Source: an uncultured Dehalococcoidia bacterium (GTDB taxonomy: Bacteria > Chloroflexota > Dehalococcoidia > Lucifugimonadales > UBA3495). Taken from it: DNA of 64,000 bases. The position numbers and the translations under genes are program-made. The notes under the pieces were generated by a model. The model saw nothing but the letters and a program-made list of their open reading frames with translations, was not told the DNA's origin and made no database searches. Below, piece after piece: positions 1-64,000 of the stretch (within the stretch, counting starts at the first letter, position 1; each line of letters begins with the position of its first letter). Where the stretch lies: positions 1,857,158 to 1,921,157 of the forward strand of contig OX638345.1 in NCBI GenBank assembly GCA_951813535.1. Reading direction: 5' to 3'.

Positions 1-207
1 CACGAAGCCCTGATGATCGAGCCCACCGAATCGGAAACCATGGAAACGCTGGACGCATTCATTGACGCCCTGCGCCTCATCGATTCGGAGGCGACCGCCG
101 AACCCGAACTGGTCCAGCACGCTCCGCACACCACGCCGGTCTCCCGGCTCGATGAAGCAACGGCAGCACGCCGCCCCGTGCTGCGCTGGGAGGCAGCCGC
201 GGACTGA
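1..207 (+). CDS. gcvPB: Glycine dehydrogenase (decarboxylating) subunit 2, C-terminal end
   Basis: Only the last 68 codons lie in the window and the frame is open from base 1. The tail contains [17 protein letters not shown] and [10 protein letters not shown] and ends in [10 protein letters not shown]. This is the characteristic end of the PLP-dependent P-protein subunit 2 of the glycine cleavage system, where the family usually reads MIEPTETES and [10 protein letters not shown]. The P protein decarboxylates glycine and passes the aminomethyl group to lipoylated GcvH. The split two-subunit form is inferred from this tail type, since the N-terminal half is outside the window. A strong hairpin follows 43 bases downstream. 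Confidence 0.9.
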
Positions 208-250
208 TTCCGTCCGCGCCACCAGAGCCGCGGGCTCACCGCAACGAAGA

Positions 251-276
251 GGCCGTCCTTCGACTGAAGGACGGCC
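251..276. terminator. 11-bp perfect hairpin between convergent genes
   Basis: GGCCGTCCTTC pairs perfectly with GAAGGACGGCC around a GACT loop. It sits between the stop of gcvPB (+) and the stop of the dehydrogenase (-), so it could end transcripts from both sides. There is no clear U-tract on either side, so intrinsic termination is probable but not certain. Confidence 0.6.
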
Positions 277-303
277 CATCTGTGTCCGGGTGCGTCCGTA
301 CGA

Positions 304-1239
304 CTAACCGCCCTGCTCCTCCAGCGCCCGCCGCAAATCCTCGGGATCAACCTCGACTTCGATGCCGGCCCGTTCCTCCTGCAAAAGCATTGCCACCCGC
401 GAGTCGCGACCGGCCCAACCTCGGTTGATAGCCTCGGTCATCTCAGCCAATGTGGTGTTGGCCAGTTTCATGGGCACGTCGAACTCTCGGCCGACCGCCA
501 CGGCCAGGTCCACGTCCTTGCGCGCCAGCCGCAGGGCGAAGTCCGGCGGATCGTAGTCATTGATCAGGAAGTGCTGGGCCAGTCCCTCAAACATCCCGCG
601 GCGTCCGCCGGCCCCCTTGCGCACGGCCAGCCACAGCGCCAATGGGTCGACCCCAGCCTTGATGCCCATGGTGAACACCTCGGCCAGCGCGGTCTGGACG
701 ATGTAGCCGGCGCAGTTGTGCACCAGTTTGGCGACGGCGCCGCTGCCGATGGGACCGACGTAATAGGCGGCGTCGCCGATGGAGTCGAGGACCGCTTTGT
801 GCTGGTCGAACACCGCCTTGTCCCCGCCGACCCAGATGGCCAGCCGGCCACTGGAGGCGCCGGCCGGGCCCCCGCTCACGGGGGCGTCCAGCACGTTGAT
901 CCCCTGCGCCGCCACTCGGTCATGTATCTGCCGGATCAGCGTGGGCGAACTGGTGCTGAGGTCAAAGTAGGTTTTGCCCGCTGACATGCCCGACATGATC
1001 CCGTCTTCGCCCAGCGACACCGCCTCGACTTCCACCGGCCCGGGCAGCGAGGTGAACACCACGTCGGTTGCTTCTGCCACCTCTCGGGGGTTGTCGGCCC
1101 ATTGTGCCCCCGCTTCCAGATGTTGGGTTGCGGCCTCGCGTCGGATGTCGTGGACCACCATCTCGTTTCCGCCGCGCAGGCAGTTGTATGCCATGCTGGC
1201 GCCCATCGTCCCGAGACCTATAAATCCTACTTTCGCCAT
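304..1239 (-). CDS. NAD(P)-dependent 3-hydroxyisobutyrate dehydrogenase-like oxidoreductase
   Basis: This 311-residue member of the beta-hydroxyacid dehydrogenase family oxidises a short 3-hydroxy acid (3-hydroxyisobutyrate, tartronate semialdehyde or similar) with NAD(P). The N-terminal Rossmann motif is VGFIGLGTMGASMA. The substrate-binding segment is DAPVSGGPAGA. The catalytic segment GSGAVAKLVHN carries the family Lys and Asn. The frame is open much further upstream through repeat DNA. I chose the ATG at 1239 because AGGAG lies 9 bases before it; an ATG three codons earlier (1248) sits directly on that AGGAG. The exact substrate cannot be read from the sequence. A second family member lies at 16894-17796. 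Confidence 0.85.
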   Translation of the reverse strand: MAKVGFIGLGTMGASMAYNCLRGGNEMVVHDIRREAATQHLEAGAQWADNPREVAEATDVVFTSLPGPVEVEAVSLGEDGIMSGMSAGKTYFDLSTSSPTLIRQIHDRVAAQGINVLDAPVSGGPAGASSGRLAIWVGGDKAVFDQHKAVLDSIGDAAYYVGPIGSGAVAKLVHNCAGYIVQTALAEVFTMGIKAGVDPLALWLAVRKGAGGRRGMFEGLAQHFLINDYDPPDFALRLARKDVDLAVAVGREFDVPMKLANTTLAEMTEAINRGWAGRDSRVAMLLQEERAGIEVEVDPEDLRRALEEQGG

Positions 1240-1427
1240 CACTTTCATCTCCTGGGAAAATAGTCCCTCCGAAGGAGGGTCTCGCCGGCATTCTATCAGA
1301 GGGGCGTTGCTGAAAGTGGCGCCGCGCTCGTGCGTACCCAGTATGGGCAGTCGGTCAGCATCAGGATTATCAGGATTCATGGATTGCCCGGCTTGAGGGA
1401 TTAGCCGGATTGAGACCATTTGGGGCC

Positions 1428-1553
1428 GAGCCCTCCTAATCCTGATAATCCATAAATCCGGCCAATCCTGATTCTGACGTTTCCCCGCCCGCAATGACGC
1501 AGAGCCCTCGTAATCCCGATAATCCATAAATCCGGCAAATCCTGATTCTGACG
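1428..1553. repeat. Two 52-bp direct repeats, 74 bp apart
   Basis: The copies at 1428-1479 and 1502-1553 start GAGCCCTC, contain GATAATCCATAAATCCGGC and end ATTCTGACG, with three mismatches. A third degenerate, inverted piece (GGATTATCAGGATT) lies at 1362-1377. The sequence looks like a dispersed intergenic repeat rather than coding DNA. Confidence 0.75.
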
Positions 1554-2113
1554 ATTTACGAAGGTGGGTACGTATGACCAACACCCTCCCCTTGACACTA
1601 CGCGAACGTCTGTTCCATAATGGTCTCCGTCAGGTTAGAAACTTTTGCCAGAGCCGCGAGGTCGTTTACGACCATTCGTTAGCATCAAAATCGCATAACC
1701 GGCCATGGGAACCACCCGGGACTGTCGTCAGCCCAACAACTCAGCGCGTAGTCCAAATGGCCACAGGAGCAGCTGCCTTCCTGGACGTGCCAGCGTCATG
1801 CCGCAACCGTCGATCCTGGCAGTAAAAGCCCATGCGTACCACCCCCGGCCGTGGGGCTAACGAACGACCATCCGGCTCTGGCACTCATTGATCGATCACC
1901 ACCTGACCACCGCCAGCAACCAGCCAGCCACCTTCCCGGAGACCACCAGAATGCACGAACCCTAACGCCCGTTCCACCGGAGCGAAACATGATCCATCGC
2001 CGCCGTCGCCGGCATCGGCCTGCCGCATGCGCCGCCCTCGACCTTGAGGGTCGCCGTGTGCTGCCTTTGCCGCATGCCGATGCCACTCAGGCGTACCGAG
2101 TTTCTGCAAACCT

Positions 2114-2205
2114 GTCATTGCCAGGAGCGAAGCGACGTGGCAATCGCGTCAGATGCAGCGACGATCCTGGCCGCAACGGGATTGCCGCGCTGCGCCCGCA
2201 ATGAC
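2114..2205. repeat. Dispersed inverted repeat (GTCATTG ... CAATGAC type)
   Basis: The left arm starts GTCATTGCCAGGAGCGAAGC and the right arm ends CCGCAATGAC. The arms face each other across about 40 bases. The same left arm occurs alone at 34306-34333 and a right arm occurs alone near 1486-1496, so this is a family of intergenic palindromic repeats. Confidence 0.8.
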
Positions 2206-2210
2206 AAATC

Positions 2211-2223
2211 GGGTACGCGTGAG
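2211..2223. repeat. Possible remnant end of the IS4-type element
   Basis: GGGTACGCGTGAG is identical to 13 of the 14 bases of the right terminal repeat of the IS4-type element at 45942-47124. No transposase is nearby. A weaker inverted match (GCTCGTGCGTACCC, 12 of 14) lies at 1326-1339. This could be a solo end, or a non-autonomous derivative spanning 1326-2223. Confidence 0.4.
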
Positions 2224-2235
2224 GACGCCGCGGCG

Positions 2236-2264
2236 TTGACGCCGTTTCGGGCTACGCATAGACT
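2236..2264 (+). promoter_or_regulatory. Sigma-70-type promoter of the PHP gene
   Basis: TTGACG (2236-2241) and TAGACT (2259-2264) are separated by 17 bases. The predicted start of transcription would be only a few bases before the ATG at 2275. The mRNA would then be nearly leaderless, and no Shine-Dalgarno sequence is visible. Confidence 0.5.
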
Positions 2265-2274
2265 GTTAGGGCTT

Positions 2275-2979
2275 ATGTCACGCATCTTTGATTTACACAT
2301 CCATACGACCAAAGGCAGCGCCGATTCCAGCTTGACGCCCGAAGATCTCATCCTTGAGGCAGAACGTTTGGGATTGCGCGGCCTGTGCATCACCGAACAT
2401 GCCGGTCCCTGGGACCGGCACGAGTTTTCCGCCTTCGCCGCCAAACATAGCGTGGTGTTGATCCGTGCCATGGAAGCGGACACCGATATGGGTCACATCC
2501 TCGCGTTTGGCGTCGATCGGTACCAGAGTGGCTTCCACCGCGCCGAGGAGCTGAGCAAGGCCGCCCATGCCGCGGGTGGCTTCGTGGTGTCGGCGCACCC
2601 TTTCCGCGGAGTTTTGGGGCAGCACCACAGGACCCGGCCCTATCTCTATCCGGATCCTGACGAGCCGATCCCGCAGGATCCCGACTCGGCGATGGCGCAT
2701 CGCGTGTTTCAACTGGCCGACGCCATCGAGGTCGCCAACGGCGGCACCTCTGATGAAGAGAACCGGTTCGCCGCCGAGGTCGCCCATCGGTTGAACCTTC
2801 CCGTGACGGGCGGCAGCGACGCTCACAGCACCCACGGATTGGGCAAGTTCGTCACGGAATTCCCCGACGAGATCTTCGACGAGGCCCAGTTCTTGTCCGC
2901 TCTTCATCGCGGAGATTTCCGCCCGCTGGAAGGCCTCAGGCAGGGATCGATGCGTCCGTACCGCCTGCGTTCCGCTTAG
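2275..2979 (+). CDS. PHP-domain metal-dependent phosphoesterase
   Basis: This 234-residue protein has the PHP metal-site motifs in order: FDLHIHTTKGSADS near the N terminus (the HxH pair), LCITEH, a central SAHPFRG, and GGSDAHSTHG near the C terminus. Such stand-alone PHP proteins act as phosphatases or nucleases with two or three metal ions, but the substrate is not readable here. The frame is open upstream to 2044 through repeat DNA. I chose the ATG at 2275 because homology starts there and a promoter lies just before it. It precedes the DinG-type helicase by 33 bases, probably as an operon, which hints at a nucleic-acid or repair role (inference). Confidence 0.85.
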   Translation: MSRIFDLHIHTTKGSADSSLTPEDLILEAERLGLRGLCITEHAGPWDRHEFSAFAAKHSVVLIRAMEADTDMGHILAFGVDRYQSGFHRAEELSKAAHAAGGFVVSAHPFRGVLGQHHRTRPYLYPDPDEPIPQDPDSAMAHRVFQLADAIEVANGGTSDEENRFAAEVAHRLNLPVTGGSDAHSTHGLGKFVTEFPDEIFDEAQFLSALHRGDFRPLEGLRQGSMRPYRLRSA

Positions 2980-3012
2980 TCACGTTTTTGACCCCGAAGG
3001 TAATCCATTGCG

Positions 3013-5856
3013 ATGACCCCAACGCTGCTTCCTGATAGTGACATATTCGAGCGCGAATTCGTATGTGTCGACCTGGAGACCACCGGACTGAATGCGCACG
3101 CCGATGCCATTATCGAGGTGGGAGCCGTCAAGTTTCGGGGTGGCGAGGTTTCGGAGCGGTACCAAACGTTCGTTAACCCCGGGCGCCAGATCCCGACGTT
3201 CATCCAGCAGCTGACGTCCATCAGTCCCGCTCAAATCGAACGGGCCCCTCGGTTCCAGCAGGTCGCGGCTCAATTCGCCGCGTTCGTCGGCGACCTGCCC
3301 ATCGTCGGGCACAACATAGCTTTCGATCTCGGGTTCCTCTCATCCCACGGGCTGCACCTGACCAACCACAGCTACAACACCTGGGACCTGGCGTCGATAT
3401 TCCTGCCGACCCTTCCCGAGTACAACCTGAGCGCTCTCGCCAGGCATTTGGACCTCGACCACAACCAGGCCCACCGCGCCGTCGCCGACGCGGAAACCAC
3501 CGCGCTGGTCTTTCATCAGTTGCTGCAACTGGGATCTACTCACCCTGCGGCAAAGGTCGCGTTCATCGCCCGCGCCGCCCGCGCCGCCAATGCCCCGGTC
3601 GCCGACTTGCTCGAGGCCCTCGTTCCCCATGCTGCCGGCGCCAACGCGGCGCCCGGGACTCCGGGTGCGGTCGGCCTCAATGGATTGAACCTCGATAGCC
3701 TGGCCAGGCGTTTGTCGAACGATGCCGGTGACCGATCCGACAAAGCGGTGCGCCGTGAGCTGACTGAACAGCAGGTCGAAGATCTGCTGGCCCCCCACGG
3801 TGTATTCGCCAACTCTTTTCCCGGGTTCGAGAACCGGCCTCAGCAGGCCGAGATGCTGAAGGCGGTTACTCGCGCCATCTACCAGGGCCGGAAGCTCATC
3901 GTTGAAGGCGGCACCGGCATCGGCAAGAGCATCGCTTACCTGCTCCCCGCCGTTCTTTACTCTGCCACCCACGGGCACCGCGTGGTGATTTCCACCAACA
4001 CCATCAGCTTGCAGGAGCAGCTGATGAACAAGGACATACCGGCGGTGGTCTCCATCCTGGAAGAGGCCGGCATCCTGGAGCCGGGAGCGGTCAGGGCGGC
4101 TCAACTCAAAGGGCGTTCCAACTACGTGTGCTTGCGGCGGTGGTCCAGCCTCGGCGCGTCGGACACCCTGACTGAGGATGAGGCCAGGGTTCTCGGGAAA
4201 ACGGCTGTCTGGCTGGACGACACGGAAAATGGCGACCGAACCGACCTCAACCTGAGCTTCGGCGACCATCGGGCCTGGTTGCGGATGTGCGCCGACAACC
4301 AGGGCGTGTGCCAGTCATTCCGCGGTGGCGCGCCCTGCTTCCTTCGCCAGGCCCGGCAACGTGCCGAAGCGGCTAACATCCTGGTCGTGAACCACGCCCT
4401 GCTGCTTGCGGACCTGGCCGTTGGCGGCACCGTTTTGCAGGATTACCAGCATCTCATTGTCGACGAAGCGCACCACCTGGAGGAGGAGGCGAGCCGGCAA
4501 TTGGGTTTTGAAATGGCCGAGGACGACCTGCCGCAGGAGTTGGACGGCGTCTACCGCCTGTTCCGGCACTTGACCGGTATCGCTAACCAGTCACCCCACG
4601 ACGAAAATCTCGGTCGTGCCCGGGACGCGCTGACCAACGCGACCGCCAGTTGCAACCAGGCCCTGCAGGCGTGGCAACAGCTGTGGGCCAACATCACGAG
4701 CCTCTATCAATCCCACATTCGGGGCGACAACGACCGTCAGCCGGTGTCTCTGGAACTGTCGGTTCGGCAGAGCCGGGAATGGGGCTCCGCCGCCCGAGAA
4801 TGGGAATCCTTTGCGACGTTTATGGCCGAAAGCGTGAACCGTCTCAACGATGTCCGGAGCTTGGTCGACCAGGGGATATTCGATCTCTCCGATGACAGCC
4901 AGGGAAACGAACTCATCAGCGCGGTCGAGACGATCTCCGAATTCAATGATCGGTTGGCTTCGGTCTTCGGCCGCCACGACGAGGAACAGATCCAGTGGAT
5001 CGACATGGTGCGGCGCAACATCATGCTGCACTCCACCCCCCTGTCCGTCGGGCCTATCCTGTCCGAAATGCTGTTCCAGCAGAAAGAGACCGTGGTTTTG
5101 ACCAGCGCCACCCTCGCGACGGATAGCAACTTTGGCTTCCTGCGTGAGCGTGTGGGGTTCCCCGACGACTGCGACGAGTTGCTGGTCGATAGCCCGTTCA
5201 ACTATCGGCGCAACACCCTCCTTCTGGTTCCCGATGATCTACCGGATCCCCGTCGCGGGGCCGACCACGCCCGGGGTACTGCCCAGGTGATCCTCAATAT
5301 GGCCCAGGCGTTGGACGGCCATCTCATGGCGCTGTTCACCTCCCACAGCGCCCTGCGGGACGCTTCCTTCCAGGTCAGGGGTCCCTTGCGTGCGGCGGGC
5401 ATCAACGTCCTGGCTCAGGGAATCGACGGCACCCCCCGGCAGCTCGTCGACAGATTGCACGCCGACCCCCGTGCGGTCCTGCTCGGCACCGCCAGTTTCT
5501 GGGAAGGCGTGGACATGGAATCCGGTGTTCTGCGCGGGCTGCTGTTGTGTCGGCTGCCCTTCCCGGTACCCACTGACCCCATTGTCAAGGCCAGGGGAAA
5601 CCTGTTCAACAATCCGTTCAACGAGTACCAGGTGCCTTCCGCCGTCCTGCGCTTCCGACAGGGATTCGGTCGACTGATCCGGAACAAGGTGGACCGGGGA
5701 GCGGTGGTAATCCTGGACCGCCGGATCCAGACGGCCAATTACGGCGACCGCTTCCTGAATGCCCTGCCCCCCTGCACGGTCGAACGATCCAGCGTCAGCA
5801 GCGTTGGCGACCAGGCGGCACGCTGGCTGCAACTCGATCGTCCGGTAGTCGGCTGA
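3013..5856 (+). CDS. dinG: DinG-family helicase with N-terminal DnaQ-like 3'-5' exonuclease
   Basis: This 947-residue fusion matches the Firmicutes/Chloroflexota form of DinG. Residues 16-175 are a DEDD exonuclease: ExoI DLETTG (20-25), ExoII HNIAFDLGFL, ExoIII HRAVADAETT. The helicase has Walker A GGTGIGKS with Lys305 and a DEAH box at 484-487. Between them lie four cysteines (373, 426, 433, 442) spaced like the iron-sulphur cluster of XPD/DinG helicases. The C-terminal motifs are GTASFWEGVDMES and RQGFGRLIRN. It should unwind and trim DNA at repair intermediates such as R-loops or stalled forks. The start is supported by the N-terminal exonuclease alignment, although the ribosome site (GAAGG) is weak. 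Confidence 0.93.
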   Translation: MTPTLLPDSDIFEREFVCVDLETTGLNAHADAIIEVGAVKFRGGEVSERYQTFVNPGRQIPTFIQQLTSISPAQIERAPRFQQVAAQFAAFVGDLPIVGHNIAFDLGFLSSHGLHLTNHSYNTWDLASIFLPTLPEYNLSALARHLDLDHNQAHRAVADAETTALVFHQLLQLGSTHPAAKVAFIARAARAANAPVADLLEALVPHAAGANAAPGTPGAVGLNGLNLDSLARRLSNDAGDRSDKAVRRELTEQQVEDLLAPHGVFANSFPGFENRPQQAEMLKAVTRAIYQGRKLIVEGGTGIGKSIAYLLPAVLYSATHGHRVVISTNTISLQEQLMNKDIPAVVSILEEAGILEPGAVRAAQLKGRSNYVCLRRWSSLGASDTLTEDEARVLGKTAVWLDDTENGDRTDLNLSFGDHRAWLRMCADNQGVCQSFRGGAPCFLRQARQRAEAANILVVNHALLLADLAVGGTVLQDYQHLIVDEAHHLEEEASRQLGFEMAEDDLPQELDGVYRLFRHLTGIANQSPHDENLGRARDALTNATASCNQALQAWQQLWANITSLYQSHIRGDNDRQPVSLELSVRQSREWGSAAREWESFATFMAESVNRLNDVRSLVDQGIFDLSDDSQGNELISAVETISEFNDRLASVFGRHDEEQIQWIDMVRRNIMLHSTPLSVGPILSEMLFQQKETVVLTSATLATDSNFGFLRERVGFPDDCDELLVDSPFNYRRNTLLLVPDDLPDPRRGADHARGTAQVILNMAQALDGHLMALFTSHSALRDASFQVRGPLRAAGINVLAQGIDGTPRQLVDRLHADPRAVLLGTASFWEGVDMESGVLRGLLLCRLPFPVPTDPIVKARGNLFNNPFNEYQVPSAVLRFRQGFGRLIRNKVDRGAVVILDRRIQTANYGDRFLNALPPCTVERSSVSSVGDQAARWLQLDRPVVG

Positions 5857-5877
5857 AAGGCCGGACCGAGTTCGGGC

Positions 5878-6765
5878 GTGGGGTTGGCGGTACTGGATCG
5901 GACTGTGCGACTGGCGATAAACCAGCCGTTTGACCTGGCGGAGAGCCTCGAAAGCGGACAGGCCCATCGCTGGAAAAACCTGGGCGACGGCTGGTATTCG
6001 GGCGTGCTGGGTCCCTGGTTGATCCACATCCGGCAGGACGCCGATGGTGTGGAGTATCGCGCTGCGGGTGCCGGCGACGCCGTGGACCCGGAGGCTTTGC
6101 CCACCCTGCTGTGGTCCTATTTCCGTCTGGACGACGACATCCGCGAGATATACGCCGACATTTGCCGGGACCGACGGGTGTCGCAAATGGTGTCACGCTA
6201 TCCGGGGCTGCGCATCTTGCGCCAGGATCCCTGGGAGTGCACGGTCGCGTTCATCTGCTCGGCGACGTCCAATATCCCACGCATACATCAGAACATGGAG
6301 GCCATGGCGGACAGCCTGGGCAGCCCGTTGGAACTGGACGGAGAGGTACGGCATACCTTCGCCTCAGCGGAGCAATTGTCCGCTGCCGGGGAAGGTTTTT
6401 TGCGAGAGCTGGGCCTGGGGTTCCGCGCTCCCTACGTCGTCGCGGCCGCGCGCCGCGTCTGCGAAGGTGAGCTGAACCTGGACGAGTTGGTCCGACTGCC
6501 CTATTCGGAAACCAAGTCCAAGCTCATGGAATGCTACGGCATTGGGGCCAAGATCGCCGATTGCATCGCGGTTTTCTCTCTGGAAAAGTTGCAGGCCTTT
6601 CCGGTGGACGTGTGGGTGCGCCGCGCGCTGGCCGAATGGTATTTCCCCATGCAGAAGAAACCACCGGACAGAGTGCTGGTGGAGTGGGCCCAGGACCACT
6701 TCGGCCAGTACGCGGGCTATTCCCAGCAGTACCTCTTCCACGCGCGCCGGCGGGAAGGGCGATAG
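5878..6765 (+). CDS. OGG1-type 8-oxoguanine DNA glycosylase, first copy
   Basis: This 295-residue protein has an OGG_N-like N-terminal half (FDLAESLESGQAHRW, WYSGVLG) and a helix-hairpin-helix GPD domain. Lys225 in GIGAKIADC and Asp244 in FPVDVWVRR are 19 residues apart, exactly like catalytic Lys249 and Asp268 of human OGG1. It should excise oxidised guanine and nick the strand as a bifunctional glycosylase/lyase. The start is a GTG 21 bases after dinG, which suggests co-transcription; another possible start is the TTG three codons in. Unlike OGG1, no extended C-terminal tail follows the catalytic domain. A paralogue follows immediately. Confidence 0.88.
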   Translation: MGLAVLDRTVRLAINQPFDLAESLESGQAHRWKNLGDGWYSGVLGPWLIHIRQDADGVEYRAAGAGDAVDPEALPTLLWSYFRLDDDIREIYADICRDRRVSQMVSRYPGLRILRQDPWECTVAFICSATSNIPRIHQNMEAMADSLGSPLELDGEVRHTFASAEQLSAAGEGFLRELGLGFRAPYVVAAARRVCEGELNLDELVRLPYSETKSKLMECYGIGAKIADCIAVFSLEKLQAFPVDVWVRRALAEWYFPMQKKPPDRVLVEWAQDHFGQYAGYSQQYLFHARRREGR

Positions 6766-6833
6766 GAAATGTATTTGCATGGATACACTGGATGAACAGG
6801 ATGTTGTCATAGGATTGGATTTGGAGATATGAG
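6766..6833. repeat. Copy of the GCATGGAT...CAGGAT intergenic repeat
   Basis: The 68-base gap between the two glycosylase genes contains TTTGCATGGATACACTGGAT followed by GAACAGGAT. It resembles the arms of the palindromic repeat at 18760-18830. The repeat may have been involved in, or inserted after, the gene duplication or acquisition. Confidence 0.5.
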
Positions 6834-7973
6834 ATGACGCGGCAACTTCCTATCCATCAGCCTTTTGACTTGGCCCTCAGCCTGACGATGGGCCAGGCGT
6901 TCCGCTGGCACGAGTTGCCGCCGGATTTCTATGGCGGCGGTCACAAATGGTTCTCGGGTGTACTGGGCGAAAACCTAATCCACATCCGCCAAACCGAAAA
7001 CGGCCTCGAATACCGCGTGGGTAACCCGAACGGGGAACGAACTGCCACCGCAGAAGACGACGATATGCTGCGCCGCTACTTCCGCGACGACGACGACACC
7101 GCGGCCATCTACGCCGACATCAGCAACCGGGACAGTCATATCGCTGAGTTGGTGCGGGAATACTCCGGGATGCGCGTGCTTCGACAAGAACCCTGGGAAT
7201 GTATGGTGTCGTACATCTGCTCGGCAAATAATAGCATCAAAGGTGTCAGTAGATGCGTGGAGGCGTTGTCCAACGAATTTGGGCGGCAGGTCACTTTGGG
7301 CGACGAATCTCGACTCGCTTTTCCACTGCCTTGGCGGCTGGCCGAAGCGACCGACGCCAGGTTGCGCGAATTAAAGCTGGGGTTCAGAGCTCCGCGCGTA
7401 GTCTTGGCTGCCCGCCGCGTTGCTGATGCGGGGATCAATCTCACTAATTTCGTGCTCATGCCGTACCGAGACGCGAAGGCACGTTTGATGCAATATGACG
7501 GAATCGGCCCCAAGGTTGCCGATTGCATTGCGCTCATGTCGCTGGACAAATTGGAAGCGTTCCCCGTGGACACGCACATTAGAAAGCTGGTGAACGAGCG
7601 GTGGTTTGGCTGGGAAAAGCCTCCTCCCGACTACGAGATTGTGCAATGGTCCCGAGGCTATTTCGGTCCCTATTCAGGCTACGCCGGGCAGTTCATATTT
7701 TGTGACCGGGCACAGGCCGGGAATCGCGCCGCGGCCAGTGCATCGCGGAGGAAGGTCCAAGGTACGGCAAAGAGCAGAAGTGCCAGTTTTGAAGATCACC
7801 GGGCGCGTCAGTGTCCATTTTGCGGTGCGCCACCGGGTAGCCATTGCAAAACTCCGGGAGGGCACTACCTGCTCCAAGGGCATAGCGATCGCCGTTCGCC
7901 GGTACGCAGAACAATTAGAAACGCACGCCGCCGCCGATCACCCGGTAGTGTTGTACGGCGGCGGCGTCGATAA
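6834..7973 (+). CDS. OGG1-type DNA glycosylase, second copy, with zinc-knuckle tail
   Basis: Residues 1 to about 285 match the upstream glycosylase (FDLALSLTMGQAFRW, WFSGVLGENLIHIRQ). Lys227 in GIGPKVADC and Asp246 in FPVDTHIRK have the OGG1 spacing of 19. After FIFCDRAQAG the protein continues about 90 residues. This part is basic and low-complexity, then carries C327-P-F-C330, C338 and a TPGGH segment, a pattern like the small zinc-binding motif seen in phage and actinobacterial proteins. The last 20 residues are arginine-rich and lie antisense to the end of the threonine kinase gene, so they may be incidental. Base composition is more AT-rich than in the first copy, which suggests separate acquisition rather than a recent duplication. 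Confidence 0.8.
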   Translation: MTRQLPIHQPFDLALSLTMGQAFRWHELPPDFYGGGHKWFSGVLGENLIHIRQTENGLEYRVGNPNGERTATAEDDDMLRRYFRDDDDTAAIYADISNRDSHIAELVREYSGMRVLRQEPWECMVSYICSANNSIKGVSRCVEALSNEFGRQVTLGDESRLAFPLPWRLAEATDARLRELKLGFRAPRVVLAARRVADAGINLTNFVLMPYRDAKARLMQYDGIGPKVADCIALMSLDKLEAFPVDTHIRKLVNERWFGWEKPPPDYEIVQWSRGYFGPYSGYAGQFIFCDRAQAGNRAAASASRRKVQGTAKSRSASFEDHRARQCPFCGAPPGSHCKTPGGHYLLQGHSDRRSPVRRTIRNARRRRSPGSVVRRRRR

Positions 7974-8820
7974 ATTCCTCTAACGCCCGGCGATATACCG
8001 GCTTGCTCTGCCGTTTCCGAGCGTCCAACAGGATCCCCACGACAGTCCCGCTGTGGGCCACGTTCACGCCCACCGCTCCGATCTCGACGGCGAATCCCGA
8101 TGCTCGCTCTACCCACGGGCCCGCGTCGTCCGGTCGTCCCGCCCACGCGCTGATGGTAGCGCCCCGGCCGACCAGCTCCGGATCGCAGCGGCGGATGCCT
8201 TCTCGCACCAACTCCAGCGCCTCGGTGGTGGCATCGGCGATCCCCCGCCAACGTTCTCCACGATCGATCTGGTTGAACTCCAGCGTATCCACCTGCCCAC
8301 CCCGGTCGATGACTATCACCTCCATCGGAGGAGGGTTGCCCAAAAGTTCGACGACTTTGCCCTGGCGATGATCGAGCATGGCGATACCGGGAAACATCAC
8401 TCCGTCGGTCGGTTCCACCGCCAGGGCGATCTCTGCGATGGTTTCCGGCGGCAACTCGATTCCAACAGCTCTGCCGGTTGCGCACACCGCGGCGGTGATA
8501 TCGGCGCTGCTGCTTCCCATCCCTTTGCCCATTGGGATTGGATTGGCGATAGCGACATCTGCGAACAGTCCGGAGGCGCCCAGAGTGATTCGTATTTGTT
8601 CCAACGTGGCAGCCACCGCCTGCCGGGTTTTCGGAAGGTGGTCTATGCCTCGTACCTGACTGCCAGGTTCGTCGCGGCGGCAAACCGCTACGGTAGCCCG
8701 CGAAAACTGATTGATCGGGCACGTGACCAGGAAATCCACTCCTCGGGTCATCCCCTGCACGAACTCGCCACAGGTCCCCGGAGCCAGAACCGAAGCCGTT
8801 CCCAACATCCCGTCAGCCAT
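7915..8820 (-). CDS. pduX: GHMP-family L-threonine kinase (PduX-like)
   Basis: This 301-residue protein has APGTCGEFVQG near its start and the GHMP phosphate loop PMGKGMGSSSAD; the C terminus is VIGGGVRF. TCGEFVQG followed by DFLVTCP is typical of the PduX/threonine kinase branch. L-threonine kinase makes O-phospho-L-threonine, the precursor of the aminopropanol linker of cobalamin. Lying directly after cobQ and cobU supports this. I chose the ATG at 8820; the longer frame to 8907 would overlap cobU and adds a basic, non-homologous stretch. Its 3' end overlaps the convergent glycosylase gene by 59 bases. Confidence 0.82.
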   Translation of the reverse strand: MADGMLGTASVLAPGTCGEFVQGMTRGVDFLVTCPINQFSRATVAVCRRDEPGSQVRGIDHLPKTRQAVAATLEQIRITLGASGLFADVAIANPIPMGKGMGSSSADITAAVCATGRAVGIELPPETIAEIALAVEPTDGVMFPGIAMLDHRQGKVVELLGNPPPMEVIVIDRGGQVDTLEFNQIDRGERWRGIADATTEALELVREGIRRCDPELVGRGATISAWAGRPDDAGPWVERASGFAVEIGAVGVNVAHSGTVVGILLDARKRQSKPVYRRALEEFIDAAAVQHYRVIGGGVRF

Positions 8821-8857
8821 CGCGCCAGGGAATCTCCGAGCCTGAGCCGGCCGCCGG

Positions 8858-9427
8858 CTACGCGCCGGCGCCCAGGGGTTTGATTTGGACGGGCTGCCCC
8901 GCGACAACCATCGTGACCTTGTCGGCGGCCTCCGCCACCGCCTGGTTGACGGTGCCGAGCAGGTCCTGGAATTGGCGCCCCATCTGGCTCGTGGCTATCA
9001 ACGAATGCCCAACTTCACTGCTGACTATCACCGCTTCGCAGTCCGTTTCCCGGACGTAATCCGCAAAACGCCGCGCCGCGCCCACAATGCGGGCTTCCAG
9101 TTCCAGTCGCGGGGTACCTTCGTGTTCCAGCATCAGGTTGGACACCCAGACGTCCATGGAGTCGAGCAGCAGGACCAAAGGTCGGCTTGCTGTGCTCGTC
9201 TGACCTTGCAGCGCGCCAACCGGGTTCAGTGGTGCCTCCAGGGTGCTCCAGTTGTGAGGCCGCCGCTGTTGGTGTCGTTGAATGCGTTCCTCCATCTCCT
9301 GGTCAACCGCAACTCCGGTCGCTACGTACAGGACCGGCTCACATCCGGCGATTGCCGCCGCCACCCGTTCGGCGTAGGCGCTTTTGCCCGACCGTATCCC
9401 GCCCAATACCAGGTGTATCGAGCTCAT
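8858..9427 (-). CDS. cobU: Adenosylcobinamide kinase / adenosylcobinamide-phosphate guanylyltransferase
   Basis: This 189-residue protein starts with the P-loop LVLGGIRSGKSAYAE. It also has LYVATG, the central RIQRHQQRRP (which carries the guanylylated His in this family) and LLLDSMDVWVSNLML. CobU phosphorylates adenosylcobinamide and then transfers GMP to it during assembly of the nucleotide loop of B12. Its ATG overlaps the cobQ stop by an ATGA (9424-9427), so translation is coupled. The gap to the kinase gene downstream is 37 bases. Confidence 0.93.
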   Translation of the reverse strand: MSSIHLVLGGIRSGKSAYAERVAAAIAGCEPVLYVATGVAVDQEMEERIQRHQQRRPHNWSTLEAPLNPVGALQGQTSTASRPLVLLLDSMDVWVSNLMLEHEGTPRLELEARIVGAARRFADYVRETDCEAVIVSSEVGHSLIATSQMGRQFQDLLGTVNQAVAEAADKVTMVVAGQPVQIKPLGAGA

Positions 9428-10989
9428 AGCGCCGGTGTCAGCCCTGCCATGTCGTAGACCAGATCCATTTGCAGGCTGTCGCGCACCCAGTCGGCCAGGC
9501 GGTCATACTCACGGTCGCGGGCGACATCCACTCCTTCCGGCAACCCGACGCCCTTGCGCCGGGCCAGTTCCCCCAGGATCGCGCGCCGGACTCCGGCGTT
9601 GTGAAACAACCCGTGGATGTACGTTCCCATCACGCGCCCATTGGCGTCGAGCGCGCCGTCGAACGAGGTTTCTGCCGTGATGGCCGCGTCGGCCCGGTCG
9701 ACCACCATGAACGGTGGTATCACGCCTTCGCCCGAGGTTCGCCCCATGTGGATCTCGTAGCCCACCACCGTCTCTCCGTCGGCTCCGGACATCAGGTGTC
9801 CGCGGGTGGCCGCCTCTGTTCGCACGGTGGCCTCCACCCGGTGGGTCTCCTTGGTACCGGCGAACGTGGTTACCAACGGGAGCAGCCCGAGACCGTCCGC
9901 CGCGCCGACGGAAGACTCGATGCGGTCAGGGTCCAATAGCGTTGTACCCAGCATCTGGTATCCGCCGCAGATTCCGATGATTGCGGAACCGCTCTCGGTG
10001 GCGCCCACCACGGCCTGGGACAAGCCCTGCTGTTCCATCCACAACAGGTCGGGGATGGTTGTCTTGCTGCCTGGCAGGATGACCAGATCCGGGCGACCGA
10101 GGCGGTCGCCGTTCTGCACGTATCTCAGCGAGACTCCCGGCTCTCGCGCCAGAGGGTCGAAGTCGTCGAAGTTCGAAATGTGGGGAACCTGTACCACCGC
10201 CACGTCCAACACGTTGGGCGACGAAGCGTGTGGCGGCGCAAAGTCCAGCGCGACCGAATCCTCTTCCGGAATGTGGATGTCGCGGAAGTGGTGGACTACG
10301 CCCACCACCGGTTTGTTCGTGTAGTTTTCCAGCCACGTCAGACCGTCAGTCAGCAGCGAGACGTCGCCGCGGAACTTGTTGATCAGCAGTCCCTTGACTC
10401 GGTCCCGCTCAGCCTCGTCCAGGAGTTGCAATGTTCCCACCAGGGACGCGAACACGCCTCCCCGATCAATGTCACCGCACAGCAGCACCGGCGCGTTGGC
10501 GTGGAGCGCCACCCGCATATTGACGATCTCGGTCGCTTTCAGGTTGATCTCCGCCGGGCTTCCCGCCCCCTCGATGACCACCACGTCGTGCTGGCTGCGG
10601 AGCACATCCAGCGAATTGGATACGGATTCCCAGAGGGTGGCTTTCAGGTCGAAATAGTCGCGGGCCCGAGCGGAGGTCAGTGGTCGTCCCATCAGCACCA
10701 CCTGGGCGTGACTGTCCGCTTCGGGTTTGAGCAGGACCGGGTTCATCTCCACCCGGGCCTCAACACCGGCGGCTTCTGCCTGGACAGCCTGGGCGCGGCC
10801 GATTTCACCGCCGTCCGGCGTGACGTACGAGTTGTTTGACATATTCTGCGCCTTGAACGGCGCAACCCGCAGACCGTCCTGGCGGAATATGCGACACAGC
10901 GCCGATACCAGCACGCTCTTGCCAACGTGGGACGCGGTGCCTTGAACCATTATCACCCGGCCAGCGGGTGAATTGTTTTGAGCTGTCAT
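9424..10989 (-). CDS. cobQ: Cobyric acid synthase
   Basis: This 521-residue enzyme has an N-terminal ATP-binding domain (IMVQGTASHVGKSVL; APFKAQNMSNNSYVT; VVIEGAGSPAEINL) and a C-terminal glutamine amidotransferase domain. The nucleophile elbow is IIGICGGYQMLG and the His segment is GTYIHGLFHN. It amidates four carboxylates of adenosylcobyrinic diamide using glutamine and ATP. I chose the ATG at 10989, giving MTAQNNSPAGR; the frame extends to 11040 without homology. It is the first gene of the minus-strand cobQ-cobU-pduX operon. No corrin-ring genes are in the window, so this locus fits late synthesis or salvage. No cobalamin riboswitch is visible upstream. Confidence 0.95.
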   Translation of the reverse strand: MTAQNNSPAGRVIMVQGTASHVGKSVLVSALCRIFRQDGLRVAPFKAQNMSNNSYVTPDGGEIGRAQAVQAEAAGVEARVEMNPVLLKPEADSHAQVVLMGRPLTSARARDYFDLKATLWESVSNSLDVLRSQHDVVVIEGAGSPAEINLKATEIVNMRVALHANAPVLLCGDIDRGGVFASLVGTLQLLDEAERDRVKGLLINKFRGDVSLLTDGLTWLENYTNKPVVGVVHHFRDIHIPEEDSVALDFAPPHASSPNVLDVAVVQVPHISNFDDFDPLAREPGVSLRYVQNGDRLGRPDLVILPGSKTTIPDLLWMEQQGLSQAVVGATESGSAIIGICGGYQMLGTTLLDPDRIESSVGAADGLGLLPLVTTFAGTKETHRVEATVRTEAATRGHLMSGADGETVVGYEIHMGRTSGEGVIPPFMVVDRADAAITAETSFDGALDANGRVMGTYIHGLFHNAGVRRAILGELARRKGVGLPEGVDVARDREYDRLADWVRDSLQMDLVYDMAGLTPAL

Positions 10990-11172
10990 TGTGGGTGCCG
11001 TATGTCCTCGGGATTCGCTGCGCTTCGAAAGACCGTCCACTCGGCATTAAACCACAGTTTCTGCGTCGGCGATGTACCATCAGCTGGCGCTCGCCCCATG
11101 GTTCAGCGGGTAGGCATTGCATGACCCGTCGCGCGGTTGGGCCGGGCTGTGATTGGTCCGTTGATTCTTGGG

Positions 11173-12615
11173 ATGCTGGATGCTACCGTTACCCGCGTGC
11201 TCGCGAAATTGTTTCCGTGGCCGGTCGGTGTGCCGTTTTCGCGGATACCGCCAACCGTTCGTCGGCATTTGTCGATCCTGGTCGCCGTCACGGCGGTGTC
11301 GTTGGTTGCGGTAGCCTGCGCTTCCGACACGGCCAACACGGAAAATAACGAGATCTCCATGCCTATCAACCGCATCGCATATATCGATTCCGAAGGCCAA
11401 CTGGTCACGTCCGACCCTGACGGTTCCGGTCGCAATCCGTTGACCACTGGCGCCGTGGCCCGCGCCGGCGGCATCCTCGCCCAGCCACAGCGCCGCGATG
11501 CGATGTACAGCTGGCCCGTGTGGTCGCCGGACGGCTCGCGTATCGCGGTTTCTCTGCTGCGCGGAGATTCGCCCAGCGACGCGCAGATTAGCCTCCAATC
11601 GCTGGAATCGTCCACCGGGGTGGGTGGGGCGGCGTTCGTCAACGAGACCCCGCTCACCATCGCAGAGGGCACTCCCCACTACGTGCAGTGGTCGCCCGAC
11701 GGACAAAAGCTGGGAATCACGGCCGCGACCCCCGAAGGACTGACTCTGTTCGTGGTGGATGCCATGCCCTCGGCTCAATCCGATCCGCCGAACGTTCCGT
11801 TGGCGGTGCAACGAGGCGCACCCCTGTATTTCGACTGGTCGCCCGATAGCGCTTCACTGGCGGTTCACAGTAACGAGGATGTTCTCCTGGTGCGGCCGGA
11901 TTACGACGCCCAGCAGTTCAGCGTCCAGCCATTGGCCCGTTCCCGTTCGTTCCGCACCCCGGCCTGGTCCCCGGACGGAAGCCGTTTGGCCTGGTCGGCG
12001 CCCGGCGGCGATGGCGAAGCGTTGTGGGTGGGATGGCCCGACCAACCCGCCGCCGCCGCCCTCCGGCTGGCCGAAGTCGAAGGCGCCTGCGCGTTCCTGT
12101 GGTCGGCCGACGGAGAGGCGATTGCCGTGGCGGACCGGCAGGTTGCGGGTTCTCCCGCGTATCGTCGGCTGCGCCTTCTGGCCGCCGACGGCAGTGCGGA
12201 GCGCGTGGTCCAGGAAGACGACTGGGTGCTGGGGTTTTTCTGGGAGCCCCAGGGCGATCGTTTGGCCTGGGTAGCCCTGAGCCCGGAAGAGCGAACGATG
12301 GAGTGGAGACTCGTTTCAGGGCTAGCCTCCGACTCCGCCGGCGACCCGGAGGATAGCGCCCTCGGAGGGTTCCGTTTTTCGCCCAGCGGGGAAACGTTCT
12401 TGATGCTGGCATTCTTCGACCAGTACGCCCGGAGCCATTCGCCCTGGGCGCCCGACGGGTCGGCCCTGGTAGTGGCCGGCACACAGCAATATCTGTCAGA
12501 GCGGCGCAACGGCAGCAGCGGAGGCGGCTCCCGGGTGTATGTCGTGGAGACCGGCGAAGGCGGGGAACTGCGCGACATCGCCAACGGCAGCATGGCAGTG
12601 TGGTCGACACGCTGA
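11173..12615 (+). CDS. Lipoprotein with a TolB-like PD40 beta-propeller
   Basis: About 480 residues. A hydrophobic stretch LSILVAVTAVSLVAVAC looks like a lipoprotein signal with the acylated cysteine at its end. The rest holds seven PD40/WD-like repeats of the form W-S-P-D-G-S-R-L-A (VWSPDGSRIAV, QWSPDGQKLGI, DWSPDSASLAV, AWSPDGSRLAW, LWSADGEAIAV, RFSPSGETFL, PWAPDGSALVV), consistent with a seven-bladed propeller outside the cell. The start is unsure: ATG 11173 is given, TTG 11137 is in frame, and GTG 11230 would give the most typical signal peptide. The binding partner is unknown. It overlaps the next lipoprotein gene by 16 bases. Confidence 0.75.
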   Translation: MLDATVTRVLAKLFPWPVGVPFSRIPPTVRRHLSILVAVTAVSLVAVACASDTANTENNEISMPINRIAYIDSEGQLVTSDPDGSGRNPLTTGAVARAGGILAQPQRRDAMYSWPVWSPDGSRIAVSLLRGDSPSDAQISLQSLESSTGVGGAAFVNETPLTIAEGTPHYVQWSPDGQKLGITAATPEGLTLFVVDAMPSAQSDPPNVPLAVQRGAPLYFDWSPDSASLAVHSNEDVLLVRPDYDAQQFSVQPLARSRSFRTPAWSPDGSRLAWSAPGGDGEALWVGWPDQPAAAALRLAEVEGACAFLWSADGEAIAVADRQVAGSPAYRRLRLLAADGSAERVVQEDDWVLGFFWEPQGDRLAWVALSPEERTMEWRLVSGLASDSAGDPEDSALGGFRFSPSGETFLMLAFFDQYARSHSPWAPDGSALVVAGTQQYLSERRNGSSGGGSRVYVVETGEGGELRDIANGSMAVWSTR

Positions 12616-13382
12616 CAACGGTTGGACGCGGTCTGTCCCTGGTAGTGCTCGTCGGGATCATTTGGACTGCCGTGGCATGCGGGGGCCGCTCCGCGGATAT
12701 CGCTGTGCCCACTCCGGTTCCCGATCCCGCGGCGCTGCTGGCGGAAACCGCGGCCAATTTGCGGGATGTCCAATCGGTTGGATTCCGAGTGACGCACGAA
12801 GCGGGCAGCATGTATTTGCCCGAGTTCCGGGCCAAGATCACCGAAATCACCGGGACGTGGGACGCCGAAGTCGGGGCGGCAATGACTATCGATGCCTACG
12901 TGGTCAGTGGCCCGGAAACCGATCCCCAATCGGGCTCCTACGTCCAGGTGCTCGCCGTCGTCACGCCGCAAGGATATTTTTCCACCGAACCAATATCAGG
13001 ACTTTGGCTCAAACAGCCTGCCCAATCGGCCCCGTTGACGGTTAGTAGTCTCCAGCATATCGTCGCGGACTTGGTGGAAGCGGTCGAAAATCCCGTCCTG
13101 GTTGGCGAGGAGACTGTCGACGACGTTCCCACCTACAGGATCAGCGGTGTCGTTCCCACGTCCTCAATGGACTGGCTCCCCATCGCGGCATCGGAGGGCC
13201 AAGCCTTGCAAATCGACCTCTGGACGGATGCGGACCAAAAATTGCTGCGGATGATTGGCCTCGTCGGCGCGGTGGGTGAGTTCGACTCTCCCGACACCCA
13301 CCGGACTATTCGCCTTACCGATATCGGAACGCCAGTCGATATCGCACCGCCGGAGCAGTTCATCGACCTGTCCGGCGGTTAG
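12600..13382 (+). CDS. LppX/LprG-like lipoprotein
   Basis: This 260-residue protein starts with a lipoprotein signal ending VGIIWTAVAC (acylation at Cys27). It is followed by a proline-rich linker and a domain resembling LppX_LprAFG: DVQSVGFRVTHEAGS, then a strand-rich region with IDLWTDADQKLLRMI near the end. In mycobacteria such proteins bind and carry acylated lipids such as phosphatidylinositol mannosides. That role is suggestive here because an inositol-lipid module lies at 26.8-29.8 kb, but this is inference. It starts at GTG inside the end of the propeller gene, so the two are translationally coupled. Confidence 0.7.
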   Translation: MVDTLTTVGRGLSLVVLVGIIWTAVACGGRSADIAVPTPVPDPAALLAETAANLRDVQSVGFRVTHEAGSMYLPEFRAKITEITGTWDAEVGAAMTIDAYVVSGPETDPQSGSYVQVLAVVTPQGYFSTEPISGLWLKQPAQSAPLTVSSLQHIVADLVEAVENPVLVGEETVDDVPTYRISGVVPTSSMDWLPIAASEGQALQIDLWTDADQKLLRMIGLVGAVGEFDSPDTHRTIRLTDIGTPVDIAPPEQFIDLSGG

Positions 13383-13409
13383 CTTCCGGGAACCGGGCCG
13401 GCTGCCCAA

Positions 13410-14948
13410 ATGATTGCTGCGTTGAGGCCGCCGCGATTATCGCCGTGGGTTCTGGTAGGAATCGTCGCCGCCGGCACGTTCATAACCGCCCTGGATCAGA
13501 CCGTTGTGATCACGGCGCTGCCCGCGATCATGGCCGACCTCAAGATACCGATCCTGCGGTTGGAATCGGTGATCTGGGTCGTAACCGTCTATCTGTTGGG
13601 TTACACCGCGGCCATGCCTTTGCTCGGTCGATTGGCCGACGTACACGGTTACCGGCGTGTTTACCTCCTGTCGCTTGCGGTGTTCGCTGTCGGTACTGCC
13701 TTGGTCGCCCTGGCCGGGCAGTGGCACTGGTTGAACGGGAATCTTGAGCCCCTCCATCAGATCGTCGTCGCTCGAGTGATCCAGGCCATCGGCGGCGGCG
13801 GCGCGGTGCCGGTGAGTTTGGCCATCGCTGCGGGTCTGGTTCCTCCCGCCCAGCGCGGCCTGGCCCTGGGCGTGGTGGCCGGCGCTGCCGAGGCCGGAAG
13901 CATGCTCGGTCCCGCATACGGCGGAGCGGTGATCGAGTTATGGGGCTGGCGCGCCATATTCTGGCTCAACGTTCCCCAGGCTGCCGCCGTCGCGGTTGCT
14001 CTGGTGTTCCTTCCGGAACGACGCAACCCGGGAGCCCGCATGGACTACATGGGCGCCGTGTTGCTTACGGCCGCCCTGGTTCTGCTGTGTTTGGCCATTG
14101 CGCACGAGGGCCTGTTCGAATTGTCGTCGTCGACCCCGTGGTGGCTCCTCGCGGGATGTTCAATGTGCGTGGTCGCCTTGGTTGTTGTCCATTTCCGCAC
14201 CGCGCAGCCGCTCCTCTCCCCGGTCCTGCTGCAAGCTCGCGCCTTCGTCCTGGCTAACGCCGTGCAATTGCTGGTGGGTGTATCCCTCATCGTCGCCATG
14301 GCCAGCACGGTGGTCATGGCAAACACGGTGATGAACGTGCCCCACCGTCCCGTCGAGCCTTTCACCGCCGCGCTCTGGCTGCTCCGGATGACTGCCACTA
14401 TCCCGATGTTTGCCGTGATCGGCGGGCTGCTCCTGCGGCGGTTCGATGCGCGATGGATCACCGTGCTGGGGTTGGGGCTGATAGCCGTAGGGATGTTCCG
14501 CCTCAGCGGATGGCAGATCGAAATCACCGAACCCCGTTTGACCATCGATATGGTCCTGGCCGGTTCCGGTTTTGGCCTGGTGGTGGCGCCCCTGATGCAT
14601 CGGGCCGTGTCCGCTGCGCCGCCAGACTACCGGGCCGTGGCAGCGTCGATGATTGTCGTGGCACGCATGTTGGGGATGACGCTTGGGATCGCCGTCCTAT
14701 CGGCTTGGGGCATCAATCAGATGCTGGCGATACTGACCGAAACGCCCTCTGCCCTGACCACCCCCGGTTTGGATGCCGAAGCCCGAGCCCGGGAGTTCGC
14801 CGAGTACCGGCGTTTTTTGCAGACGGCGAGTCTGGACCTGTTTCACGCGTTCTACCGGGCCGCCGGATTCGTCGCCGTCATCGCCATCGTCCCAGCCCTG
14901 CTGATGCGTTCCGGCTCCCCGGAAGAGTCGGAGACCGTCGGCCCTTAG
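13410..14948 (+). CDS. MFS multidrug transporter, DHA2 (EmrB/QacA) type
   Basis: The 512 residues carry about 14 predicted membrane segments. The proton-antiporter motifs are in order: LDQTVVITALPAI in helix 1, the loop motif GRLADVHGYRR after helix 2, and the exporter motif in AGSMLGPAYGGAVIELWGWR of helix 5. This is the 14-helix drug:proton antiporter group, and the substrate is unknown. The start ATG lies 27 bases after the lipoprotein gene. The stop codon TAG (14946-14948) is formed at the left edge of an IS5-type insertion. The pre-insertion sequence would also read TAG there, so the protein is unchanged. Confidence 0.88.
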   Translation: MIAALRPPRLSPWVLVGIVAAGTFITALDQTVVITALPAIMADLKIPILRLESVIWVVTVYLLGYTAAMPLLGRLADVHGYRRVYLLSLAVFAVGTALVALAGQWHWLNGNLEPLHQIVVARVIQAIGGGGAVPVSLAIAAGLVPPAQRGLALGVVAGAAEAGSMLGPAYGGAVIELWGWRAIFWLNVPQAAAVAVALVFLPERRNPGARMDYMGAVLLTAALVLLCLAIAHEGLFELSSSTPWWLLAGCSMCVVALVVVHFRTAQPLLSPVLLQARAFVLANAVQLLVGVSLIVAMASTVVMANTVMNVPHRPVEPFTAALWLLRMTATIPMFAVIGGLLLRRFDARWITVLGLGLIAVGMFRLSGWQIEITEPRLTIDMVLAGSGFGLVVAPLMHRAVSAAPPDYRAVAASMIVVARMLGMTLGIAVLSAWGINQMLAILTETPSALTTPGLDAEARAREFAEYRRFLQTASLDLFHAFYRAAGFVAVIAIVPALLMRSGSPEESETVGP

Positions 14949-14968
14949 AGGGTGTGTGACAAAGGGTT

Positions 14969-15352
14969 TCAAGTAGGTTGGAGCCGTTTGAGCATCAGGT
15001 TGACCATGGCGATATGGACCCACGCTTCGCTGCTTTCGGGGCGTTCCTCGTAGTCTTTGCTCAACCGTCGGCATCGGCTCAGCCACCCCAGGGTGCGTTC
15101 CACTACCCATCTTCGGTGCAGTACCTCGAAGTGGTGGCTGTCCGGCTTGCGTTTGACCACCGTGAGCAACCAACCGCCGGTGACCCAGGCCCACGCCACC
15201 AGTCGGCCCGCATAGCCAGCATCCGCCCAGATCACCCTCAGACGAGCGAACCGGTCCAGCAGTTTGGCCAACACCAACTTGGCGCCGTCTCGGTCCTGAA
15301 TATTGGCGGCATGCACCACCACGGCCAGCAGCAATCCCATGGTGTCCACCAC
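14969..15352 (-). CDS. IS5-family transposase, C-terminal part (orfB)
   Basis: This holds the C-terminal DDE region: [26 protein letters not shown] with the second catalytic Asp, and [12 protein letters not shown] with the catalytic Glu, ending [11 protein letters not shown]. It is in the -1 frame relative to orfA, and the frame is open back past the A5G5 run at 15404-15413. The full transposase is most likely produced by -1 frameshifting there, as is usual for the IS427 group. The GTG at 15352 is only the first start-like codon, not a likely real start. Confidence 0.85.
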
Positions 15353-15372
15353 GATGTGCCGCTTGCGTCCGG

Positions 15373-15753
15373 TTACCCGTTTGCCAGCGTCGTAACCTCT
15401 GGGCCCCCTTTTTCCGTGGTCTTCACCGACTGGCTGTCAATGATGGCCGCGCTGGGTGTGGCCTCCCGTCCCGCCGCTTCCCGCACCCGGGCCCGCAAAG
15501 CGGCCTCAGCACGTTCCCAGGTCCCGTCATCCCGCCACTTGCGGAAGTACCACCAGACCGTGCCCCACGGCGGCAGGTCGTGGGGCATCAGCCGCCAGGG
15601 GATGCCGCCTCGCAACACGTACAGGATGCCGTTGACTACCTCCCGCAGGTCCGTGGTCCTGGGATGACCTCTTCTGGTGTCGGGCGGCAGCAGAGGAGCC
15701 AGTTCTTCCCACTGGGCATCGGTCAAATCGCTGGGGTATGGTTTTCTGTTCAT
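15373..15753 (-). CDS. IS5-family transposase, N-terminal part (orfA)
   Basis: The 126 residues start [18 protein letters not shown], the typical N terminus of IS427-type transposases (DUF4096 region). [20 protein letters not shown] and [16 protein letters not shown] follow, with the first catalytic Asp in IIDSQ. The frame runs over AAAAAGGGGG (minus strand, 15413-15404) and ends 10 codons later. A -1 slip on this run joins it to orfB through [10 protein letters not shown]. Confidence 0.87.
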
Positions 15754-15896
15754 ACCATCAGCGTAAACACCATCCCACCCTCACCCCAAGAACAACCGGT
15801 GCACGCTTGGCCCTTTGTCACACACCCTCTTAGTTCGGTGGTTCATGTCGTCCGCCACCGCTCAGAAACCGCCCCGGGATGCACGGTCGCTCTCGA

Positions 15897-15925
15897 TTGG
15901 CAGCAGTTTGACCTGGTGATAGACT
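15897..15925 (+). promoter_or_regulatory. Sigma-70-type promoter of the PhnD-like gene
   Basis: TTGGCA (15897-15902) and TAGACT (15920-15925) are 17 bases apart, 68 bases before the ATG at 15994. The -10 hexamer is identical to the one before the PHP gene. Because it lies just right of the IS5 element, transcription does not depend on the upstream MFS gene. Confidence 0.45.
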
Positions 15926-15993
15926 GCGGCTGAGTAACGGCAACAAGCTGGCATTCGATCCGGTAGAAGCTCTTCAGCACGGGAGGTGATCCG

Positions 15994-16785
15994 ATGATCC
16001 GCATGGGTGCAACAGGTTCCCCGGCACACCTCGACCTTTGCCGCGCGCTGGAAACTGTGTTTCGTCGCAATGGCGTCGAGTTCGATTGGGTCCTCTATTC
16101 CGGTTACGACGAGATGGTGGATGCCTTCACGCGTGGCGAGATCAACCTCGCCTGGAACGGTCCGCTGTCGCACGTCAAGATGCGGCGCGCCATGCCGGAA
16201 GGCGCCCCGGTACTCGCTCTGCGCGACGTCGATATCGGTTTTACCACCCGGTTCATCACTCGCGCCGATTCCACGATCGACACCGTGGAGGACCTGCCGG
16301 GAACCCGTTTCGCGTTTGCCGCTCGAGACTCCGTGGAAGCGGGCCTGTTGCCGGTCTATTTCCTCAAGCAGATGGGCATCCACCCATCCCGCTCGCTGGC
16401 TGCCGCAGATTTTTACGACCAACGTGACGTGCAGCACGGCTCAGATCAGGTCGACGTGGCCCTTCAAGTGTTGAACCGCTCGTACGATGCGGGCGCCATC
16501 AGCGCGCGCGCCTTCGAGACCCTGGGAGATCGGCACGGTATCAATACCGGAGATTTGAAGGTTTTCTGGAGCAGCCCCGGCTACAGCCATTGCTGTTTCA
16601 CCGCCCGGCCCGAAGTGGATCCGGCTGAGGCGGCCCAGGTGACTTCGGCGTTGGTATCGGTAGACGATGGCGACGAGGTCGGCCGGGCCGTGCTCAAGGC
16701 TGAGGCCTGTGATCGACTGCTGCCCGGCATCGAAGACGGGTGGGATCTCGTCGAGGCGGCTGCAATCGCGGAAGGGCTGATCTGA
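15994..16785 (+). CDS. PhnD-like substrate-binding protein without a signal peptide
   Basis: This 263-residue protein resembles the periplasmic phosphate/phosphonate binding (PhnD, type 2 PBP) family: GYDEMVDAFTRGEINLAWNG, an N-terminal beta-strand MIRMGATGSP, VEDLPGTRFAFAARDS, and VFWSSPGYSHCCFTAR. It lacks any signal peptide or lipobox, and a strong GGGAGGTGAT site sets the start at 15994. It is therefore probably cytoplasmic. No ABC permease or ATPase gene is next to it. It may act as a cytoplasmic ligand sensor or an enzyme of the same fold; the ligand is unknown. Confidence 0.7.
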   Translation: MIRMGATGSPAHLDLCRALETVFRRNGVEFDWVLYSGYDEMVDAFTRGEINLAWNGPLSHVKMRRAMPEGAPVLALRDVDIGFTTRFITRADSTIDTVEDLPGTRFAFAARDSVEAGLLPVYFLKQMGIHPSRSLAAADFYDQRDVQHGSDQVDVALQVLNRSYDAGAISARAFETLGDRHGINTGDLKVFWSSPGYSHCCFTARPEVDPAEAAQVTSALVSVDDGDEVGRAVLKAEACDRLLPGIEDGWDLVEAAAIAEGLI

Positions 16786-16893
16786 TCCCCCGTCCGAGGG
16801 CGCGTTTTGGCGCTGACGATACCGCCAGGGAAGATCGTTCGCTGCCGTATCCCACTCGGAAAGTAATGGCTCCAGAGATCGGGAGTTCGCATT

Positions 16894-17796
16894 TTGACTG
16901 AAAAGATCGGTTTCATCGGGTTGGGTCGCATGGGTCTACCCATGTCCTACAACCTGCTGCGCGCTGGTTACGACCTGACCGTCCACAATCGAAGCCAGGA
17001 AAAAGTCATGCAGATCGCCGACGCCGGGGCTACGGCCGCGACGTCTACGGTCGACGTAATGGCCAACTGCGACATTGTGCTGGCTTGCCTGCCCGACGTC
17101 GCGACCTGCGAAGCGGTCCTCCTCGCTGACAATGGCGCGCTGCCCAACGCCCGGCCCGGCCAGATCATCGTCGACCACAGCACGGTCGGCGCTTCGACTT
17201 CAAAAGCCTGTGCCGCCGCCGCCGAAAAGCGCGGGGCCCTATTCCTCGATGCCCCGATCAGCGGCGGGACCGAGCGAGCCACTGACGGCACGCTGACCAT
17301 CATGGTCGGCGGTCCGGCAGAAGCCTACCGGGCGGCCCAGCCTCTGTTCGACGTGATGGGCGCCGTCGTGCGCCACGTCGGCCCGACGGGCTCCGGCACG
17401 GCCGCCAAGCTGGTGAACCAGTTGCTGGTGGGCGTCCACATGGTCGCCGCCGCCGAGGCAATGCTACTGGGAGCCAAGTCCGGCGCGGATCCGGCTTTGG
17501 TCTTCGAGCTGGTCAACTCCGGTTGGGGGCAGAGTTTCCTCCTCGGGCGCAATGCTCCGGCCATGCTGGACCGCGATTTCGACGGCGTACGCACCCAACT
17601 GCGGGTGTTCCTCAAGGACTTGGGGCTCATCCAGGAAATGGCTCGCGAGTTGGGAACGCCGATCGCCGCTGGTGATTTGGCGTACAAATTGTTGGGAGAA
17701 GCGGTCGAACAGGGGTTGGGTGATCTGGACAGCGCGGCCATCGTGCTTCCCATGGAAGAGCAGGCTGAGTTCCAAATACACCGCATAGATGCGTGA
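16894..17796 (+). CDS. NAD(P)-dependent beta-hydroxyacid dehydrogenase (GarR/MmsB-like)
   Basis: This 300-residue protein has the Rossmann motif IGFIGLGRMGLPMSYN, the substrate segment DAPISGGTERA and the catalytic segment GSGTAAKLVNQLL with the conserved Lys and Asn. It is a paralogue of the gene at 304-1239. It could reduce tartronate semialdehyde or oxidise 3-hydroxyisobutyrate or similar acids. The start is a TTG at 16894 after GGGAG; no in-frame ATG lies nearby. It is 43 bases ahead of the aminotransferase gene, so it may be the first gene of the catabolic run to 22.5 kb. Confidence 0.85.
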   Translation: MTEKIGFIGLGRMGLPMSYNLLRAGYDLTVHNRSQEKVMQIADAGATAATSTVDVMANCDIVLACLPDVATCEAVLLADNGALPNARPGQIIVDHSTVGASTSKACAAAAEKRGALFLDAPISGGTERATDGTLTIMVGGPAEAYRAAQPLFDVMGAVVRHVGPTGSGTAAKLVNQLLVGVHMVAAAEAMLLGAKSGADPALVFELVNSGWGQSFLLGRNAPAMLDRDFDGVRTQLRVFLKDLGLIQEMARELGTPIAAGDLAYKLLGEAVEQGLGDLDSAAIVLPMEEQAEFQIHRIDA

Positions 17797-17839
17797 ACTC
17801 ACCCGGAGAACTCCACAAACGTTTCAAGGGACGGTGAAC

Positions 17840-18751
17840 ATGGCAGACGAAATGATCGTCTATTTCAACGGTGAAATGACCCCCGCCAGCCAGGTCGCGC
17901 TGTCGATTTATGACCGCGGGTTCCTGTACGGCGACGCGGTGTTCGACGCCACGCGCACCTTCGCCGGCAAGACCTTCCGGCTGGACCGACACATCGACCG
18001 CCTGTACAACTCCCTCCGGTACCTGCGCATCGACGTCGGCATGAGCAAGGAGGAGATGACCGAAGCCACCGAGGCCGTGGTCGCCCACAATCACCCCTTG
18101 CTTCCTCCAGGCCAGGACATGTGGGTCATGCAGCGCATCAGTCGCGGCGTGGAAGGCGCTGATCGGTCCGGCGGCCCTCGGCCCACCATCATCATCGAGA
18201 GCCATGCCATTCCCTTTGCCGCCCGGGCTCCGCTGTACCGGGACGGCGCCCGCATCAGCACCCCATCGGTCGCTCGCATACCTCCCCGGTTCCTCAGTCC
18301 GCGTGCCAAGACGCACAACTACCTCAACCTCATCATGGGTGAACTGGAGGTGCACGGCGAGGACCCGGACGCGTGGGCAATCCTGCTGGACGAGTTCGGC
18401 AATCTCACCGAGGGTCGCGGCAGCAACGTCTTCCTGGTCAAGGACGGGGCGGTAATGACGCCCAAGTCGCAGTACGTGTTGGAGGGAGTCACCCGCAACC
18501 AGACGCTGGAACTCGCGGACGGGTTGGGTTTCTCAACCGCTGAGTGCGACCTGGACCTATATGACGCCTACACCGCTGACGAAGCATTCCTGACCTCCAC
18601 CAGCCTGTGCATCTGCCCGGTGTCAGGGGTGAACGGTGCCACCGTCGGCGATGGAAACGTTCCGGGACCCGTGACCGAACGGCTCATGACCGCTTTCAGC
18701 GATCTCGTCGGCATGGACTTCGCCGAGCAATACCTGGCGCATCTGACCTGA
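17840..18751 (+). CDS. Class IV PLP aminotransferase (BCAT/D-amino-acid type)
   Basis: This 303-residue protein is fold-type IV. The N terminus reads MIVYFNGEMTPASQVAL then YDRGFLYGDAVFD, and the PLP lysine is Lys157 in SPRAKTHNYLNLI. Glu in LTEGRGSNVFLVKDG and SVSGVNGA-like TSTSLCICPVSGVNG complete the site. It transfers an amino group between a branched-chain, D- or related amino acid and 2-oxoglutarate; the exact substrate is not readable. I chose the ATG at 17840 after AAGGGA; the frame opens earlier at 17789. Neighbours are an oxidase of N-methyl or D-type amino acids and sugar-acid enzymes, so a catabolic rather than biosynthetic role is likely (inference). Confidence 0.85.
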   Translation: MADEMIVYFNGEMTPASQVALSIYDRGFLYGDAVFDATRTFAGKTFRLDRHIDRLYNSLRYLRIDVGMSKEEMTEATEAVVAHNHPLLPPGQDMWVMQRISRGVEGADRSGGPRPTIIIESHAIPFAARAPLYRDGARISTPSVARIPPRFLSPRAKTHNYLNLIMGELEVHGEDPDAWAILLDEFGNLTEGRGSNVFLVKDGAVMTPKSQYVLEGVTRNQTLELADGLGFSTAECDLDLYDAYTADEAFLTSTSLCICPVSGVNGATVGDGNVPGPVTERLMTAFSDLVGMDFAEQYLAHLT

Positions 18752-18759
18752 ATAATTTT

Positions 18760-18830
18760 GCATGGATGAGCAAGATATACGGGATGGTTTCTGATTTACG
18801 ACACATCAGCAAAATCCTGTACATCCATGC
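18760..18830. repeat. 71-bp imperfect palindrome in intergenic DNA
   Basis: The left arm GCATGGATGAGCAAGAT and the complement of the right arm, GCATGGATGTACAGGAT, differ at only three positions. The element fills the gap between the aminotransferase and SMP-30 genes. Related sequence lies at 6771-6800. It probably forms a stem-loop in the mRNA. Confidence 0.7.
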
Positions 18831-18860
18831 TAACGTTCCCCTTTCCAAAGGAGGCAAACC

Positions 18861-19778
18861 ATGCCCGAATATCTGCCTGGCGTCGTGGAACCTGACCAGG
18901 AAGCCCAGCAACTGGCCACCGATTTCGCCTTTACCGAGGGCCCCTTGTGGCATCCGGACGGCTACTGGCTGTTCGTCGACCTGCGACGGGAACCGCCCGT
19001 GATCCACCGGATGTCCCCCGCTGGCGGAACGCCCGACATCATCCGCGAACCCAGCGGAGGCACCAACGGCATGACCCTGGACCTGCAGGGCCGATTGCTC
19101 ATGTGCGAGGGCGACAACCGCCGCATCACTCGGATGGAGCCCGACGGCACGATCAACGTGGTGGCCGACCGGTGGGACGGCAAGCGATTCCATCGCCCCA
19201 ACGACATAGTCTGTCGCAGCGATGGCAGCATCTTCATCACCAATCCCAGCGGGCGCGTCCCGGAAGAGGAACAGGAAATCGGCTTCCCCGGCACCATCCA
19301 CCGTATTGCTCCGGACGGCACGGTGGAAATGTCGGCTCATGACATCGACTTCCCCAACGGAATCGCTTTCTCGCCCGATGAATCGGTGCTGTACGTGTCG
19401 AACACCCGCAAGCTTGGGGAACGGCCCGACCAGTACTGGGACGGTGAGGTCAAGCAGAACCAGTTTATCCAGGCCTACGATGTGGCGGCCGACGGCTCTC
19501 TCAGCAACAGCCGGGTTTTCGGCAGCATGGCCTCGGCCGAGGACGGCGTTCCCGACGGCATGAAGGTCGACGCCGAGGGACGGGTCTATTGCACCGGTTC
19601 CGGTGGCGTTTGGGTGTTCTCTCCGGCCGGGGAGCACCTGGGCATCATTCGCGTCCCCGAGATCCCGGCGAACTGCGCTTTCGGCGGCCCCGACTTCCGC
19701 ACCATGCTTTTCACCGCCCGCACCTCGGTCTACAGCCTGCGCATGACCACGCCGGGCAACCCGCTGCCGCGCGCGTAG
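18861..19778 (+). CDS. SMP-30/gluconolactonase-like beta-propeller hydrolase
   Basis: This 305-residue six-bladed propeller has the SMP-30 hallmarks: FTEGPLWHPDGYWLFVD near the start (metal-binding Glu), GGTNGMTLDLQGRLLMC, RFHRPNDIVCRSDGSIFITN, DFPNGIAFSPDESVLYVSNT, and EDGVPDGMKVDAEGRVY (metal Asp). These enzymes hydrolyse sugar lactones with a divalent metal. The start is fixed by AAAGGAGG nine bases before the ATG. It fits with the enolase-superfamily sugar-acid dehydratase two genes downstream. Confidence 0.85.
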   Translation: MPEYLPGVVEPDQEAQQLATDFAFTEGPLWHPDGYWLFVDLRREPPVIHRMSPAGGTPDIIREPSGGTNGMTLDLQGRLLMCEGDNRRITRMEPDGTINVVADRWDGKRFHRPNDIVCRSDGSIFITNPSGRVPEEEQEIGFPGTIHRIAPDGTVEMSAHDIDFPNGIAFSPDESVLYVSNTRKLGERPDQYWDGEVKQNQFIQAYDVAADGSLSNSRVFGSMASAEDGVPDGMKVDAEGRVYCTGSGGVWVFSPAGEHLGIIRVPEIPANCAFGGPDFRTMLFTARTSVYSLRMTTPGNPLPRA

Positions 19779-19816
19779 GCCTCGCCACCCAGGACGTAAG
19801 TCCCGCTGCCCCCCTC

Positions 19817-19847
19817 GTCATTCCCGCGAAAGCGGGAATCCATAAAT
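19817..19847. repeat. GTCATTCCCGCGAAAGCGGGAAT hairpin repeat
   Basis: ATTCCCGC and GCGGGAAT pair perfectly around a GAAA tetraloop. Together with the flanking GTC and CCATAAATC this is a widespread bacterial intergenic repeat. It lies 15 bases before the start of the oxidase gene and could modulate its expression. Confidence 0.75.
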
Positions 19848-19862
19848 CACGCAGGAAAAACA

Positions 19863-21008
19863 ATGCGCGAATTCGATGCAATTGTGATCGGAGTCGGCAG
19901 CATGGGAAGTGCCGCCGTCTACCACTTGGCCCGCCGCGGCTGGCGGGTGCTGGGCCTGGAACAGTACGACATACCCAACGAGATGGGCTCGTCTCACGGC
20001 GTGAGCCGGATGATCCGCCTGGCGTACCACGAGGACCCTTCGTATGTGCCGCTGCTCTACCGGGCATACGAACTCTGGCACCAGTTGGAAAACGTCTCCG
20101 GCGAGAAACTCCTGGTTACCACCGGATGTGTGCGCGGCGGCGTCGGGGCGAGCCAACTGCTCGAGGGTTCGCTGGAGACGGTGACGCAGCATAACCTTCC
20201 CTATCGCATGCTCAGCGGCCCCGAGGTCAACCGGGAATGGCCTGGCTACCAGCTACCCGAAGAAGCCGAAATGCTCTACGAGCAGCAGGGCGGGTTCGTG
20301 CTGTCCGAGCGGTGCATCGTGGGGCACGTTGCCGCCGCGCTGGAAATCGGCGCCGAAGTCCATGGTCGGGAGGCCGTGGTCAGTTGGGAACCTACCGCCG
20401 GCGGCGGAGTTGTCGTGACCACCAACAAGGACACCTACGCGGCCCGTCGCCTGGTGGTCACCGCTGGCGCATGGGCCGGCAAGGTGGCCCCCGAAGTCGC
20501 CGCCCATGCCGTTCCGGAGCGGCAGGTGCTGGGATGGTTCGCGCCCTATCGCCCGGAGCTTTTCCGCCCGGAGAATTTCCCCTGCTTCGGCATGGAGGTC
20601 GAAGAAGGACGTTTCTACGGTTTCCCGTCCTACGGAATTCCCGGTTTCAAGCTGGGCATGTTCAACCACTTCCGTGAGCAGGTTGACCCGGACACCATGG
20701 ACCGGGAGCCCAACGCCCAGGACGAGGCGGCTCTCAGGCAATTCACCGAGCGTTACTTCCCGGAAGCGGCGGGACCGACCCTCGCGCTGAAGACGTGCAT
20801 GTTCACCAACACCCCTGACGAGCATTTCATCATCGATACGCTGCCGGATCACCCGCAGGTCTCCGTCGCCGCCGGGTTCTCCGGACACGGGTTCAAGTTC
20901 TCCAGTGTGGTGGGCGAAATCATGGCCGACCTGGTGGAGCACGGCCAGACCGAACACGACATCGGGCTTTTCCGCCTGGGCAGGTTTGACGGCAAGGAAC
21001 TCGCATGA
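19863..21008 (+). CDS. Monomeric sarcosine oxidase / N-methyl amino acid oxidase family FAD enzyme
   Basis: The 381 residues begin with an FAD dinucleotide fold, FDAIVIGVGSMGSAAVYHLA, then SSHGVSRMIRLAY. Cys312 in LKTCMFTNTPDEHF matches the covalent FAD cysteine of MSOX and N-methyltryptophan oxidase, and GFSGHGFKFSSVVGE is the typical C-terminal motif. It should oxidatively demethylate sarcosine or another N-methyl amino acid, giving formaldehyde and peroxide. Its stop overlaps the next start by ATGA, so it is coupled to the enolase-superfamily gene. The GTCATTCCCGCG repeat lies immediately upstream. Confidence 0.87.
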   Translation: MREFDAIVIGVGSMGSAAVYHLARRGWRVLGLEQYDIPNEMGSSHGVSRMIRLAYHEDPSYVPLLYRAYELWHQLENVSGEKLLVTTGCVRGGVGASQLLEGSLETVTQHNLPYRMLSGPEVNREWPGYQLPEEAEMLYEQQGGFVLSERCIVGHVAAALEIGAEVHGREAVVSWEPTAGGGVVVTTNKDTYAARRLVVTAGAWAGKVAPEVAAHAVPERQVLGWFAPYRPELFRPENFPCFGMEVEEGRFYGFPSYGIPGFKLGMFNHFREQVDPDTMDREPNAQDEAALRQFTERYFPEAAGPTLALKTCMFTNTPDEHFIIDTLPDHPQVSVAAGFSGHGFKFSSVVGEIMADLVEHGQTEHDIGLFRLGRFDGKELA

Positions 21009-22180
21009 AAATCACCGATGTTGAGGCGATCGCGCTGGTCTGGCCCGCGCCTGATCGTGAGTACTGGACTGCGCTCCGTCCCATCGGGCGGGTCAGCGAA
21101 CTCCTCGTTCGTGTCCATACTGATGCCGGGTTCTACGGCATCGGCGAGGCCCACGGTGCCGGCCAGGGTTTCGCCGGCATTTATCGCCAGGACAGCGACG
21201 GTGCGATTCATGCCGACGGCGCCTCTCGCGCCGTGGTTGATCTGCTCAAACCGATGCTCCTGGGCCGCGACCCGGTCGACCACGAGGGGCTTTGGGACGA
21301 CATGTTCGGCCTGTGCCATCAGATCGGCTGGGCTGCCTCCGGGTTCGGACGCCCGCAGATTCTCACTGCTTTGGCGGCGGTCGATATTGCCCTGTGGGAT
21401 ATCAAGGGTAAAGCGGCCGATTTGCCGGTGTACAAATTGCTCGGCGGCCATTCCAACACCGCGCCGTGCTACGTCACTGGCGGATACTATCAGGAGGGCA
21501 AGTCGACCTCTGATTTGGTCCAGGAATGCGAATCCTACGTCGACATGGGTTATGAGGCCATCAAGCTGAAGATCGGACACGTGAGCCTGGCCGAAGACTA
21601 CGAGCGGGTCAGCGCGGTTCGCAGGTCCGTAGGCGAGGGCATTGACATAATGGTCGACGTCAACGAGGGGTGGGACGTGGACACCGCCATCCGCGGCGCC
21701 CGCATGCTGGAGCCGCTCAACCTTCGGTGGCTGGAGGAACCGGTCCACTGGTATGACCGGGTCGAGGGTCTGGGTAAAGTCGCAGAATCGACCACCATCC
21801 CCATCGCTTCGGGGGAAAATGCGGTAACCCGCTGGGACGCCCGAGACCTGATCCGCCGCGGCGGGGTTCGCGTTATGCAGTACGACAGCACCCGCAACGG
21901 CGGCGTCACTGAGTGCTTGCGCATCGCCGGCCTGTGCGCCGCCGATAACGTGCGTCTGGCTCCTCATCATGATCCCCAGGTGCACGGCCACCTGGTCGCC
22001 GGCCTGGCGGTCGGAGAAATCTGCGAGACCTTCCCATCGGCCGACCGGGACCCGATTTGGGAGGAGCTCTTCACCGTAAGACCCGAGATTGTCGCCGGCA
22101 AGATAACCCTGTCTGATCTCCCCGGCTGGGGGATCGAGCTGGACGAGCGGACACTGGAACGACGGGGCACCTGGGCGTAA
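21005..22180 (+). CDS. Mandelate racemase/muconate-lactonizing (enolase superfamily) enzyme
   Basis: This 391-residue protein has a capping domain (residues 1-120) and a TIM barrel. Candidate catalytic bases are Lys187 and Lys189 in IKLKIG and His321/His322 in LAPHHDPQVHGHL. Metal ligands are Asp218 (VDVNEGW), Glu244 (WLEEPV) and Glu271 (ASGEN). It abstracts a proton alpha to a carboxylate, so sugar-acid dehydration or racemisation is likely; the substrate is not readable. The 4-base overlap with the oxidase gene shows one operon, and crcB follows one base after its stop. Confidence 0.85.
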   Translation: MKITDVEAIALVWPAPDREYWTALRPIGRVSELLVRVHTDAGFYGIGEAHGAGQGFAGIYRQDSDGAIHADGASRAVVDLLKPMLLGRDPVDHEGLWDDMFGLCHQIGWAASGFGRPQILTALAAVDIALWDIKGKAADLPVYKLLGGHSNTAPCYVTGGYYQEGKSTSDLVQECESYVDMGYEAIKLKIGHVSLAEDYERVSAVRRSVGEGIDIMVDVNEGWDVDTAIRGARMLEPLNLRWLEEPVHWYDRVEGLGKVAESTTIPIASGENAVTRWDARDLIRRGGVRVMQYDSTRNGGVTECLRIAGLCAADNVRLAPHHDPQVHGHLVAGLAVGEICETFPSADRDPIWEELFTVRPEIVAGKITLSDLPGWGIELDERTLERRGTWA

Positions 22181-22181
22181 C

Positions 22182-22556
22182 GTGGTCTGGTTGCTGGTGG
22201 CGGTCGGCGGGGCTGTGGGCTCGGTATTGCGCTACGGCGCGGGCCGCCTGGCGGCGCAGTTCCTTGGCGCGGACACGGTGGTGGGCACCTTTGCCGTCAA
22301 CGTGGCAGGTTCCTTTGCGCTCGGAGCGCTGGCAACCGTTTTCATAGCGCGGTCTGAGTGGCCGCTGGAGCTGCGCGCCATGCTCACCGTCGGCCTGTTG
22401 GGCGGGTTCACCACCTTTTCAACACTGGCCTACGACGGCGTGCGCCTCATATCCGGCGGGGAGGTGGGACGCGCCGGCATCTCGATCGCTGCCAATCTGG
22501 CCGTCGGATTGGGTGCTGCCTACGCTGGCGTTTTGGTAGGTCGTGCCCTGTCATGA
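22182..22556 (+). CDS. crcB: Fluoride channel CrcB/Fluc
   Basis: This 124-residue, four-helix membrane protein has GGAVGSVLRYG near the start, VNVAGSFALGAL, and the signature GGFTTFSTLAYD. Fluc proteins form antiparallel dimers that export fluoride. A single gene is present, so a homodimer is expected. The start is a GTG one base after the enolase-superfamily stop. No fluoride riboswitch is visible, as there is no leader. Confidence 0.9.
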   Translation: MVWLLVAVGGAVGSVLRYGAGRLAAQFLGADTVVGTFAVNVAGSFALGALATVFIARSEWPLELRAMLTVGLLGGFTTFSTLAYDGVRLISGGEVGRAGISIAANLAVGLGAAYAGVLVGRALS

Positions 22557-22630
22557 ATTCAGTGGCATGTTTCGGTATTGCGCATCCCTGCATCTCGGCC
22601 CGTACGGGCATTCTTCGCCTCTGCGCGATG

Positions 22631-22660
22631 TTGAGCATTGCGCGTAGCGTCCGCTATAAT
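22631..22660 (+). promoter_or_regulatory. Sigma-70 promoter of dnaJ
   Basis: TTGAGC (22631-22636) and TATAAT (22655-22660) are separated by 18 bases, 30 bases before the dnaJ ATG. The -10 is preceded by CGC, giving CGCTATAAT, similar to other promoters in the window. No CIRCE inverted repeat is visible. Confidence 0.65.
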
Positions 22661-22689
22661 CGAACCAAACCGTGATTTGTTAGAAAGTT

Positions 22690-23949
22690 ATGCCCGTAGA
22701 CTATTACGAAACCCTCGGCGTCGACCGGGGCGCCAACGAAGAAGAGATTCGCCGCGCCTTCCGCAGGAAGGCGATGGAATATCATCCCGACCGCAACAAA
22801 ACGCCCGGCGCCGAGGACAAATTCAAGGAAATCAACGAAGCCTATCAGGTCCTCAGCGACCAGGATAAGCGAACGCGCTATGACCGGTTCGGCCACGCTG
22901 GCGTGAACGGCAGCGGCGACCGGCCGTTCGACGGTTTCGACCCGTTCGGCGGGTTCGGGGACATATTCGATACCTTTTTCGGGGGTGGTGGACGTACTGC
23001 AAACCAGCCGCGGAGCGGTGAGGACATCAGTCAGCGCGTCAACTTGACCTTCGAAGAGGCCGTATTCGGCTGCGACAAGGATATTGAAATCAACCGGGTG
23101 GAACCTTGCCACCATTGTTCCGGAGCCGGCAACGAACCGGGAACCGCAATCAACACGTGCGCCACGTGCAACGGCAGCGGCCAGGTGCGTCGCGCGCAAC
23201 GCAGCGTATTTGGGCAGTTCGCGGTGACCACGCCCTGCTCCAGCTGCAACGGCAATGGTCGTTCCATAGAAACTCCGTGCGTCAACTGCCGCTCCCGGGG
23301 CTTTGAACGACGTCGCCGGACCCGTACCGTTACGGTCCCCGCTGGCGTCGATAACGGCATGCAGGTGCGCATCACCGGCGAGGGGGATGCCGGCGCCAAC
23401 GGCGGCCCGCCCGGCAACCTCTACGTTCAGGTACGAGTGCGGGAGCATCCGCTTTTCGTGCGCGACGATTCCGATTTGGTGTACCGGACGTCGCTCAATA
23501 TGGCCGAAGCCGCTTTGGGCATGACCAAGCCGATCCCCACCCTGGAAGGCGACGACGTTGACCTTGAAATACCGCCTGGAACCCAGGCCGGCAGCCAGTT
23601 CCGTGTCCGTGGGCGCGGGGTCCCTCGGATCCGCCGCGATGGCAGACCCACCGACCGCCGTGGCGACATTTGCGTCTACGTGGACGTGGATATACCGGGC
23701 AAGCTGAACAAGTACCAGCGAAAATTGGTCGAGGATCTGGCGTATTCGCTGGCGAACAACGGCAAGAGGCCTCCTTCGCCCGCCGGCAAAAAGCGCGCCG
23801 CCAGCCGCAAATCGGCCGCAAGCGAGGCTGCCGAACCGGCAGAGGAAACCGTTGAGGCCGGCGCAGAGACGGAAGAACCACAGCCCGACGACAAGCAACG
23901 CGGCCTTTTTGACCGGATCAAGGACACCCTGACTCCCGGTGGCGAATAG
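22690..23949 (+). CDS. dnaJ: Chaperone protein DnaJ (Hsp40)
   Basis: The 419 residues comprise an N-terminal J domain with HPD (YHPDRNK), a Gly/Phe-rich linker (DGFDPFGGFGDIFD), and four zinc-binding CxxC repeats (CHHCSGAG, CATCNGSG, CSSCNGNG, CVNCRSRG). The C-terminal substrate domains are followed by an unusual acidic, Ala/Glu-rich tail. The last zinc repeat lacks the usual GxG ending. DnaJ delivers unfolded clients to DnaK and stimulates its ATPase. No dnaK or grpE is adjacent. It heads an operon-like run with prmA, the kinase and the phosphatase. Confidence 0.95.
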   Translation: MPVDYYETLGVDRGANEEEIRRAFRRKAMEYHPDRNKTPGAEDKFKEINEAYQVLSDQDKRTRYDRFGHAGVNGSGDRPFDGFDPFGGFGDIFDTFFGGGGRTANQPRSGEDISQRVNLTFEEAVFGCDKDIEINRVEPCHHCSGAGNEPGTAINTCATCNGSGQVRRAQRSVFGQFAVTTPCSSCNGNGRSIETPCVNCRSRGFERRRRTRTVTVPAGVDNGMQVRITGEGDAGANGGPPGNLYVQVRVREHPLFVRDDSDLVYRTSLNMAEAALGMTKPIPTLEGDDVDLEIPPGTQAGSQFRVRGRGVPRIRRDGRPTDRRGDICVYVDVDIPGKLNKYQRKLVEDLAYSLANNGKRPPSPAGKKRAASRKSAASEAAEPAEETVEAGAETEEPQPDDKQRGLFDRIKDTLTPGGE

Positions 23950-24011
23950 CTCGATCATGCTCGAAGCTTTCCGTTCGCCGTGGCGCTCCCCAACATCATC
24001 CTGAAGGCGCG

Positions 24012-24872
24012 ATGTCCTGGCACGAACTGAGTATCAACGTCCCCTTCGAATACGTCGAGCCGGTGTCCTACCTGTTTGAAAGGTACGGATACGGGTTGAG
24101 TGTCGAAACCAAGCCTGGCGAATACGCGGTGCTGCGCTCGTACCTTCCCAGCCTGTCCCGCCAGCGGCTGGCTCATATCGAGGTCGGTGTCAAGCTGGCA
24201 TCTAGCGTTGCCGACCTGGGTGAGTTGCAAATCCGTCCTCTCGACGACAACGAGGACTGGCGCGACAACTGGAAACAGCACTTCACCCTGCTGCGCGTGG
24301 GGAAGAACCTGGTGATCAAGCCGTCATGGATTGACTATGAAGTCCAGCCCAACGACGTGCTGGTTGAACTCGACCCGGGTCTGGCTTTCGGCACCGGATA
24401 CCACCCGACGACCCACTCCTGTCTGGAAGCCCTAGAGGAAGTGGTTCGTCCCGGGAGCACCGTCCTGGATGTGGGAACCGGCTCCGGGATCCTGACCATC
24501 GCGGCGGCCAAGCTGGGCGCCGGCCATATCACCGCGGTGGACATCGACGGGCACGCGGTACGCGCCGCCCAGCGGAACTTCCGTCGCACCGGCATCGCCG
24601 AGCGCGTCAACGCCCAATCCGGAAGTATCCCCAACTCCGCGACACGGGGAGCGAATTACGACGTCGCCGTTGCCAATATCAGTGCGCGCGGCATCCGCAT
24701 GGTTTCCCCGGCTATTCCCGACTTGCTTGCCCGCGACGGGGTCTTCATCGCCTCGGGCATCATTGTGGACCAGCACGACGAGGCGGTTTCCGCCATCAAC
24801 GATGCCGGGTTGGCCATCAGCGAAACCCGGCAAAAGGAAGACTGGATCACTATCCTCAGCGGGCACAAATAG
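24012..24872 (+). CDS. prmA: Ribosomal protein L11 methyltransferase
   Basis: The 286 residues match PrmA in length and order. The N-terminal domain has LDDNEDWRDNWKQHF, then VELDPGLAFGTGYHPTTHSCLEAL, SAM motif I (VLDVGTGSGILTIAAAKLGA) and the later motif VAVANISARGI. PrmA trimethylates L11. The dnaJ-prmA order is common in many bacteria. The start at 24012 is supported by homology beginning at once (SWHELSINVP). Confidence 0.93.
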   Translation: MSWHELSINVPFEYVEPVSYLFERYGYGLSVETKPGEYAVLRSYLPSLSRQRLAHIEVGVKLASSVADLGELQIRPLDDNEDWRDNWKQHFTLLRVGKNLVIKPSWIDYEVQPNDVLVELDPGLAFGTGYHPTTHSCLEALEEVVRPGSTVLDVGTGSGILTIAAAKLGAGHITAVDIDGHAVRAAQRNFRRTGIAERVNAQSGSIPNSATRGANYDVAVANISARGIRMVSPAIPDLLARDGVFIASGIIVDQHDEAVSAINDAGLAISETRQKEDWITILSGHK

Positions 24873-24888
24873 CCCCGGACCACTGTTA

Positions 24889-25908
24889 ATGGAAACTGTC
24901 ACCCTGGATCGTTTCGAGTTGGTCGGTCCTCTCGGCAGCGGCGCTGACTACGATGTGCGCGCCGCAGTGGACCGGGAAACCGGAGCGCCCGTTGTACTGA
25001 AGCGGCCCTCCCCGCAGGCGGTGAGCCGTCAGATGCACGGCTCCACCGAGGAACGCTCCACGCGGGCGCTGGAAGCCTACGAAAGAGCCGGACAGTATTG
25101 TGACGTGGTGCCCCGGGTAATCGGCGTTACCGAAGTTGCGATCCACGACGAGTATTTCGGCGAGGATTTGGGCCAACCCTACTCCGTGCGCGCCGAAGAG
25201 CGCGCTGCTGGTATTCCCCTGGTGGGAGACCCCAGGAGTCGTATCCTGCGTGTGCCCATCGGCTTGGGCCAGAACCTCTTCGCGCTGCACCCTCTGGCAC
25301 AGCCGGACACGGTCGGGGACTGGCCGGTCCAAACGCAACTATTGGATGCGCAGGAAATCTACGCCAACGCCGGTTATGCGGTGCTGGACCTGGGCCCGCA
25401 CAACGTGTTCTACTCCCCCGGCACTGGCCGTATTGCCCTGGTCGACGCCAGCGCGCTGGTCGGACACGGTGTGGAGCGCAGCCAGGGGAACCGGGGTCCC
25501 CAGGATGTCCATGACTTCTACGTTGAAATGGTAAAGTTTTACCTCGCGCCGGAACTTCCGCCCATGGATGCTGCGGGGTACTATGACCCTTATAACCAGC
25601 GCCCGGTGATTTCAGTGGAGGATGAGTGTGACGACTTGATCCGTTCCTTCGCCGGAGCCGGTGATGAATTGAGGGAGGCCGCCACCGCGTGCATCGGAAA
25701 GGTCAGACAACGCGGGTATACTGCGGTGGCCGATTTCGGAGCGGACTTGCACGAATGCCTGCGCCTGATTACCATCCGGAACGATCGGATGCCGGAAAGA
25801 CCGGCAGCCTTGGAAGCATGGCGGGGCGCCCTGCATAGGCTCTCCGAAGACCACTGGAAACGCTACCAATTCGATGCAAATACTGAGCTGGCCGCGTTGG
25901 CCAGCTGA
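24889..25908 (+). CDS. Divergent serine/threonine protein-kinase-like protein
   Basis: The 339 residues follow the eukaryotic-type kinase order in reduced form: glycine loop GPLGSGADYDVR (13-24), Lys38 in PVVLKRP, a catalytic-loop equivalent LDLGPHN (Asp167, Asn172), a DFG equivalent ALVDAS (Asp186), and an F-helix-like DVHDFYVEMV. The HRD His/Arg and the catalytic-loop Lys are replaced (VLD, G). Catalytic Asp, Asn and metal Asp remain, so activity is possible. There is no membrane segment or PASTA domain. I chose the ATG at 24889; the longer frame reaches back through prmA. The PP2C gene follows after 36 bases, so the two probably act on the same targets. Confidence 0.65.
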   Translation: METVTLDRFELVGPLGSGADYDVRAAVDRETGAPVVLKRPSPQAVSRQMHGSTEERSTRALEAYERAGQYCDVVPRVIGVTEVAIHDEYFGEDLGQPYSVRAEERAAGIPLVGDPRSRILRVPIGLGQNLFALHPLAQPDTVGDWPVQTQLLDAQEIYANAGYAVLDLGPHNVFYSPGTGRIALVDASALVGHGVERSQGNRGPQDVHDFYVEMVKFYLAPELPPMDAAGYYDPYNQRPVISVEDECDDLIRSFAGAGDELREAATACIGKVRQRGYTAVADFGADLHECLRLITIRNDRMPERPAALEAWRGALHRLSEDHWKRYQFDANTELAALAS

Positions 25909-25944
25909 CCAATCGCACCAAAATTTTGTGAGGATGGAGCAACT

Positions 25945-26625
25945 ATGCTCACCAGTTCGTTGGCAATTCTTCACGACAATGCCGCCCACGGCGAGGACAA
26001 TTACCTGACCCGGGATTTGGGCGACGGAAACTTCCTGGACGTAGTGCTGGACGGCGTCACCGGTCACGGTGGCGACGAGGCCAGCGGTTCGGTGGCCGAC
26101 GCCCTGAACGCGTTGACCATCAACGGACCGGAGGATATCGTTGCCCTCCTGGATGAACAGAACGCCGAGTTTCACCAGGTCGGAGGGGGACGGTTCCTGC
26201 TGACCACCGCTTCGGCGGCGTTGTATCTGGCCGGACAACTCCACATCATTTCGGCCGGCGACAGCCCGATATACGTGATCCGTCCCGACGGATACGAACA
26301 GTACAGCGGCCGCGTTGGCGGGTTGATTCGCCTGGGGGTCTCCAAGGCCATCGGCGCCGAACCAACCCTGTCCGTGTTTCAAACCTCCATTGATCTGTCG
26401 CCCGCGGATCGTTTGGTGTGTTGCACCGACGGCGTCAGCGACAACTTGCTCGGGGACGAACTAATGGAACTCGTGCGCGGTTCGGCGAACGCCGACGAGG
26501 CATCCGGGCGAGTGAAGGAACTGGTTGATCGGCACATCGAACAGGGGCGTGATATCCGGTTCCGAGGCGGAAGGTTCCGCCACGACGACGAGACCGCCAT
26601 CTTCCGCTTTTTCTCGGAGGACTAG
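25945..26625 (+). CDS. PP2C-family protein phosphatase
   Basis: This 226-residue, minimal PP2C domain has the metal-binding motifs in order: GEDNYL near residue 17, DGVTGHGGDEA, TTASAALYL, ISAGDSPIYVI, CTDGVSDNLLG and HDDETAIFRF. It lacks extra sensor domains and membrane segments. It should remove phosphate from Ser/Thr residues with Mn or Mg. Directly after a kinase-like gene, it forms a likely antagonistic signalling pair. The start is set by GGATGGAG upstream of the ATG. Confidence 0.85.
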   Translation: MLTSSLAILHDNAAHGEDNYLTRDLGDGNFLDVVLDGVTGHGGDEASGSVADALNALTINGPEDIVALLDEQNAEFHQVGGGRFLLTTASAALYLAGQLHIISAGDSPIYVIRPDGYEQYSGRVGGLIRLGVSKAIGAEPTLSVFQTSIDLSPADRLVCCTDGVSDNLLGDELMELVRGSANADEASGRVKELVDRHIEQGRDIRFRGGRFRHDDETAIFRFFSED

Positions 26626-26708
26626 CCGGCATCGTTTGGTGGTTTTGCGTCACCGATTGCCCCAGTTTGGCGGTTATCCACCGTCGAAATCCACCTCAAT
26701 TCCGCGTG

Positions 26709-26717
26709 TGTTAGACT
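26709..26717 (+). promoter_or_regulatory. Extended -10 promoter of the inositol-phosphate synthase gene
   Basis: TGTTAGACT carries a TGn extension before a TAGACT hexamer, about 90 bases before the start of the synthase gene. No convincing -35 is seen. The 183-base gap (26626-26808) holds nothing else I can name. Confidence 0.4.
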
Positions 26718-26808
26718 GTCTGGCAGTTTGACGCAGGTTGGCCTCGATAATTTCCGGTCCCGGTAACGAGGGACGTTTGCGCCGGGGCGGGCCGCAAGGA
26801 GTACACAA

Positions 26809-27921
26809 TTGGGCAAGATTAAGGTTGCCATCATCGGCGTGGGCAACTGCGCGTCATCGCTGGTCCAGGGCGTCCATAAGTACGTCGAGGCGCCGGACGA
26901 CGATCCGATCCCAGGCGTGATGCACAATCGCATCGGAGACTACCGGATCGAGGATATCGAAGTCGTAGCCGCGTTTGACGTCGACCGCAATAAGGTCGGG
27001 AAGGATCTTTCGGAAGCCATCTTCACCGAACCTAACAACACCATCAAGTTTGCGGAAGTCCCTCACATGGGCGTGCCCGTGGAACGGGGAATGACCCACG
27101 ACGGCATCGGCCGTTACCTCGCCGATGTGGTTGTGAAATCGGAGCACAGCACCGCCGACATCTCGGGCATCCTGCGCGACCGCGAAGTCGATGTGGTCAT
27201 CAACTACCTGCCGGTGGGCAGCGAGATGGCCACCAAATGGTACGTCGAACAGATCCTCGACGCCCGCTGCGCCATGATCAACTGTATTCCCGTTTTCATC
27301 GCTCGTGAAGAGTACTGGCGCAACCGCTTCGAAGAGCGCGGCGTGCCCATCATCGGAGATGACATAAAATCCCAGGTCGGAGCAACCATCGTTCACCGGG
27401 TGTTGACCCGCCTGATGGAAAACCGCGGCGCGGAGATCGACAACACCTATCAGTTGAATTTCGGCGGCAACACCGACTTCCTCAATATGCTGGAACGCGA
27501 GCGTCTGGTGTCCAAGAAGATATCCAAGACCGGCTCCGTCACCAGCCAGATGCAGGAAGAGCCGGAGGCGGACACTATCCACATCGGCCCCAGCGACCAT
27601 GTGCCGTGGCTGCAGGACCGCAAGTGGTGCTACATCCACATCGACGGTAAGGTCTTCGGCGGCGCTCCCGTCAAGATGGAAGTCAAGCTGGAGGTCTGGG
27701 ACAGTCCCAACTCCGCCGGTGTCGTGGTGGACGCCATCCGGTGCGCCAAGCTGGCATTGGACCGTGGTCAGGGTGGCGCCGTGTTCGCCCCGTCCGCCTA
27801 CTTCATGAAGAGCCCGCCCGTTCAATTCACCGACTCCGAAGCGCACGACATGGTTGAGGCATTCATCGCCGAGCCGGCAGTGGCCAGCGTGCAGGTCAAA
27901 CACGGCGACGGAGACGAATAG
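26809..27921 (+). CDS. ino1: Myo-inositol-1-phosphate synthase (actinobacterial/archaeal type)
   Basis: The 370 residues begin with an NAD fold, [17 protein letters not shown], and contain [28 protein letters not shown], and [13 protein letters not shown] followed by SKKISKTG. These are the conserved core of the compact Ino1 proteins of Mycobacterium and Archaeoglobus, about 360 residues long. The enzyme converts glucose-6-phosphate to inositol-1-phosphate with NAD. The start is a TTG at 26809 behind AAGGAG. The next two genes can build an inositol phospholipid and glycosylate it, so the product probably goes into lipids. Confidence 0.92.
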
Positions 27922-27974
27922 CCGCCGCCACGTCCCTGTGTTGCTGGTCCAGGGTCGACTTAGGGGAGCGGGCT

Positions 27975-29129
27975 ATGAAAATAGCCATGGTCTCCCCTTA
28001 TGATTTCGCGTGGCCCGGGGGCGTCAACGCCCATGTGTCCCAGCTATCCGATGAACTGCGGCGGCGCGGACACGAAGTGACCGTCATCGCCCCGCAGACC
28101 CCGCTCGATCCCCCGGACAAATGCGGAGCTCGCGACAATTTCATTCCGATGGGTCGTTCCGTTCCGCTGTCGGCAGGTGGGTCCACGGCGCGTGTAACCC
28201 TTGCGTGGTGGTTGTGGCCACGGGTCAGGCAGCTCATGGACCGCGAACGCTTTGATCTTGTCCACGTGCATGAACCCTTGGCGCCGTTGTTGCCGTTGAT
28301 GTTCCTGCAGCATTCTAATGCCGTGAATGTGGGCACGTTCCACGCGTTTTCCGACGGGCAACAGTTGTACCGTTGGTCACGCTTCGCCCTCAAAACGTGG
28401 CACCGACGCCTGCACGGCCGGATCGCTGTTTCCGAGGCGGCGCGGTCCTTCGTGGCCCCGCATTTCCCGCACCGCGCGTATCGCGTTATCCCCAATGGGA
28501 TCGACTTTCAGCGGTTCGCCGATGCGAGTCCACTCCCGGACTCGGGAGATGAGAAGAGAAATGTCGTGTTCGTAGGACGCAAGGATGAGCGCAAGGGCCT
28601 GCGCTATCTGTTGGAAGCTTTCGGCCTGCTGCTCCAAGAGAGGAATGATCTTAGGCTGACAATCGTGGGCCCGGGAGAACCGGATCGGGCATGCGCGTCA
28701 TTGCTGGACGCCATGGACGGCGTAGGTAGTGAAGCGGTAAGACTGGTCGGTGCTGTTTCCGACAAAGACCTGCCTCGCTATTACGCCAGCGCGGATGTGT
28801 TTTGCAGCCCCGCCACCGGCGGAGAGAGCTTCGGGATAGTGCTGCTGGAAGCGATGGCGGCCGGCGCACCAGTGGTTGCGTCCGATATCGACGGATATCG
28901 TGACGTCGTGACCCATGAACGAAATGGATTGCTGGTGTTGCCGCGCGAGCCGGCCGCCATCGCCGGCGCCATCGCAAGCGTGATCGACAATCCCGATCTT
29001 GCCCGGCGATTGTCCGCGGCTGGAAAGCAGGTGGCGCAGCGCCATCGCTGGCAGCGGGTCGCCTCGGAAGTCGAAGACTATTACCAACATTGCATGGAGG
29101 AGGCCAACCACGGTGGCAATGCCCGGTAG
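27975..29129 (+). CDS. PimA-like GT4 glycosyltransferase
   Basis: This 384-residue GT-B glycosyltransferase starts MKIAMVSPYDFAWPGGVNAH, which closely resembles mycobacterial PimA. It also has HVHEPLAPLLPL, GTFHAFSDG, VIPNGIDFQRF, FVGRKDERKGL, and the donor site GGESFGIVLLEAMAAG. PimA transfers mannose from GDP-mannose to phosphatidylinositol at the inner membrane face. Neighbouring inositol-phosphate synthase and a CDP-alcohol phosphotransferase support such a role here. The exact sugar is inferred. Its 3' end overlaps the next gene by 17 bases. Confidence 0.82.
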   Translation: MKIAMVSPYDFAWPGGVNAHVSQLSDELRRRGHEVTVIAPQTPLDPPDKCGARDNFIPMGRSVPLSAGGSTARVTLAWWLWPRVRQLMDRERFDLVHVHEPLAPLLPLMFLQHSNAVNVGTFHAFSDGQQLYRWSRFALKTWHRRLHGRIAVSEAARSFVAPHFPHRAYRVIPNGIDFQRFADASPLPDSGDEKRNVVFVGRKDERKGLRYLLEAFGLLLQERNDLRLTIVGPGEPDRACASLLDAMDGVGSEAVRLVGAVSDKDLPRYYASADVFCSPATGGESFGIVLLEAMAAGAPVVASDIDGYRDVVTHERNGLLVLPREPAAIAGAIASVIDNPDLARRLSAAGKQVAQRHRWQRVASEVEDYYQHCMEEANHGGNAR

Positions 29130-29754
29130 AGAGGAGCTGCGCGCGGCAATGCTGCGCTACGTCGAATTGCCTGGAGCACGGGTTCTCCATGCTGTCGGGC
29201 TGACCCCCAACGTGATAACCGTCTTCGGTTTCGCGGTGTGTGTGGCCGGAGCGGCGCTGGTGGCTCTGGGCTGGCCCTTGTACGGCGGTATCGTGTTCCT
29301 CGCCGGGGGCATCCTGGACCTGTTTGACGGGGCGCTGGCCCGGCTGACCGGCCGGGCGTCACCGTTTGGAGCCCTGCTCGATTCCGTGTTCGACCGGTTG
29401 GGCGAGGCCGCCCTGTTTGTCGGGTTGGGACTGTATTACCTGCTTGCGGATTTGTCCCCGCCGGTGATGATCGTCAGTGTGCTGTCGGTCCTGTTGGGCC
29501 TGGTGTTCTCGCAGGGTGTTTCCTACCTGCGCGCTCGCGGCGAAGGGCTTGGCGCGTTCACCCGTTCCGGCATCATGACCCGGACCGAGCGGGTCGCGAT
29601 CCTGGGAATCGGCCTGATTGTGGAAGGGCTGGCTCCGGTGCCGATCATGGTGTGGGTCCTCTGGGTGATCGCTGGCGTGTCCTGCTTCACTCTGTTCCAG
29701 CGCATGTTCACCATACGAGGGATCCTGGAGCGACAGGCGGAGGAAACCGGTTAG
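29113..29754 (+). CDS. CDP-alcohol phosphatidyltransferase, probable phosphatidylinositol-phosphate synthase
   Basis: This 213-residue membrane protein has about six helices. The CDP-alcohol signature D-G-x2-A-R-x8-G-x3-D-x3-D is complete in DLFDGALARLTGR and FGALLDSVFDR. The N terminus (ELRAAMLRYVELPGARVLHA, then LTPNVITVFG) also fits the family. Next to inositol-1-phosphate synthase and a PimA-like enzyme it most likely joins CDP-diacylglycerol to inositol-1-phosphate. A PgsA-like activity cannot be excluded. I chose the GTG at 29113, nine bases after GGAGGAGG; the ATG at 29119 is too far from that site. Confidence 0.8.
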   Translation: MAMPGREELRAAMLRYVELPGARVLHAVGLTPNVITVFGFAVCVAGAALVALGWPLYGGIVFLAGGILDLFDGALARLTGRASPFGALLDSVFDRLGEAALFVGLGLYYLLADLSPPVMIVSVLSVLLGLVFSQGVSYLRARGEGLGAFTRSGIMTRTERVAILGIGLIVEGLAPVPIMVWVLWVIAGVSCFTLFQRMFTIRGILERQAEETG

Positions 29755-29798
29755 CCGTGGTAACATGGCGGCCACGTTTATGGCAGGAGGCACTGAAT

Positions 29799-30701
29799 AT
29801 GGCGTCACATTCCATGGGGCTGTCGCTGCACGATGCTGCGCGGCAGGTCGGAGTTCCCTTTACGGTGGAAAATGAGCCGGCGGACCGGTACGTCAAGGTC
29901 AACGGCCTCAATCTCCATTACCTGGAATGGGGCGATCCAAATTCGCCGACGATTGTGATGCTGCACGGCATCCAGCAGCAGGCCCACAGTTGGGACTTCA
30001 TCAGCCTGCCGTTGTCCGTAGACTACCGTGTGATCGCCGTGGACCAACGCGGTCACGGTGACAGCGATTGGTCGCCCGACGAGAACTATTCCACCGATGC
30101 CTACGTTGGCGACGTTGAGGCGTTGGTATCCGCCATGGGATTGAATGACTTCCACCTGATCGGCCATTCGATGGGCGGTCGCAACAGCCTGGCCTGGGCG
30201 TCGGGCCGGCCCGGAACGTTGAAGTCGCTGACCATCGTTGACACTGGACCCGAAACTCAACGGCGGGGGTCGGATCGCATCCAGCGGTTCCGCGAACTTC
30301 CCGACGAGTTGGACACCCTGGAAGAATTCGCCCAGCGCGTCATGGAGTACACGGGCCGCACCCGGGAACAGACCTTGGGCGCCCTGAAGTACAGCATTCG
30401 GCAGCGCGAGGATGGGAAGTGGACGTGGAAGTATGACAAAGTCATCCGCCGCCAGGGCTTCCGTGCGCCGGCCTGGACTCCCGAACAGCTTTGGGCCGGT
30501 TGGCGCAAGATCGACTGCCCGGCCCTGGTGGTGCGTGGAGCCCGCAGCGATATTTTCGCCGACGAGACGATGATGCGAATGGCCGCCGAACACCACGATT
30601 GCACTACGGTTACGGTCGCCAACGCCGGCCACCTCGTCCAGGGGGACAACCCTCCGGACTTCCTCAAGGCGGTGAAAGGCCTATTGGGCCGTTTCGATTA
30701 G
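29799..30701 (+). CDS. Alpha/beta hydrolase
   Basis: The 300 residues have the oxyanion segment VMLHGIQQQAHSWD, the nucleophile elbow GHSMGG with Ser124, the acid Asp in VVRGARSDIFADE, and the His in NAGHLVQGDNPP. This is a soluble esterase, lactonase or C-C hydrolase; the substrate is unknown. CAGGAGG upstream of the ATG at 29799 sets the start, although the frame opens much earlier. A terminator follows the stop. Confidence 0.85.
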   Translation: MASHSMGLSLHDAARQVGVPFTVENEPADRYVKVNGLNLHYLEWGDPNSPTIVMLHGIQQQAHSWDFISLPLSVDYRVIAVDQRGHGDSDWSPDENYSTDAYVGDVEALVSAMGLNDFHLIGHSMGGRNSLAWASGRPGTLKSLTIVDTGPETQRRGSDRIQRFRELPDELDTLEEFAQRVMEYTGRTREQTLGALKYSIRQREDGKWTWKYDKVIRRQGFRAPAWTPEQLWAGWRKIDCPALVVRGARSDIFADETMMRMAAEHHDCTTVTVANAGHLVQGDNPPDFLKAVKGLLGRFD

Positions 30702-30724
30702 TTTGCGCTGAGCTTCGGTAATCT

Positions 30725-30756
30725 ACGGGGGCGTCCGGCAGGTCGCCCCCGTTTTT
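30725..30756 (+). terminator. Rho-independent terminator after the hydrolase gene
   Basis: ACGGGGGCG pairs with CGCCCCCGT around a 10-base loop, followed by a run of five Ts. It sits between convergent genes. Confidence 0.85.
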
Positions 30757-30793
30757 GATGAGCTCAGGCTACTGTTCGCCACAGTGCCGGGCG

Positions 30794-32047
30794 TCAGAAC
30801 CCCAGCACCCGCGGCAGCAACTCGCCGAGACCATACCCAAGCGCGGCCGAGGCGGCTCCAATACCGAGTATCTCCAGGCCCTGCAGGATGGGCGACTTGC
30901 GCACCAACCGCCCCTTGGCCAATCCCAGCGCAAACAGACCGGTTAGCGATAGACCCACGGACCATGCGATGGCCGCCGGCCCGACGGCGAGGAACAGGAA
31001 GGGGATGATGGGGATGACCGCTGCGGATCCGAATGAAACGCACATCACGGCCGCGTCCTTCAGCGGGTTGCCACCGAAGTCCGGACTGATCCCCAGCTTC
31101 TTTTCCAGCAACGTGTTCAGCCACAGCGTTTCGTTGCCGGAAATTTCGTTGGCCAGGTGGATGGCTTCGTCGTAAGTCTTGCCCTCTCGCTGAAACAGGA
31201 TGACCAGTTCCGCCAACTCCTCGGCGGGGCGTTCTTCAAGGTCGGTCATCTGCCGGGCGATTGCAGCCTGCCGCACGTCCTCTTCGGCTCGAGAGCCCAG
31301 ATAAGCGCCGGCCGCCATGCTGATCATCCCCGCCGCCGCCGCCGCCAGCCCGGCAACGAGCACGGTCCCAGTGTTGCCCACCGCGATGGCCACCGAGGTA
31401 GTCAGGGCCACCGTGCTGATGATCCCATCCTGGGCGCCGAATACCACCTCTCTCAGCCGGCCGAGGTTCGCCACGTGGAATGGCTCCTTGTCCAGGGCCA
31501 GCGCGGCGTCGATGTAGGTTTCGAGGTCCAGGGGCAACGCGGGAGCCACTCCGGAACTCGTCGCCATGGGATCGGCTCGAACCGGCGCCGGCGCCACAGT
31601 TGACTCCACCACGGAAGTTCTAATCTCGTTTGCGGAAACAATCTGCAGTTGGGACAACGCGTCGGAGAAGGCTATCTGGTGGTCCCTTTCCTGCTCCATC
31701 GCCCGCGTGAAAGCGCCCACCGCGTCCTCCCGATCGTCGGCAATGGCGTCGTTGATCATTCGCGGGTAGGTCCGGGTGTACTCCCGGGTCTCGCCCGCAA
31801 TCACGCTGCCAAGGTTGACTGAGGTGCTTTCAATGGCCCCGGCAACCTTGAGGTAGCTGATGCCGTGGACGGTTTCGGCGCGAGCGACCTCTTCAAAGAC
31901 CTCGGCAATTTCCGGATGGCCATCGTCGCGCGCTTGTTGAGCGTAGGCAGTGTAGGTGAGGTGGGCGACGGCCTCGGCGACGATTGCCTGCCAGAGGTTC
32001 CGGTCGGTGTTGGACACGTCGCTGACCGTGTTCGGTGAAAATGACAT
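30794..32047 (-). CDS. Rubrerythrin-VIT1 fusion (membrane-bound ferritin-like iron transporter)
   Basis: The 417 residues combine two parts. The first (1-140) is a ferritin-like four-helix domain with carboxylate/His ligands in VAEAVAHLTYTAYAQQA, EVARAETVHGISYLK and MEQERDHQIAFSDAL. The second (about 195-417) is a CCC1/VIT1 domain with five helices, including VVFGAQDGIISTVALTTSVA and GAYLGSRAEEDV. This resembles MbfA of alpha-proteobacteria, where ferroxidation is linked to iron export against peroxide stress. It could detoxify iron made reactive by peroxide from the oxidases in this genome (inference). GGAG lies upstream of the ATG. Confidence 0.87.
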   Translation of the reverse strand: MSFSPNTVSDVSNTDRNLWQAIVAEAVAHLTYTAYAQQARDDGHPEIAEVFEEVARAETVHGISYLKVAGAIESTSVNLGSVIAGETREYTRTYPRMINDAIADDREDAVGAFTRAMEQERDHQIAFSDALSQLQIVSANEIRTSVVESTVAPAPVRADPMATSSGVAPALPLDLETYIDAALALDKEPFHVANLGRLREVVFGAQDGIISTVALTTSVAIAVGNTGTVLVAGLAAAAAGMISMAAGAYLGSRAEEDVRQAAIARQMTDLEERPAEELAELVILFQREGKTYDEAIHLANEISGNETLWLNTLLEKKLGISPDFGGNPLKDAAVMCVSFGSAAVIPIIPFLFLAVGPAAIAWSVGLSLTGLFALGLAKGRLVRKSPILQGLEILGIGAASAALGYGLGELLPRVLGF

Positions 32048-32151
32048 GGATTGCTCCGCAGTATCGCGTTGGATGGACTGGAAGCCGATAATTGTGCGGA
32101 AATCAGGAACGGGTATCCCCGTCCCTGGCGTGACACGGCTCCGCCGGCAAT

Positions 32152-32547
32152 TTACAGTCGGGGCGACGCGTGATGGGCGATGACCAGCCAGTCACCGCCG
32201 GATCTTACAAATATATTCGTGGCCAGGACGCCAAAACCCTGGGCCTGCCCTTCGACCACGCTGGTGATGCTTTCAATGCAGGTAACGAAACCGCAGTCGC
32301 CTTCCAGGGCGATGTTGACGTAATGAATGTTGAAGTGCATCAACGCCGCGCCGTTGAAAATTCCTTGCCATGACCGCCTGATATCCGGCCAGCCCACTAT
32401 CGGCTGCCAGCCGGGATGAACGCACAGCGCCCGTTCGGACTGCTCCCAAACCGAGTCCATCTGGGCCATGTCCAGAGATCCAAAGGCGTCATAGAAACGT
32501 TGGTTGGCGTCCCGCAGGGATAGTACGCTGGCGTCGTCAGGAAGCAT
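32152..32547 (-). CDS. SnoaL-like/DUF4440 small protein
   Basis: The 131 residues have the NTF2-fold pattern of nuclear-transport-factor-like enzymes: LRDANQRFYDAFGSLDMAQM near the start, CVHPGWQPIVGWPDIRRSW in the middle, and ATNIFVRSGGDWLVIAHHASP at the end. Many are of unknown function and some are isomerases or cyclases. It stands alone on the minus strand between the iron protein and the luciferase-like enzyme, with 104 and 43 base gaps. Confidence 0.75.
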   Translation of the reverse strand: MLPDDASVLSLRDANQRFYDAFGSLDMAQMDSVWEQSERALCVHPGWQPIVGWPDIRRSWQGIFNGAALMHFNIHYVNIALEGDCGFVTCIESITSVVEGQAQGFGVLATNIFVRSGGDWLVIAHHASPRL

Positions 32548-32590
32548 TTCTCACCGTGTTGCTCGGTGTCGAGAGGTCATGGGCTGGGGG

Positions 32591-33436
32591 TCAGGCCAGC
32601 AGCTTGCTGGCGAAATCGTCCAACTGGCGCAGCGCCTGGTCGCGGGGAGCGCTGTCGGCGAAGACCATAGCACGGGTCGCGCCGGCATCCTCGTAAGCTT
32701 TGATGATCTCCGGGTCGGCCGGCTGTCCGAAAACCGACACCTCGATTTCGTGCGGATCGCGACCGGCTTCCAGGGCCAGGCGAACAATTTCCTCCCGCCG
32801 TTCCTTCAACTGGTCGGGCGAGATGCGATTGGGCATCCAGCCGTCGCCCCAGGCCACCACCCGTCGGGCCACGTTTGGGGCGTTCCCGCCGATGAGCACC
32901 GGTGGGTGCGGCTTCTGCACCGGCTTGGGGGACGAGTAAATCGGCGGGAAATCTATGTGCCTCCCGTGGAACTCGCCGGCTTCCTTCGTCCACAGTTCCT
33001 TCATGGCTTCAATTGATTCTCGCGTATAGCCGATCCGCTGCGAAAAATCGATGCCAAAGAGTTCGGTTTCTTCGCGTAGCCATCCTGTCCCGATGCCGAA
33101 AAGGAACCGTCCGTTGCTCAAATAGTCCAGCGTCGCGATCTCCTTGGCCAACAGGATCGGGTTGCGCTCGGGCACCAGGCAGATCCCCGTGCCCAGCTTG
33201 AGGTTTGTCGTCACCGCCGAAGCACGCCCCAGCGCGACGAATGGGTCAACGCATTCATAGTACATCTGCGGGATCACCCCGTCCGGCGAACCGGGCCACG
33301 GAGTTTTGGGACCGGCCGGGATCGCCGGATGTTCCGGCACCCACAACGACTCGAAACCGTGGGCCTCGCAGGCCTGAGCCAACTCGGCGATATCGATGGA
33401 CGATTGGGTGACGAACATTGCGATGCCGATATTCAT
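32591..33436 (-). CDS. Luciferase-like F420/flavin-dependent oxidoreductase
   Basis: This 281-residue TIM barrel of the LLM class carries FESLWVPEHPAIPAGP, KLGTGICLVPERNPILLAKE, RFLFGIGTGWLREE, and PPVLIGGNAPNVARRVVAWG followed by WMPN. This pattern is commonest in F420-dependent members (TIGR-type LLM oxidoreductases). The substrate is unknown. I chose the ATG at 33436; the frame is open to 33703 through the NIPSNAP gene and is not homologous there. Two further LLM genes lie at 50.6-52.7 kb. Confidence 0.85.
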   Translation of the reverse strand: MNIGIAMFVTQSSIDIAELAQACEAHGFESLWVPEHPAIPAGPKTPWPGSPDGVIPQMYYECVDPFVALGRASAVTTNLKLGTGICLVPERNPILLAKEIATLDYLSNGRFLFGIGTGWLREETELFGIDFSQRIGYTRESIEAMKELWTKEAGEFHGRHIDFPPIYSSPKPVQKPHPPVLIGGNAPNVARRVVAWGDGWMPNRISPDQLKERREEIVRLALEAGRDPHEIEVSVFGQPADPEIIKAYEDAGATRAMVFADSAPRDQALRQLDDFASKLLA

Positions 33437-33492
33437 GAAACTATCCTCGGGAACGAACGGGTGAAGGGAAGGAACCTCGGTAGGGTCATTAT

Positions 33493-33526
33493 AACGTAGG
33501 GGCGAATAACCATTCGCCCCTACGTT
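33493..33526. repeat. Perfect 15-bp inverted repeat with a TATAAT at its edge
   Basis: AACGTAGGGGCGAAT and its exact complement flank AACC. The repeat lies between the NIPSNAP and LLM genes (both minus). On the minus strand TATAAT (33493-33488) is created at the repeat edge, so the element may end the upstream transcript and supply a -10 for the next gene. Confidence 0.7.
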
Positions 33527-33546
33527 GGTCGCGGTTGTCGCCAGCC

Positions 33547-34164
33547 CTATGCGTGGGGAGAGAAACCGGCAGGAACCAGGACCTTGGTCTCCTGGTTCAC
33601 CAGGAACTCCCGCGTCGGCGGGGGCCAGTGCGGCGAGGAGGAGGCTTCGGCGCGGATCTTGTCGCGCTCGCCCAGGTCCTGGTAGGGCCAGATGTGGACC
33701 CACTTGTTCAGGCCGCCGATGTCGCTGTACATGCCGGCCGCCAGCGGGGAGAACTTTTCACGATGCTCAATGGCTGCGGACCAGATGTCCAGCACCTTGG
33801 GCATGGCGCCGTTCTGGTACTCGTAAATCCGCATCTCGTAGACGTTGCCCTGCTTCTGTCCGCCGCCCATGGGCCGCATGAAAGGCGCGGGATTGAAGAT
33901 CTCCGACTCCATGTGCACGATCGTGCCCTGGCTATCCGGCGGCCAATTGGGGTCCTTGCCGGCGGCGGCGCGAACTTCGTTGCGCTCGTCCAGGCTTTCG
34001 TAGGGCCAGATGTGGATCACCTGGTTCAGCGGGCCGATTTCGGTGTGGAAGAATGCGGCCAGCTTTGAGTATTTTTCCCGGTGCGGCAGCGCCTTCTCGA
34101 ACGCGTCCTCGAAAATGGGCACTCCACCAGGCTTGAGATCGTAAGTGCGAACTTCGTAAATCAT
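33547..34164 (-). CDS. NIPSNAP-family protein with two tandem domains
   Basis: The 205 residues contain two copies of the NIPSNAP ferredoxin-like fold. The first copy has MIYEVRTYDLKPGGVPIFED and VIHIWPYESLDERNEVRA. The second has VYEMRIYEYQNGAMPKVLD and WVHIWPYQDLGERDKIRA. The function is not established; in bacteria these often accompany catabolic enzymes. GGAG appears before the ATG at 34164. The internal duplication is clear over about 90 residues each. Confidence 0.85.
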   Translation of the reverse strand: MIYEVRTYDLKPGGVPIFEDAFEKALPHREKYSKLAAFFHTEIGPLNQVIHIWPYESLDERNEVRAAAGKDPNWPPDSQGTIVHMESEIFNPAPFMRPMGGGQKQGNVYEMRIYEYQNGAMPKVLDIWSAAIEHREKFSPLAAGMYSDIGGLNKWVHIWPYQDLGERDKIRAEASSSPHWPPPTREFLVNQETKVLVPAGFSPHA

Positions 34165-34305
34165 TAGCCGTAACTCCTGGTAGGCGGGGTTCTGGTCAAT
34201 TGGACCGCCGACGGCACGAACCGTCCGACGGCGAAAGTCTAGCAGACCCCCGGAATCCGGGCAACCGACGGTGCGGCTTCACCCGCACCTGGCATTTGCG
34301 CATTG

Positions 34306-34333
34306 GTCATTGCGAGCGAAGCGCGGCAATCTC
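34306..34333. repeat. Solo arm of the GTCATTGCGAGCGAAGC repeat
   Basis: GTCATTGCGAGCGAAGCGCG followed by GCAATCTC matches the left arm of the repeat at 2114-2205. It lies in the 262-base gap 34165-34426, which holds no gene. Confidence 0.65.
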
Positions 34334-34426
34334 GTTGCCGGAAGCGGTCCCGCGCACAGGCGAGGTCGCTGCGTCTCCTCGTTCCGGTCTGGAAACTCGG
34401 TAAGCGCACGGCTGTGGGCTGCCCGA

Positions 34427-34885
34427 TCAGGGCGCCAACGCGGATAGCGGGGAAACCGGTACGTTGCGCATGGCCCAAAACGCAAGGACTACCGCCAGGG
34501 TCGCCCATGCCGCGTGATGCGAAACGCGCAAGGCAGGGATCGGTCGCCTACCAACCGCGTGGGCCAGACCGTGACAATAAGCGGCGCCCAGGAAGGGCAA
34601 CAGCGCGATGGTCAGGGCGTTGTATCCAAGCGCGCCGCTCAGATCGCCATGCAGCAGGCTGTGCAATGCCCGCAGCGTTCCGCACCCGGGGCAATAGCAA
34701 CCGGTGACGAAGAGGAAAAGGCACGGCGGGTAATTCCCCGGCGTCCGCGGGTCTACTGCATACACCAGGGCGAGCCCGCAGCCGGCCAGCACCGCCGGCG
34801 CGAGCCATGCCGCGAAGGTCGCGGTCTGGCGCGCCAGGAGATGCGGCCTCGGGCGTGACCGGGGGTTGGCGGATTCAGAAACCAA
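34427..34885 (-). CDS. DUF2752 membrane protein
   Basis: About 152 residues with three or four membrane helices carry the DUF2752 signature CYCPGCGTLRALHSLLHGD, then ALGYNALTIALLPFL. The function of the family is unknown. No ATG fits. The TTG at 34885, overlapping the end of the CD225-like gene by 11 bases, is the simplest start, while the longer frame runs antisense-free but without homology to 35065. The pairing with a CD225-like gene recurs in many bacteria as far as I recall. Confidence 0.75.
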   Translation of the reverse strand: MVSESANPRSRPRPHLLARQTATFAAWLAPAVLAGCGLALVYAVDPRTPGNYPPCLFLFVTGCYCPGCGTLRALHSLLHGDLSGALGYNALTIALLPFLGAAYCHGLAHAVGRRPIPALRVSHHAAWATLAVVLAFWAMRNVPVSPLSALAP

Positions 34886-35141
34886 GTATGGCGGTCCCAA
34901 TACCGAGAAGCAGGAATAACAAGGCGTATATCGCGAGAACGGCCAGGCCCAGCCCGAAGGATATCCAGATGCAGATGCGCGCGGTGCGGGCCGCGGATTC
35001 CGCTCCGGCATAATCCCCGGAGCCTTCACGGGACATGCCAATGGCCGCAAACACGATCGCCACAATTCCCAGCGGAAGACAACAAAAAACGGTGACCACG
35101 ATAGCGAGTATCAGGTTGAGGGTGTGGTTCGATCCGGACAC
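34875..35141 (-). CDS. CD225/dispanin-like or DUF4190-like small membrane protein
   Basis: The 88 residues contain two hydrophobic helices. The first is LNLILAIVVTVFCCLPLGIV with an AIVFAAIGMSREGSGDYAGA loop. The second begins ARICIWISFGLGLAVL. The CCLPLGIVAIVFA and loop pattern is that of CD225/dispanin proteins, which in animals include the IFITM antiviral factors. The GTG at 35141 lies five bases after GGAGG and is preferred; a GTG at 35159 is in frame. It overlaps the DUF2752 gene. Confidence 0.72.
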   Translation of the reverse strand: MSGSNHTLNLILAIVVTVFCCLPLGIVAIVFAAIGMSREGSGDYAGAESAARTARICIWISFGLGLAVLAIYALLFLLLGIGTAILGF

Positions 35142-35193
35142 CTTGTCCTCCACGCACACATCGGAATGGGCGCGATTGTACCATCGCCGGGAA

Positions 35194-35202
35194 TGCTATA
35201 CT
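35194..35202 (+). promoter_or_regulatory. Extended -10 promoter of the MmgE/PrpD gene
   Basis: TGCTATACT has the TGn extension and a good -10 hexamer, 57 bases before the ATG at 35259. A weak TTGTAC lies 15 bases upstream. The motif matches TGCTATTAT (59046) and TGCTATAAT (63667). Confidence 0.55.
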
Positions 35203-35258
35203 CGGCCTGCTCCTCCGTGAGCAGTGAAGAAACGAACCCGGCAAGGAGGTTTCGCACC

Positions 35259-36626
35259 ATGGGCGCAACTGAAATGGTGGCAAAGTGGATCGTGGAAACG
35301 ACGTATGAGGACATCCCGCCGGACGCCATACGCGTCGCCAACGAATCGTGCTTCGACCTGGTTGGCGTGATCCTGGCCGGCTCCACGCAGAAGGTGGGCG
35401 ACATCATCCGTAACTATGCGGGCGACCTCGGCGGCAACGAAGAGGCAACCATCCTCGCCACCGGCGAGCGCACCTCGGTGGTGAACGCCGCGCTGGTCAA
35501 CGGAACAATGGGACACGCCCTGGACTACGACGACTTCGGCGGGTTTGGCCACCCCACCGTGGCAATCTTTCCCGCGCTGCTGGCCTTGGGCGAGACCATC
35601 GGCGCCACCGGCCGCGACCTCATGGAAGCCTACGTAGTGGGTTGCGAGGTCGGTCTGGCCGTTGACTACGCCACCCACTACCACACGCAGCAGATGCACC
35701 GGGGCTTCCACAGCACGGCTATCCTGGGTCGCCTGGCCGCCGCGGCCGCTTGCGCGAAGTTGCTCAAGCTGGACGAGGAGCAGACCACGATGGCGCTGGG
35801 CATGGCCGGCTCCATGGCGGGTGGCGTCATCCACAACTTCGGCACCATGACCAAGCCCCTGCACGCCGGCATGACCTGCCGCGACGGCGTCATGGCCGCT
35901 CAACTTGCGCAGCGGGGCTTCACCGCCGGCGACCAGATCCTCGAGCATCCGGTGGGCTTCACCGCGACCGTTATCGGCGATGAGCACACCAACCTGGAGG
36001 AAGCCGCTGAGAAACTGGGCAAGCCGTTCCGGGTGCAGGACGCGCTGATGATCAAGAAATACCCGTCCTGCGGCGGCAACCACGCCATGCTGGACAGTGT
36101 CTTGGGACTCATGCGGGAGTACGAGTTTGGCTACGATGACGTGGCCAACGCCGAGATCGTACAGTCCTACGCGTCGACGGTCATGCTCTACGAGGAACCG
36201 GAAACCGATCTAAAGGGCAAGTTCAGCGCCAAGTACAACATGGCGGCTGCCTTGGTCGACGGCCAAATTGCCATCGACACGTTTACGGATGAGAAGATCG
36301 TCGCCCCCGACGTGACCGACATGATGGAGCGGGTCAACATCCGCGTCCAGTCCAAGTTTGAAAGGGGCGGCGGCACCGTCTCCAAGGGCGTGCCCATCCG
36401 CGTTACCCTGAAGGACGGCCGGGTGCTGGAGCACGAGACGCCGCGCGGGTCCATCCTGGGCAGTCAGGCCAATCCTTGGGGCATGGACAACATCGCCGGC
36501 AAGTTCCGGGATAACGTGGGCCTGGTCCTCGCGGAAGATCGCGTCGAGGACGCCGTTCGCCAATGGCAGGACGTGACCCAGGTTGGCGATGTGGCGGAGG
36601 CGATCCGCGGCACGTTGGTGAAATGA
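35259..36626 (+). CDS. MmgE/PrpD family protein
   Basis: The 455 residues show the family's all-helical N-terminal part and C-terminal lid: NGTMGHALDYDDFGGFGHPT, GCEVGLAVDYATHYH, GFHSTAILGRLAAAAA, and KKYPSCGGNHAMLD. The family includes 2-methylcitrate dehydratase, cis-aconitate decarboxylase and iminodisuccinate epimerase, so the substrate is open. The start is set by AAGGAGG and the promoter just before. It is transcribed alone, with a hairpin at 36660-36679 downstream. Confidence 0.88.
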   Translation: MGATEMVAKWIVETTYEDIPPDAIRVANESCFDLVGVILAGSTQKVGDIIRNYAGDLGGNEEATILATGERTSVVNAALVNGTMGHALDYDDFGGFGHPTVAIFPALLALGETIGATGRDLMEAYVVGCEVGLAVDYATHYHTQQMHRGFHSTAILGRLAAAAACAKLLKLDEEQTTMALGMAGSMAGGVIHNFGTMTKPLHAGMTCRDGVMAAQLAQRGFTAGDQILEHPVGFTATVIGDEHTNLEEAAEKLGKPFRVQDALMIKKYPSCGGNHAMLDSVLGLMREYEFGYDDVANAEIVQSYASTVMLYEEPETDLKGKFSAKYNMAAALVDGQIAIDTFTDEKIVAPDVTDMMERVNIRVQSKFERGGGTVSKGVPIRVTLKDGRVLEHETPRGSILGSQANPWGMDNIAGKFRDNVGLVLAEDRVEDAVRQWQDVTQVGDVAEAIRGTLVK

Positions 36627-36659
36627 CCCCACCTGCCGCTGCCAACTCGCACTGAAAAG

Positions 36660-36679
36660 GGGAGGCCGCTCGGCCTCCC
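36660..36679. terminator. Hairpin between convergent genes
   Basis: GGGAGGCC and GGCCTCCC pair around GCTC. The flanking bases are AAAAG on the left and a T-rich stretch on the right. It may terminate both the MmgE/PrpD transcript and the convergent GIY-YIG gene. Confidence 0.6.
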
Positions 36680-36708
36680 TATCTGATTGCTGAACCCGGC
36701 TTATCCAA

Positions 36709-37485
36709 CTACCGTAGGCCCCTGCTCACTTTTTGGAAAGAGGATTGGAAGTAAAGCCCGGTATCCCGCAACTCTTTGGACCCATCGCCTCCGCGCATGT
36801 TCAGTCTAGGCATGAGCCCTTCGATCAGCATAGCTTCGATCACGTTTATGACGTCAACTAAATTCCCACCATCCGGTGCAGGAAGTAAATCCCCGTTGTC
36901 CGCCACTGGTCTGAACCCGAACCAAGAAAAAGCGTCCCATCGGTCTGATTTCCTACGATCATTATGGTGGTATCGTAATCTGGCGTACAGACCTGATTTT
37001 CCGCGTTCGGTCCGGGTCTGGCCGATATAAGCTATCTCACTCCCCTTGTGAAGCAGGTAGATACCATCTTGGTCGGCGAAATTGACTGGTCGCGATTGAT
37101 CGTACTGCTGACCCCAAATTTGTCCATTGGTGGGTCCCCAGTCAACTTGGCCTCTATCCCAATACAAGCCGTATGCTTTTACGGTGAAGCGTTCCGGGTT
37201 CGCCGCCGCATCTTCTGCTGCGGTTTCTTCGGCGACTTGGGCTTCTTCAGCACGCTGTGCCGTTTCCGGTAGCGCGTAATGACCCCGTGAAGTATTTTGC
37301 ACTTCACCGGCCTGTACCAAAGAATTCAGTTCGCGGTTGACCGTTTGGGAGGGAGTAGCACCTGAAAGTTGTCGCAGTCCTTGCTCGCCGACTAGGCGAG
37401 TGATTTCGTTGTAGTGAAGAAGTTCGTCCGCCTCTCGCAACACGTGCAGGATAGCTTCTCGCCAGCTCAGGTCTTGCGTCGTCAT
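36709..37485 (-). CDS. HARE-HTH / GIY-YIG domain protein, putative nuclease
   Basis: The 258 residues fall in three parts. Residues 5-73 resemble a HARE-HTH winged helix (SWREAILHVLREADELLHYN, then TPSQTVNRELNSL). An acidic Ala/Glu linker spans 75-95. A C-terminal GIY-YIG-like domain has GIY at 141-143, YIG at 153-155, Arg169/Arg171 after GLYARL, and Glu217 as the likely metal ligand in NVIEAMLIEG. HARE-HTH modules are known with restriction and DNA-modification systems, so a DNA-sensing nuclease is plausible (inference). Base composition is lower in GC than in the flanking genes, pointing to transfer. I chose the ATG at 37485; an in-frame start 13 codons earlier lacks homology. No partner genes are adjacent. 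Confidence 0.72.
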   Translation of the reverse strand: MTTQDLSWREAILHVLREADELLHYNEITRLVGEQGLRQLSGATPSQTVNRELNSLVQAGEVQNTSRGHYALPETAQRAEEAQVAEETAAEDAAANPERFTVKAYGLYWDRGQVDWGPTNGQIWGQQYDQSRPVNFADQDGIYLLHKGSEIAYIGQTRTERGKSGLYARLRYHHNDRRKSDRWDAFSWFGFRPVADNGDLLPAPDGGNLVDVINVIEAMLIEGLMPRLNMRGGDGSKELRDTGLYFQSSFQKVSRGLR

Positions 37486-37550
37486 TGAACCCCCCGATCG
37501 ATTGTCTGTACGTGGCTCCGCCAACCGCTTTGAAAAAATTCACGTGCTCA

Positions 37551-38939
37551 CTAATCGTCGTCCATCTCCGGCATGAGCACGAACTCGGGGTAGGACTCCA
37601 TGCCCAGCTCCGCTGCGTCCTGTCCGATGCGCTCGGTGCTTTCCGTCACGCGCAGCCCGATGGTCTTCGAAATTCCGAACCATACCACCCAGGAAACGCC
37701 GAATACGAACGCCCCAATCGACAGGATGCCGACCAACTGCGTCACGATGTTTCCGCCAGAGGCTATGCACACCGCGATGGTTCCCCAGACGCCGGCGAAC
37801 AGGTGCACCGGCACGGCGCCCACCACGTCGTCCACCTTGACGACCTCCAGCAGTTTGATCCCGGCCGTACAGATCACGGCGCCAATGATGCCAATGAGGA
37901 CCGCCCAGATGTGGGTCACGAAGTCCGGCCCGGCGGTGATGGAGACCAGCCCGGCGAGACCGCCGTTCAGGCCCACCATCAGGTCGATCCGCCCAAAGAA
38001 CAGGCGGGAGACGGACAGCGCGGTTATCACCCCGGCCGCCGCCGCCAGGTTGGTGTTGATCAAAACGACGCTCATCGCCACCGCGTCAGCGGCCGTGCCC
38101 AAAGCCAGCTGGGACCCACCGTTGAAACCAAACCAGCCCAGCCACAGGATGAACACGCCCAGGGTCACCAGCACCACGTTGGACGGAGGCGTTGCGCGCA
38201 CCGTGCCGTCGTTGCGGAATTTGCCCAGCCTCGGCCCCACCACCAGAATGCCGGCCAGGGCAGCCCAACCTCCGGTGCTATGCACGATGGTCGAACCGGC
38301 AAAGTCCTGGAATCCCATTCCCGCCAGCCAGCCGCCGCCCCACGTCCAGGCGCCCACTATCGGGTAGATGAAGGCGGTGATCAAAAGGGTGAAAAGGAAG
38401 AAACTCCACATCTTCACCCGCTCGGCCATTGCGCCGGAGATGATGGAAGCGGTGGTGGCTACGAAGACCATCTGGAAGAACCAGTCGGACATCACCGAGT
38501 AACCGTTGTCGATTACGGCTGCCAGCGCCGATTCGTCCCCCCCGAGCAGCGCAATCTCATCGGCGGACGGGCCGTGCAGAGGCCACACCACGGTGCCGAT
38601 GACCGTCTGCACGTTGCTGTACATCAAGTTGTATCCGATGAAGAAAAAGGCCAGCCCGGCGATGGAGTAGATGCCGATGTTCTTCAGGCAGATCATGGCC
38701 GCGTTCTTGGTCCGAACTGAGCCGGCTTCCAGCATCGTGAACCCGGCGCACATCCACATTATCAGCGCTCCCCAGATCAGGAACGCGAACGTATTCAGGA
38801 CAAACTGGGTCTCACCGTCGACGCCGGACGCGTGGGCCGCATGCGGCCAGGCGATGAAGGCCAGGGCGGGCAGGATGAGCGCCGCCGCGATCGCAATGAG
38901 ACGATATCTCGAAAATGGAAGGACAGAAATCATTCGCAT
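37551..38939 (-). CDS. amt: Ammonium transporter Amt
   Basis: The 462 residues begin with a cleavable-looking signal (LIAIAAALILPALAFIAWPH) and have 11 helices. The pore motifs are present: DFAGSTIVHSTGGWAALAG with the first twin His, GWFGFNGGSQLALG, and VPVHLFAGVWGTIAV with the second twin His. It conducts ammonium. No glnK/PII gene is adjacent, although such pairing is usual. GGAG precedes the ATG at 38939. Downstream gene order is unrelated. Confidence 0.93.
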   Translation of the reverse strand: MRMISVLPFSRYRLIAIAAALILPALAFIAWPHAAHASGVDGETQFVLNTFAFLIWGALIMWMCAGFTMLEAGSVRTKNAAMICLKNIGIYSIAGLAFFFIGYNLMYSNVQTVIGTVVWPLHGPSADEIALLGGDESALAAVIDNGYSVMSDWFFQMVFVATTASIISGAMAERVKMWSFFLFTLLITAFIYPIVGAWTWGGGWLAGMGFQDFAGSTIVHSTGGWAALAGILVVGPRLGKFRNDGTVRATPPSNVVLVTLGVFILWLGWFGFNGGSQLALGTAADAVAMSVVLINTNLAAAAGVITALSVSRLFFGRIDLMVGLNGGLAGLVSITAGPDFVTHIWAVLIGIIGAVICTAGIKLLEVVKVDDVVGAVPVHLFAGVWGTIAVCIASGGNIVTQLVGILSIGAFVFGVSWVVWFGISKTIGLRVTESTERIGQDAAELGMESYPEFVLMPEMDDD

Positions 38940-39131
38940 CTTTATGCTCCGTTTTTGAGCGCCAAACTCGCCGCGTTACAACAATGCGCTGCCTGTTATT
39001 GAGTGCAGCTGGTGGCTAACTTTGCGGACCCGTCGCTACACGCCAGTCGGCATGGCACGGATGGCCCACCTCCCGATGCCGGGAGGAAAATCGTTATTAT
39101 GAGCGCCGCGCCCCCGGCCGGGGAACGTGGC

Positions 39132-39569
39132 TTACGGTTCCAGTCGAATGGGATCCCCGAGCTTGATATCCCCGCCTTGCAAAACGACGGTCAGTATGCC
39201 GCGCTTGCCGAAAATCTCCTTCTGTAGCCCCGGTATGAGGGCATCCATCTTCTGGCAGGGTTCGCAGTCCCCGGTAACTTCCAGGGTGACGTGACTATCC
39301 TCGTCTCCGATGAAAAAGACGTGGCCCTGGCGCGCTCCGGAAAGGTCCATGCCGGTTACCGTGATGTTTTCCTTGATCTGCCCCGGCTCCAGTCCGTAGT
39401 GGTCGAGCGTTTCTTTGTCCATCACCAGGACTTGCCGGAGATTCCGTGGGTTGCGACTCCGGTCGCCTTCTATCCCTTCGGCCGAAATGGCCCGTGCCTC
39501 CTCCACCGGGTCGGGCGGGGTGCCTTTCACACGCGCGATGTGCAGGTTGACAATGGTGCCGGATTGCAT
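39132..39569 (-). CDS. MOSC-domain protein
   Basis: The 145-residue stand-alone MOSC domain has a beta-rich fold with EGIEGDRSRNPRNLRQVLVM, ITVTGMDLSGARQG, and the conserved Cys segment VTGDCEPCQKMDAL. MOSC proteins handle sulphur bound to the molybdenum cofactor or act as Moco-dependent reductases of N-hydroxylated bases (YiiM-like). The partner is unknown. The 192-base gap upstream of amt (38940-39131) holds a small CCTCCCG/CGGGAGG hairpin (39070-39087) and nothing else I can identify. Confidence 0.82.
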   Translation of the reverse strand: MQSGTIVNLHIARVKGTPPDPVEEARAISAEGIEGDRSRNPRNLRQVLVMDKETLDHYGLEPGQIKENITVTGMDLSGARQGHVFFIGDEDSHVTLEVTGDCEPCQKMDALIPGLQKEIFGKRGILTVVLQGGDIKLGDPIRLEP

Positions 39570-39669
39570 GGCATGGCTCCTCGTTATCAGGCCGGGCCCG
39601 GCCTCGTATCTGCGGATGGCGAACAGACCGGATTTTAGGATATGGCCGGGCTGTTGGCAAACGGCGTTT

Positions 39670-39699
39670 TTGCCGCAGGTCTGAACGATTGGGTAGAAT
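39670..39699 (+). promoter_or_regulatory. Sigma-70 promoter of the enoyl-CoA hydratase gene
   Basis: TTGCCG (39670-39675) and TAGAAT (39694-39699) are separated by 18 bases, 54 bases before the ATG at 39753. Confidence 0.5.
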
Positions 39700-39752
39700 G
39701 CACGTCAATCCGTTCACCCCGGCACGTTCCGGGGTGCAGTGAGGCGTTTGAT

Positions 39753-40604
39753 ATGGCTTACGAGTTCATCAAGACCGAAGTCGTGGACGGCGTGCTGGTG
39801 ATGACCATGCACGACCCGCCCACGCGCAACGCGCTGGGTCAGGCCATGGCCGCCGAGATGTTCGAGCGGCTGGACGAGTTTGAAAATAACCCGGAGGAGC
39901 GCGTGCTGCTGCTCACCGGCACGGAACCGTCCTTCTGCTCCGGCGCCAACGTGCGCGGCTTCCGCCAGCGTATCGAAGAACGGGAAGGGGAGACGGAGCC
40001 CGAACCCCTGACCTGGGGCAAGATGGAGTACATGAAGGGCCGCCCGAGCCGTTCCGAAAGCGGCCCCCGGGTCAACTTCGTGCCGCTCCGTATCCACGAC
40101 CTCCAGAAACCGTCCATTGCGGTCGTCAACGGCCCGGCTGCCGGCGTCGGTTGCGGCCTCGCCCTGTCCTGCGACATCCGGGTTGTCGGCGACAGCGGTC
40201 GCCTGTCCGAACGGTTCGTGCTCAACGGGCTGATCCCCGGCGACGGCAGTTGCTGGCAATTGCCCAAGCTGATCGGGGTCAGCAACACCCTGCTGCTCCA
40301 GTACACCGGAGACTGGATGGGCGGCGAGGACGCCGTGCGCATCGGCCTGGCCAGCAAGTGCTTTCCGGATGACCAGTTGATGGAGGGGTCCATGGAACTG
40401 GCAACCCGGATCGCGAAAGGGCCCACCGTGGCCCATTCGCTGACCAAATACCTGGTGCACGAGAGCATGGACATTACGTTCCACGAGGCGCTGGAATTGG
40501 CCTCCGCGGCCCAGGAGCACGTCCGCCGCACCGAGGATCACAAGATCGCCGTGCAGTGGTTCCTGGACAAGAACCGCGGCATGCCTCCCTTCGTGGGTCG
40601 CTGA
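39753..40604 (+). CDS. Enoyl-CoA hydratase/isomerase (crotonase family)
   Basis: The 283 residues have the oxyanion-hole segments FCSGANVRGF and VNGPAAGVGCGLALSCDIRV of the crotonase fold. The usual catalytic Glu position falls in ERFVLNGLIPGDGSCW; only one acidic residue is visible in this region, so hydratase chemistry is not certain. An insertion of about 25 residues after the first oxyanion segment (EEREGETEPEPLTWGKMEYM) is unusual. I chose the ATG at 39753; the frame opens upstream at 39642. It sits alone just before the 23S rRNA promoter. Confidence 0.85.
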   Translation: MAYEFIKTEVVDGVLVMTMHDPPTRNALGQAMAAEMFERLDEFENNPEERVLLLTGTEPSFCSGANVRGFRQRIEEREGETEPEPLTWGKMEYMKGRPSRSESGPRVNFVPLRIHDLQKPSIAVVNGPAAGVGCGLALSCDIRVVGDSGRLSERFVLNGLIPGDGSCWQLPKLIGVSNTLLLQYTGDWMGGEDAVRIGLASKCFPDDQLMEGSMELATRIAKGPTVAHSLTKYLVHESMDITFHEALELASAAQEHVRRTEDHKIAVQWFLDKNRGMPPFVGR

Positions 40605-40653
40605 TTGATCAGCGACATGTTCCGGCGGATCTGAAAACACCCGCTGTTTGCCC

Positions 40654-40682
40654 TTGACGACAGGGAGGTCACAGGCTATAGT
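40654..40682 (+). promoter_or_regulatory. 23S rRNA promoter
   Basis: TTGACG (40654-40659), a spacer of 17, and TATAGT (40677-40682). It lies about 155 bases before mature 23S. It is the only strong promoter in the 233-base gap and shows that 23S is transcribed on its own. Confidence 0.75.
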
Positions 40683-40837
40683 GTCTACCCACCAACTGAC
40701 CTGTGGGCGCGCTCCAGAGAGCGATCCCAGCCACCGGCAAAACGCCGTTGAGGCAGCGGTCAGAAGGTGACCTTAACAACTGAATAGGAAATTTGAACTG
40801 TAAGAACCGAGTCTTAGGAATTTGAAGTTCCTAGCGT

Positions 40838-43823
<2,986 letters not shown>

Positions 43824-43927
43824 CGCTAAGAGCTTCTAATTCTCTTGGCTCGGTTCAGCGCTCATCATCAAATATCGATCGCTAAGTTCAGATTTCCTGT
43901 TCAGTTGCCGGCGCGCCAGCGCCTCGG

Positions 43928-44002
43928 CGCGGGGTGGAGCAGTGGCAGCTCGTCGGGCTCATAACCCGAAGGTCGTTGGTTCGAGTCCAACCCCCGCTAC
44001 CA
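43928..44002 (+). tRNA. Initiator tRNA-Met (CAT)
   Basis: A 75-base cloverleaf with anticodon CAT in CTCATAA. Initiator features are visible: C1 cannot pair with base 72 (T), the anticodon stem has three G:C pairs (GGG/CCC), and the start CGCGGGGTGGAGCAG is that of bacterial tRNA-fMet. CCA is encoded. It is 104 bases after 23S and probably co-transcribed. Confidence 0.95.
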
Positions 44003-44014
44003 AAGTCAAACAAA

Positions 44015-44036
44015 CCCCGGCAAGAGCCGGGGTTTT
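44015..44036 (+). terminator. Rho-independent terminator of the 23S-tRNA unit
   Basis: CCCCGGC and GCCGGGG pair around AAGA, followed by TTTT. It lies 12 bases after the tRNA. Confidence 0.92.
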
Positions 44037-44341
44037 CCCATGAGATCCCCCCGGAGGTTAATTGCGATGAAGCGACGTGATTTCCTCGATGATAAGGACG
44101 TGAAAGGGTTTGTGGAATGGGCCGGTCATCTGGTGCGGGGCGAATGGGGGTTGCGACATCATTGGACCACTCAAGAACGATACGGAGGGCGTTTCAGATG
44201 TTGCCGTTTGTATGAGGCTTACTTGCGTTACAGTTGGCGGCATCTTTCGTTTGATCAAACGATGGTTTTCTTCGATAAATGTCGTAAGGAACTCGTGTCC
44301 GTCGATGTTATCGTAACCTGCGACGACAAACGCGTAACTGT

Positions 44342-45352
44342 TCAGGGTTGAGGAGAAGCGAGGAGTTGGCGGCAGGTGGTGAGCGTGTTGGGGCCTTGTG
44401 CCCGGCAGGTTCCGAAGACCGACGCTAAGGTCATCTTGGCGTCGGTGCCTTGAGGTGACCGGGTGCCTCCACTAATCTTGCGGCTGATCACCAGGTGGCG
44501 CAGGCTGCGCTCAGCGGCGTTGTTGTCCGGGGGCACGTCCGGTTCGGCCACGAAGACGAAGAGTTCCCCGTATCCAGTACGGGGCAGGCTCTTGATGTGG
44601 TTCTCCACGCGGCGGCACAGCCTGGCCTGGGCTGACGTCGGGTCGTCCAGGTAAGGGCGGCACCGCGCCAGCAGGCGATGTTCCAGGGCCAGTCCAGCCA
44701 GGCGGCGCTGCTGCTCCGATGGGTGGGTGAAGGCTTTGGCCTTGGCATAGACATCGTGGACCGCATCAGCCCACCGCGCCAATGATGCATCCCCGGGATC
44801 GAGGGCCCGCAGGTCGTGGATGTCCCGCAGCAGGTGGGCCCAGCAGCGCTGCTTGGGGCCATCGTAATGATGGTAGGCGGCGTAGAAGTCGCTGACCAGC
44901 ACGCCGGCAAACTGGTCGCCCAGGGCCTCATCCACCACCGCCTTGCCTCGGCCCCGCCGCAGGAAGTAGCGTTCGGTGGGGGTGCTGAAGGTCCACACGT
45001 AGCCGTTGTGTCCGTCCTCCCGCCAGCCGGTCTCATCGGCATGCACCACCGGACTGCCCCGGACCCGTTCCACGATGTCGGTCAGCGCCGTTTGGGCCTT
45101 TTGGGCCACTCGGTGGGTGGCGGCCACGATGGCGCCCACGCTGAGACGCAGCCCGTGCACCGTGTCCAGGTACCACTGGATGACGCGGAAGGGCAGCCTG
45201 GCTTCTTCCCGCAGCGCGGCGATCAGGCTGAGCAGGTTGATCCCCAGGCGCTGTTTGCCCAGCACCACCCCCTCCAGTTGCGCGGGCGGCACACAGCGGC
45301 GTTGGCAACGCGGGCAGGTGCGGGCGATGTAGGCGTGTTCGGTGACTGCCAC
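44342..45352 (-). CDS. IS66 transposase TnpC, C-terminal part
   Basis: The 336 residues hold the DDE domain of IS66 transposases: VVHADETGWREDGHNGYVW (first Asp), VLVSDFYAAYHHYDGPKQRC (second Asp), and VPPDNNAAERSLRHLVISRK (Glu). The TLASVFGTCRA end is typical. It is in the same frame as the N-terminal piece (45365-45724), separated only by a TGA at 45365-45367; the GTG at 45352 is the first start-like codon after it. An in-frame 24-bp hairpin repeat adds SLPRTGYG before ELFVFV at 44567-44590. Confidence 0.88.
   Translation of the reverse strand: MAVTEHAYIARTCPRCQRRCVPPAQLEGVVLGKQRLGINLLSLIAALREEARLPFRVIQWYLDTVHGLRLSVGAIVAATHRVAQKAQTALTDIVERVRGSPVVHADETGWREDGHNGYVWTFSTPTERYFLRRGRGKAVVDEALGDQFAGVLVSDFYAAYHHYDGPKQRCWAHLLRDIHDLRALDPGDASLARWADAVHDVYAKAKAFTHPSEQQRRLAGLALEHRLLARCRPYLDDPTSAQARLCRRVENHIKSLPRTGYGELFVFVAEPDVPPDNNAAERSLRHLVISRKISGGTRSPQGTDAKMTLASVFGTCRAQGPNTLTTCRQLLASPQP
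44567..44590. repeat. 24-bp hairpin repeat, copy 1, in frame in the transposase
   Basis: The sequence (plus strand) starts CCCGTATCCAGTACGGG and continues GCAGGCT. Read on the minus strand it gives eight codons, SLPRTGYG, between HIK and ELFVFV, where other IS66 transposases have no such segment as far as I recall. CCCGTA and TACGGG form the stem. Confidence 0.75.
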
Positions 45353-45358
45353 CGGAAC

Positions 45359-45382
45359 CCCGTATCAAGTACGGGGCAGGCT
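45359..45382. repeat. 24-bp hairpin repeat, copy 2, carrying the TGA that splits the transposase
   Basis: This copy differs from copy 1 by a single base. CCCGTATCAAGTACGGG replaces CCCGTATCCAGTACGGG, turning the minus-strand codon GGA into TGA at 45365-45367. It inserts eight codons between DLPQ and VPVAVTE, the normal join of IS66 transposases. Both copies keep the frame. Confidence 0.8.
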
Positions 45383-45724
45383 CTGGGGCAGATCGATGAC
45401 CTCCCGGGTGTGGTGGGTACTGCCGCCGGACAGCCCCGTTCCGCAGTCGGGACACTGCTCCACCACATGCTCCACCCGCTGGGTGGGCGTCATGCGGGTG
45501 CGGGCAAAACCGTGGCGACGAGGTTTGCGTGGCTTCCTGGGCTGATCCGGCTTCTGCACGGCTTTGGGCTTCAGACCGGGCATCCGGCCCGAGCCTTTGG
45601 ATTTGGCCTGCCCTTCCAACTGGGCAATCCGCTTCTCCAGCTGATCTATGATCGCCTGCTGCCGGATGATGATGGCGATCAGGGTATCCCGGTCGGCGGT
45701 CCTGAGGTCAAATTCCTTTTCCAT
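45365..45724 (-). CDS. IS66 transposase TnpC, N-terminal part
   Basis: The 119 residues hold an N-terminal coiled coil (AIIIRQQAIIDQLEKRIAQL), a basic linker (KPDQPRKPRKPRRHGFAR) and the zinc-binding segment VEQCPDCGTGLSGG, all usual for IS66 transposases. Translation stops at the TGA inside hairpin repeat copy 2. The frame then continues unbroken into 44342-45352. The element probably cannot make full transposase unless the stop is read through. Confidence 0.87.
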   Translation of the reverse strand: MEKEFDLRTADRDTLIAIIIRQQAIIDQLEKRIAQLEGQAKSKGSGRMPGLKPKAVQKPDQPRKPRKPRRHGFARTRMTPTQRVEHVVEQCPDCGTGLSGGSTHHTREVIDLPQSLPRT

Positions 45725-45941
45725 CCCCGTTATATGACATAACCAACACCCTCAGCGCCAGCCATCCCCTAACCAAGTTCCGCCCATTCAGCACCACAAC
45801 CCTGAACAGTTACACAAACGCAAGTTCCTGGACATCGCCAAGAAAATTGCTTTGGATTCGGGCGGCAGCACCCGCCTTGATTTGGAGTCATCATCAAATT
45901 GGGGCGATATAGAGCCCGCGAAGTTTCAACGGCATATTGAC

Positions 45942-47124
45942 GCTCACGCGTACCCACTTTGAGTTGAGGGGTTGAAAAAGGTCGGCCTCTCCGGGTAAGG
46001 AACGGGTTAGCAAGCACGTTTCCACCTGGGAGGTCGACCATGCCATGGTATCAGCGCATCGCCACGTTTCTGAACTATTCTCTGCCTCAGCTGCGGGCGA
46101 CCCGTCGCACTAATCTGGCATTACTCACCGTGGCCATTCTGGAGCGTCGTTCTTTGGCCATATCGGTGTTGGTGCGGGCCTGGCGGGTTCAACTGCCCTA
46201 TTCCCACCATCACCGTAAGAAGCGGCTCTTTCGCTTTCTGTCCAACACCGGCTTTGACACCGTCGCGGTGCAGACGGCGCTGCTAGCTCTCATCTGCCAG
46301 GCGGCCAAGCTGCGGGGGCTGACCCCGATCATGATTGACTGGTCTGATCTGGGACAGGGGCGCAACGGCCTGTTCGCCGCGGTATGTTTCCGAGGTCGGG
46401 GGCTGCCCCTGCTGAGTTGGGTGTCCACGCCGGAAGAGTTGGACCCATCCCAGAACCGAGTGGAGGAGTTCTTTATCGGCCGGCTGTTGCGCCACCTGCC
46501 CACCAACATCCGGCCTTTGCTGTTGGCCGACCGTGGGTTTGGCCGGGCCAGCCTGATCCGTTTGGTGCAACAGATGCCCCGCCATACCGGCTACCCCGTG
46601 GACTACGTGATCCGCCTCCGGGGCGACGTGGTGGTACCGAACGCAGACTTTCGCGGTCGGCTGCGGGACTATCCCCTGCGCAAAGGCCGGATCCTGTTCT
46701 GGCCGCAAACCCTTTACCGGTCCGACGGAGCGGTGGTCATCAATCTGGTGCTCTATTGGGCCCGCGGACATCGGGAGCCTTGGTATCTGGCCACGTCTCT
46801 CTCCGACCATCGCCAGGCGGTGCGGATGTATCGCAAGCGGATGCAGCCGGAGCAGTATTTCAGGGACGGCAAACAACGCTTCGGGCTCAACCGCAGCACC
46901 GTAACTACCACTGACCGACTGCAGCGATTGCTGGTCGGACTGCTGCTGGCCTGTTGCCTGCTGATCCTGCTGGGCATACGGGCATCGCCAACTTTCCGAC
47001 GCCAGGTCTGCTCCCGAGGCAAGCTGGGTGTCCTGAACCTGGGTTACGAATACTACCTGGCCACCCCCGACCCGCCCCACCACCTCTTCGCCATCCACCC
47101 ACACCAAACCGGGTACGCGTGAGC
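45942..47124 (+). mobile_element. IS4-family insertion sequence, complete
   Basis: The 1183-bp element has 14-bp terminal repeats GCTCACGCGTACCC (45942-45955; complement at 47111-47124). It is flanked by the 8-bp duplication ATATTGAC (45934-45941 and 47125-47132). It holds one intact transposase whose stop codon lies within the right terminal repeat. Confidence 0.92.
46040..47122 (+). CDS. IS4-family transposase
   Basis: The 360 residues have the DDE pattern: Asp in IMIDWSDLGQG, Asp in PLLLADRGFGRASL, and Glu in MQPEQYFRDGKQRFGL with the Y-x2-R ... E-x6-K spacing of the IS4 family (here EQYFRDGK). The N terminus is MPWYQRIATFLNYSLPQLRA. GGGAGG lies eight bases upstream of the ATG. It appears full length. 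Host gene context: it sits inside the third part of the interrupted gene. Confidence 0.9.
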   Translation: MPWYQRIATFLNYSLPQLRATRRTNLALLTVAILERRSLAISVLVRAWRVQLPYSHHHRKKRLFRFLSNTGFDTVAVQTALLALICQAAKLRGLTPIMIDWSDLGQGRNGLFAAVCFRGRGLPLLSWVSTPEELDPSQNRVEEFFIGRLLRHLPTNIRPLLLADRGFGRASLIRLVQQMPRHTGYPVDYVIRLRGDVVVPNADFRGRLRDYPLRKGRILFWPQTLYRSDGAVVINLVLYWARGHREPWYLATSLSDHRQAVRMYRKRMQPEQYFRDGKQRFGLNRSTVTTTDRLQRLLVGLLLACCLLILLGIRASPTFRRQVCSRGKLGVLNLGYEYYLATPDPPHHLFAIHPHQTGYA

Positions 47125-47596
47125 ATATTGACGAAATTCGGCAAAAGCTTGACCCGATGACTGCCGACACAGACGACTTGCCGACTTCCTTGCGTATGGG
47201 AGCCGGCTTCAGCAAGATTTACTCGGCACGGGTGCCAGGTATGCCGATCTACGACAGCCGGGTGGCGTGCTCACTGGCCTGCTTGGTCAGGTTGTACTGT
47301 CGGGGCGACTCGGACCGGGTACCGCAGTTGCTAAATCTCGGCATACCGGAAGGCCGCGGTAATGATGGCGGCAGATGTACAACGCCGAAGATTCGATCTT
47401 CCCAGAGTGCAAAACACGCAAAGGCCAACCTACAATTTGCCTGGTTGATGCAAGCGTTGGTTGCGGACCTGGGAGACTTTGCCGCTGTTCCCAAAGCTCA
47501 GCGCGTGGACGCCCTGCAATCTGCGTTGTTTATGCTGGGCTATGCCCGGCTCGCCGATGACGCGATTGTGAAATGCCGCCGAAATCTGCCGCCGCG

Positions 47597-48238
47597 CTAA
47601 ACCCGGTCAAAAATCCAACGCGCCACCTCAAATATAAAGCCGGGGAGCACGTCCTCACCGGACAGCGTGGCCGGGTCTTCCAGCAGCTCCGGTTCGGGCT
47701 GGCCGACGCGGTAGATATAGACGCGGCGGTTGCGAACGTCGATGAGCCAGCCCAGCAAAGCGCCGTTTTGTAGGTAGAGCCTCATCTTGGCATGGAGGGG
47801 AGCGAGATTGTCGTAGGTGGAGCGGATCTCAACGACGAAATCGGGGCAGAGTGGGTGAGAATCGCCGGCCAAATGCAGGTGGGAGTCCCATTTTTCTTGC
47901 GTTGTCCACGAAGCATCAGGCGAGAGAATACCGCCAGTGACCGGCATTTGAAAGGCGGCGCTGGAACCTCGAGCCACCCCGCCGAACTCGCGCGCCCACA
48001 ACCCCAGCTCAATGCCGAAGTCGTGCTCGTGGCCATCACTGGGGTGATGAACGGGGGGCATGATGATGATTTCTCCTTTTGGACTGAGCTCGAACCGCCA
48101 GGAGCTGTGGCTGTTCCGGTTGCAAAACTCGATGAACAGATTTTCCAACCCGCGACCGGTTGCAGTAATGCCCAAGCTCTGCGGGTCGATTACCAAGGCG
48201 CTGTCTGGGGCGATGCTGATTTCCGCGGCGCTAGTCAT
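47597..48238 (-). CDS. Uma2-family putative restriction-like endonuclease, copy 1
   Basis: The 213 residues show the PD-(D/E)xK fold of the Uma2/DUF820 family: FELSPKGEIIIMPPVHHPSD near 60, SPDASWTTQEKW, the active-site core CPDFVVEIRSTYDNLAPLHAKM with Asp, Glu and Lys, and the C-terminal ALLGWLIDVRNRRVYIYR. The biological role of Uma2 proteins is unclear; they are often numerous. It convergently overlaps the interrupted gene by 3-4 bases. GAGAGGAGT precedes the ATG at 48238. A paralogue lies at 49586-50227. Confidence 0.87.
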   Translation of the reverse strand: MTSAAEISIAPDSALVIDPQSLGITATGRGLENLFIEFCNRNSHSSWRFELSPKGEIIIMPPVHHPSDGHEHDFGIELGLWAREFGGVARGSSAAFQMPVTGGILSPDASWTTQEKWDSHLHLAGDSHPLCPDFVVEIRSTYDNLAPLHAKMRLYLQNGALLGWLIDVRNRRVYIYRVGQPEPELLEDPATLSGEDVLPGFIFEVARWIFDRV

Positions 48239-48264
48239 CGTTGGTACTCCTCTCCCGGCGGCCC

Positions 48265-49512
48265 TCAGATTACGCCGCACTCAGCCAGTTCGCGGAGAGT
48301 GTCCGGCGCGATACCCAGCAAATCCCCATACACCAGATCGTTGTCGTGACCAACGGGCACCGAACCACGCCAGATCTTGCCCGGCGTCCTGGAAAGTTTG
48401 GGGATCGGTCCTACCCCCTTCACCGGCTTCCCCAACTGCTGGTCTTCCCATTCCACGTGCACGCTCCGGCTTTGGTAATGGGGGTTCTCCGCCATCTCCC
48501 GGGCGTTCATGATCCGGCTGCACCCCACCTGCGCTTCGTTGAAGATTCGGACCACCTCGTCCACTGTGCGGTCTTCCACCCACCCGCGCAGGATTGCGTC
48601 GAACTCGATGCCTGCGGGCGAATTGATGTCGCGCCGGGCCGTAGCCCACTGGGCGTCATCGGGGTCCAGACCCAGGACCCGGCAGACTCTGGCGTAGACC
48701 GCCGGACCCACCGCGGCGATGACCACCCATCCATCCTTGGCCTGGAAGGTGTCCCACGGCTGCGCATTGCCGGCCTTGTTGCCGGCTCGTTCCCTCACCA
48801 GCCCCAGCTCATGGTAGGCAACCATGGTGCCGGACAGAATGCGGTGGACCGCCTCGAATTGCGCAAGGTCGATGACTTGCCCCTCGCCGCTGCGTTCTGC
48901 GTATATGTACGCTGCCAACGACGACCACAGGCAGAACAGGGCGGTGATGTAGTCGGCGGTCCAGGGCACCGCCCGCGTCGGCGGGTCGGGCTCCGGGTTT
49001 CCCATCAGATTCATCATGCCGCCGAAGGCCTGGGCCGTGAAATCGTAGGAAGCCCGATCCACATAGTCGGGGTCTCCGTCCTGACCGTACCCGGAAACGT
49101 GGCAGATTACTATCTTCGGATTGACGGCCAATACCGTGCTGTCATCCAGACCCCACTTGTCGTAGGTGCGGGCCTTGGAACTCTCCATCCAGATGTCGGC
49201 TCGCCTCAGCAATTGCAGAAAAATGTCGCGACCTTCCGGGGTGCTGAAATCCAGGGTGGTATGGAACATGTTCCGGTGGTCCTGGATCCAGGAACTGGCT
49301 ACCTGAACACCGCTCGGGGACTCAATGGGGAACTCCGCGTGCCTCCAGTCCTCACCACTCCCGGGCCGCTCAATGTGGATCACCTCGGCGCCCATGTCGG
49401 CGGCCATGCCGGCGGCGACCGGCTCGGCCACAATGGTGCCGGTGGAAAGAATGCGCACGCCTTGCAGCGTGCCAAACTGTTCAGGTACCAGTGTCGGTCC
49501 CGGTGGACCCAT
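48265..49512 (-). CDS. CaiB/BaiF family III CoA-transferase
   Basis: The 415 residues have the family start GVRILSTGTIVAEPVAAGMA and ADMGAEVIHIERPGSGEDWR, and the core SYDFTAQAFGGMMNLMGNPE where the Asp is the expected CoA-carrying nucleophile. GEGQVIDLAQFEAVHRILSG and VGCSRIMNAREMAENPHYQS close the domain. It moves CoA between carboxylic acids; the closest type appears to be the CaiB-like branch, but the substrate is unknown. It is flanked on both sides by Uma2 genes on the same strand. Confidence 0.87.
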   Translation of the reverse strand: MGPPGPTLVPEQFGTLQGVRILSTGTIVAEPVAAGMAADMGAEVIHIERPGSGEDWRHAEFPIESPSGVQVASSWIQDHRNMFHTTLDFSTPEGRDIFLQLLRRADIWMESSKARTYDKWGLDDSTVLAVNPKIVICHVSGYGQDGDPDYVDRASYDFTAQAFGGMMNLMGNPEPDPPTRAVPWTADYITALFCLWSSLAAYIYAERSGEGQVIDLAQFEAVHRILSGTMVAYHELGLVRERAGNKAGNAQPWDTFQAKDGWVVIAAVGPAVYARVCRVLGLDPDDAQWATARRDINSPAGIEFDAILRGWVEDRTVDEVVRIFNEAQVGCSRIMNAREMAENPHYQSRSVHVEWEDQQLGKPVKGVGPIPKLSRTPGKIWRGSVPVGHDNDLVYGDLLGIAPDTLRELAECGVI

Positions 49513-49585
49513 GCATAGCCTCCTTTGCGAAACGAAGGCTCCAGGCGAAGGATGCCGGCGCTGTCGCCCGCAACGTCAATGCCGG

Positions 49586-50227
49586 CTAAGGCCGGTCAAA
49601 AATCCAACGGGCGACCTCAAAGGTAAAGCCCGGCAACAGATCATCCCCGGATAGGGTGGCCGGGCTTTCCAGCAATTCCGGCTCAGTCTGCTCGGCCCGG
49701 TAGATGTAGACCCGACGGTTCAGTGGATCTATGAGCCAGCCCAGCAGCGCGCCGTTTGCGATGTAGAGCTGCATCTTGGCGTGCAGCGGCGCCAGATTGT
49801 CAGAACCAAAACGGATCTCGATGACGAAATCGGGGCAGATGGGAATTGGGTCCCCAGGAACGGGAGGATGCTCGGCCAACCTTTCCGGCGACACCCAGGC
49901 AGCATCAGGCACCAGGACGCCGCCGGTGATGGGCATACGGTAAAAGGCGTTTGAGCCAGTGGCCATTCCGCCGAAATCCCGGCTCCAGATATTCAACTCG
50001 GTGGCAGTTTCGTTTTCATGCAGTCCTCCCGGATGATTCAAGGGAGGCATCGCGATTATTTCTCCGTCCGGCGTAAGCTCATACTGCCAGATACTTTGGC
50101 TGTTGCGGCTACAAAACTTTCCGAACAGCTTTTCCAGTTCCGTTCCCGTTGCCAGGATACCCAAGTCGCGCAGATTAATGACCAGCGCGTCGTCCGGGGC
50201 GATGCGCGGCTTTGAAGCAGTGGTCAT
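49586..50227 (-). CDS. Uma2-family putative restriction-like endonuclease, copy 2
   Basis: This is a 213-residue paralogue of the gene at 47597-48238 with the same length and order: YELTPDGEIIAMPPLNHPGG, VPDAAWVSPERLAEHPP, the active core CPDFVIEIRFGSDNLAPLHA and then KMQLY, and ALLGWLIDPLNRRVYIYR. The C-terminal 60 residues are nearly identical, down to PGFTFEVARWIFDR. The two copies and the CoA-transferase between them suggest a local duplication. It lies 29 bases downstream of the IsdG-like gene. Confidence 0.87.
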   Translation of the reverse strand: MTTASKPRIAPDDALVINLRDLGILATGTELEKLFGKFCSRNSQSIWQYELTPDGEIIAMPPLNHPGGLHENETATELNIWSRDFGGMATGSNAFYRMPITGGVLVPDAAWVSPERLAEHPPVPGDPIPICPDFVIEIRFGSDNLAPLHAKMQLYIANGALLGWLIDPLNRRVYIYRAEQTEPELLESPATLSGDDLLPGFTFEVARWIFDRP

Positions 50228-50256
50228 GATGAACTCCGGCCTGCCGACGCTCGGAG

Positions 50257-50586
50257 TTAATCCGCTGCCGCAGCAGTCCCCGAGGCCTCCAAGCGGTGCA
50301 CCACTTCATAGGTGTGGAATTCGCCCGGACCGACCAGGAAATCTGGTGGTCCGCCGGCGTGGGCGGAGCGGAAAGCATCGCTGCGGGTCCAGGTGTGGTG
50401 GTCCTCCTCGGTCTCCCAATGGGTAACGACCAGGAAGTCTTCGTGGTCTGGAGTCTTGTGCATCTTCCACAGCTCGAAGCTGATGAAGCCGGAATGGTCC
50501 TGCACCGCGCCTCGGGCTTTGAACATCTCGGCCAGGGTGTCGCCGTAGCCGGTCTTGACCTTTATTCGGTTGGTGGCGATGAACAT
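50257..50586 (-). CDS. Antibiotic biosynthesis monooxygenase domain, IsdG/MhuD-like
   Basis: The 109 residues match the ABM fold. Asn6 (ATNRIKV), Trp66 and His76 (TWTRSDAFRSAH) fall at the positions of the catalytic Asn/Trp/His of IsdG and MhuD, which degrade haem. SFELWKMH also fits. Haem degradation is thus possible, but the neighbours are CoA-transferases and luciferase-like monooxygenases, so a role in aromatic or other oxygenation is equally open. The start at 50586 is preceded by CAAGGAGG. Confidence 0.8.
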   Translation of the reverse strand: MFIATNRIKVKTGYGDTLAEMFKARGAVQDHSGFISFELWKMHKTPDHEDFLVVTHWETEEDHHTWTRSDAFRSAHAGGPPDFLVGPGEFHTYEVVHRLEASGTAAAAD

Positions 50587-50623
50587 TTTGCCTCCTTGTG
50601 GTGGCGGTGACGGTCGCGTCGTT

Positions 50624-51727
50624 CTAGTCGTCGGTTTGCAAATCCGCCAATTGCGGTAGCGTCTCGGTGGCCAATAGTTCCAGGGAGCGCATCCCTTTCG
50701 CCCGGTCCGCGCCCCAGTCGTGGCAAAGCATGAGCAGTGTGCCGAATCCGCCCGTGTCACCGTATAAATCGCGAATTTTCCGGGCGCATTCGTCCGGATC
50801 GCCCACGATCCAGAAATTCTCCAGCATGTACTCTGGCGTGAGCGCGGAGTCGGGCAGGTCGGGGTCGGTCTTGATCCCGTCCAGCCCGCGCTGGCCGTGG
50901 CCCAGCAGCGGCACGAAATACGTGTCGAAGGTCCGTGCCGGCGGGCCGCTCATCACATCCGCCACTGCCTGCTCGGTGGTCTCTCCGACGTAGACCTCGC
51001 GGGCGATCCGCCACTGGCTCCGCGATACCTTCCGCCCGGCTGACTGCGCCCCCTTTGAGTAGGCGTCCCAATGCCTGGGAAGATGTGAGGTGTGCAGGAA
51101 CAGCGTGCTCATTGGCCACCAGCCCATTTCGCCCGCGACCTCAAGGGTAGGCGACGACGGGCTGCTCCCTGCCACCGCGATTGGCGGGTGCGGCTTCTGG
51201 TAGGGCCGCATGTGGTAGGCCAACCCCATATCCGGTCGGGCTTCCGGCACCCTGACGGTGTAATACTCGCCCTCGTGGGCGAACCCTTTCGGGTCTTCCG
51301 TGGTCCACATCTTCAGGATGACGTTCGCTGCCTCGCGCATCCGGTCCCGCTGCTGGCCCGATTGACGGTCCATGCCGAACATCTCGGAGTCGGTGGGCAC
51401 CCCGCCCGACCCAATACCGAAAAAGAACCGGCCCCGCGCCAGGTGATCCAGCATCGCCATGCGGTGCGCGATCATGATCGGATCGTGAAAGGCCAGCAAC
51501 GACACCCCGGTGCCCATCACCAGATTTTTCGTCACCCCCAAAGCCCGGGCGATGAAGAGGTCGGGAGCCGGCATGTTTTCCCACTCGGTGGTGAAGTGCT
51601 CGCCGATCCACGCCTCGGAATATCCGAGCTCGTCGGCGTACGCCATCAGCTCCAGGTCTTCGTCGTAGGTATCAGCATGCAGGCGACCCGGCGGGTGCAG
51701 CGGCATGTTGAACAGGCCCAATTTCAT
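50624..51727 (-). CDS. Luciferase-like monooxygenase (limonene-monooxygenase-like)
   Basis: The 367 residues have the LLM barrel motifs: MKLGLFNMPLHPPGR, YSEAWIGEHFTTEWENMPAP, GTGVSLLAFHDPIMIAHRMA, LARGRFFFGIGSGGVPTDSE and RPYQKPHPPIAVAGSS. This resembles the flavin-dependent group with limonene 1,2-monooxygenase and alkanal monooxygenase. A flavin reductase is not visible nearby. It is 13 bases after the next gene upstream (51741-52691), so the two are co-transcribed. Confidence 0.85.
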   Translation of the reverse strand: MKLGLFNMPLHPPGRLHADTYDEDLELMAYADELGYSEAWIGEHFTTEWENMPAPDLFIARALGVTKNLVMGTGVSLLAFHDPIMIAHRMAMLDHLARGRFFFGIGSGGVPTDSEMFGMDRQSGQQRDRMREAANVILKMWTTEDPKGFAHEGEYYTVRVPEARPDMGLAYHMRPYQKPHPPIAVAGSSPSSPTLEVAGEMGWWPMSTLFLHTSHLPRHWDAYSKGAQSAGRKVSRSQWRIAREVYVGETTEQAVADVMSGPPARTFDTYFVPLLGHGQRGLDGIKTDPDLPDSALTPEYMLENFWIVGDPDECARKIRDLYGDTGGFGTLLMLCHDWGADRAKGMRSLELLATETLPQLADLQTDD

Positions 51728-51740
51728 GACATTACTCCGC

Positions 51741-52691
51741 TCAGATCGACTGCGCGACTTTGCCGAGCAGGTTGATGGTTTGTTCCATGTCCGCCGCCGG
51801 GTCGTCGCTGGCCGTCACCGGTGTCACCAGCAGCTCGGAGATGCCCATGTCCAGCATTGCCACCATGCGCTCGCCGACGGTGTCTGCGTCCCCGGTGAGC
51901 ACTGTGGCCTCGATCATGGCGTCGCTCCAGGTCTCTTCCGCTGCCTCGGGGTAGCCAGCGGCCGCCCACATGCGCTGGTAGTAGGGCAGTCGCGGGTAGT
52001 TGGACAGCTGCTGCTGGACTGCCAACCGTGTGGCGCCCGCGTCAGTGCTGATGCACACCGGCGCGTGGGCGATCAGCGGCGGAGTTTCCCGCTCAGCCTG
52101 GTCGGAACCTCGTTGCATTGCCGGCAGCGCCTTGTCTCGCAGGTACACCGCCGGGCTCACCCAGCTGATGGCCCCGTCGGAAATTTCGCCGCACAGTTCA
52201 AACGAGCCTTCCTGCAATGCAGACGCCATCACCGGCACGTCCACCGGCCTCGGGATGCTGGCATGAGCGGTGTATTCCCGGCCGTCGAAATCCACTGAGC
52301 CTTCATGCAAAAGGGCCCGCAGGATTTGTAGATACTCTCGCAGATTGGTCAGCGGCGCCCGGAGACTGTAGCCAAACATTGAGCGCATGGTCGGGCGGTG
52401 GCTCGGGCCCACGCCCAGGCGCAACCGTCCGGGCGCCAGTTGGTCCAGCACCTGCACCTGCTGTGCCGCTACGATGGGGTGGCGCGGGTAGGTCGGGACG
52501 ATGGACGTCCCGAACACGATGCTGTCCGTCTGCACCGCCCCCGCCGCGAAAAGGGTCAGAGCGTCGAGGCCGGTGCCTCCGGTGGTGAGCCACGCGGCGT
52601 GCACGCCGGCCGCTTCCGCCCTGCGCATGAGGTCAAGGGATGCTTCGGCGTTCGGCGCTCCTGCGTGGATGCCGATCCGTTTGGTGGGCAT
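51741..52691 (-). CDS. Luciferase-like F420-dependent oxidoreductase
   Basis: The 316 residues carry RIGIHAGAPNAEASLDLMRR, a central FGTSIVPTYPRHPIVAAQQV and LAPGRLRLGVGPSHRPTM. PVDVPVMASALQEGSFELCG then DGAISWVSP follow. The pattern VPTYPRHP and GVGPSH is usual for F420-dependent LLM proteins. I chose the ATG at 52691 behind GAGG; the frame is open to 52787 through a hairpin repeat. It is one of three LLM genes in the window. Confidence 0.84.
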   Translation of the reverse strand: MPTKRIGIHAGAPNAEASLDLMRRAEAAGVHAAWLTTGGTGLDALTLFAAGAVQTDSIVFGTSIVPTYPRHPIVAAQQVQVLDQLAPGRLRLGVGPSHRPTMRSMFGYSLRAPLTNLREYLQILRALLHEGSVDFDGREYTAHASIPRPVDVPVMASALQEGSFELCGEISDGAISWVSPAVYLRDKALPAMQRGSDQAERETPPLIAHAPVCISTDAGATRLAVQQQLSNYPRLPYYQRMWAAAGYPEAAEETWSDAMIEATVLTGDADTVGERMVAMLDMGISELLVTPVTASDDPAADMEQTINLLGKVAQSI

Positions 52692-52755
52692 GGCGATACC
52701 TCGTTCCGGGGATTGTCGGGTTTTGGCTATCCTAACACCGGCCATGGAATTTGTA

Positions 52756-52781
52756 GAGGACGGGTTTATTGCCCCGTCCTC
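52756..52781. repeat. 9-bp hairpin (GAGGACGGG ... CCCGTCCTC)
   Basis: A perfect 9-bp stem with an 8-base loop (TTTATTGC) sits between the CoA-transferase stop (52814) and the LLM start. It may be a terminator-like or dispersed hairpin, without a U-tract. Confidence 0.55.
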
Positions 52782-52813
52782 CATCAATCTCCGCGGGCGT
52801 CATGCCGGCCGGA

Positions 52814-54112
52814 TCAGCCGACCCCGGGCGCGTAGTCCGAGCCTATGTGCCCGGCCGCTTCGAAGGCGGCGTACTCCGCCGCGGAGTACCCCAGCAGATC
52901 CCGATACACGTACTCGTTGTCCTGTCCGAACATCACCGGTCCACGGCGGATGCCCAGCGGCGTCGCCGACATCTTGTACAGCGGACCCGGATACAGGTGT
53001 GTGCCGCAATCTTCCTGGTACGCTTCGCGGAAGAACTCGCGCGATTGGACGTGTGGGTCGGCGAAAACGTCGGCCTGGTTCATCACCACGCCTGCTGGGA
53101 TGCCCCGTTCCTGCAGGGCGTTCATCGCGGCTTCGGGTGATCGGTCGCGTGTCCACATCTCAATCGCCGGATCAATGTCCGCTTGCCGCGAGCGCCGACC
53201 CTCCGCGCTCTCGAGCTCCGGATCGTCCTTCAGGTGCTCTGCGCCGATGACGTCGCACAGCGCCCGCCATTGGTCGTGGTCGTAAACCGTGACGACCACC
53301 CACCGGTTCTCGCCGGCGCATGGATAGCAGTTCTGCAAAGCCCACGGGTGGCGGTTCCCCAGCGTTTCATGCGTGCGCCCGTTCATCGCGTAGTCCAGGT
53401 AATACTCTCCGAGGAAAGGGAAAACGTTCTCGGCCTGACCCAGTTCCACCAACTGGCCCTCACCCGTCCGCTTCCGGTGCCGGAGAGCGGCCAACACCGC
53501 AAATGCGCCCTGGGCGCCGCCGGCCGCATCGGACATCAGCACGGTGGTGTTGTACGAAGGGTCAGTGTCCTCGTACCCCCGCAGCATGGTGTGTCCGACG
53601 ACACCTTCGATGTGCACGCCGTGGGCCCGGTAGTCACGATAGGGGCCGTCGCTCCCGTACGCCGGCATTCGCAGCATGATGATGTCGTCCTTGACCGCGC
53701 GCAACGACTCGTAGGAAATGCCCAGCTTTTCCATGGTCTCGGTGGGGTTGTTCTCGATCAGCACGTCGCTGATCGCCACCAGCCGGTCGAATATCTCCCG
53801 ACCGCCCGGATCCAGCAGGTTCACGGTCATGCTCTTCTTGTTGCGGGCATGGGAGTTGAACATGGGCGAACGGTTGAAGGGATGGTCCCCCGGCACTCGC
53901 CCCGGCGTGCCCCCCGAGTAGAGCGGCAGGTTGTCGATCACCGCCTGGGAGAGATGAGGCGCGGCTCCTCGCGTCAGAGGTACGAAGGTCTTGGTGGACT
54001 CGACGCGGATCACCTCCGCCCCCAGGTCCGCCAGGAAGGAGCCGCAGTAGGGCCCAGCCCATACCACGGTGATTTCCAGGACACGCAGACCTTCCAGCGG
54101 CAGGCGAGGCAT
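52814..54112 (-). CDS. CaiB/BaiF family III CoA-transferase
   Basis: The 432 residues start MPRLPLEGLRVLEITVVWAG then CGSFLADLGAEVIRVES. The core has PAYGSDGPYRDYRAHGVHIE and VLMSDAAGGAQGAFAVLAAL, followed by GEGQLVELGQAENVFPFLG. The usual Asp nucleophile is not unambiguous here; in this branch it lies near HGVHIEGVVGHT, which lacks Asp and offers a Glu instead. I chose the ATG at 54112. Its start is one base after the stop of the CoA-transferase upstream, so the pair is coupled and may work as a heterodimer. Confidence 0.83.
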   Translation of the reverse strand: MPRLPLEGLRVLEITVVWAGPYCGSFLADLGAEVIRVESTKTFVPLTRGAAPHLSQAVIDNLPLYSGGTPGRVPGDHPFNRSPMFNSHARNKKSMTVNLLDPGGREIFDRLVAISDVLIENNPTETMEKLGISYESLRAVKDDIIMLRMPAYGSDGPYRDYRAHGVHIEGVVGHTMLRGYEDTDPSYNTTVLMSDAAGGAQGAFAVLAALRHRKRTGEGQLVELGQAENVFPFLGEYYLDYAMNGRTHETLGNRHPWALQNCYPCAGENRWVVVTVYDHDQWRALCDVIGAEHLKDDPELESAEGRRSRQADIDPAIEMWTRDRSPEAAMNALQERGIPAGVVMNQADVFADPHVQSREFFREAYQEDCGTHLYPGPLYKMSATPLGIRRGPVMFGQDNEYVYRDLLGYSAAEYAAFEAAGHIGSDYAPGVG

Positions 54113-54113
54113 C

Positions 54114-55385
54114 CTAATCCCCCTCCGCGTTGACCAATATCGCCCCAGCGTCGCTGAGACCGGCAATTTGCGTAGCCGAGTAACCCATCTCAGCCAGCAC
54201 TTCCTTCGTGTGCTGTCCCAGCAACGGCGCGGTGCTTCTCAGCCGCCACGGCGAGCCGTTCATGATGAACGGACGTCCCGGGTACCTCATTCGTCCCGCG
54301 ACCGGGTGGTCGCCCTCGGCAAACACGCCCCGCGAATTGAATGACGGGTCCACGTCGAGATCCGCCATCGTGTTGATCGGACCTGACAGCACCCGGTTCT
54401 GCTGGGCGGCGCTCCAGGCCTCTGCCCTGGTGCGCTCGAGTATCCACGGCAGGAAATATTCCCCCTCGAATTCCTCCTGCATTTCCGCATTGCCCTGAGA
54501 GGATGGGTCCTTCCATCGCTCGGCCCCCAATTCCGCCGGATTGCCCAGCATCGCCACGGCCCTGGGGAAGTACATGCGGCTGCCGTTTATCTGGAGGTAC
54601 CCGTCCGAGCATGGATAAACCGCGTTAGGGTAGCCGCCGGACCCGCCCGAAGCCGGCCGGTGACTCAGTTCCCCCGTGTACTGGTATGCCAATAGCGCGC
54701 TCTGCCGCCGGTCGACCGATCCCAACTGCGTTTCCAGGATGGCAATGTCGACGTGTTGTCCGATCCCTCCCTCCGCCTCGTCGTCGGTCCAAAAGGAGCC
54801 GGCCAGCGCCGCTCCCATGGTCGCCACGGCTGCCACCGCCCCGGCCTGGTACAGCCCAACGTTCCCGCCAAGTTTCAGGGGCTCCCGATCCGCCAGGCCG
54901 GTGGAGTGCATCTCCCCGCCCATGCCGTAGAAAACGATTTCCGAGCCGCGATAGTCCCGATACGGACCCGTCTGGCCGAAGTTCGAGATGCTGGTGTAGA
55001 CGAGCGCGGGGTTGATGCTGCTCAAGCGTTCGTAGCCAATCCCCAATCGGTCCGCCACACCCGGCCGGTAGCTTTCCACCACGATGTCGGCCCACCCGGC
55101 AAGACGTTCCACGATATCGACGACCGCGCTGCACTTCAGGTCAACGGCGATGCCGCGCTTGTTGGTGTTGAGGTGCAGGAACTGGGCGCTCTTTTCCGGA
55201 TGCGGCTCGTCGCCCGGGTACGGTCCCATCCGGCGGGACCCGTCACCGTCCGGCGGACGTTCCACCTTGATCACGTCCGCGCCGTAGTCTGCCAGCAGCT
55301 TCGTGCAGTACGGCCCCGCCACGTAGTGGGTGAAGTCCAGGACTTTGAGGCCGCTCAGGGCGCCTTCAGGCATACTCGTTATCAT
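54114..55385 (-). CDS. CaiB/BaiF family III CoA-transferase
   Basis: The 423 residues begin with GLKVLDFTHYVAGPYCTKLL then ADYGADVIKVERPPDGDGSR, the classic start of the family. NTNKRGIAVDLKC, ESYRPGVADRLGIGYERLSS, ISNFGQTGPYRDYRGSEIV and GQHVDIAILETQLG follow. The nucleophile position falls at GSEIVFYGMGG, where Glu replaces Asp, as in the partner gene. Both genes thus show a changed active-site residue. ATG 55385 or ATG 55373 could be the start; neither has a strong ribosome site. It is the first gene of the minus-strand pair. Confidence 0.83.
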   Translation of the reverse strand: MITSMPEGALSGLKVLDFTHYVAGPYCTKLLADYGADVIKVERPPDGDGSRRMGPYPGDEPHPEKSAQFLHLNTNKRGIAVDLKCSAVVDIVERLAGWADIVVESYRPGVADRLGIGYERLSSINPALVYTSISNFGQTGPYRDYRGSEIVFYGMGGEMHSTGLADREPLKLGGNVGLYQAGAVAAVATMGAALAGSFWTDDEAEGGIGQHVDIAILETQLGSVDRRQSALLAYQYTGELSHRPASGGSGGYPNAVYPCSDGYLQINGSRMYFPRAVAMLGNPAELGAERWKDPSSQGNAEMQEEFEGEYFLPWILERTRAEAWSAAQQNRVLSGPINTMADLDVDPSFNSRGVFAEGDHPVAGRMRYPGRPFIMNGSPWRLRSTAPLLGQHTKEVLAEMGYSATQIAGLSDAGAILVNAEGD

Positions 55386-55583
55386 CTGCGTGTTCGTCGC
55401 GCCGAATGGGCTACCTTTGCATAATTCGCGGTACCGGTCAACTTGGAAAGTAGTACCGTTTCACCGGTCTTGTGTAGACTCTGATTGCTGGCCGGGATAG
55501 AGGCGCGGCTCAAGCGCCGCACAATTCGTCGGCAGTCTCGATTACACGGCGCGGTCTCGTTGCGCCAATCAGCAAGGAAACAA

Positions 55584-56057
55584 ATGCGGAATTTTGAACT
55601 TGGGAAAATCCTCCCCTGTACGCCGGATGAAGCGTGGAGCGCGGTGATCGATTTTCGTTCTCGCACCATTCACGGGCCGGCCTATCGACGATCTGATTTG
55701 CCTGACGGGCCGGAACCCAGACCGGGGAACCGCATCGAGCTACAAATCGGACGGGACAAATTCACCAGCCTCATCACCGCGGTTCAGCAACCGGAGACTT
55801 TCAGCCACCGTACCGTGGGCCCCGGATTTTCGGTAGAGTTTTCCTACCGGGTTAGGCTCTGCTCCGACGCGGATTCCGGATATACTTCGGATGACCACGG
55901 CAACGCACACCTCACGGTGCAGTCCGAATACGGCGGTTGGTTGGGGACGTTAATCGCCCGGCTGCGACCCGGAGCATGCCATCGTTACGTATCCGGTGAG
56001 TTGGCCGCGATAGAATCTGCATCCAAATCCGTGTCCGCGGAACCCGTCGCCGACTGA
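55584..56057 (+). CDS. SRPBCC (START/Bet v1-like) family protein
   Basis: The 157 residues follow the SRPBCC pattern: FELGKILPCTPDEAWSAVID at the start, NRIELQIGRDKFTSLITAV and FSHRTVGPGFSVEFSYRVRL in the sheet, and the C-terminal helix YVSGELAAIESAS. Such proteins bind hydrophobic ligands; the ligand is unknown. AAGGAAA sits before the ATG at 55584, and the frame opens earlier at 55485. The 198-base divergent gap 55386-55583 contains a TAGACT at 55475 that could be a -10, but no clear -35. Confidence 0.75.
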   Translation: MRNFELGKILPCTPDEAWSAVIDFRSRTIHGPAYRRSDLPDGPEPRPGNRIELQIGRDKFTSLITAVQQPETFSHRTVGPGFSVEFSYRVRLCSDADSGYTSDDHGNAHLTVQSEYGGWLGTLIARLRPGACHRYVSGELAAIESASKSVSAEPVAD

Positions 56058-56066
56058 CGCCAGTTT

Positions 56067-56120
56067 GTCGATGCTTCTCGCCGGGTCGATGCCTATTACC
56101 GGGTCGATGCCTCTCACTGG
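56067..56120 (+). repeat. Three 18-bp tandem direct repeats before oligopeptidase B
   Basis: Each unit starts GTCGATGC and ends CCGG or CTGG (56067-56084, 56085-56102, 56103-56120), followed by a partial unit AGCGATGAA. The repeats are in frame with the oligopeptidase gene but have no in-frame start codon after the preceding stop. They are therefore likely an untranslated leader or protein-binding array. Confidence 0.8.
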
Positions 56121-56129
56121 AGCGATGAA

Positions 56130-58205
56130 ATGACCACCGGCAGCGGGTTGCCCAACCCTCCCTCCGCGCCCCGGCGCGCCCACACCGATACGATCCACGG
56201 GGACGCGCGCGTCGACCCATGGCATTGGCTGCGGGATCAGGAAGACCCCGAGACGATGCAGTACCTGCGCGCCGAGAATGAATACACCGAGGCATTCCTG
56301 GCTCCTTTGTCGTCCTTGCAGGAGCGGATCTACGACGAAATTCGGGGACGCATCAAGGAGGACGACAACTCCGTTCCCGAAAAGGAAGGAGACTTCTATT
56401 ACTACGTCCGCTACGAGGAGGGTGGCCAGTATCCAATCTATTGCCGGCGTTCGGGTTCAGACGACGGTCCCGAGGAAATCCTCCTGGACGTAAACTTGCT
56501 GGCTGAGGGCCGCGAATACACCCAGGTCGGATCTTTCGAAAACAGCCCCGATCACCGCCTTGTCGCTTACGGCGTGGACTTTGACGGTTCGGAGCAGTTC
56601 ACGATCCGGGTCCTGGATCTGGAAACGAGACAAACCCTGGCCGACGAGATTCCGAACACCTATTACAGCCTCGAGTGGGCCAACGACAATCGCACCTTCT
56701 ATTACTCGATGTTGGACGAGCACCATCGCCCGGTTTACGTCTATCGCCACACCCTGGGCGCCGACCCGTCCGCCGACGAATTGGTCTACCGCGAGGAGGA
56801 CCCGAGATTTTTTGTTGGCGTCGGCAAGTCCAACAGCGGCCGGTTCATCTACGTGGCCGCCGGCGGCAATAACATGTCTGAATGGCGGTACCTGGACGCC
56901 GCCGACCCGGCTTCAGCACCGGTGCTGATCGAACCACGCGCCACCGATTTCGAATACGACGTGGTGGACCACGGCGAACGATTCTTCATCCGGCACAACG
57001 GCCAGGGCGCCAGGGATTTCATGCTGTCCACCGCTCCAATCGATGATCCCGGCTGGGAGCGCTGGTCCGATTTCATGGCCCATGAGCCCGGCCGTCCCAT
57101 CCGAGGCATAGAAGCCTACCGCGATCACCTGGTCGTCGCCTGCCGTCAGGAAGGCCTGCCCCAGGTCATGGTGCTCCGTCTTTCCGACGGGGACGCCCAC
57201 TACGTCTCCGGCGTCGATGAGGACGACTTCGCCATGTCACCCCGCGGCGGCCGCGAGTTCGACACCGCCACGCTGCGGTTCGGCTACACGTCCCTCAAGA
57301 CCCCGGCGGCCGTTTACGACTACGACATGACGACCCGTGAGCGCACCCTGCGCAAACAGCAGGAAATACCGTCCGGATACGACGGCAGCCAATATGAAAC
57401 CCGCCGCCTTTGGGCGACGGCTCGGGACGGTGTCGCCGTTCCGCTCAGTCTGCTGAGGCGACAGGACACCCCGGTTGATGGCAGCGCGCCTCTCTACCTG
57501 TACGGTTACGGTAGCTACGGTTTGAATATGGACGCGAATTTCAGCGTTTCCGCGCTGAGCCTGGTCGAACGTGGCTTCATTTTTGCCATCGCCCACATTC
57601 GGGGCGGCATGGAAATGGGATGGGACTGGTACGAAAACGGCAAACTCCTGAACAAGCGGAACACTTTCAACGACTTCATAGACTGTGCCGAGTACCTGGT
57701 CGCCGAGGGTTACACGTCGGGAGGCCGCATTGCTGCTGCCGGTGGCAGCGCTGGCGGTATGCTGATGGGAGCGATTATCAACGAACGTCCCGACCTCTTC
57801 GGCTGCGTGGCGGCCCATGTCCCGTTCGTCGACGTCCTGAATACCATGCTGGACGATTCCTTGCCCCTCACCACCATGGAATACAACGAATGGGGAAATC
57901 CCAACGACGAAGAGTTCTACCGCTACATGCGCACGTATTCACCTTACGACAACGTGCGTGAGCAGGATTATCCGCCCATGCTGGTCACCGCCGGTATCAG
58001 CGACCCGCGCGTAACCTATTGGGAACCGGCGAAGTGGGTTGCCAAGTTGCGCACCATGCGGACCGACAGCAATCCGCTCCTGCTCAAGACCCACATGGAT
58101 TCGGGCCACGCCGGCGCCTCCGGCCGATTCGAGCGCATCAAGGAGGTCGCCGAGGAATACACTTTTGTCCTCCACGCCCTCGGCTTGGCCGATGCGTCCC
58201 CCTGA
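56130..58205 (+). CDS. ptrB: S9A prolyl oligopeptidase-family peptidase (oligopeptidase B type)
   Basis: The 691 residues have an N-terminal beta-propeller (HGDARVDPWHWLRDQEDPET, YYYVRYEEGGQYPIYCRR) and a C-terminal alpha/beta hydrolase domain. The catalytic triad is Ser540 in GGSAGGMLMG, Asp625 in ISDPRVTYWEP and His660 in DSGHAGASGR. The length and motifs match oligopeptidase B, which cuts small peptides after Arg or Lys in the cytoplasm. No signal peptide is seen. GGAG seven bases before the ATG sets the start. The leader carries 18-bp tandem repeats. Confidence 0.92.
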   Translation: MTTGSGLPNPPSAPRRAHTDTIHGDARVDPWHWLRDQEDPETMQYLRAENEYTEAFLAPLSSLQERIYDEIRGRIKEDDNSVPEKEGDFYYYVRYEEGGQYPIYCRRSGSDDGPEEILLDVNLLAEGREYTQVGSFENSPDHRLVAYGVDFDGSEQFTIRVLDLETRQTLADEIPNTYYSLEWANDNRTFYYSMLDEHHRPVYVYRHTLGADPSADELVYREEDPRFFVGVGKSNSGRFIYVAAGGNNMSEWRYLDAADPASAPVLIEPRATDFEYDVVDHGERFFIRHNGQGARDFMLSTAPIDDPGWERWSDFMAHEPGRPIRGIEAYRDHLVVACRQEGLPQVMVLRLSDGDAHYVSGVDEDDFAMSPRGGREFDTATLRFGYTSLKTPAAVYDYDMTTRERTLRKQQEIPSGYDGSQYETRRLWATARDGVAVPLSLLRRQDTPVDGSAPLYLYGYGSYGLNMDANFSVSALSLVERGFIFAIAHIRGGMEMGWDWYENGKLLNKRNTFNDFIDCAEYLVAEGYTSGGRIAAAGGSAGGMLMGAIINERPDLFGCVAAHVPFVDVLNTMLDDSLPLTTMEYNEWGNPNDEEFYRYMRTYSPYDNVREQDYPPMLVTAGISDPRVTYWEPAKWVAKLRTMRTDSNPLLLKTHMDSGHAGASGRFERIKEVAEEYTFVLHALGLADASP

Positions 58206-58211
58206 GCTTGC

Positions 58212-59012
58212 CTATAGCCCGATGAACCTCCGGGCGTTTTCCCCCAATATGCCCTCCACCTGGTCCGAAGTCAGCGGCAGCGACGCCAGGAATTCCGACT
58301 CGCTGCCCATGTCGACCAGGGGATAGTCGGTGCCGAAACAGACCTTGTGCGCCCCGTGCTTGTCGATGATCTGCGTCAGCGTGTCGGCCGTAAGTTCACG
58401 AATTGACGGAGGCCAGGTCGTGTCCACCAGCACGTTCTCGTGGCCCATCAGCGCGCGCTCCGCCTCGTCCAGCATGTAGAACCCGCCCAGGTGCAGGGCG
58501 ATGACCTTCAGCTTTGGGAACCGTCGCACGATGTTGGCGATCCGCTCCGGCGCGGCGTAGAGCGGCGCGTCCGGCCCCTGGTGCGGCAGCCGGCCGGCAT
58601 GGATGGACAGGGTCATGTCCTCGCCCAGCTCTTCGTAAACCGGGAACCACTGGGGATCGTCAGGGTAGAACCCGTTGATCACCGGGTGCATCTTGATGCC
58701 CTTGACGCCGTGTTCCCGCAGGTACCGTATCTCGCCGGTTTTGTCCGGAAGGTTTGGGTGTACCGCGCCAAAGGGGACCAGCATGTCGTCGGCTATGGCG
58801 ATGAGCCAGTCATTCGCCCGGCGCACCTGGTCCGCTCGCGCCGCCACTCCCAGCACGATCGACTTGTCCACCCCTGACGAAGCCATGTGCGCCTTGATGC
58901 CGTCCACCGTATTGGCGGCGATGGGCTCGAAACCCAGCTCCGACTCCATGTTTTCGGCCACCGCGCCGGCGATGCGGTCCGGCCATACGTGGGTGTGAAC
59001 GTCAACGCGCAT
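58212..59012 (-). CDS. Amidohydrolase-2 family metal-dependent hydrolase
   Basis: The 266 residues have the family start MRVDVHTHVWPDRIAG (the metal HxH), VKGIKMHPVINGFYPDDPQW, ALHLGGFYMLD with another His, and CFGTDYPLVDMGSES with the catalytic Asp. This group includes ACMSD-like decarboxylases and lactone hydrolases; the substrate is unknown. I chose the ATG at 59012 after GGAGG, although the frame continues to 59189 across the trp promoter. The stop almost meets that of the convergent oligopeptidase gene. Confidence 0.87.
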   Translation of the reverse strand: MRVDVHTHVWPDRIAGAVAENMESELGFEPIAANTVDGIKAHMASSGVDKSIVLGVAARADQVRRANDWLIAIADDMLVPFGAVHPNLPDKTGEIRYLREHGVKGIKMHPVINGFYPDDPQWFPVYEELGEDMTLSIHAGRLPHQGPDAPLYAAPERIANIVRRFPKLKVIALHLGGFYMLDEAERALMGHENVLVDTTWPPSIRELTADTLTQIIDKHGAHKVCFGTDYPLVDMGSESEFLASLPLTSDQVEGILGENARRFIGL

Positions 59013-59045
59013 GATTGCCTCCGCGACCGGGGTAAACTCTGACCG

Positions 59046-59054
59046 TGCTATTAT
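59046..59054 (+). promoter_or_regulatory. Extended -10 promoter of the trp operon
   Basis: TGCTATTAT has the TGn extension, 38 bases before the trpD ATG. The short leader leaves no room for a trp attenuator or leader peptide. Confidence 0.5.
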
Positions 59055-59091
59055 AGTTTGCGAAACTGCTTTCTCCAGCTTGCGGTGAGCG

Positions 59092-60114
59092 ATGATCCGA
59101 GAGGCCATATCAGCGGCGACGGCCGGCGACTCCCTGTCCATGGACGACGCCGTGACGGTCATGCGCGAGGTTATGGAGGGAGAGGTCACCCCGGCGCAGT
59201 TGGGGTCCTATCTGACGGCCCTTGCGCTCAAGGGCGAGACCCCCGAGGAAATCGCCGGTTTCGCCACCGTAATGCGCGAAAAGTCCCTGCGCGTCGCGTT
59301 GGATGGTACTGCCATCGACACGTGCGGCACTGGCGGCGACCGGAAAGGCACCTTCAACATCTCGACCGCCGCAGCTTTCGTAGTCGCCGGAGCGGGACTC
59401 ACCGTGGCGAAACACGGCAACCGGGCAGCATCCGGGGACTGTGGCAGCGCCGATGTGCTCGAGGCTCTCGGGGTCCGGATCGAGTTACCACCGGAATCCG
59501 TCGAACGCTGCCTGCGCGAAATCGGCATCGGCTTCATGTTCGCTCCGGCGTACCATCCGGCCATGCGCTACGCCGCGCCCGTTCGCCGCGAAATCGGCAT
59601 CCGTACCGTGTTCAACGTCTTGGGCCCCATGACCAATCCCGCTGGCGTCCCCTGCCAGCTTATCGGCGTGGGCTACCCCGAGGTTGCCGAGAAGATGGCC
59701 GAGGCCCTCCGCCTTTTCGGAACTCATCACGCCATCATCGTCCACAGCGACGACGGTATGGACGAGCTGTCCCTGGGCAGCGATACCGCCGGTTGGGAGG
59801 TGTTGGACGGAGAAATTCGACCGTACGTGGTCCGCCCCCGGGAACTCGGCCTTCCCCATGCCACGCCGGAGGACCTCCGCGGCGGTGATCCAGCAGCCAA
59901 CGCTGCGACCATGCGCGACATCCTGTCCGGTTCCGGTGGACCTGTGCGCGACGCCGTCGTGCTGAACAGCGGCGCGGCCCTGGTTGCCGGAGATATCGCG
60001 GTCACGCTTGCTGAAGGCATCGAGATGGCTGCGGCCTCCATCGCCGACGGCCGTGCGGCCGAAAAACTGGATGCGATGGTGGCGTTGACCCGCGAACTGT
60101 CCCCGCCGGAGTAA
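59092..60114 (+). CDS. trpD: Anthranilate phosphoribosyltransferase
   Basis: The 340 residues have the N-terminal helical domain (MEGEVTPAQLGSYLTALALK), the PRPP site DTCGTGGDRKGTFNISTAAA, KHGNRAASGDCGSADVLEAL and NVLGPMTNPAG. It attaches PRPP to anthranilate. It is the first gene of the trpD-C-F-B run. Confidence 0.96.
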   Translation: MIREAISAATAGDSLSMDDAVTVMREVMEGEVTPAQLGSYLTALALKGETPEEIAGFATVMREKSLRVALDGTAIDTCGTGGDRKGTFNISTAAAFVVAGAGLTVAKHGNRAASGDCGSADVLEALGVRIELPPESVERCLREIGIGFMFAPAYHPAMRYAAPVRREIGIRTVFNVLGPMTNPAGVPCQLIGVGYPEVAEKMAEALRLFGTHHAIIVHSDDGMDELSLGSDTAGWEVLDGEIRPYVVRPRELGLPHATPEDLRGGDPAANAATMRDILSGSGGPVRDAVVLNSGAALVAGDIAVTLAEGIEMAAASIADGRAAEKLDAMVALTRELSPPE

Positions 60115-60129
60115 GCAAGGAGACGATAC

Positions 60130-60927
60130 ATGCCAAGCATTCTGGACCAAATCGTCGCCAAAAAGCGGGAAGAACTTGCCGTGTCGATGGCCGCAGTTCC
60201 GCTGTCGGCGTTGCGCGACACCATAGCCGCGCGGCCGCCGCCTCTGGACTTCGCCTACGCCCTGCGGGGCGATGGCGTCAGCCTCATCGCCGAGGTCAAG
60301 AAGGCGTCCCCGTCCAAGGGCCTGCTCCGGGAGGATTTCCAACCGACCGAACTCGCGGCTACCTACTCCGGCAACGGCGCCACCGCAATATCCGTGATCA
60401 CTGACGGCCATTTCCTGGGCGAACCGGCACACCTGACCGCGGTCAAGGAAAGCGGTGCATCGGGATCCTCACCGGTCCTGCGCAAAGACTTCCTTTTCGA
60501 CCCCTATCAAGTGTACGAGGCGCGGGGCATCGGCGCCGACACCTTCCTGCTGATCGTTGACATCCTCTCCCCGTCACAGTTGTCCGAACTGATCCACCTG
60601 GGCTCGGAATTGGGGATGACGCCGTTGGTGGAGACGCACGACGCCGAGGAGATTGCCACAGCTGTGGCGGCCGGAGCCGAGGTCATCGGGATCAATAACC
60701 GCGACCTGCACACCTTCGTCACCGACCTGGCCACCACCGAGTCGCTGGCCCCGTTTATCCCCGCCGGCAAGATCATCGTCAGCGAAAGCGGCATCAGCAC
60801 GCCGGAAGACATGGCCAGGTTGGAACCCTTCGGAATCAACGCCGTGCTGGTAGGCGAGGCGCTGGTCACTGCGGACGACACCGCTGCCAAGGTCCGCTCC
60901 CTCACCGGCGCGCCGGTTCGGGTTTAG
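60130..60927 (+). CDS. trpC: Indole-3-glycerol phosphate synthase
   Basis: The 265 residues contain ILDQIVAKKREEL, the catalytic SLIAEVKKASPSKGLL, SVITDGHFLGEPAHL, LRKDFLFDPYQVYEARGIGA and ESGISTPEDMARL. It closes the pyrrole ring of indole-glycerol phosphate. It lies 15 bases after trpD with AAGGAG in the gap. Confidence 0.96.
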   Translation: MPSILDQIVAKKREELAVSMAAVPLSALRDTIAARPPPLDFAYALRGDGVSLIAEVKKASPSKGLLREDFQPTELAATYSGNGATAISVITDGHFLGEPAHLTAVKESGASGSSPVLRKDFLFDPYQVYEARGIGADTFLLIVDILSPSQLSELIHLGSELGMTPLVETHDAEEIATAVAAGAEVIGINNRDLHTFVTDLATTESLAPFIPAGKIIVSESGISTPEDMARLEPFGINAVLVGEALVTADDTAAKVRSLTGAPVRV

Positions 60928-60937
60928 GGCAGCGGCG

Positions 60938-61606
60938 GTGAACCCCACCACCGTCAAGATCTGCGGCGTCCGCAGCCTCGACGATGCCCTGGTCGTTGCC
61001 CAGGCCGGCGCCGACTACGTGGGTATGGTGTTCGTACCGGGTCGTCGCCGGCGTGTTGAGCCGGAAACGGCCCGGTTCATCACTGACGGGTTGCGTGCGA
61101 TCGGCCTGGATGGTCCCAAATCGGTCGGCCTCTTCGGCGACCAACCGTTGGACGAGGTTCTGGACACCATCGCCATCGCTGGCCTCGACTACGCCCAATT
61201 GTGCGGGGAAGAGGACCTGGACTACTGCCGAGCCGTCCTCGAGCGCGCCGGCGTGATCAAGGTGCTCCACGTGTCCGATGACGACCGACCGGACGCCGTC
61301 GCAAACGTGGCGGACCAGATCGACACGTTCACTGCGGCCGGCTGTACCGTCACCCTGGATAGTGAAGTGGTCGGATTGCACGGCGGGACCGGCCAATCAT
61401 TCGACTGGCGTATCGCCGCCCAACTGGCCGCTGACGGTCGCCGTTTCCTGCTGGCCGGCGGGTTGACTCCCGACAACGTCGCCGAGGCAGTGATGGTCGT
61501 CCACCCTTGGGGTGTTGACGTTTCCAGCGGTGTCGAATCCGATGGCGCAAAAGACCACGCTAAAATCAGGCAATTCGTCGCCAATGCCCGGTCGACCGGA
61601 GGCTGA
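60938..61606 (+). CDS. trpF: Phosphoribosylanthranilate isomerase
   Basis: The 222 residues have the start VKICGVRSLDDALVVAQAGA with the catalytic Cys, GMVFVPGRRRRV, LVGVFGDQ-like SVGLFGDQPLDEVLDT, and LLAGGLTPDNVAEAV with DVSSGVESDGAKDHAKI at the end. It isomerises PRA to CdRP. The start is a GTG ten bases after trpC. Confidence 0.95.
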   Translation: MNPTTVKICGVRSLDDALVVAQAGADYVGMVFVPGRRRRVEPETARFITDGLRAIGLDGPKSVGLFGDQPLDEVLDTIAIAGLDYAQLCGEEDLDYCRAVLERAGVIKVLHVSDDDRPDAVANVADQIDTFTAAGCTVTLDSEVVGLHGGTGQSFDWRIAAQLAADGRRFLLAGGLTPDNVAEAVMVVHPWGVDVSSGVESDGAKDHAKIRQFVANARSTGG

Positions 61607-61612
61607 ATCGAT

Positions 61613-62821
<1,209 letters not shown>

Positions 62822-62843
62822 CGGGTATCGAGGTCTGGCGCCA

Positions 62844-63650
62844 TTGCGGGTACTCGCTCTCGCCGCCTGGCTGGTTCTGGCGGCCTTTGTCCTGTTGGTC
62901 GCGGCCTGTGCTTCGGGCGTAACCGATTCGATAGACACCGCGAGGAAGTTAGCCGACGACGTAATCAGCAGTCAGGAACCAACGGCGACGACTCCTAAGC
63001 AACCCGACCCCGTCGGAGCAACGCTTCCCGTCGGGGCAACGTTGCCTCCTCCTGAAGTCCAGTCGCTCATCGCAACCCTGCGCGGCCTTCCGGTGGCCAA
63101 CCGAGGCGGCGGTATCGAGTACGATCGCGGAGATTGGCGCCACTGGGTTGATGCGGACCGGGATTGCCAGGATACCCGAGCGGAGGTCCTGATCGCCGAG
63201 AGTCTCGCTCCGGTCTCCTTTGCACCCGAGGACGACGGCGACGAGTGTCGAGTCGTAGCTGGTCGGTGGGCGGGCCCCTGGACCGGAGAAATTTTCGCCG
63301 ATGCTTCGGACCTCGACATCGACCACCACGTTCCATTGGGACACGCCCACCTTTCCGGTGGCTGGCGGTGGCCGCCCGAACGCAAGCGCGCTTATGCCAA
63401 CGACCTGGCCGATCCGGTGTCCCTCCAGGCCACCAGCGCTACGGTCAACCGATCCAAGGGCAAGAGACCGCCTGACGAATGGCGACCCGATGAAACCGCC
63501 AGCTGGTGCCGTTACGCCGCTGACTGGATCTCCGTCAAGGAGCGGTGGGATTTGACGGTCATATCCGCCGAAGTTGACGCCCTTGAGGAGATGCTCTACA
63601 CCTGCGACGACGCTGGCTCGTGGGGCCTGTCCGGGCCGTCGGGACGCTAA
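62844..63650 (+). CDS. Secreted lipoprotein with HNH/DUF1524 nuclease domain
   Basis: About 268 residues. The N terminus is a lipoprotein signal (LALAAWLVLAAFVLLVAACA). A Pro/Thr-rich linker follows with a GATLPVGATLP repeat. The DUF1524/HNH domain has the core DLDIDHHVPLGHAHLSGGWR, then ANDLADPVSLQATSATVNRS with KGKRPPDEWRP. Secreted members degrade DNA outside the cell, possibly for nutrients. There is no ATG; the TTG at 62844 behind GAGG is the simplest start, though the frame opens at 62751 inside trpB. It is 22 bases after trpB. Confidence 0.78.
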   Translation: MRVLALAAWLVLAAFVLLVAACASGVTDSIDTARKLADDVISSQEPTATTPKQPDPVGATLPVGATLPPPEVQSLIATLRGLPVANRGGGIEYDRGDWRHWVDADRDCQDTRAEVLIAESLAPVSFAPEDDGDECRVVAGRWAGPWTGEIFADASDLDIDHHVPLGHAHLSGGWRWPPERKRAYANDLADPVSLQATSATVNRSKGKRPPDEWRPDETASWCRYAADWISVKERWDLTVISAEVDALEEMLYTCDDAGSWGLSGPSGR

Positions 63651-63666
63651 AGATTCGGGCTCGCTA

Positions 63667-63675
63667 TGCTATAAT
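63667..63675 (+). promoter_or_regulatory. Extended -10 promoter of the SDR gene
   Basis: TGCTATAAT has the TGn extension and a consensus -10 hexamer, 77 bases before the SDR ATG. No clear -35 is seen. Confidence 0.6.
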
Positions 63676-63751
63676 TCCCGTTGCCCGTAGACATAATTTA
63701 TCGCCCGAACTATTCGTTTTGTTCGGGCACAGAGCGCTAAGGAGGTGAGCC

Positions 63752-64000
63752 ATGGAGATGGGTTTGGACGGCAAGGTAGCCATTGTCACCGGCGGCAGCG
63801 AGGGCATCGGCAAGGCGGCTGCCGAACGCATGGCCAGTGAAGGAGCCAACGTGATCATCGTGGCCCGCCGGCAGGACGTTCTGGATGCCGCGGCCGACGA
63901 GATTCGCACCGCCACCGAGGGAGAGGTGCTTCCTCTATCCGCGGACGTAACCGACAAGGGAACCGCTGCCCGCGTGGTCAACACCGCCGTCGAGCGGTAC
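63752..64000 (+). CDS. Short-chain dehydrogenase/reductase, N-terminal part
   Basis: The gene runs off the end of the window. The first 83 residues have the SDR nucleotide motif [20 protein letters not shown] (TGxxxGIG) and ADVTDKGTA. An Arg pair in IVARRQD favours NADP. AAGGAGGTGAGCC precedes the ATG. The substrate cannot be inferred from this part. Confidence 0.9.

Follow-up and report, generated by a model that had tools for sequence, protein, structure and literature searches.

A gene that joins a HARE-HTH winged helix to a GIY-YIG nuclease domain, standing among metabolic genes in an uncultured Dehalococcoidia bacterium, raises the question of whether its product attacks modified DNA, cuts unmodified DNA as a restriction enzyme would, or serves some other purpose. 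The gene lies in a stretch of 64,000 nucleotides, here called the window. It occupies positions 36709..37485 on the minus strand (P0001; ATG at 37485, stop at 36709) and encodes 258 amino acids. An earlier sequence-only reading had reported this open reading frame, which is indeed present, and had left its strand unstated. A Shine-Dalgarno-like GGGGGG run (37490..37495, minus strand) precedes the ATG by 4 bases and is, from its sequence, a plausible ribosome-binding site, and a terminator-like hairpin (36660..36679, minus strand) follows the gene. The description of the gene as isolated holds in part: no methylase or defence gene was found among the neighbours checked, but an ammonium transporter gene on the same strand ends only 65 bp upstream, and read-through into the fusion gene is therefore possible.

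Besides this transporter, the neighbouring genes encode a MOSC protein, MmgE/PrpD, an enoyl-CoA hydratase and NIPSNAP, all metabolic. The fusion gene has a GC content of 53.3% and a GC3 of 53%, against a GC3 of 71-84% in eight other window genes and 73-84% in the metabolic neighbours, which bears out the lower GC noted earlier; such a low GC3 among high-GC3 metabolic genes makes the gene look foreign, and its composition is consistent with horizontal acquisition. Apart from the inverted repeat of the terminator-like hairpin, the only repeat around it is a 27-nt internal pair (78%), thus leaving no insertion footprint, and no intron, terminase or integrase was found among the window neighbours checked. 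The window also contains a gene for a small membrane protein of the CD225/dispanin family (34875-35159, minus strand) and a complete 23S rRNA gene (40839-43823, plus strand), followed by tRNA-Met (43928-44002, plus strand). Neither a 16S nor a 5S rRNA gene was found in the 64 kb, and the 23S gene represents an unlinked rRNA gene arrangement.

The HARE-HTH domain, which is also present in human ASXL proteins, occupies residues 4-78 of the fusion protein (37252..37476, minus strand). Its presence, proposed from sequence, was confirmed by a Pfam match to PF05066 above the cut-off (residues 7-51, E 1.3e-7, 32.4 versus 25.9 bits) and by a winged-helix model. The match is partial, covering profile positions 2-46 of 71, and three fused homologues match PF05066 over nearly its full length. 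In an AlphaFold2 model of the full-length protein, built with four sequences, residues 1-80 form a winged helix with block-mean pLDDT mostly of 70-92, and residues 4-74 superimpose on the globular domain of histone H5 (Z 9.9, 68 residues, rmsd 2.0). Compared with the other fusions, the stretch ahead of the wing lacks 4 residues. The second and third helices are joined in the model by a loop at residues 35-44; an extra helix inserted in the HTH is given as a HARE-HTH trait in PMC11037411. A variable Ala/Glu-rich linker, poorly conserved among the fused homologues, follows at residues 79-100 (37186..37251, minus strand).

The C-terminal half (residues 101-247; 36745..37185, minus strand) begins with a family-specific GLxW...W segment. 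The window protein alone had no GIY-YIG match in Pfam or NCBIfam, and the case for a divergent GIY-YIG domain is made by its homologues. A homologue on a Solidesulfovibrio plasmid (P0002) exceeds the Pfam threshold for PF05066 and also that for PF01541 (28.0 versus 22.6 bits for the latter). An alignment of the window protein with 11 homologues from chromosomes, plasmids and phages places the GIY motif at G141-I142-Y143 (37057..37065) and the YIG motif at Y153-I154-G155 (37021..37029), both on the minus strand like the residues that follow. Y143, Y153, His173 (36967..36969), the predicted metal-binding Glu217 (36835..36837) and Asn229 (36799..36801) are identical in all 12 sequences. The predicted catalytic Arg169 (36979..36981) is kept in 11 of the 12, the exception being the fusion L002 from a Myxococcota metagenome-assembled genome. 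The arginine and glutamate singled out by the sequence-only reading thus persist across the family.

Compared with solved structures, the 12-sequence profile matched Eco29kI best (E 0.007), followed by UvrC (E 0.03). The modelled core consists of strands at residues 142-147, 150-156 and 185-194 and helices at 166-175 and 209-223, the last helix at low confidence, and this predicted order is the beta-beta-alpha-beta-alpha of GIY-YIG domains; the fold whose absence the earlier reading would have counted as a refutation is thus predicted to be present. A domain-only model also gave the expected core (pTM 0.58). Its structural comparison ranked mostly GIY-YIG entries high, with a modest Z for each: 2lwf, a GIY-YIG-like glutaredoxin domain (Z 5.6), UvrC 1yd6 (Z 3.9), T4 EndoII 2wsh (Z 3.8, 91 residues, rmsd 4.7), Hpy188I (Z 2.9) and Eco29kI (Z 2.4). 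It is the agreement among these entries that supports the fold. Foldseek returned nothing at E below 0.001 for the full model and weak matches for the domain model, with UvrC first. Taken together, homologue motifs and predicted fold support a divergent GIY-YIG domain. A below-cut-off Pfam match to Peptidase_S78 was rejected, and short weak PADLOC matches, to AbiEi over about 35-60 winged-helix residues and to PDC-S14 over about 50 residues of the GIY-YIG region, were not taken as membership.

Four fused copies were found in total. In addition to the window gene, the fusion occurs in the Myxococcota genome of L002, in a second genome of Myxococcota (G691, L044) and on the 8.9-kb plasmid pDMC2 of Solidesulfovibrio magneticus (L004, WP_012749578), where it is annotated only as an HTH domain-containing protein. 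These homologues share 32-36% identity with the window protein. Sampling of 294 genomes of the host class and 400 of the host phylum gave no further full-length fusion, and the phage and viral collections searched did not yield the fused form. Many genomes of the host phylum do carry HARE-HTH in other proteins, often in ones which, from their translations judged by eye, resemble Mrr-type nucleases, and this form is much commoner there than the GIY-YIG fusion; most of what the first profile matched in the host phylum was the HARE-HTH part of some other protein. Weak GIY-YIG matches that did not resemble full members (L062-L067, L073-L079) were left out of the counts, and the first viral match (L003), with 28 residues and no family open reading frame at the site, was attributed to chance. 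Three similar proteins among the weak matches (L075, L078 and L079, from genome G970) appear by eye to have a GIY-YIG-like segment after an M23-type peptidase region. The fusion is thus real, recurrent and rare; the tree, which has long branches, did not favour either one fusion event or several (AU p 0.25).

Relatives of the nuclease half that lack HARE-HTH were identified in Synechococcus phages, in viral contigs, on the Methylorubrum extorquens AM1 megaplasmid and in further genomes reached via L002. One Synechococcus phage homologue is annotated as endonuclease II, and two phage members (L040:5995-6537 and L006:3007-3501) adjoin terminase or portal genes, surroundings that are a frequent site of free-standing packaging-linked or homing nucleases. 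Given these neighbours, the nuclease family may have had an origin other than a restriction enzyme. Another relative (L094:6627-7187) immediately precedes hsdM, hsdS and a RhuM-family gene and may be an added nuclease of this type I restriction locus. The megaplasmid relative (L005:4995-5516), at a site with no listed gene, is convergent with an Eco57I-like methylase gene; upstream of it is a gene that seems to encode DNA polymerase IV.

The distribution of methylase genes differs between the two forms. The earlier remark that no methylase adjoins the window gene stood for the neighbours checked, and the same was found around all four fused copies (window, L002, L004 and G691/L048), whereas two relatives lacking HARE-HTH, L094 and L005, have methylase neighbours. 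These numbers are small, four fusions giving weak statistics, and the contrast fits a reader domain that would replace the need for a methylase partner. The survey of homologue neighbourhoods for defence genes, which the earlier reading had proposed, was only partly rewarded. Immediately downstream of the L002 fusion come an ImmA/IrrE-like gene and a DUF4411 PIN gene, which together resemble a toxin-antitoxin pair; no defence-like context was found at the other fused copies, that of G691 lying among glycosyltransferase genes.

The explanation preferred here, to which about an even probability is given, is that the protein is a single-chain modification-dependent (type IV-like) DNA endonuclease acting in defence against foreign DNA, with activity and substrate inferred by analogy. 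The earlier reading had likewise suggested a stand-alone modification-dependent nuclease, a reasonable proposal that the analysis supports in part. The HARE-HTH winged helix would bind marked double-stranded DNA, the mark being most likely a hypermodified phage base or a modified cytosine, while the variable linker would hold the GIY-YIG domain, predicted to cut nearby DNA with one bound metal ion. From established GIY-YIG enzymology, Y143 would activate water, R169 would contact the phosphate and E217 would hold the metal. Two copies would be expected to act together to make a double-strand break and to cut outside the bound site, as Ahi29725I does (N1-23). By type IV logic, an enzyme attacking modified rather than unmodified DNA would need no methylase partner. 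Binding of DNA by HARE-HTH, dependence on modification, cleavage and the defensive role are all presumed properties of the protein.

The presence of both domains, the conserved catalytic set, the recurrence of the fusion, its foreign base composition and the lack of an adjacent methylase all support this defence-nuclease reading, as do published winged-helix-GIY-YIG and HARE-HTH-nuclease fusions, the repeated joining of HARE-HTH to what look like Mrr-type nucleases in the host phylum and the toxin-antitoxin-like neighbours of L002. Counted against it are the loss of R169 in L002, the dissimilarity of HARE-HTH to the winged helix proven to read m6A, the methylases of the host, the terminase and portal neighbours of phage relatives and PADLOC matches that are only short and weak. 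The host genome carries four C5-cytosine methylase genes (five matches, two of them in one frame), about a dozen N6/N4-methylase loci and five N6_Mtase matches; no D12/Dam-type methylase gene was found in it. With so many methylase genes, a broad 5mC or m6A reader would probably cut the host's own chromosome, a conflict that PMC11037411 discusses for winged-helix fusions too. If the enzyme is modification-dependent, a motif left unmodified in the host, or phage bases such as hydroxymethyl and glucosyl derivatives, is thus a likelier target than that of a broad methyl-reader.

The same host methylases would suit a nuclease of the restriction type, whose target would be a specific site in unmodified form, with HARE-HTH serving only for sequence recognition and a methylase encoded elsewhere protecting the genome. 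Eco29kI, the best profile match among solved structures, is a type II enzyme, and the methylase neighbours of L094 and L005 point the same way, but the lack of a methylase among the neighbours checked of all four fused copies and the expected lethality of a copy travelling alone on a small plasmid without a protecting methylase make this explanation unlikely. The plasmid copy can also be read, together with the phage relatives beside terminase or portal genes and the foreign composition of the window gene, as the mark of a selfish or phage-derived nuclease, homing-type or packaging-linked, that acquired a winged helix to bind its target and benefits itself or a mobile element instead of defending the host. 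This appears quite improbable, since the window gene sits between metabolic genes with no insertion footprint and no intron, terminase or integrase among the neighbours checked, and the viral collections yielded no fused form.

The HARE-HTH domain might instead contact a protein, with the nuclease playing a part in regulation or DNA repair. The N-terminal domain of the Firmicutes RNA polymerase delta subunit likewise belongs to PF05066, RNA polymerase would be an example of such a partner, and the family search gave matches in Bacillus subtilis and Lactococcus lactis. A rare, patchy and plasmid-borne spread is ill suited to a housekeeping role, and published HARE-HTH-nuclease fusions sit in defence contexts (PMC10853773, PMC12839542), so this alternative is considered very unlikely. 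The slightest probability is given to a decaying, inactive acquired gene: a GIY-YIG part no longer recognised by Pfam, a shortened wing and the long end branch of the window protein in the tree would agree with decay, but the frame is intact, a ribosome-binding site and a terminator are present, as judged from the sequence, and every expected catalytic residue is in place.

Returning to the defence-nuclease reading, a more specific form of it, that the fusions make up a family of defence nucleases, each encoded by a single gene, whose HARE-HTH directly reads a modified cytosine or a hypermodified base of phage DNA, is put forward tentatively, as possible but doubtful. If true, the reading function long predicted for HARE-HTH could be assayed by cleavage in a minimal system. 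In the portions of the literature searched, the binding of HARE-HTH is predicted from genome context, and a direct demonstration of what it binds was not found. With a 258-residue, seemingly partner-free fusion, the question of its target becomes a gel assay of which modified DNA is cut. Reading of modified cytosine would back the proposed role of HARE-HTH in chromatin proteins and offer a module for mapping modified DNA; otherwise, a rare architecture would still be added to the modular reader-plus-nuclease defence enzymes.

Among known systems, Eco29kI and Hpy188I, type II restriction enzymes that belong to two-gene restriction-modification systems, share the GIY-YIG catalytic core, but both lack HARE-HTH, and the fusion gene, unlike type II systems, has no cognate methylase among the adjacent genes checked. 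Phage T4 endonuclease II, which serves the degradation of host DNA, and similar phage GIY-YIG nucleases have a related fold; the T4 enzyme is likewise without HARE-HTH. Closer parallels are the winged-helix-GIY-YIG fusions, described in PMC11037411 as methyl-dependent type IV enzymes and including Ahi29725I and Apa233I. These small proteins also combine a winged-helix reader and a GIY-YIG nuclease, and most of them have no methylase linked to them. By analogy, the window fusion probably works as these enzymes do. Compared by domain architecture, they differ in that their winged helix senses m6A in GATC, whereas the window protein carries HARE-HTH (PF05066), which the same paper distinguishes from the proven m6A-reading winged helix and suspects of sensing cytosine modifications (PMC11037411). 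HARE-HTH-REase fusions, predicted in PMC10853773 to discriminate modified DNA, likewise place HARE-HTH as presumed reader on a nuclease, but the nuclease is of the PD-(D/E)XK rather than the GIY-YIG type (PMC10853773, PMC12839542). EVE-GIY-YIG and GIY-YIG-RAMA fusions also couple a predicted modified-DNA reader to a GIY-YIG nuclease, with other reader domains (PMC7641849, PMC11037411). Within the literature passages found that name both domains, no HARE-HTH-GIY-YIG fusion is described. The fusion is not a new kind of system; it belongs to an already known reader-plus-nuclease type, with HARE-HTH as the reader.
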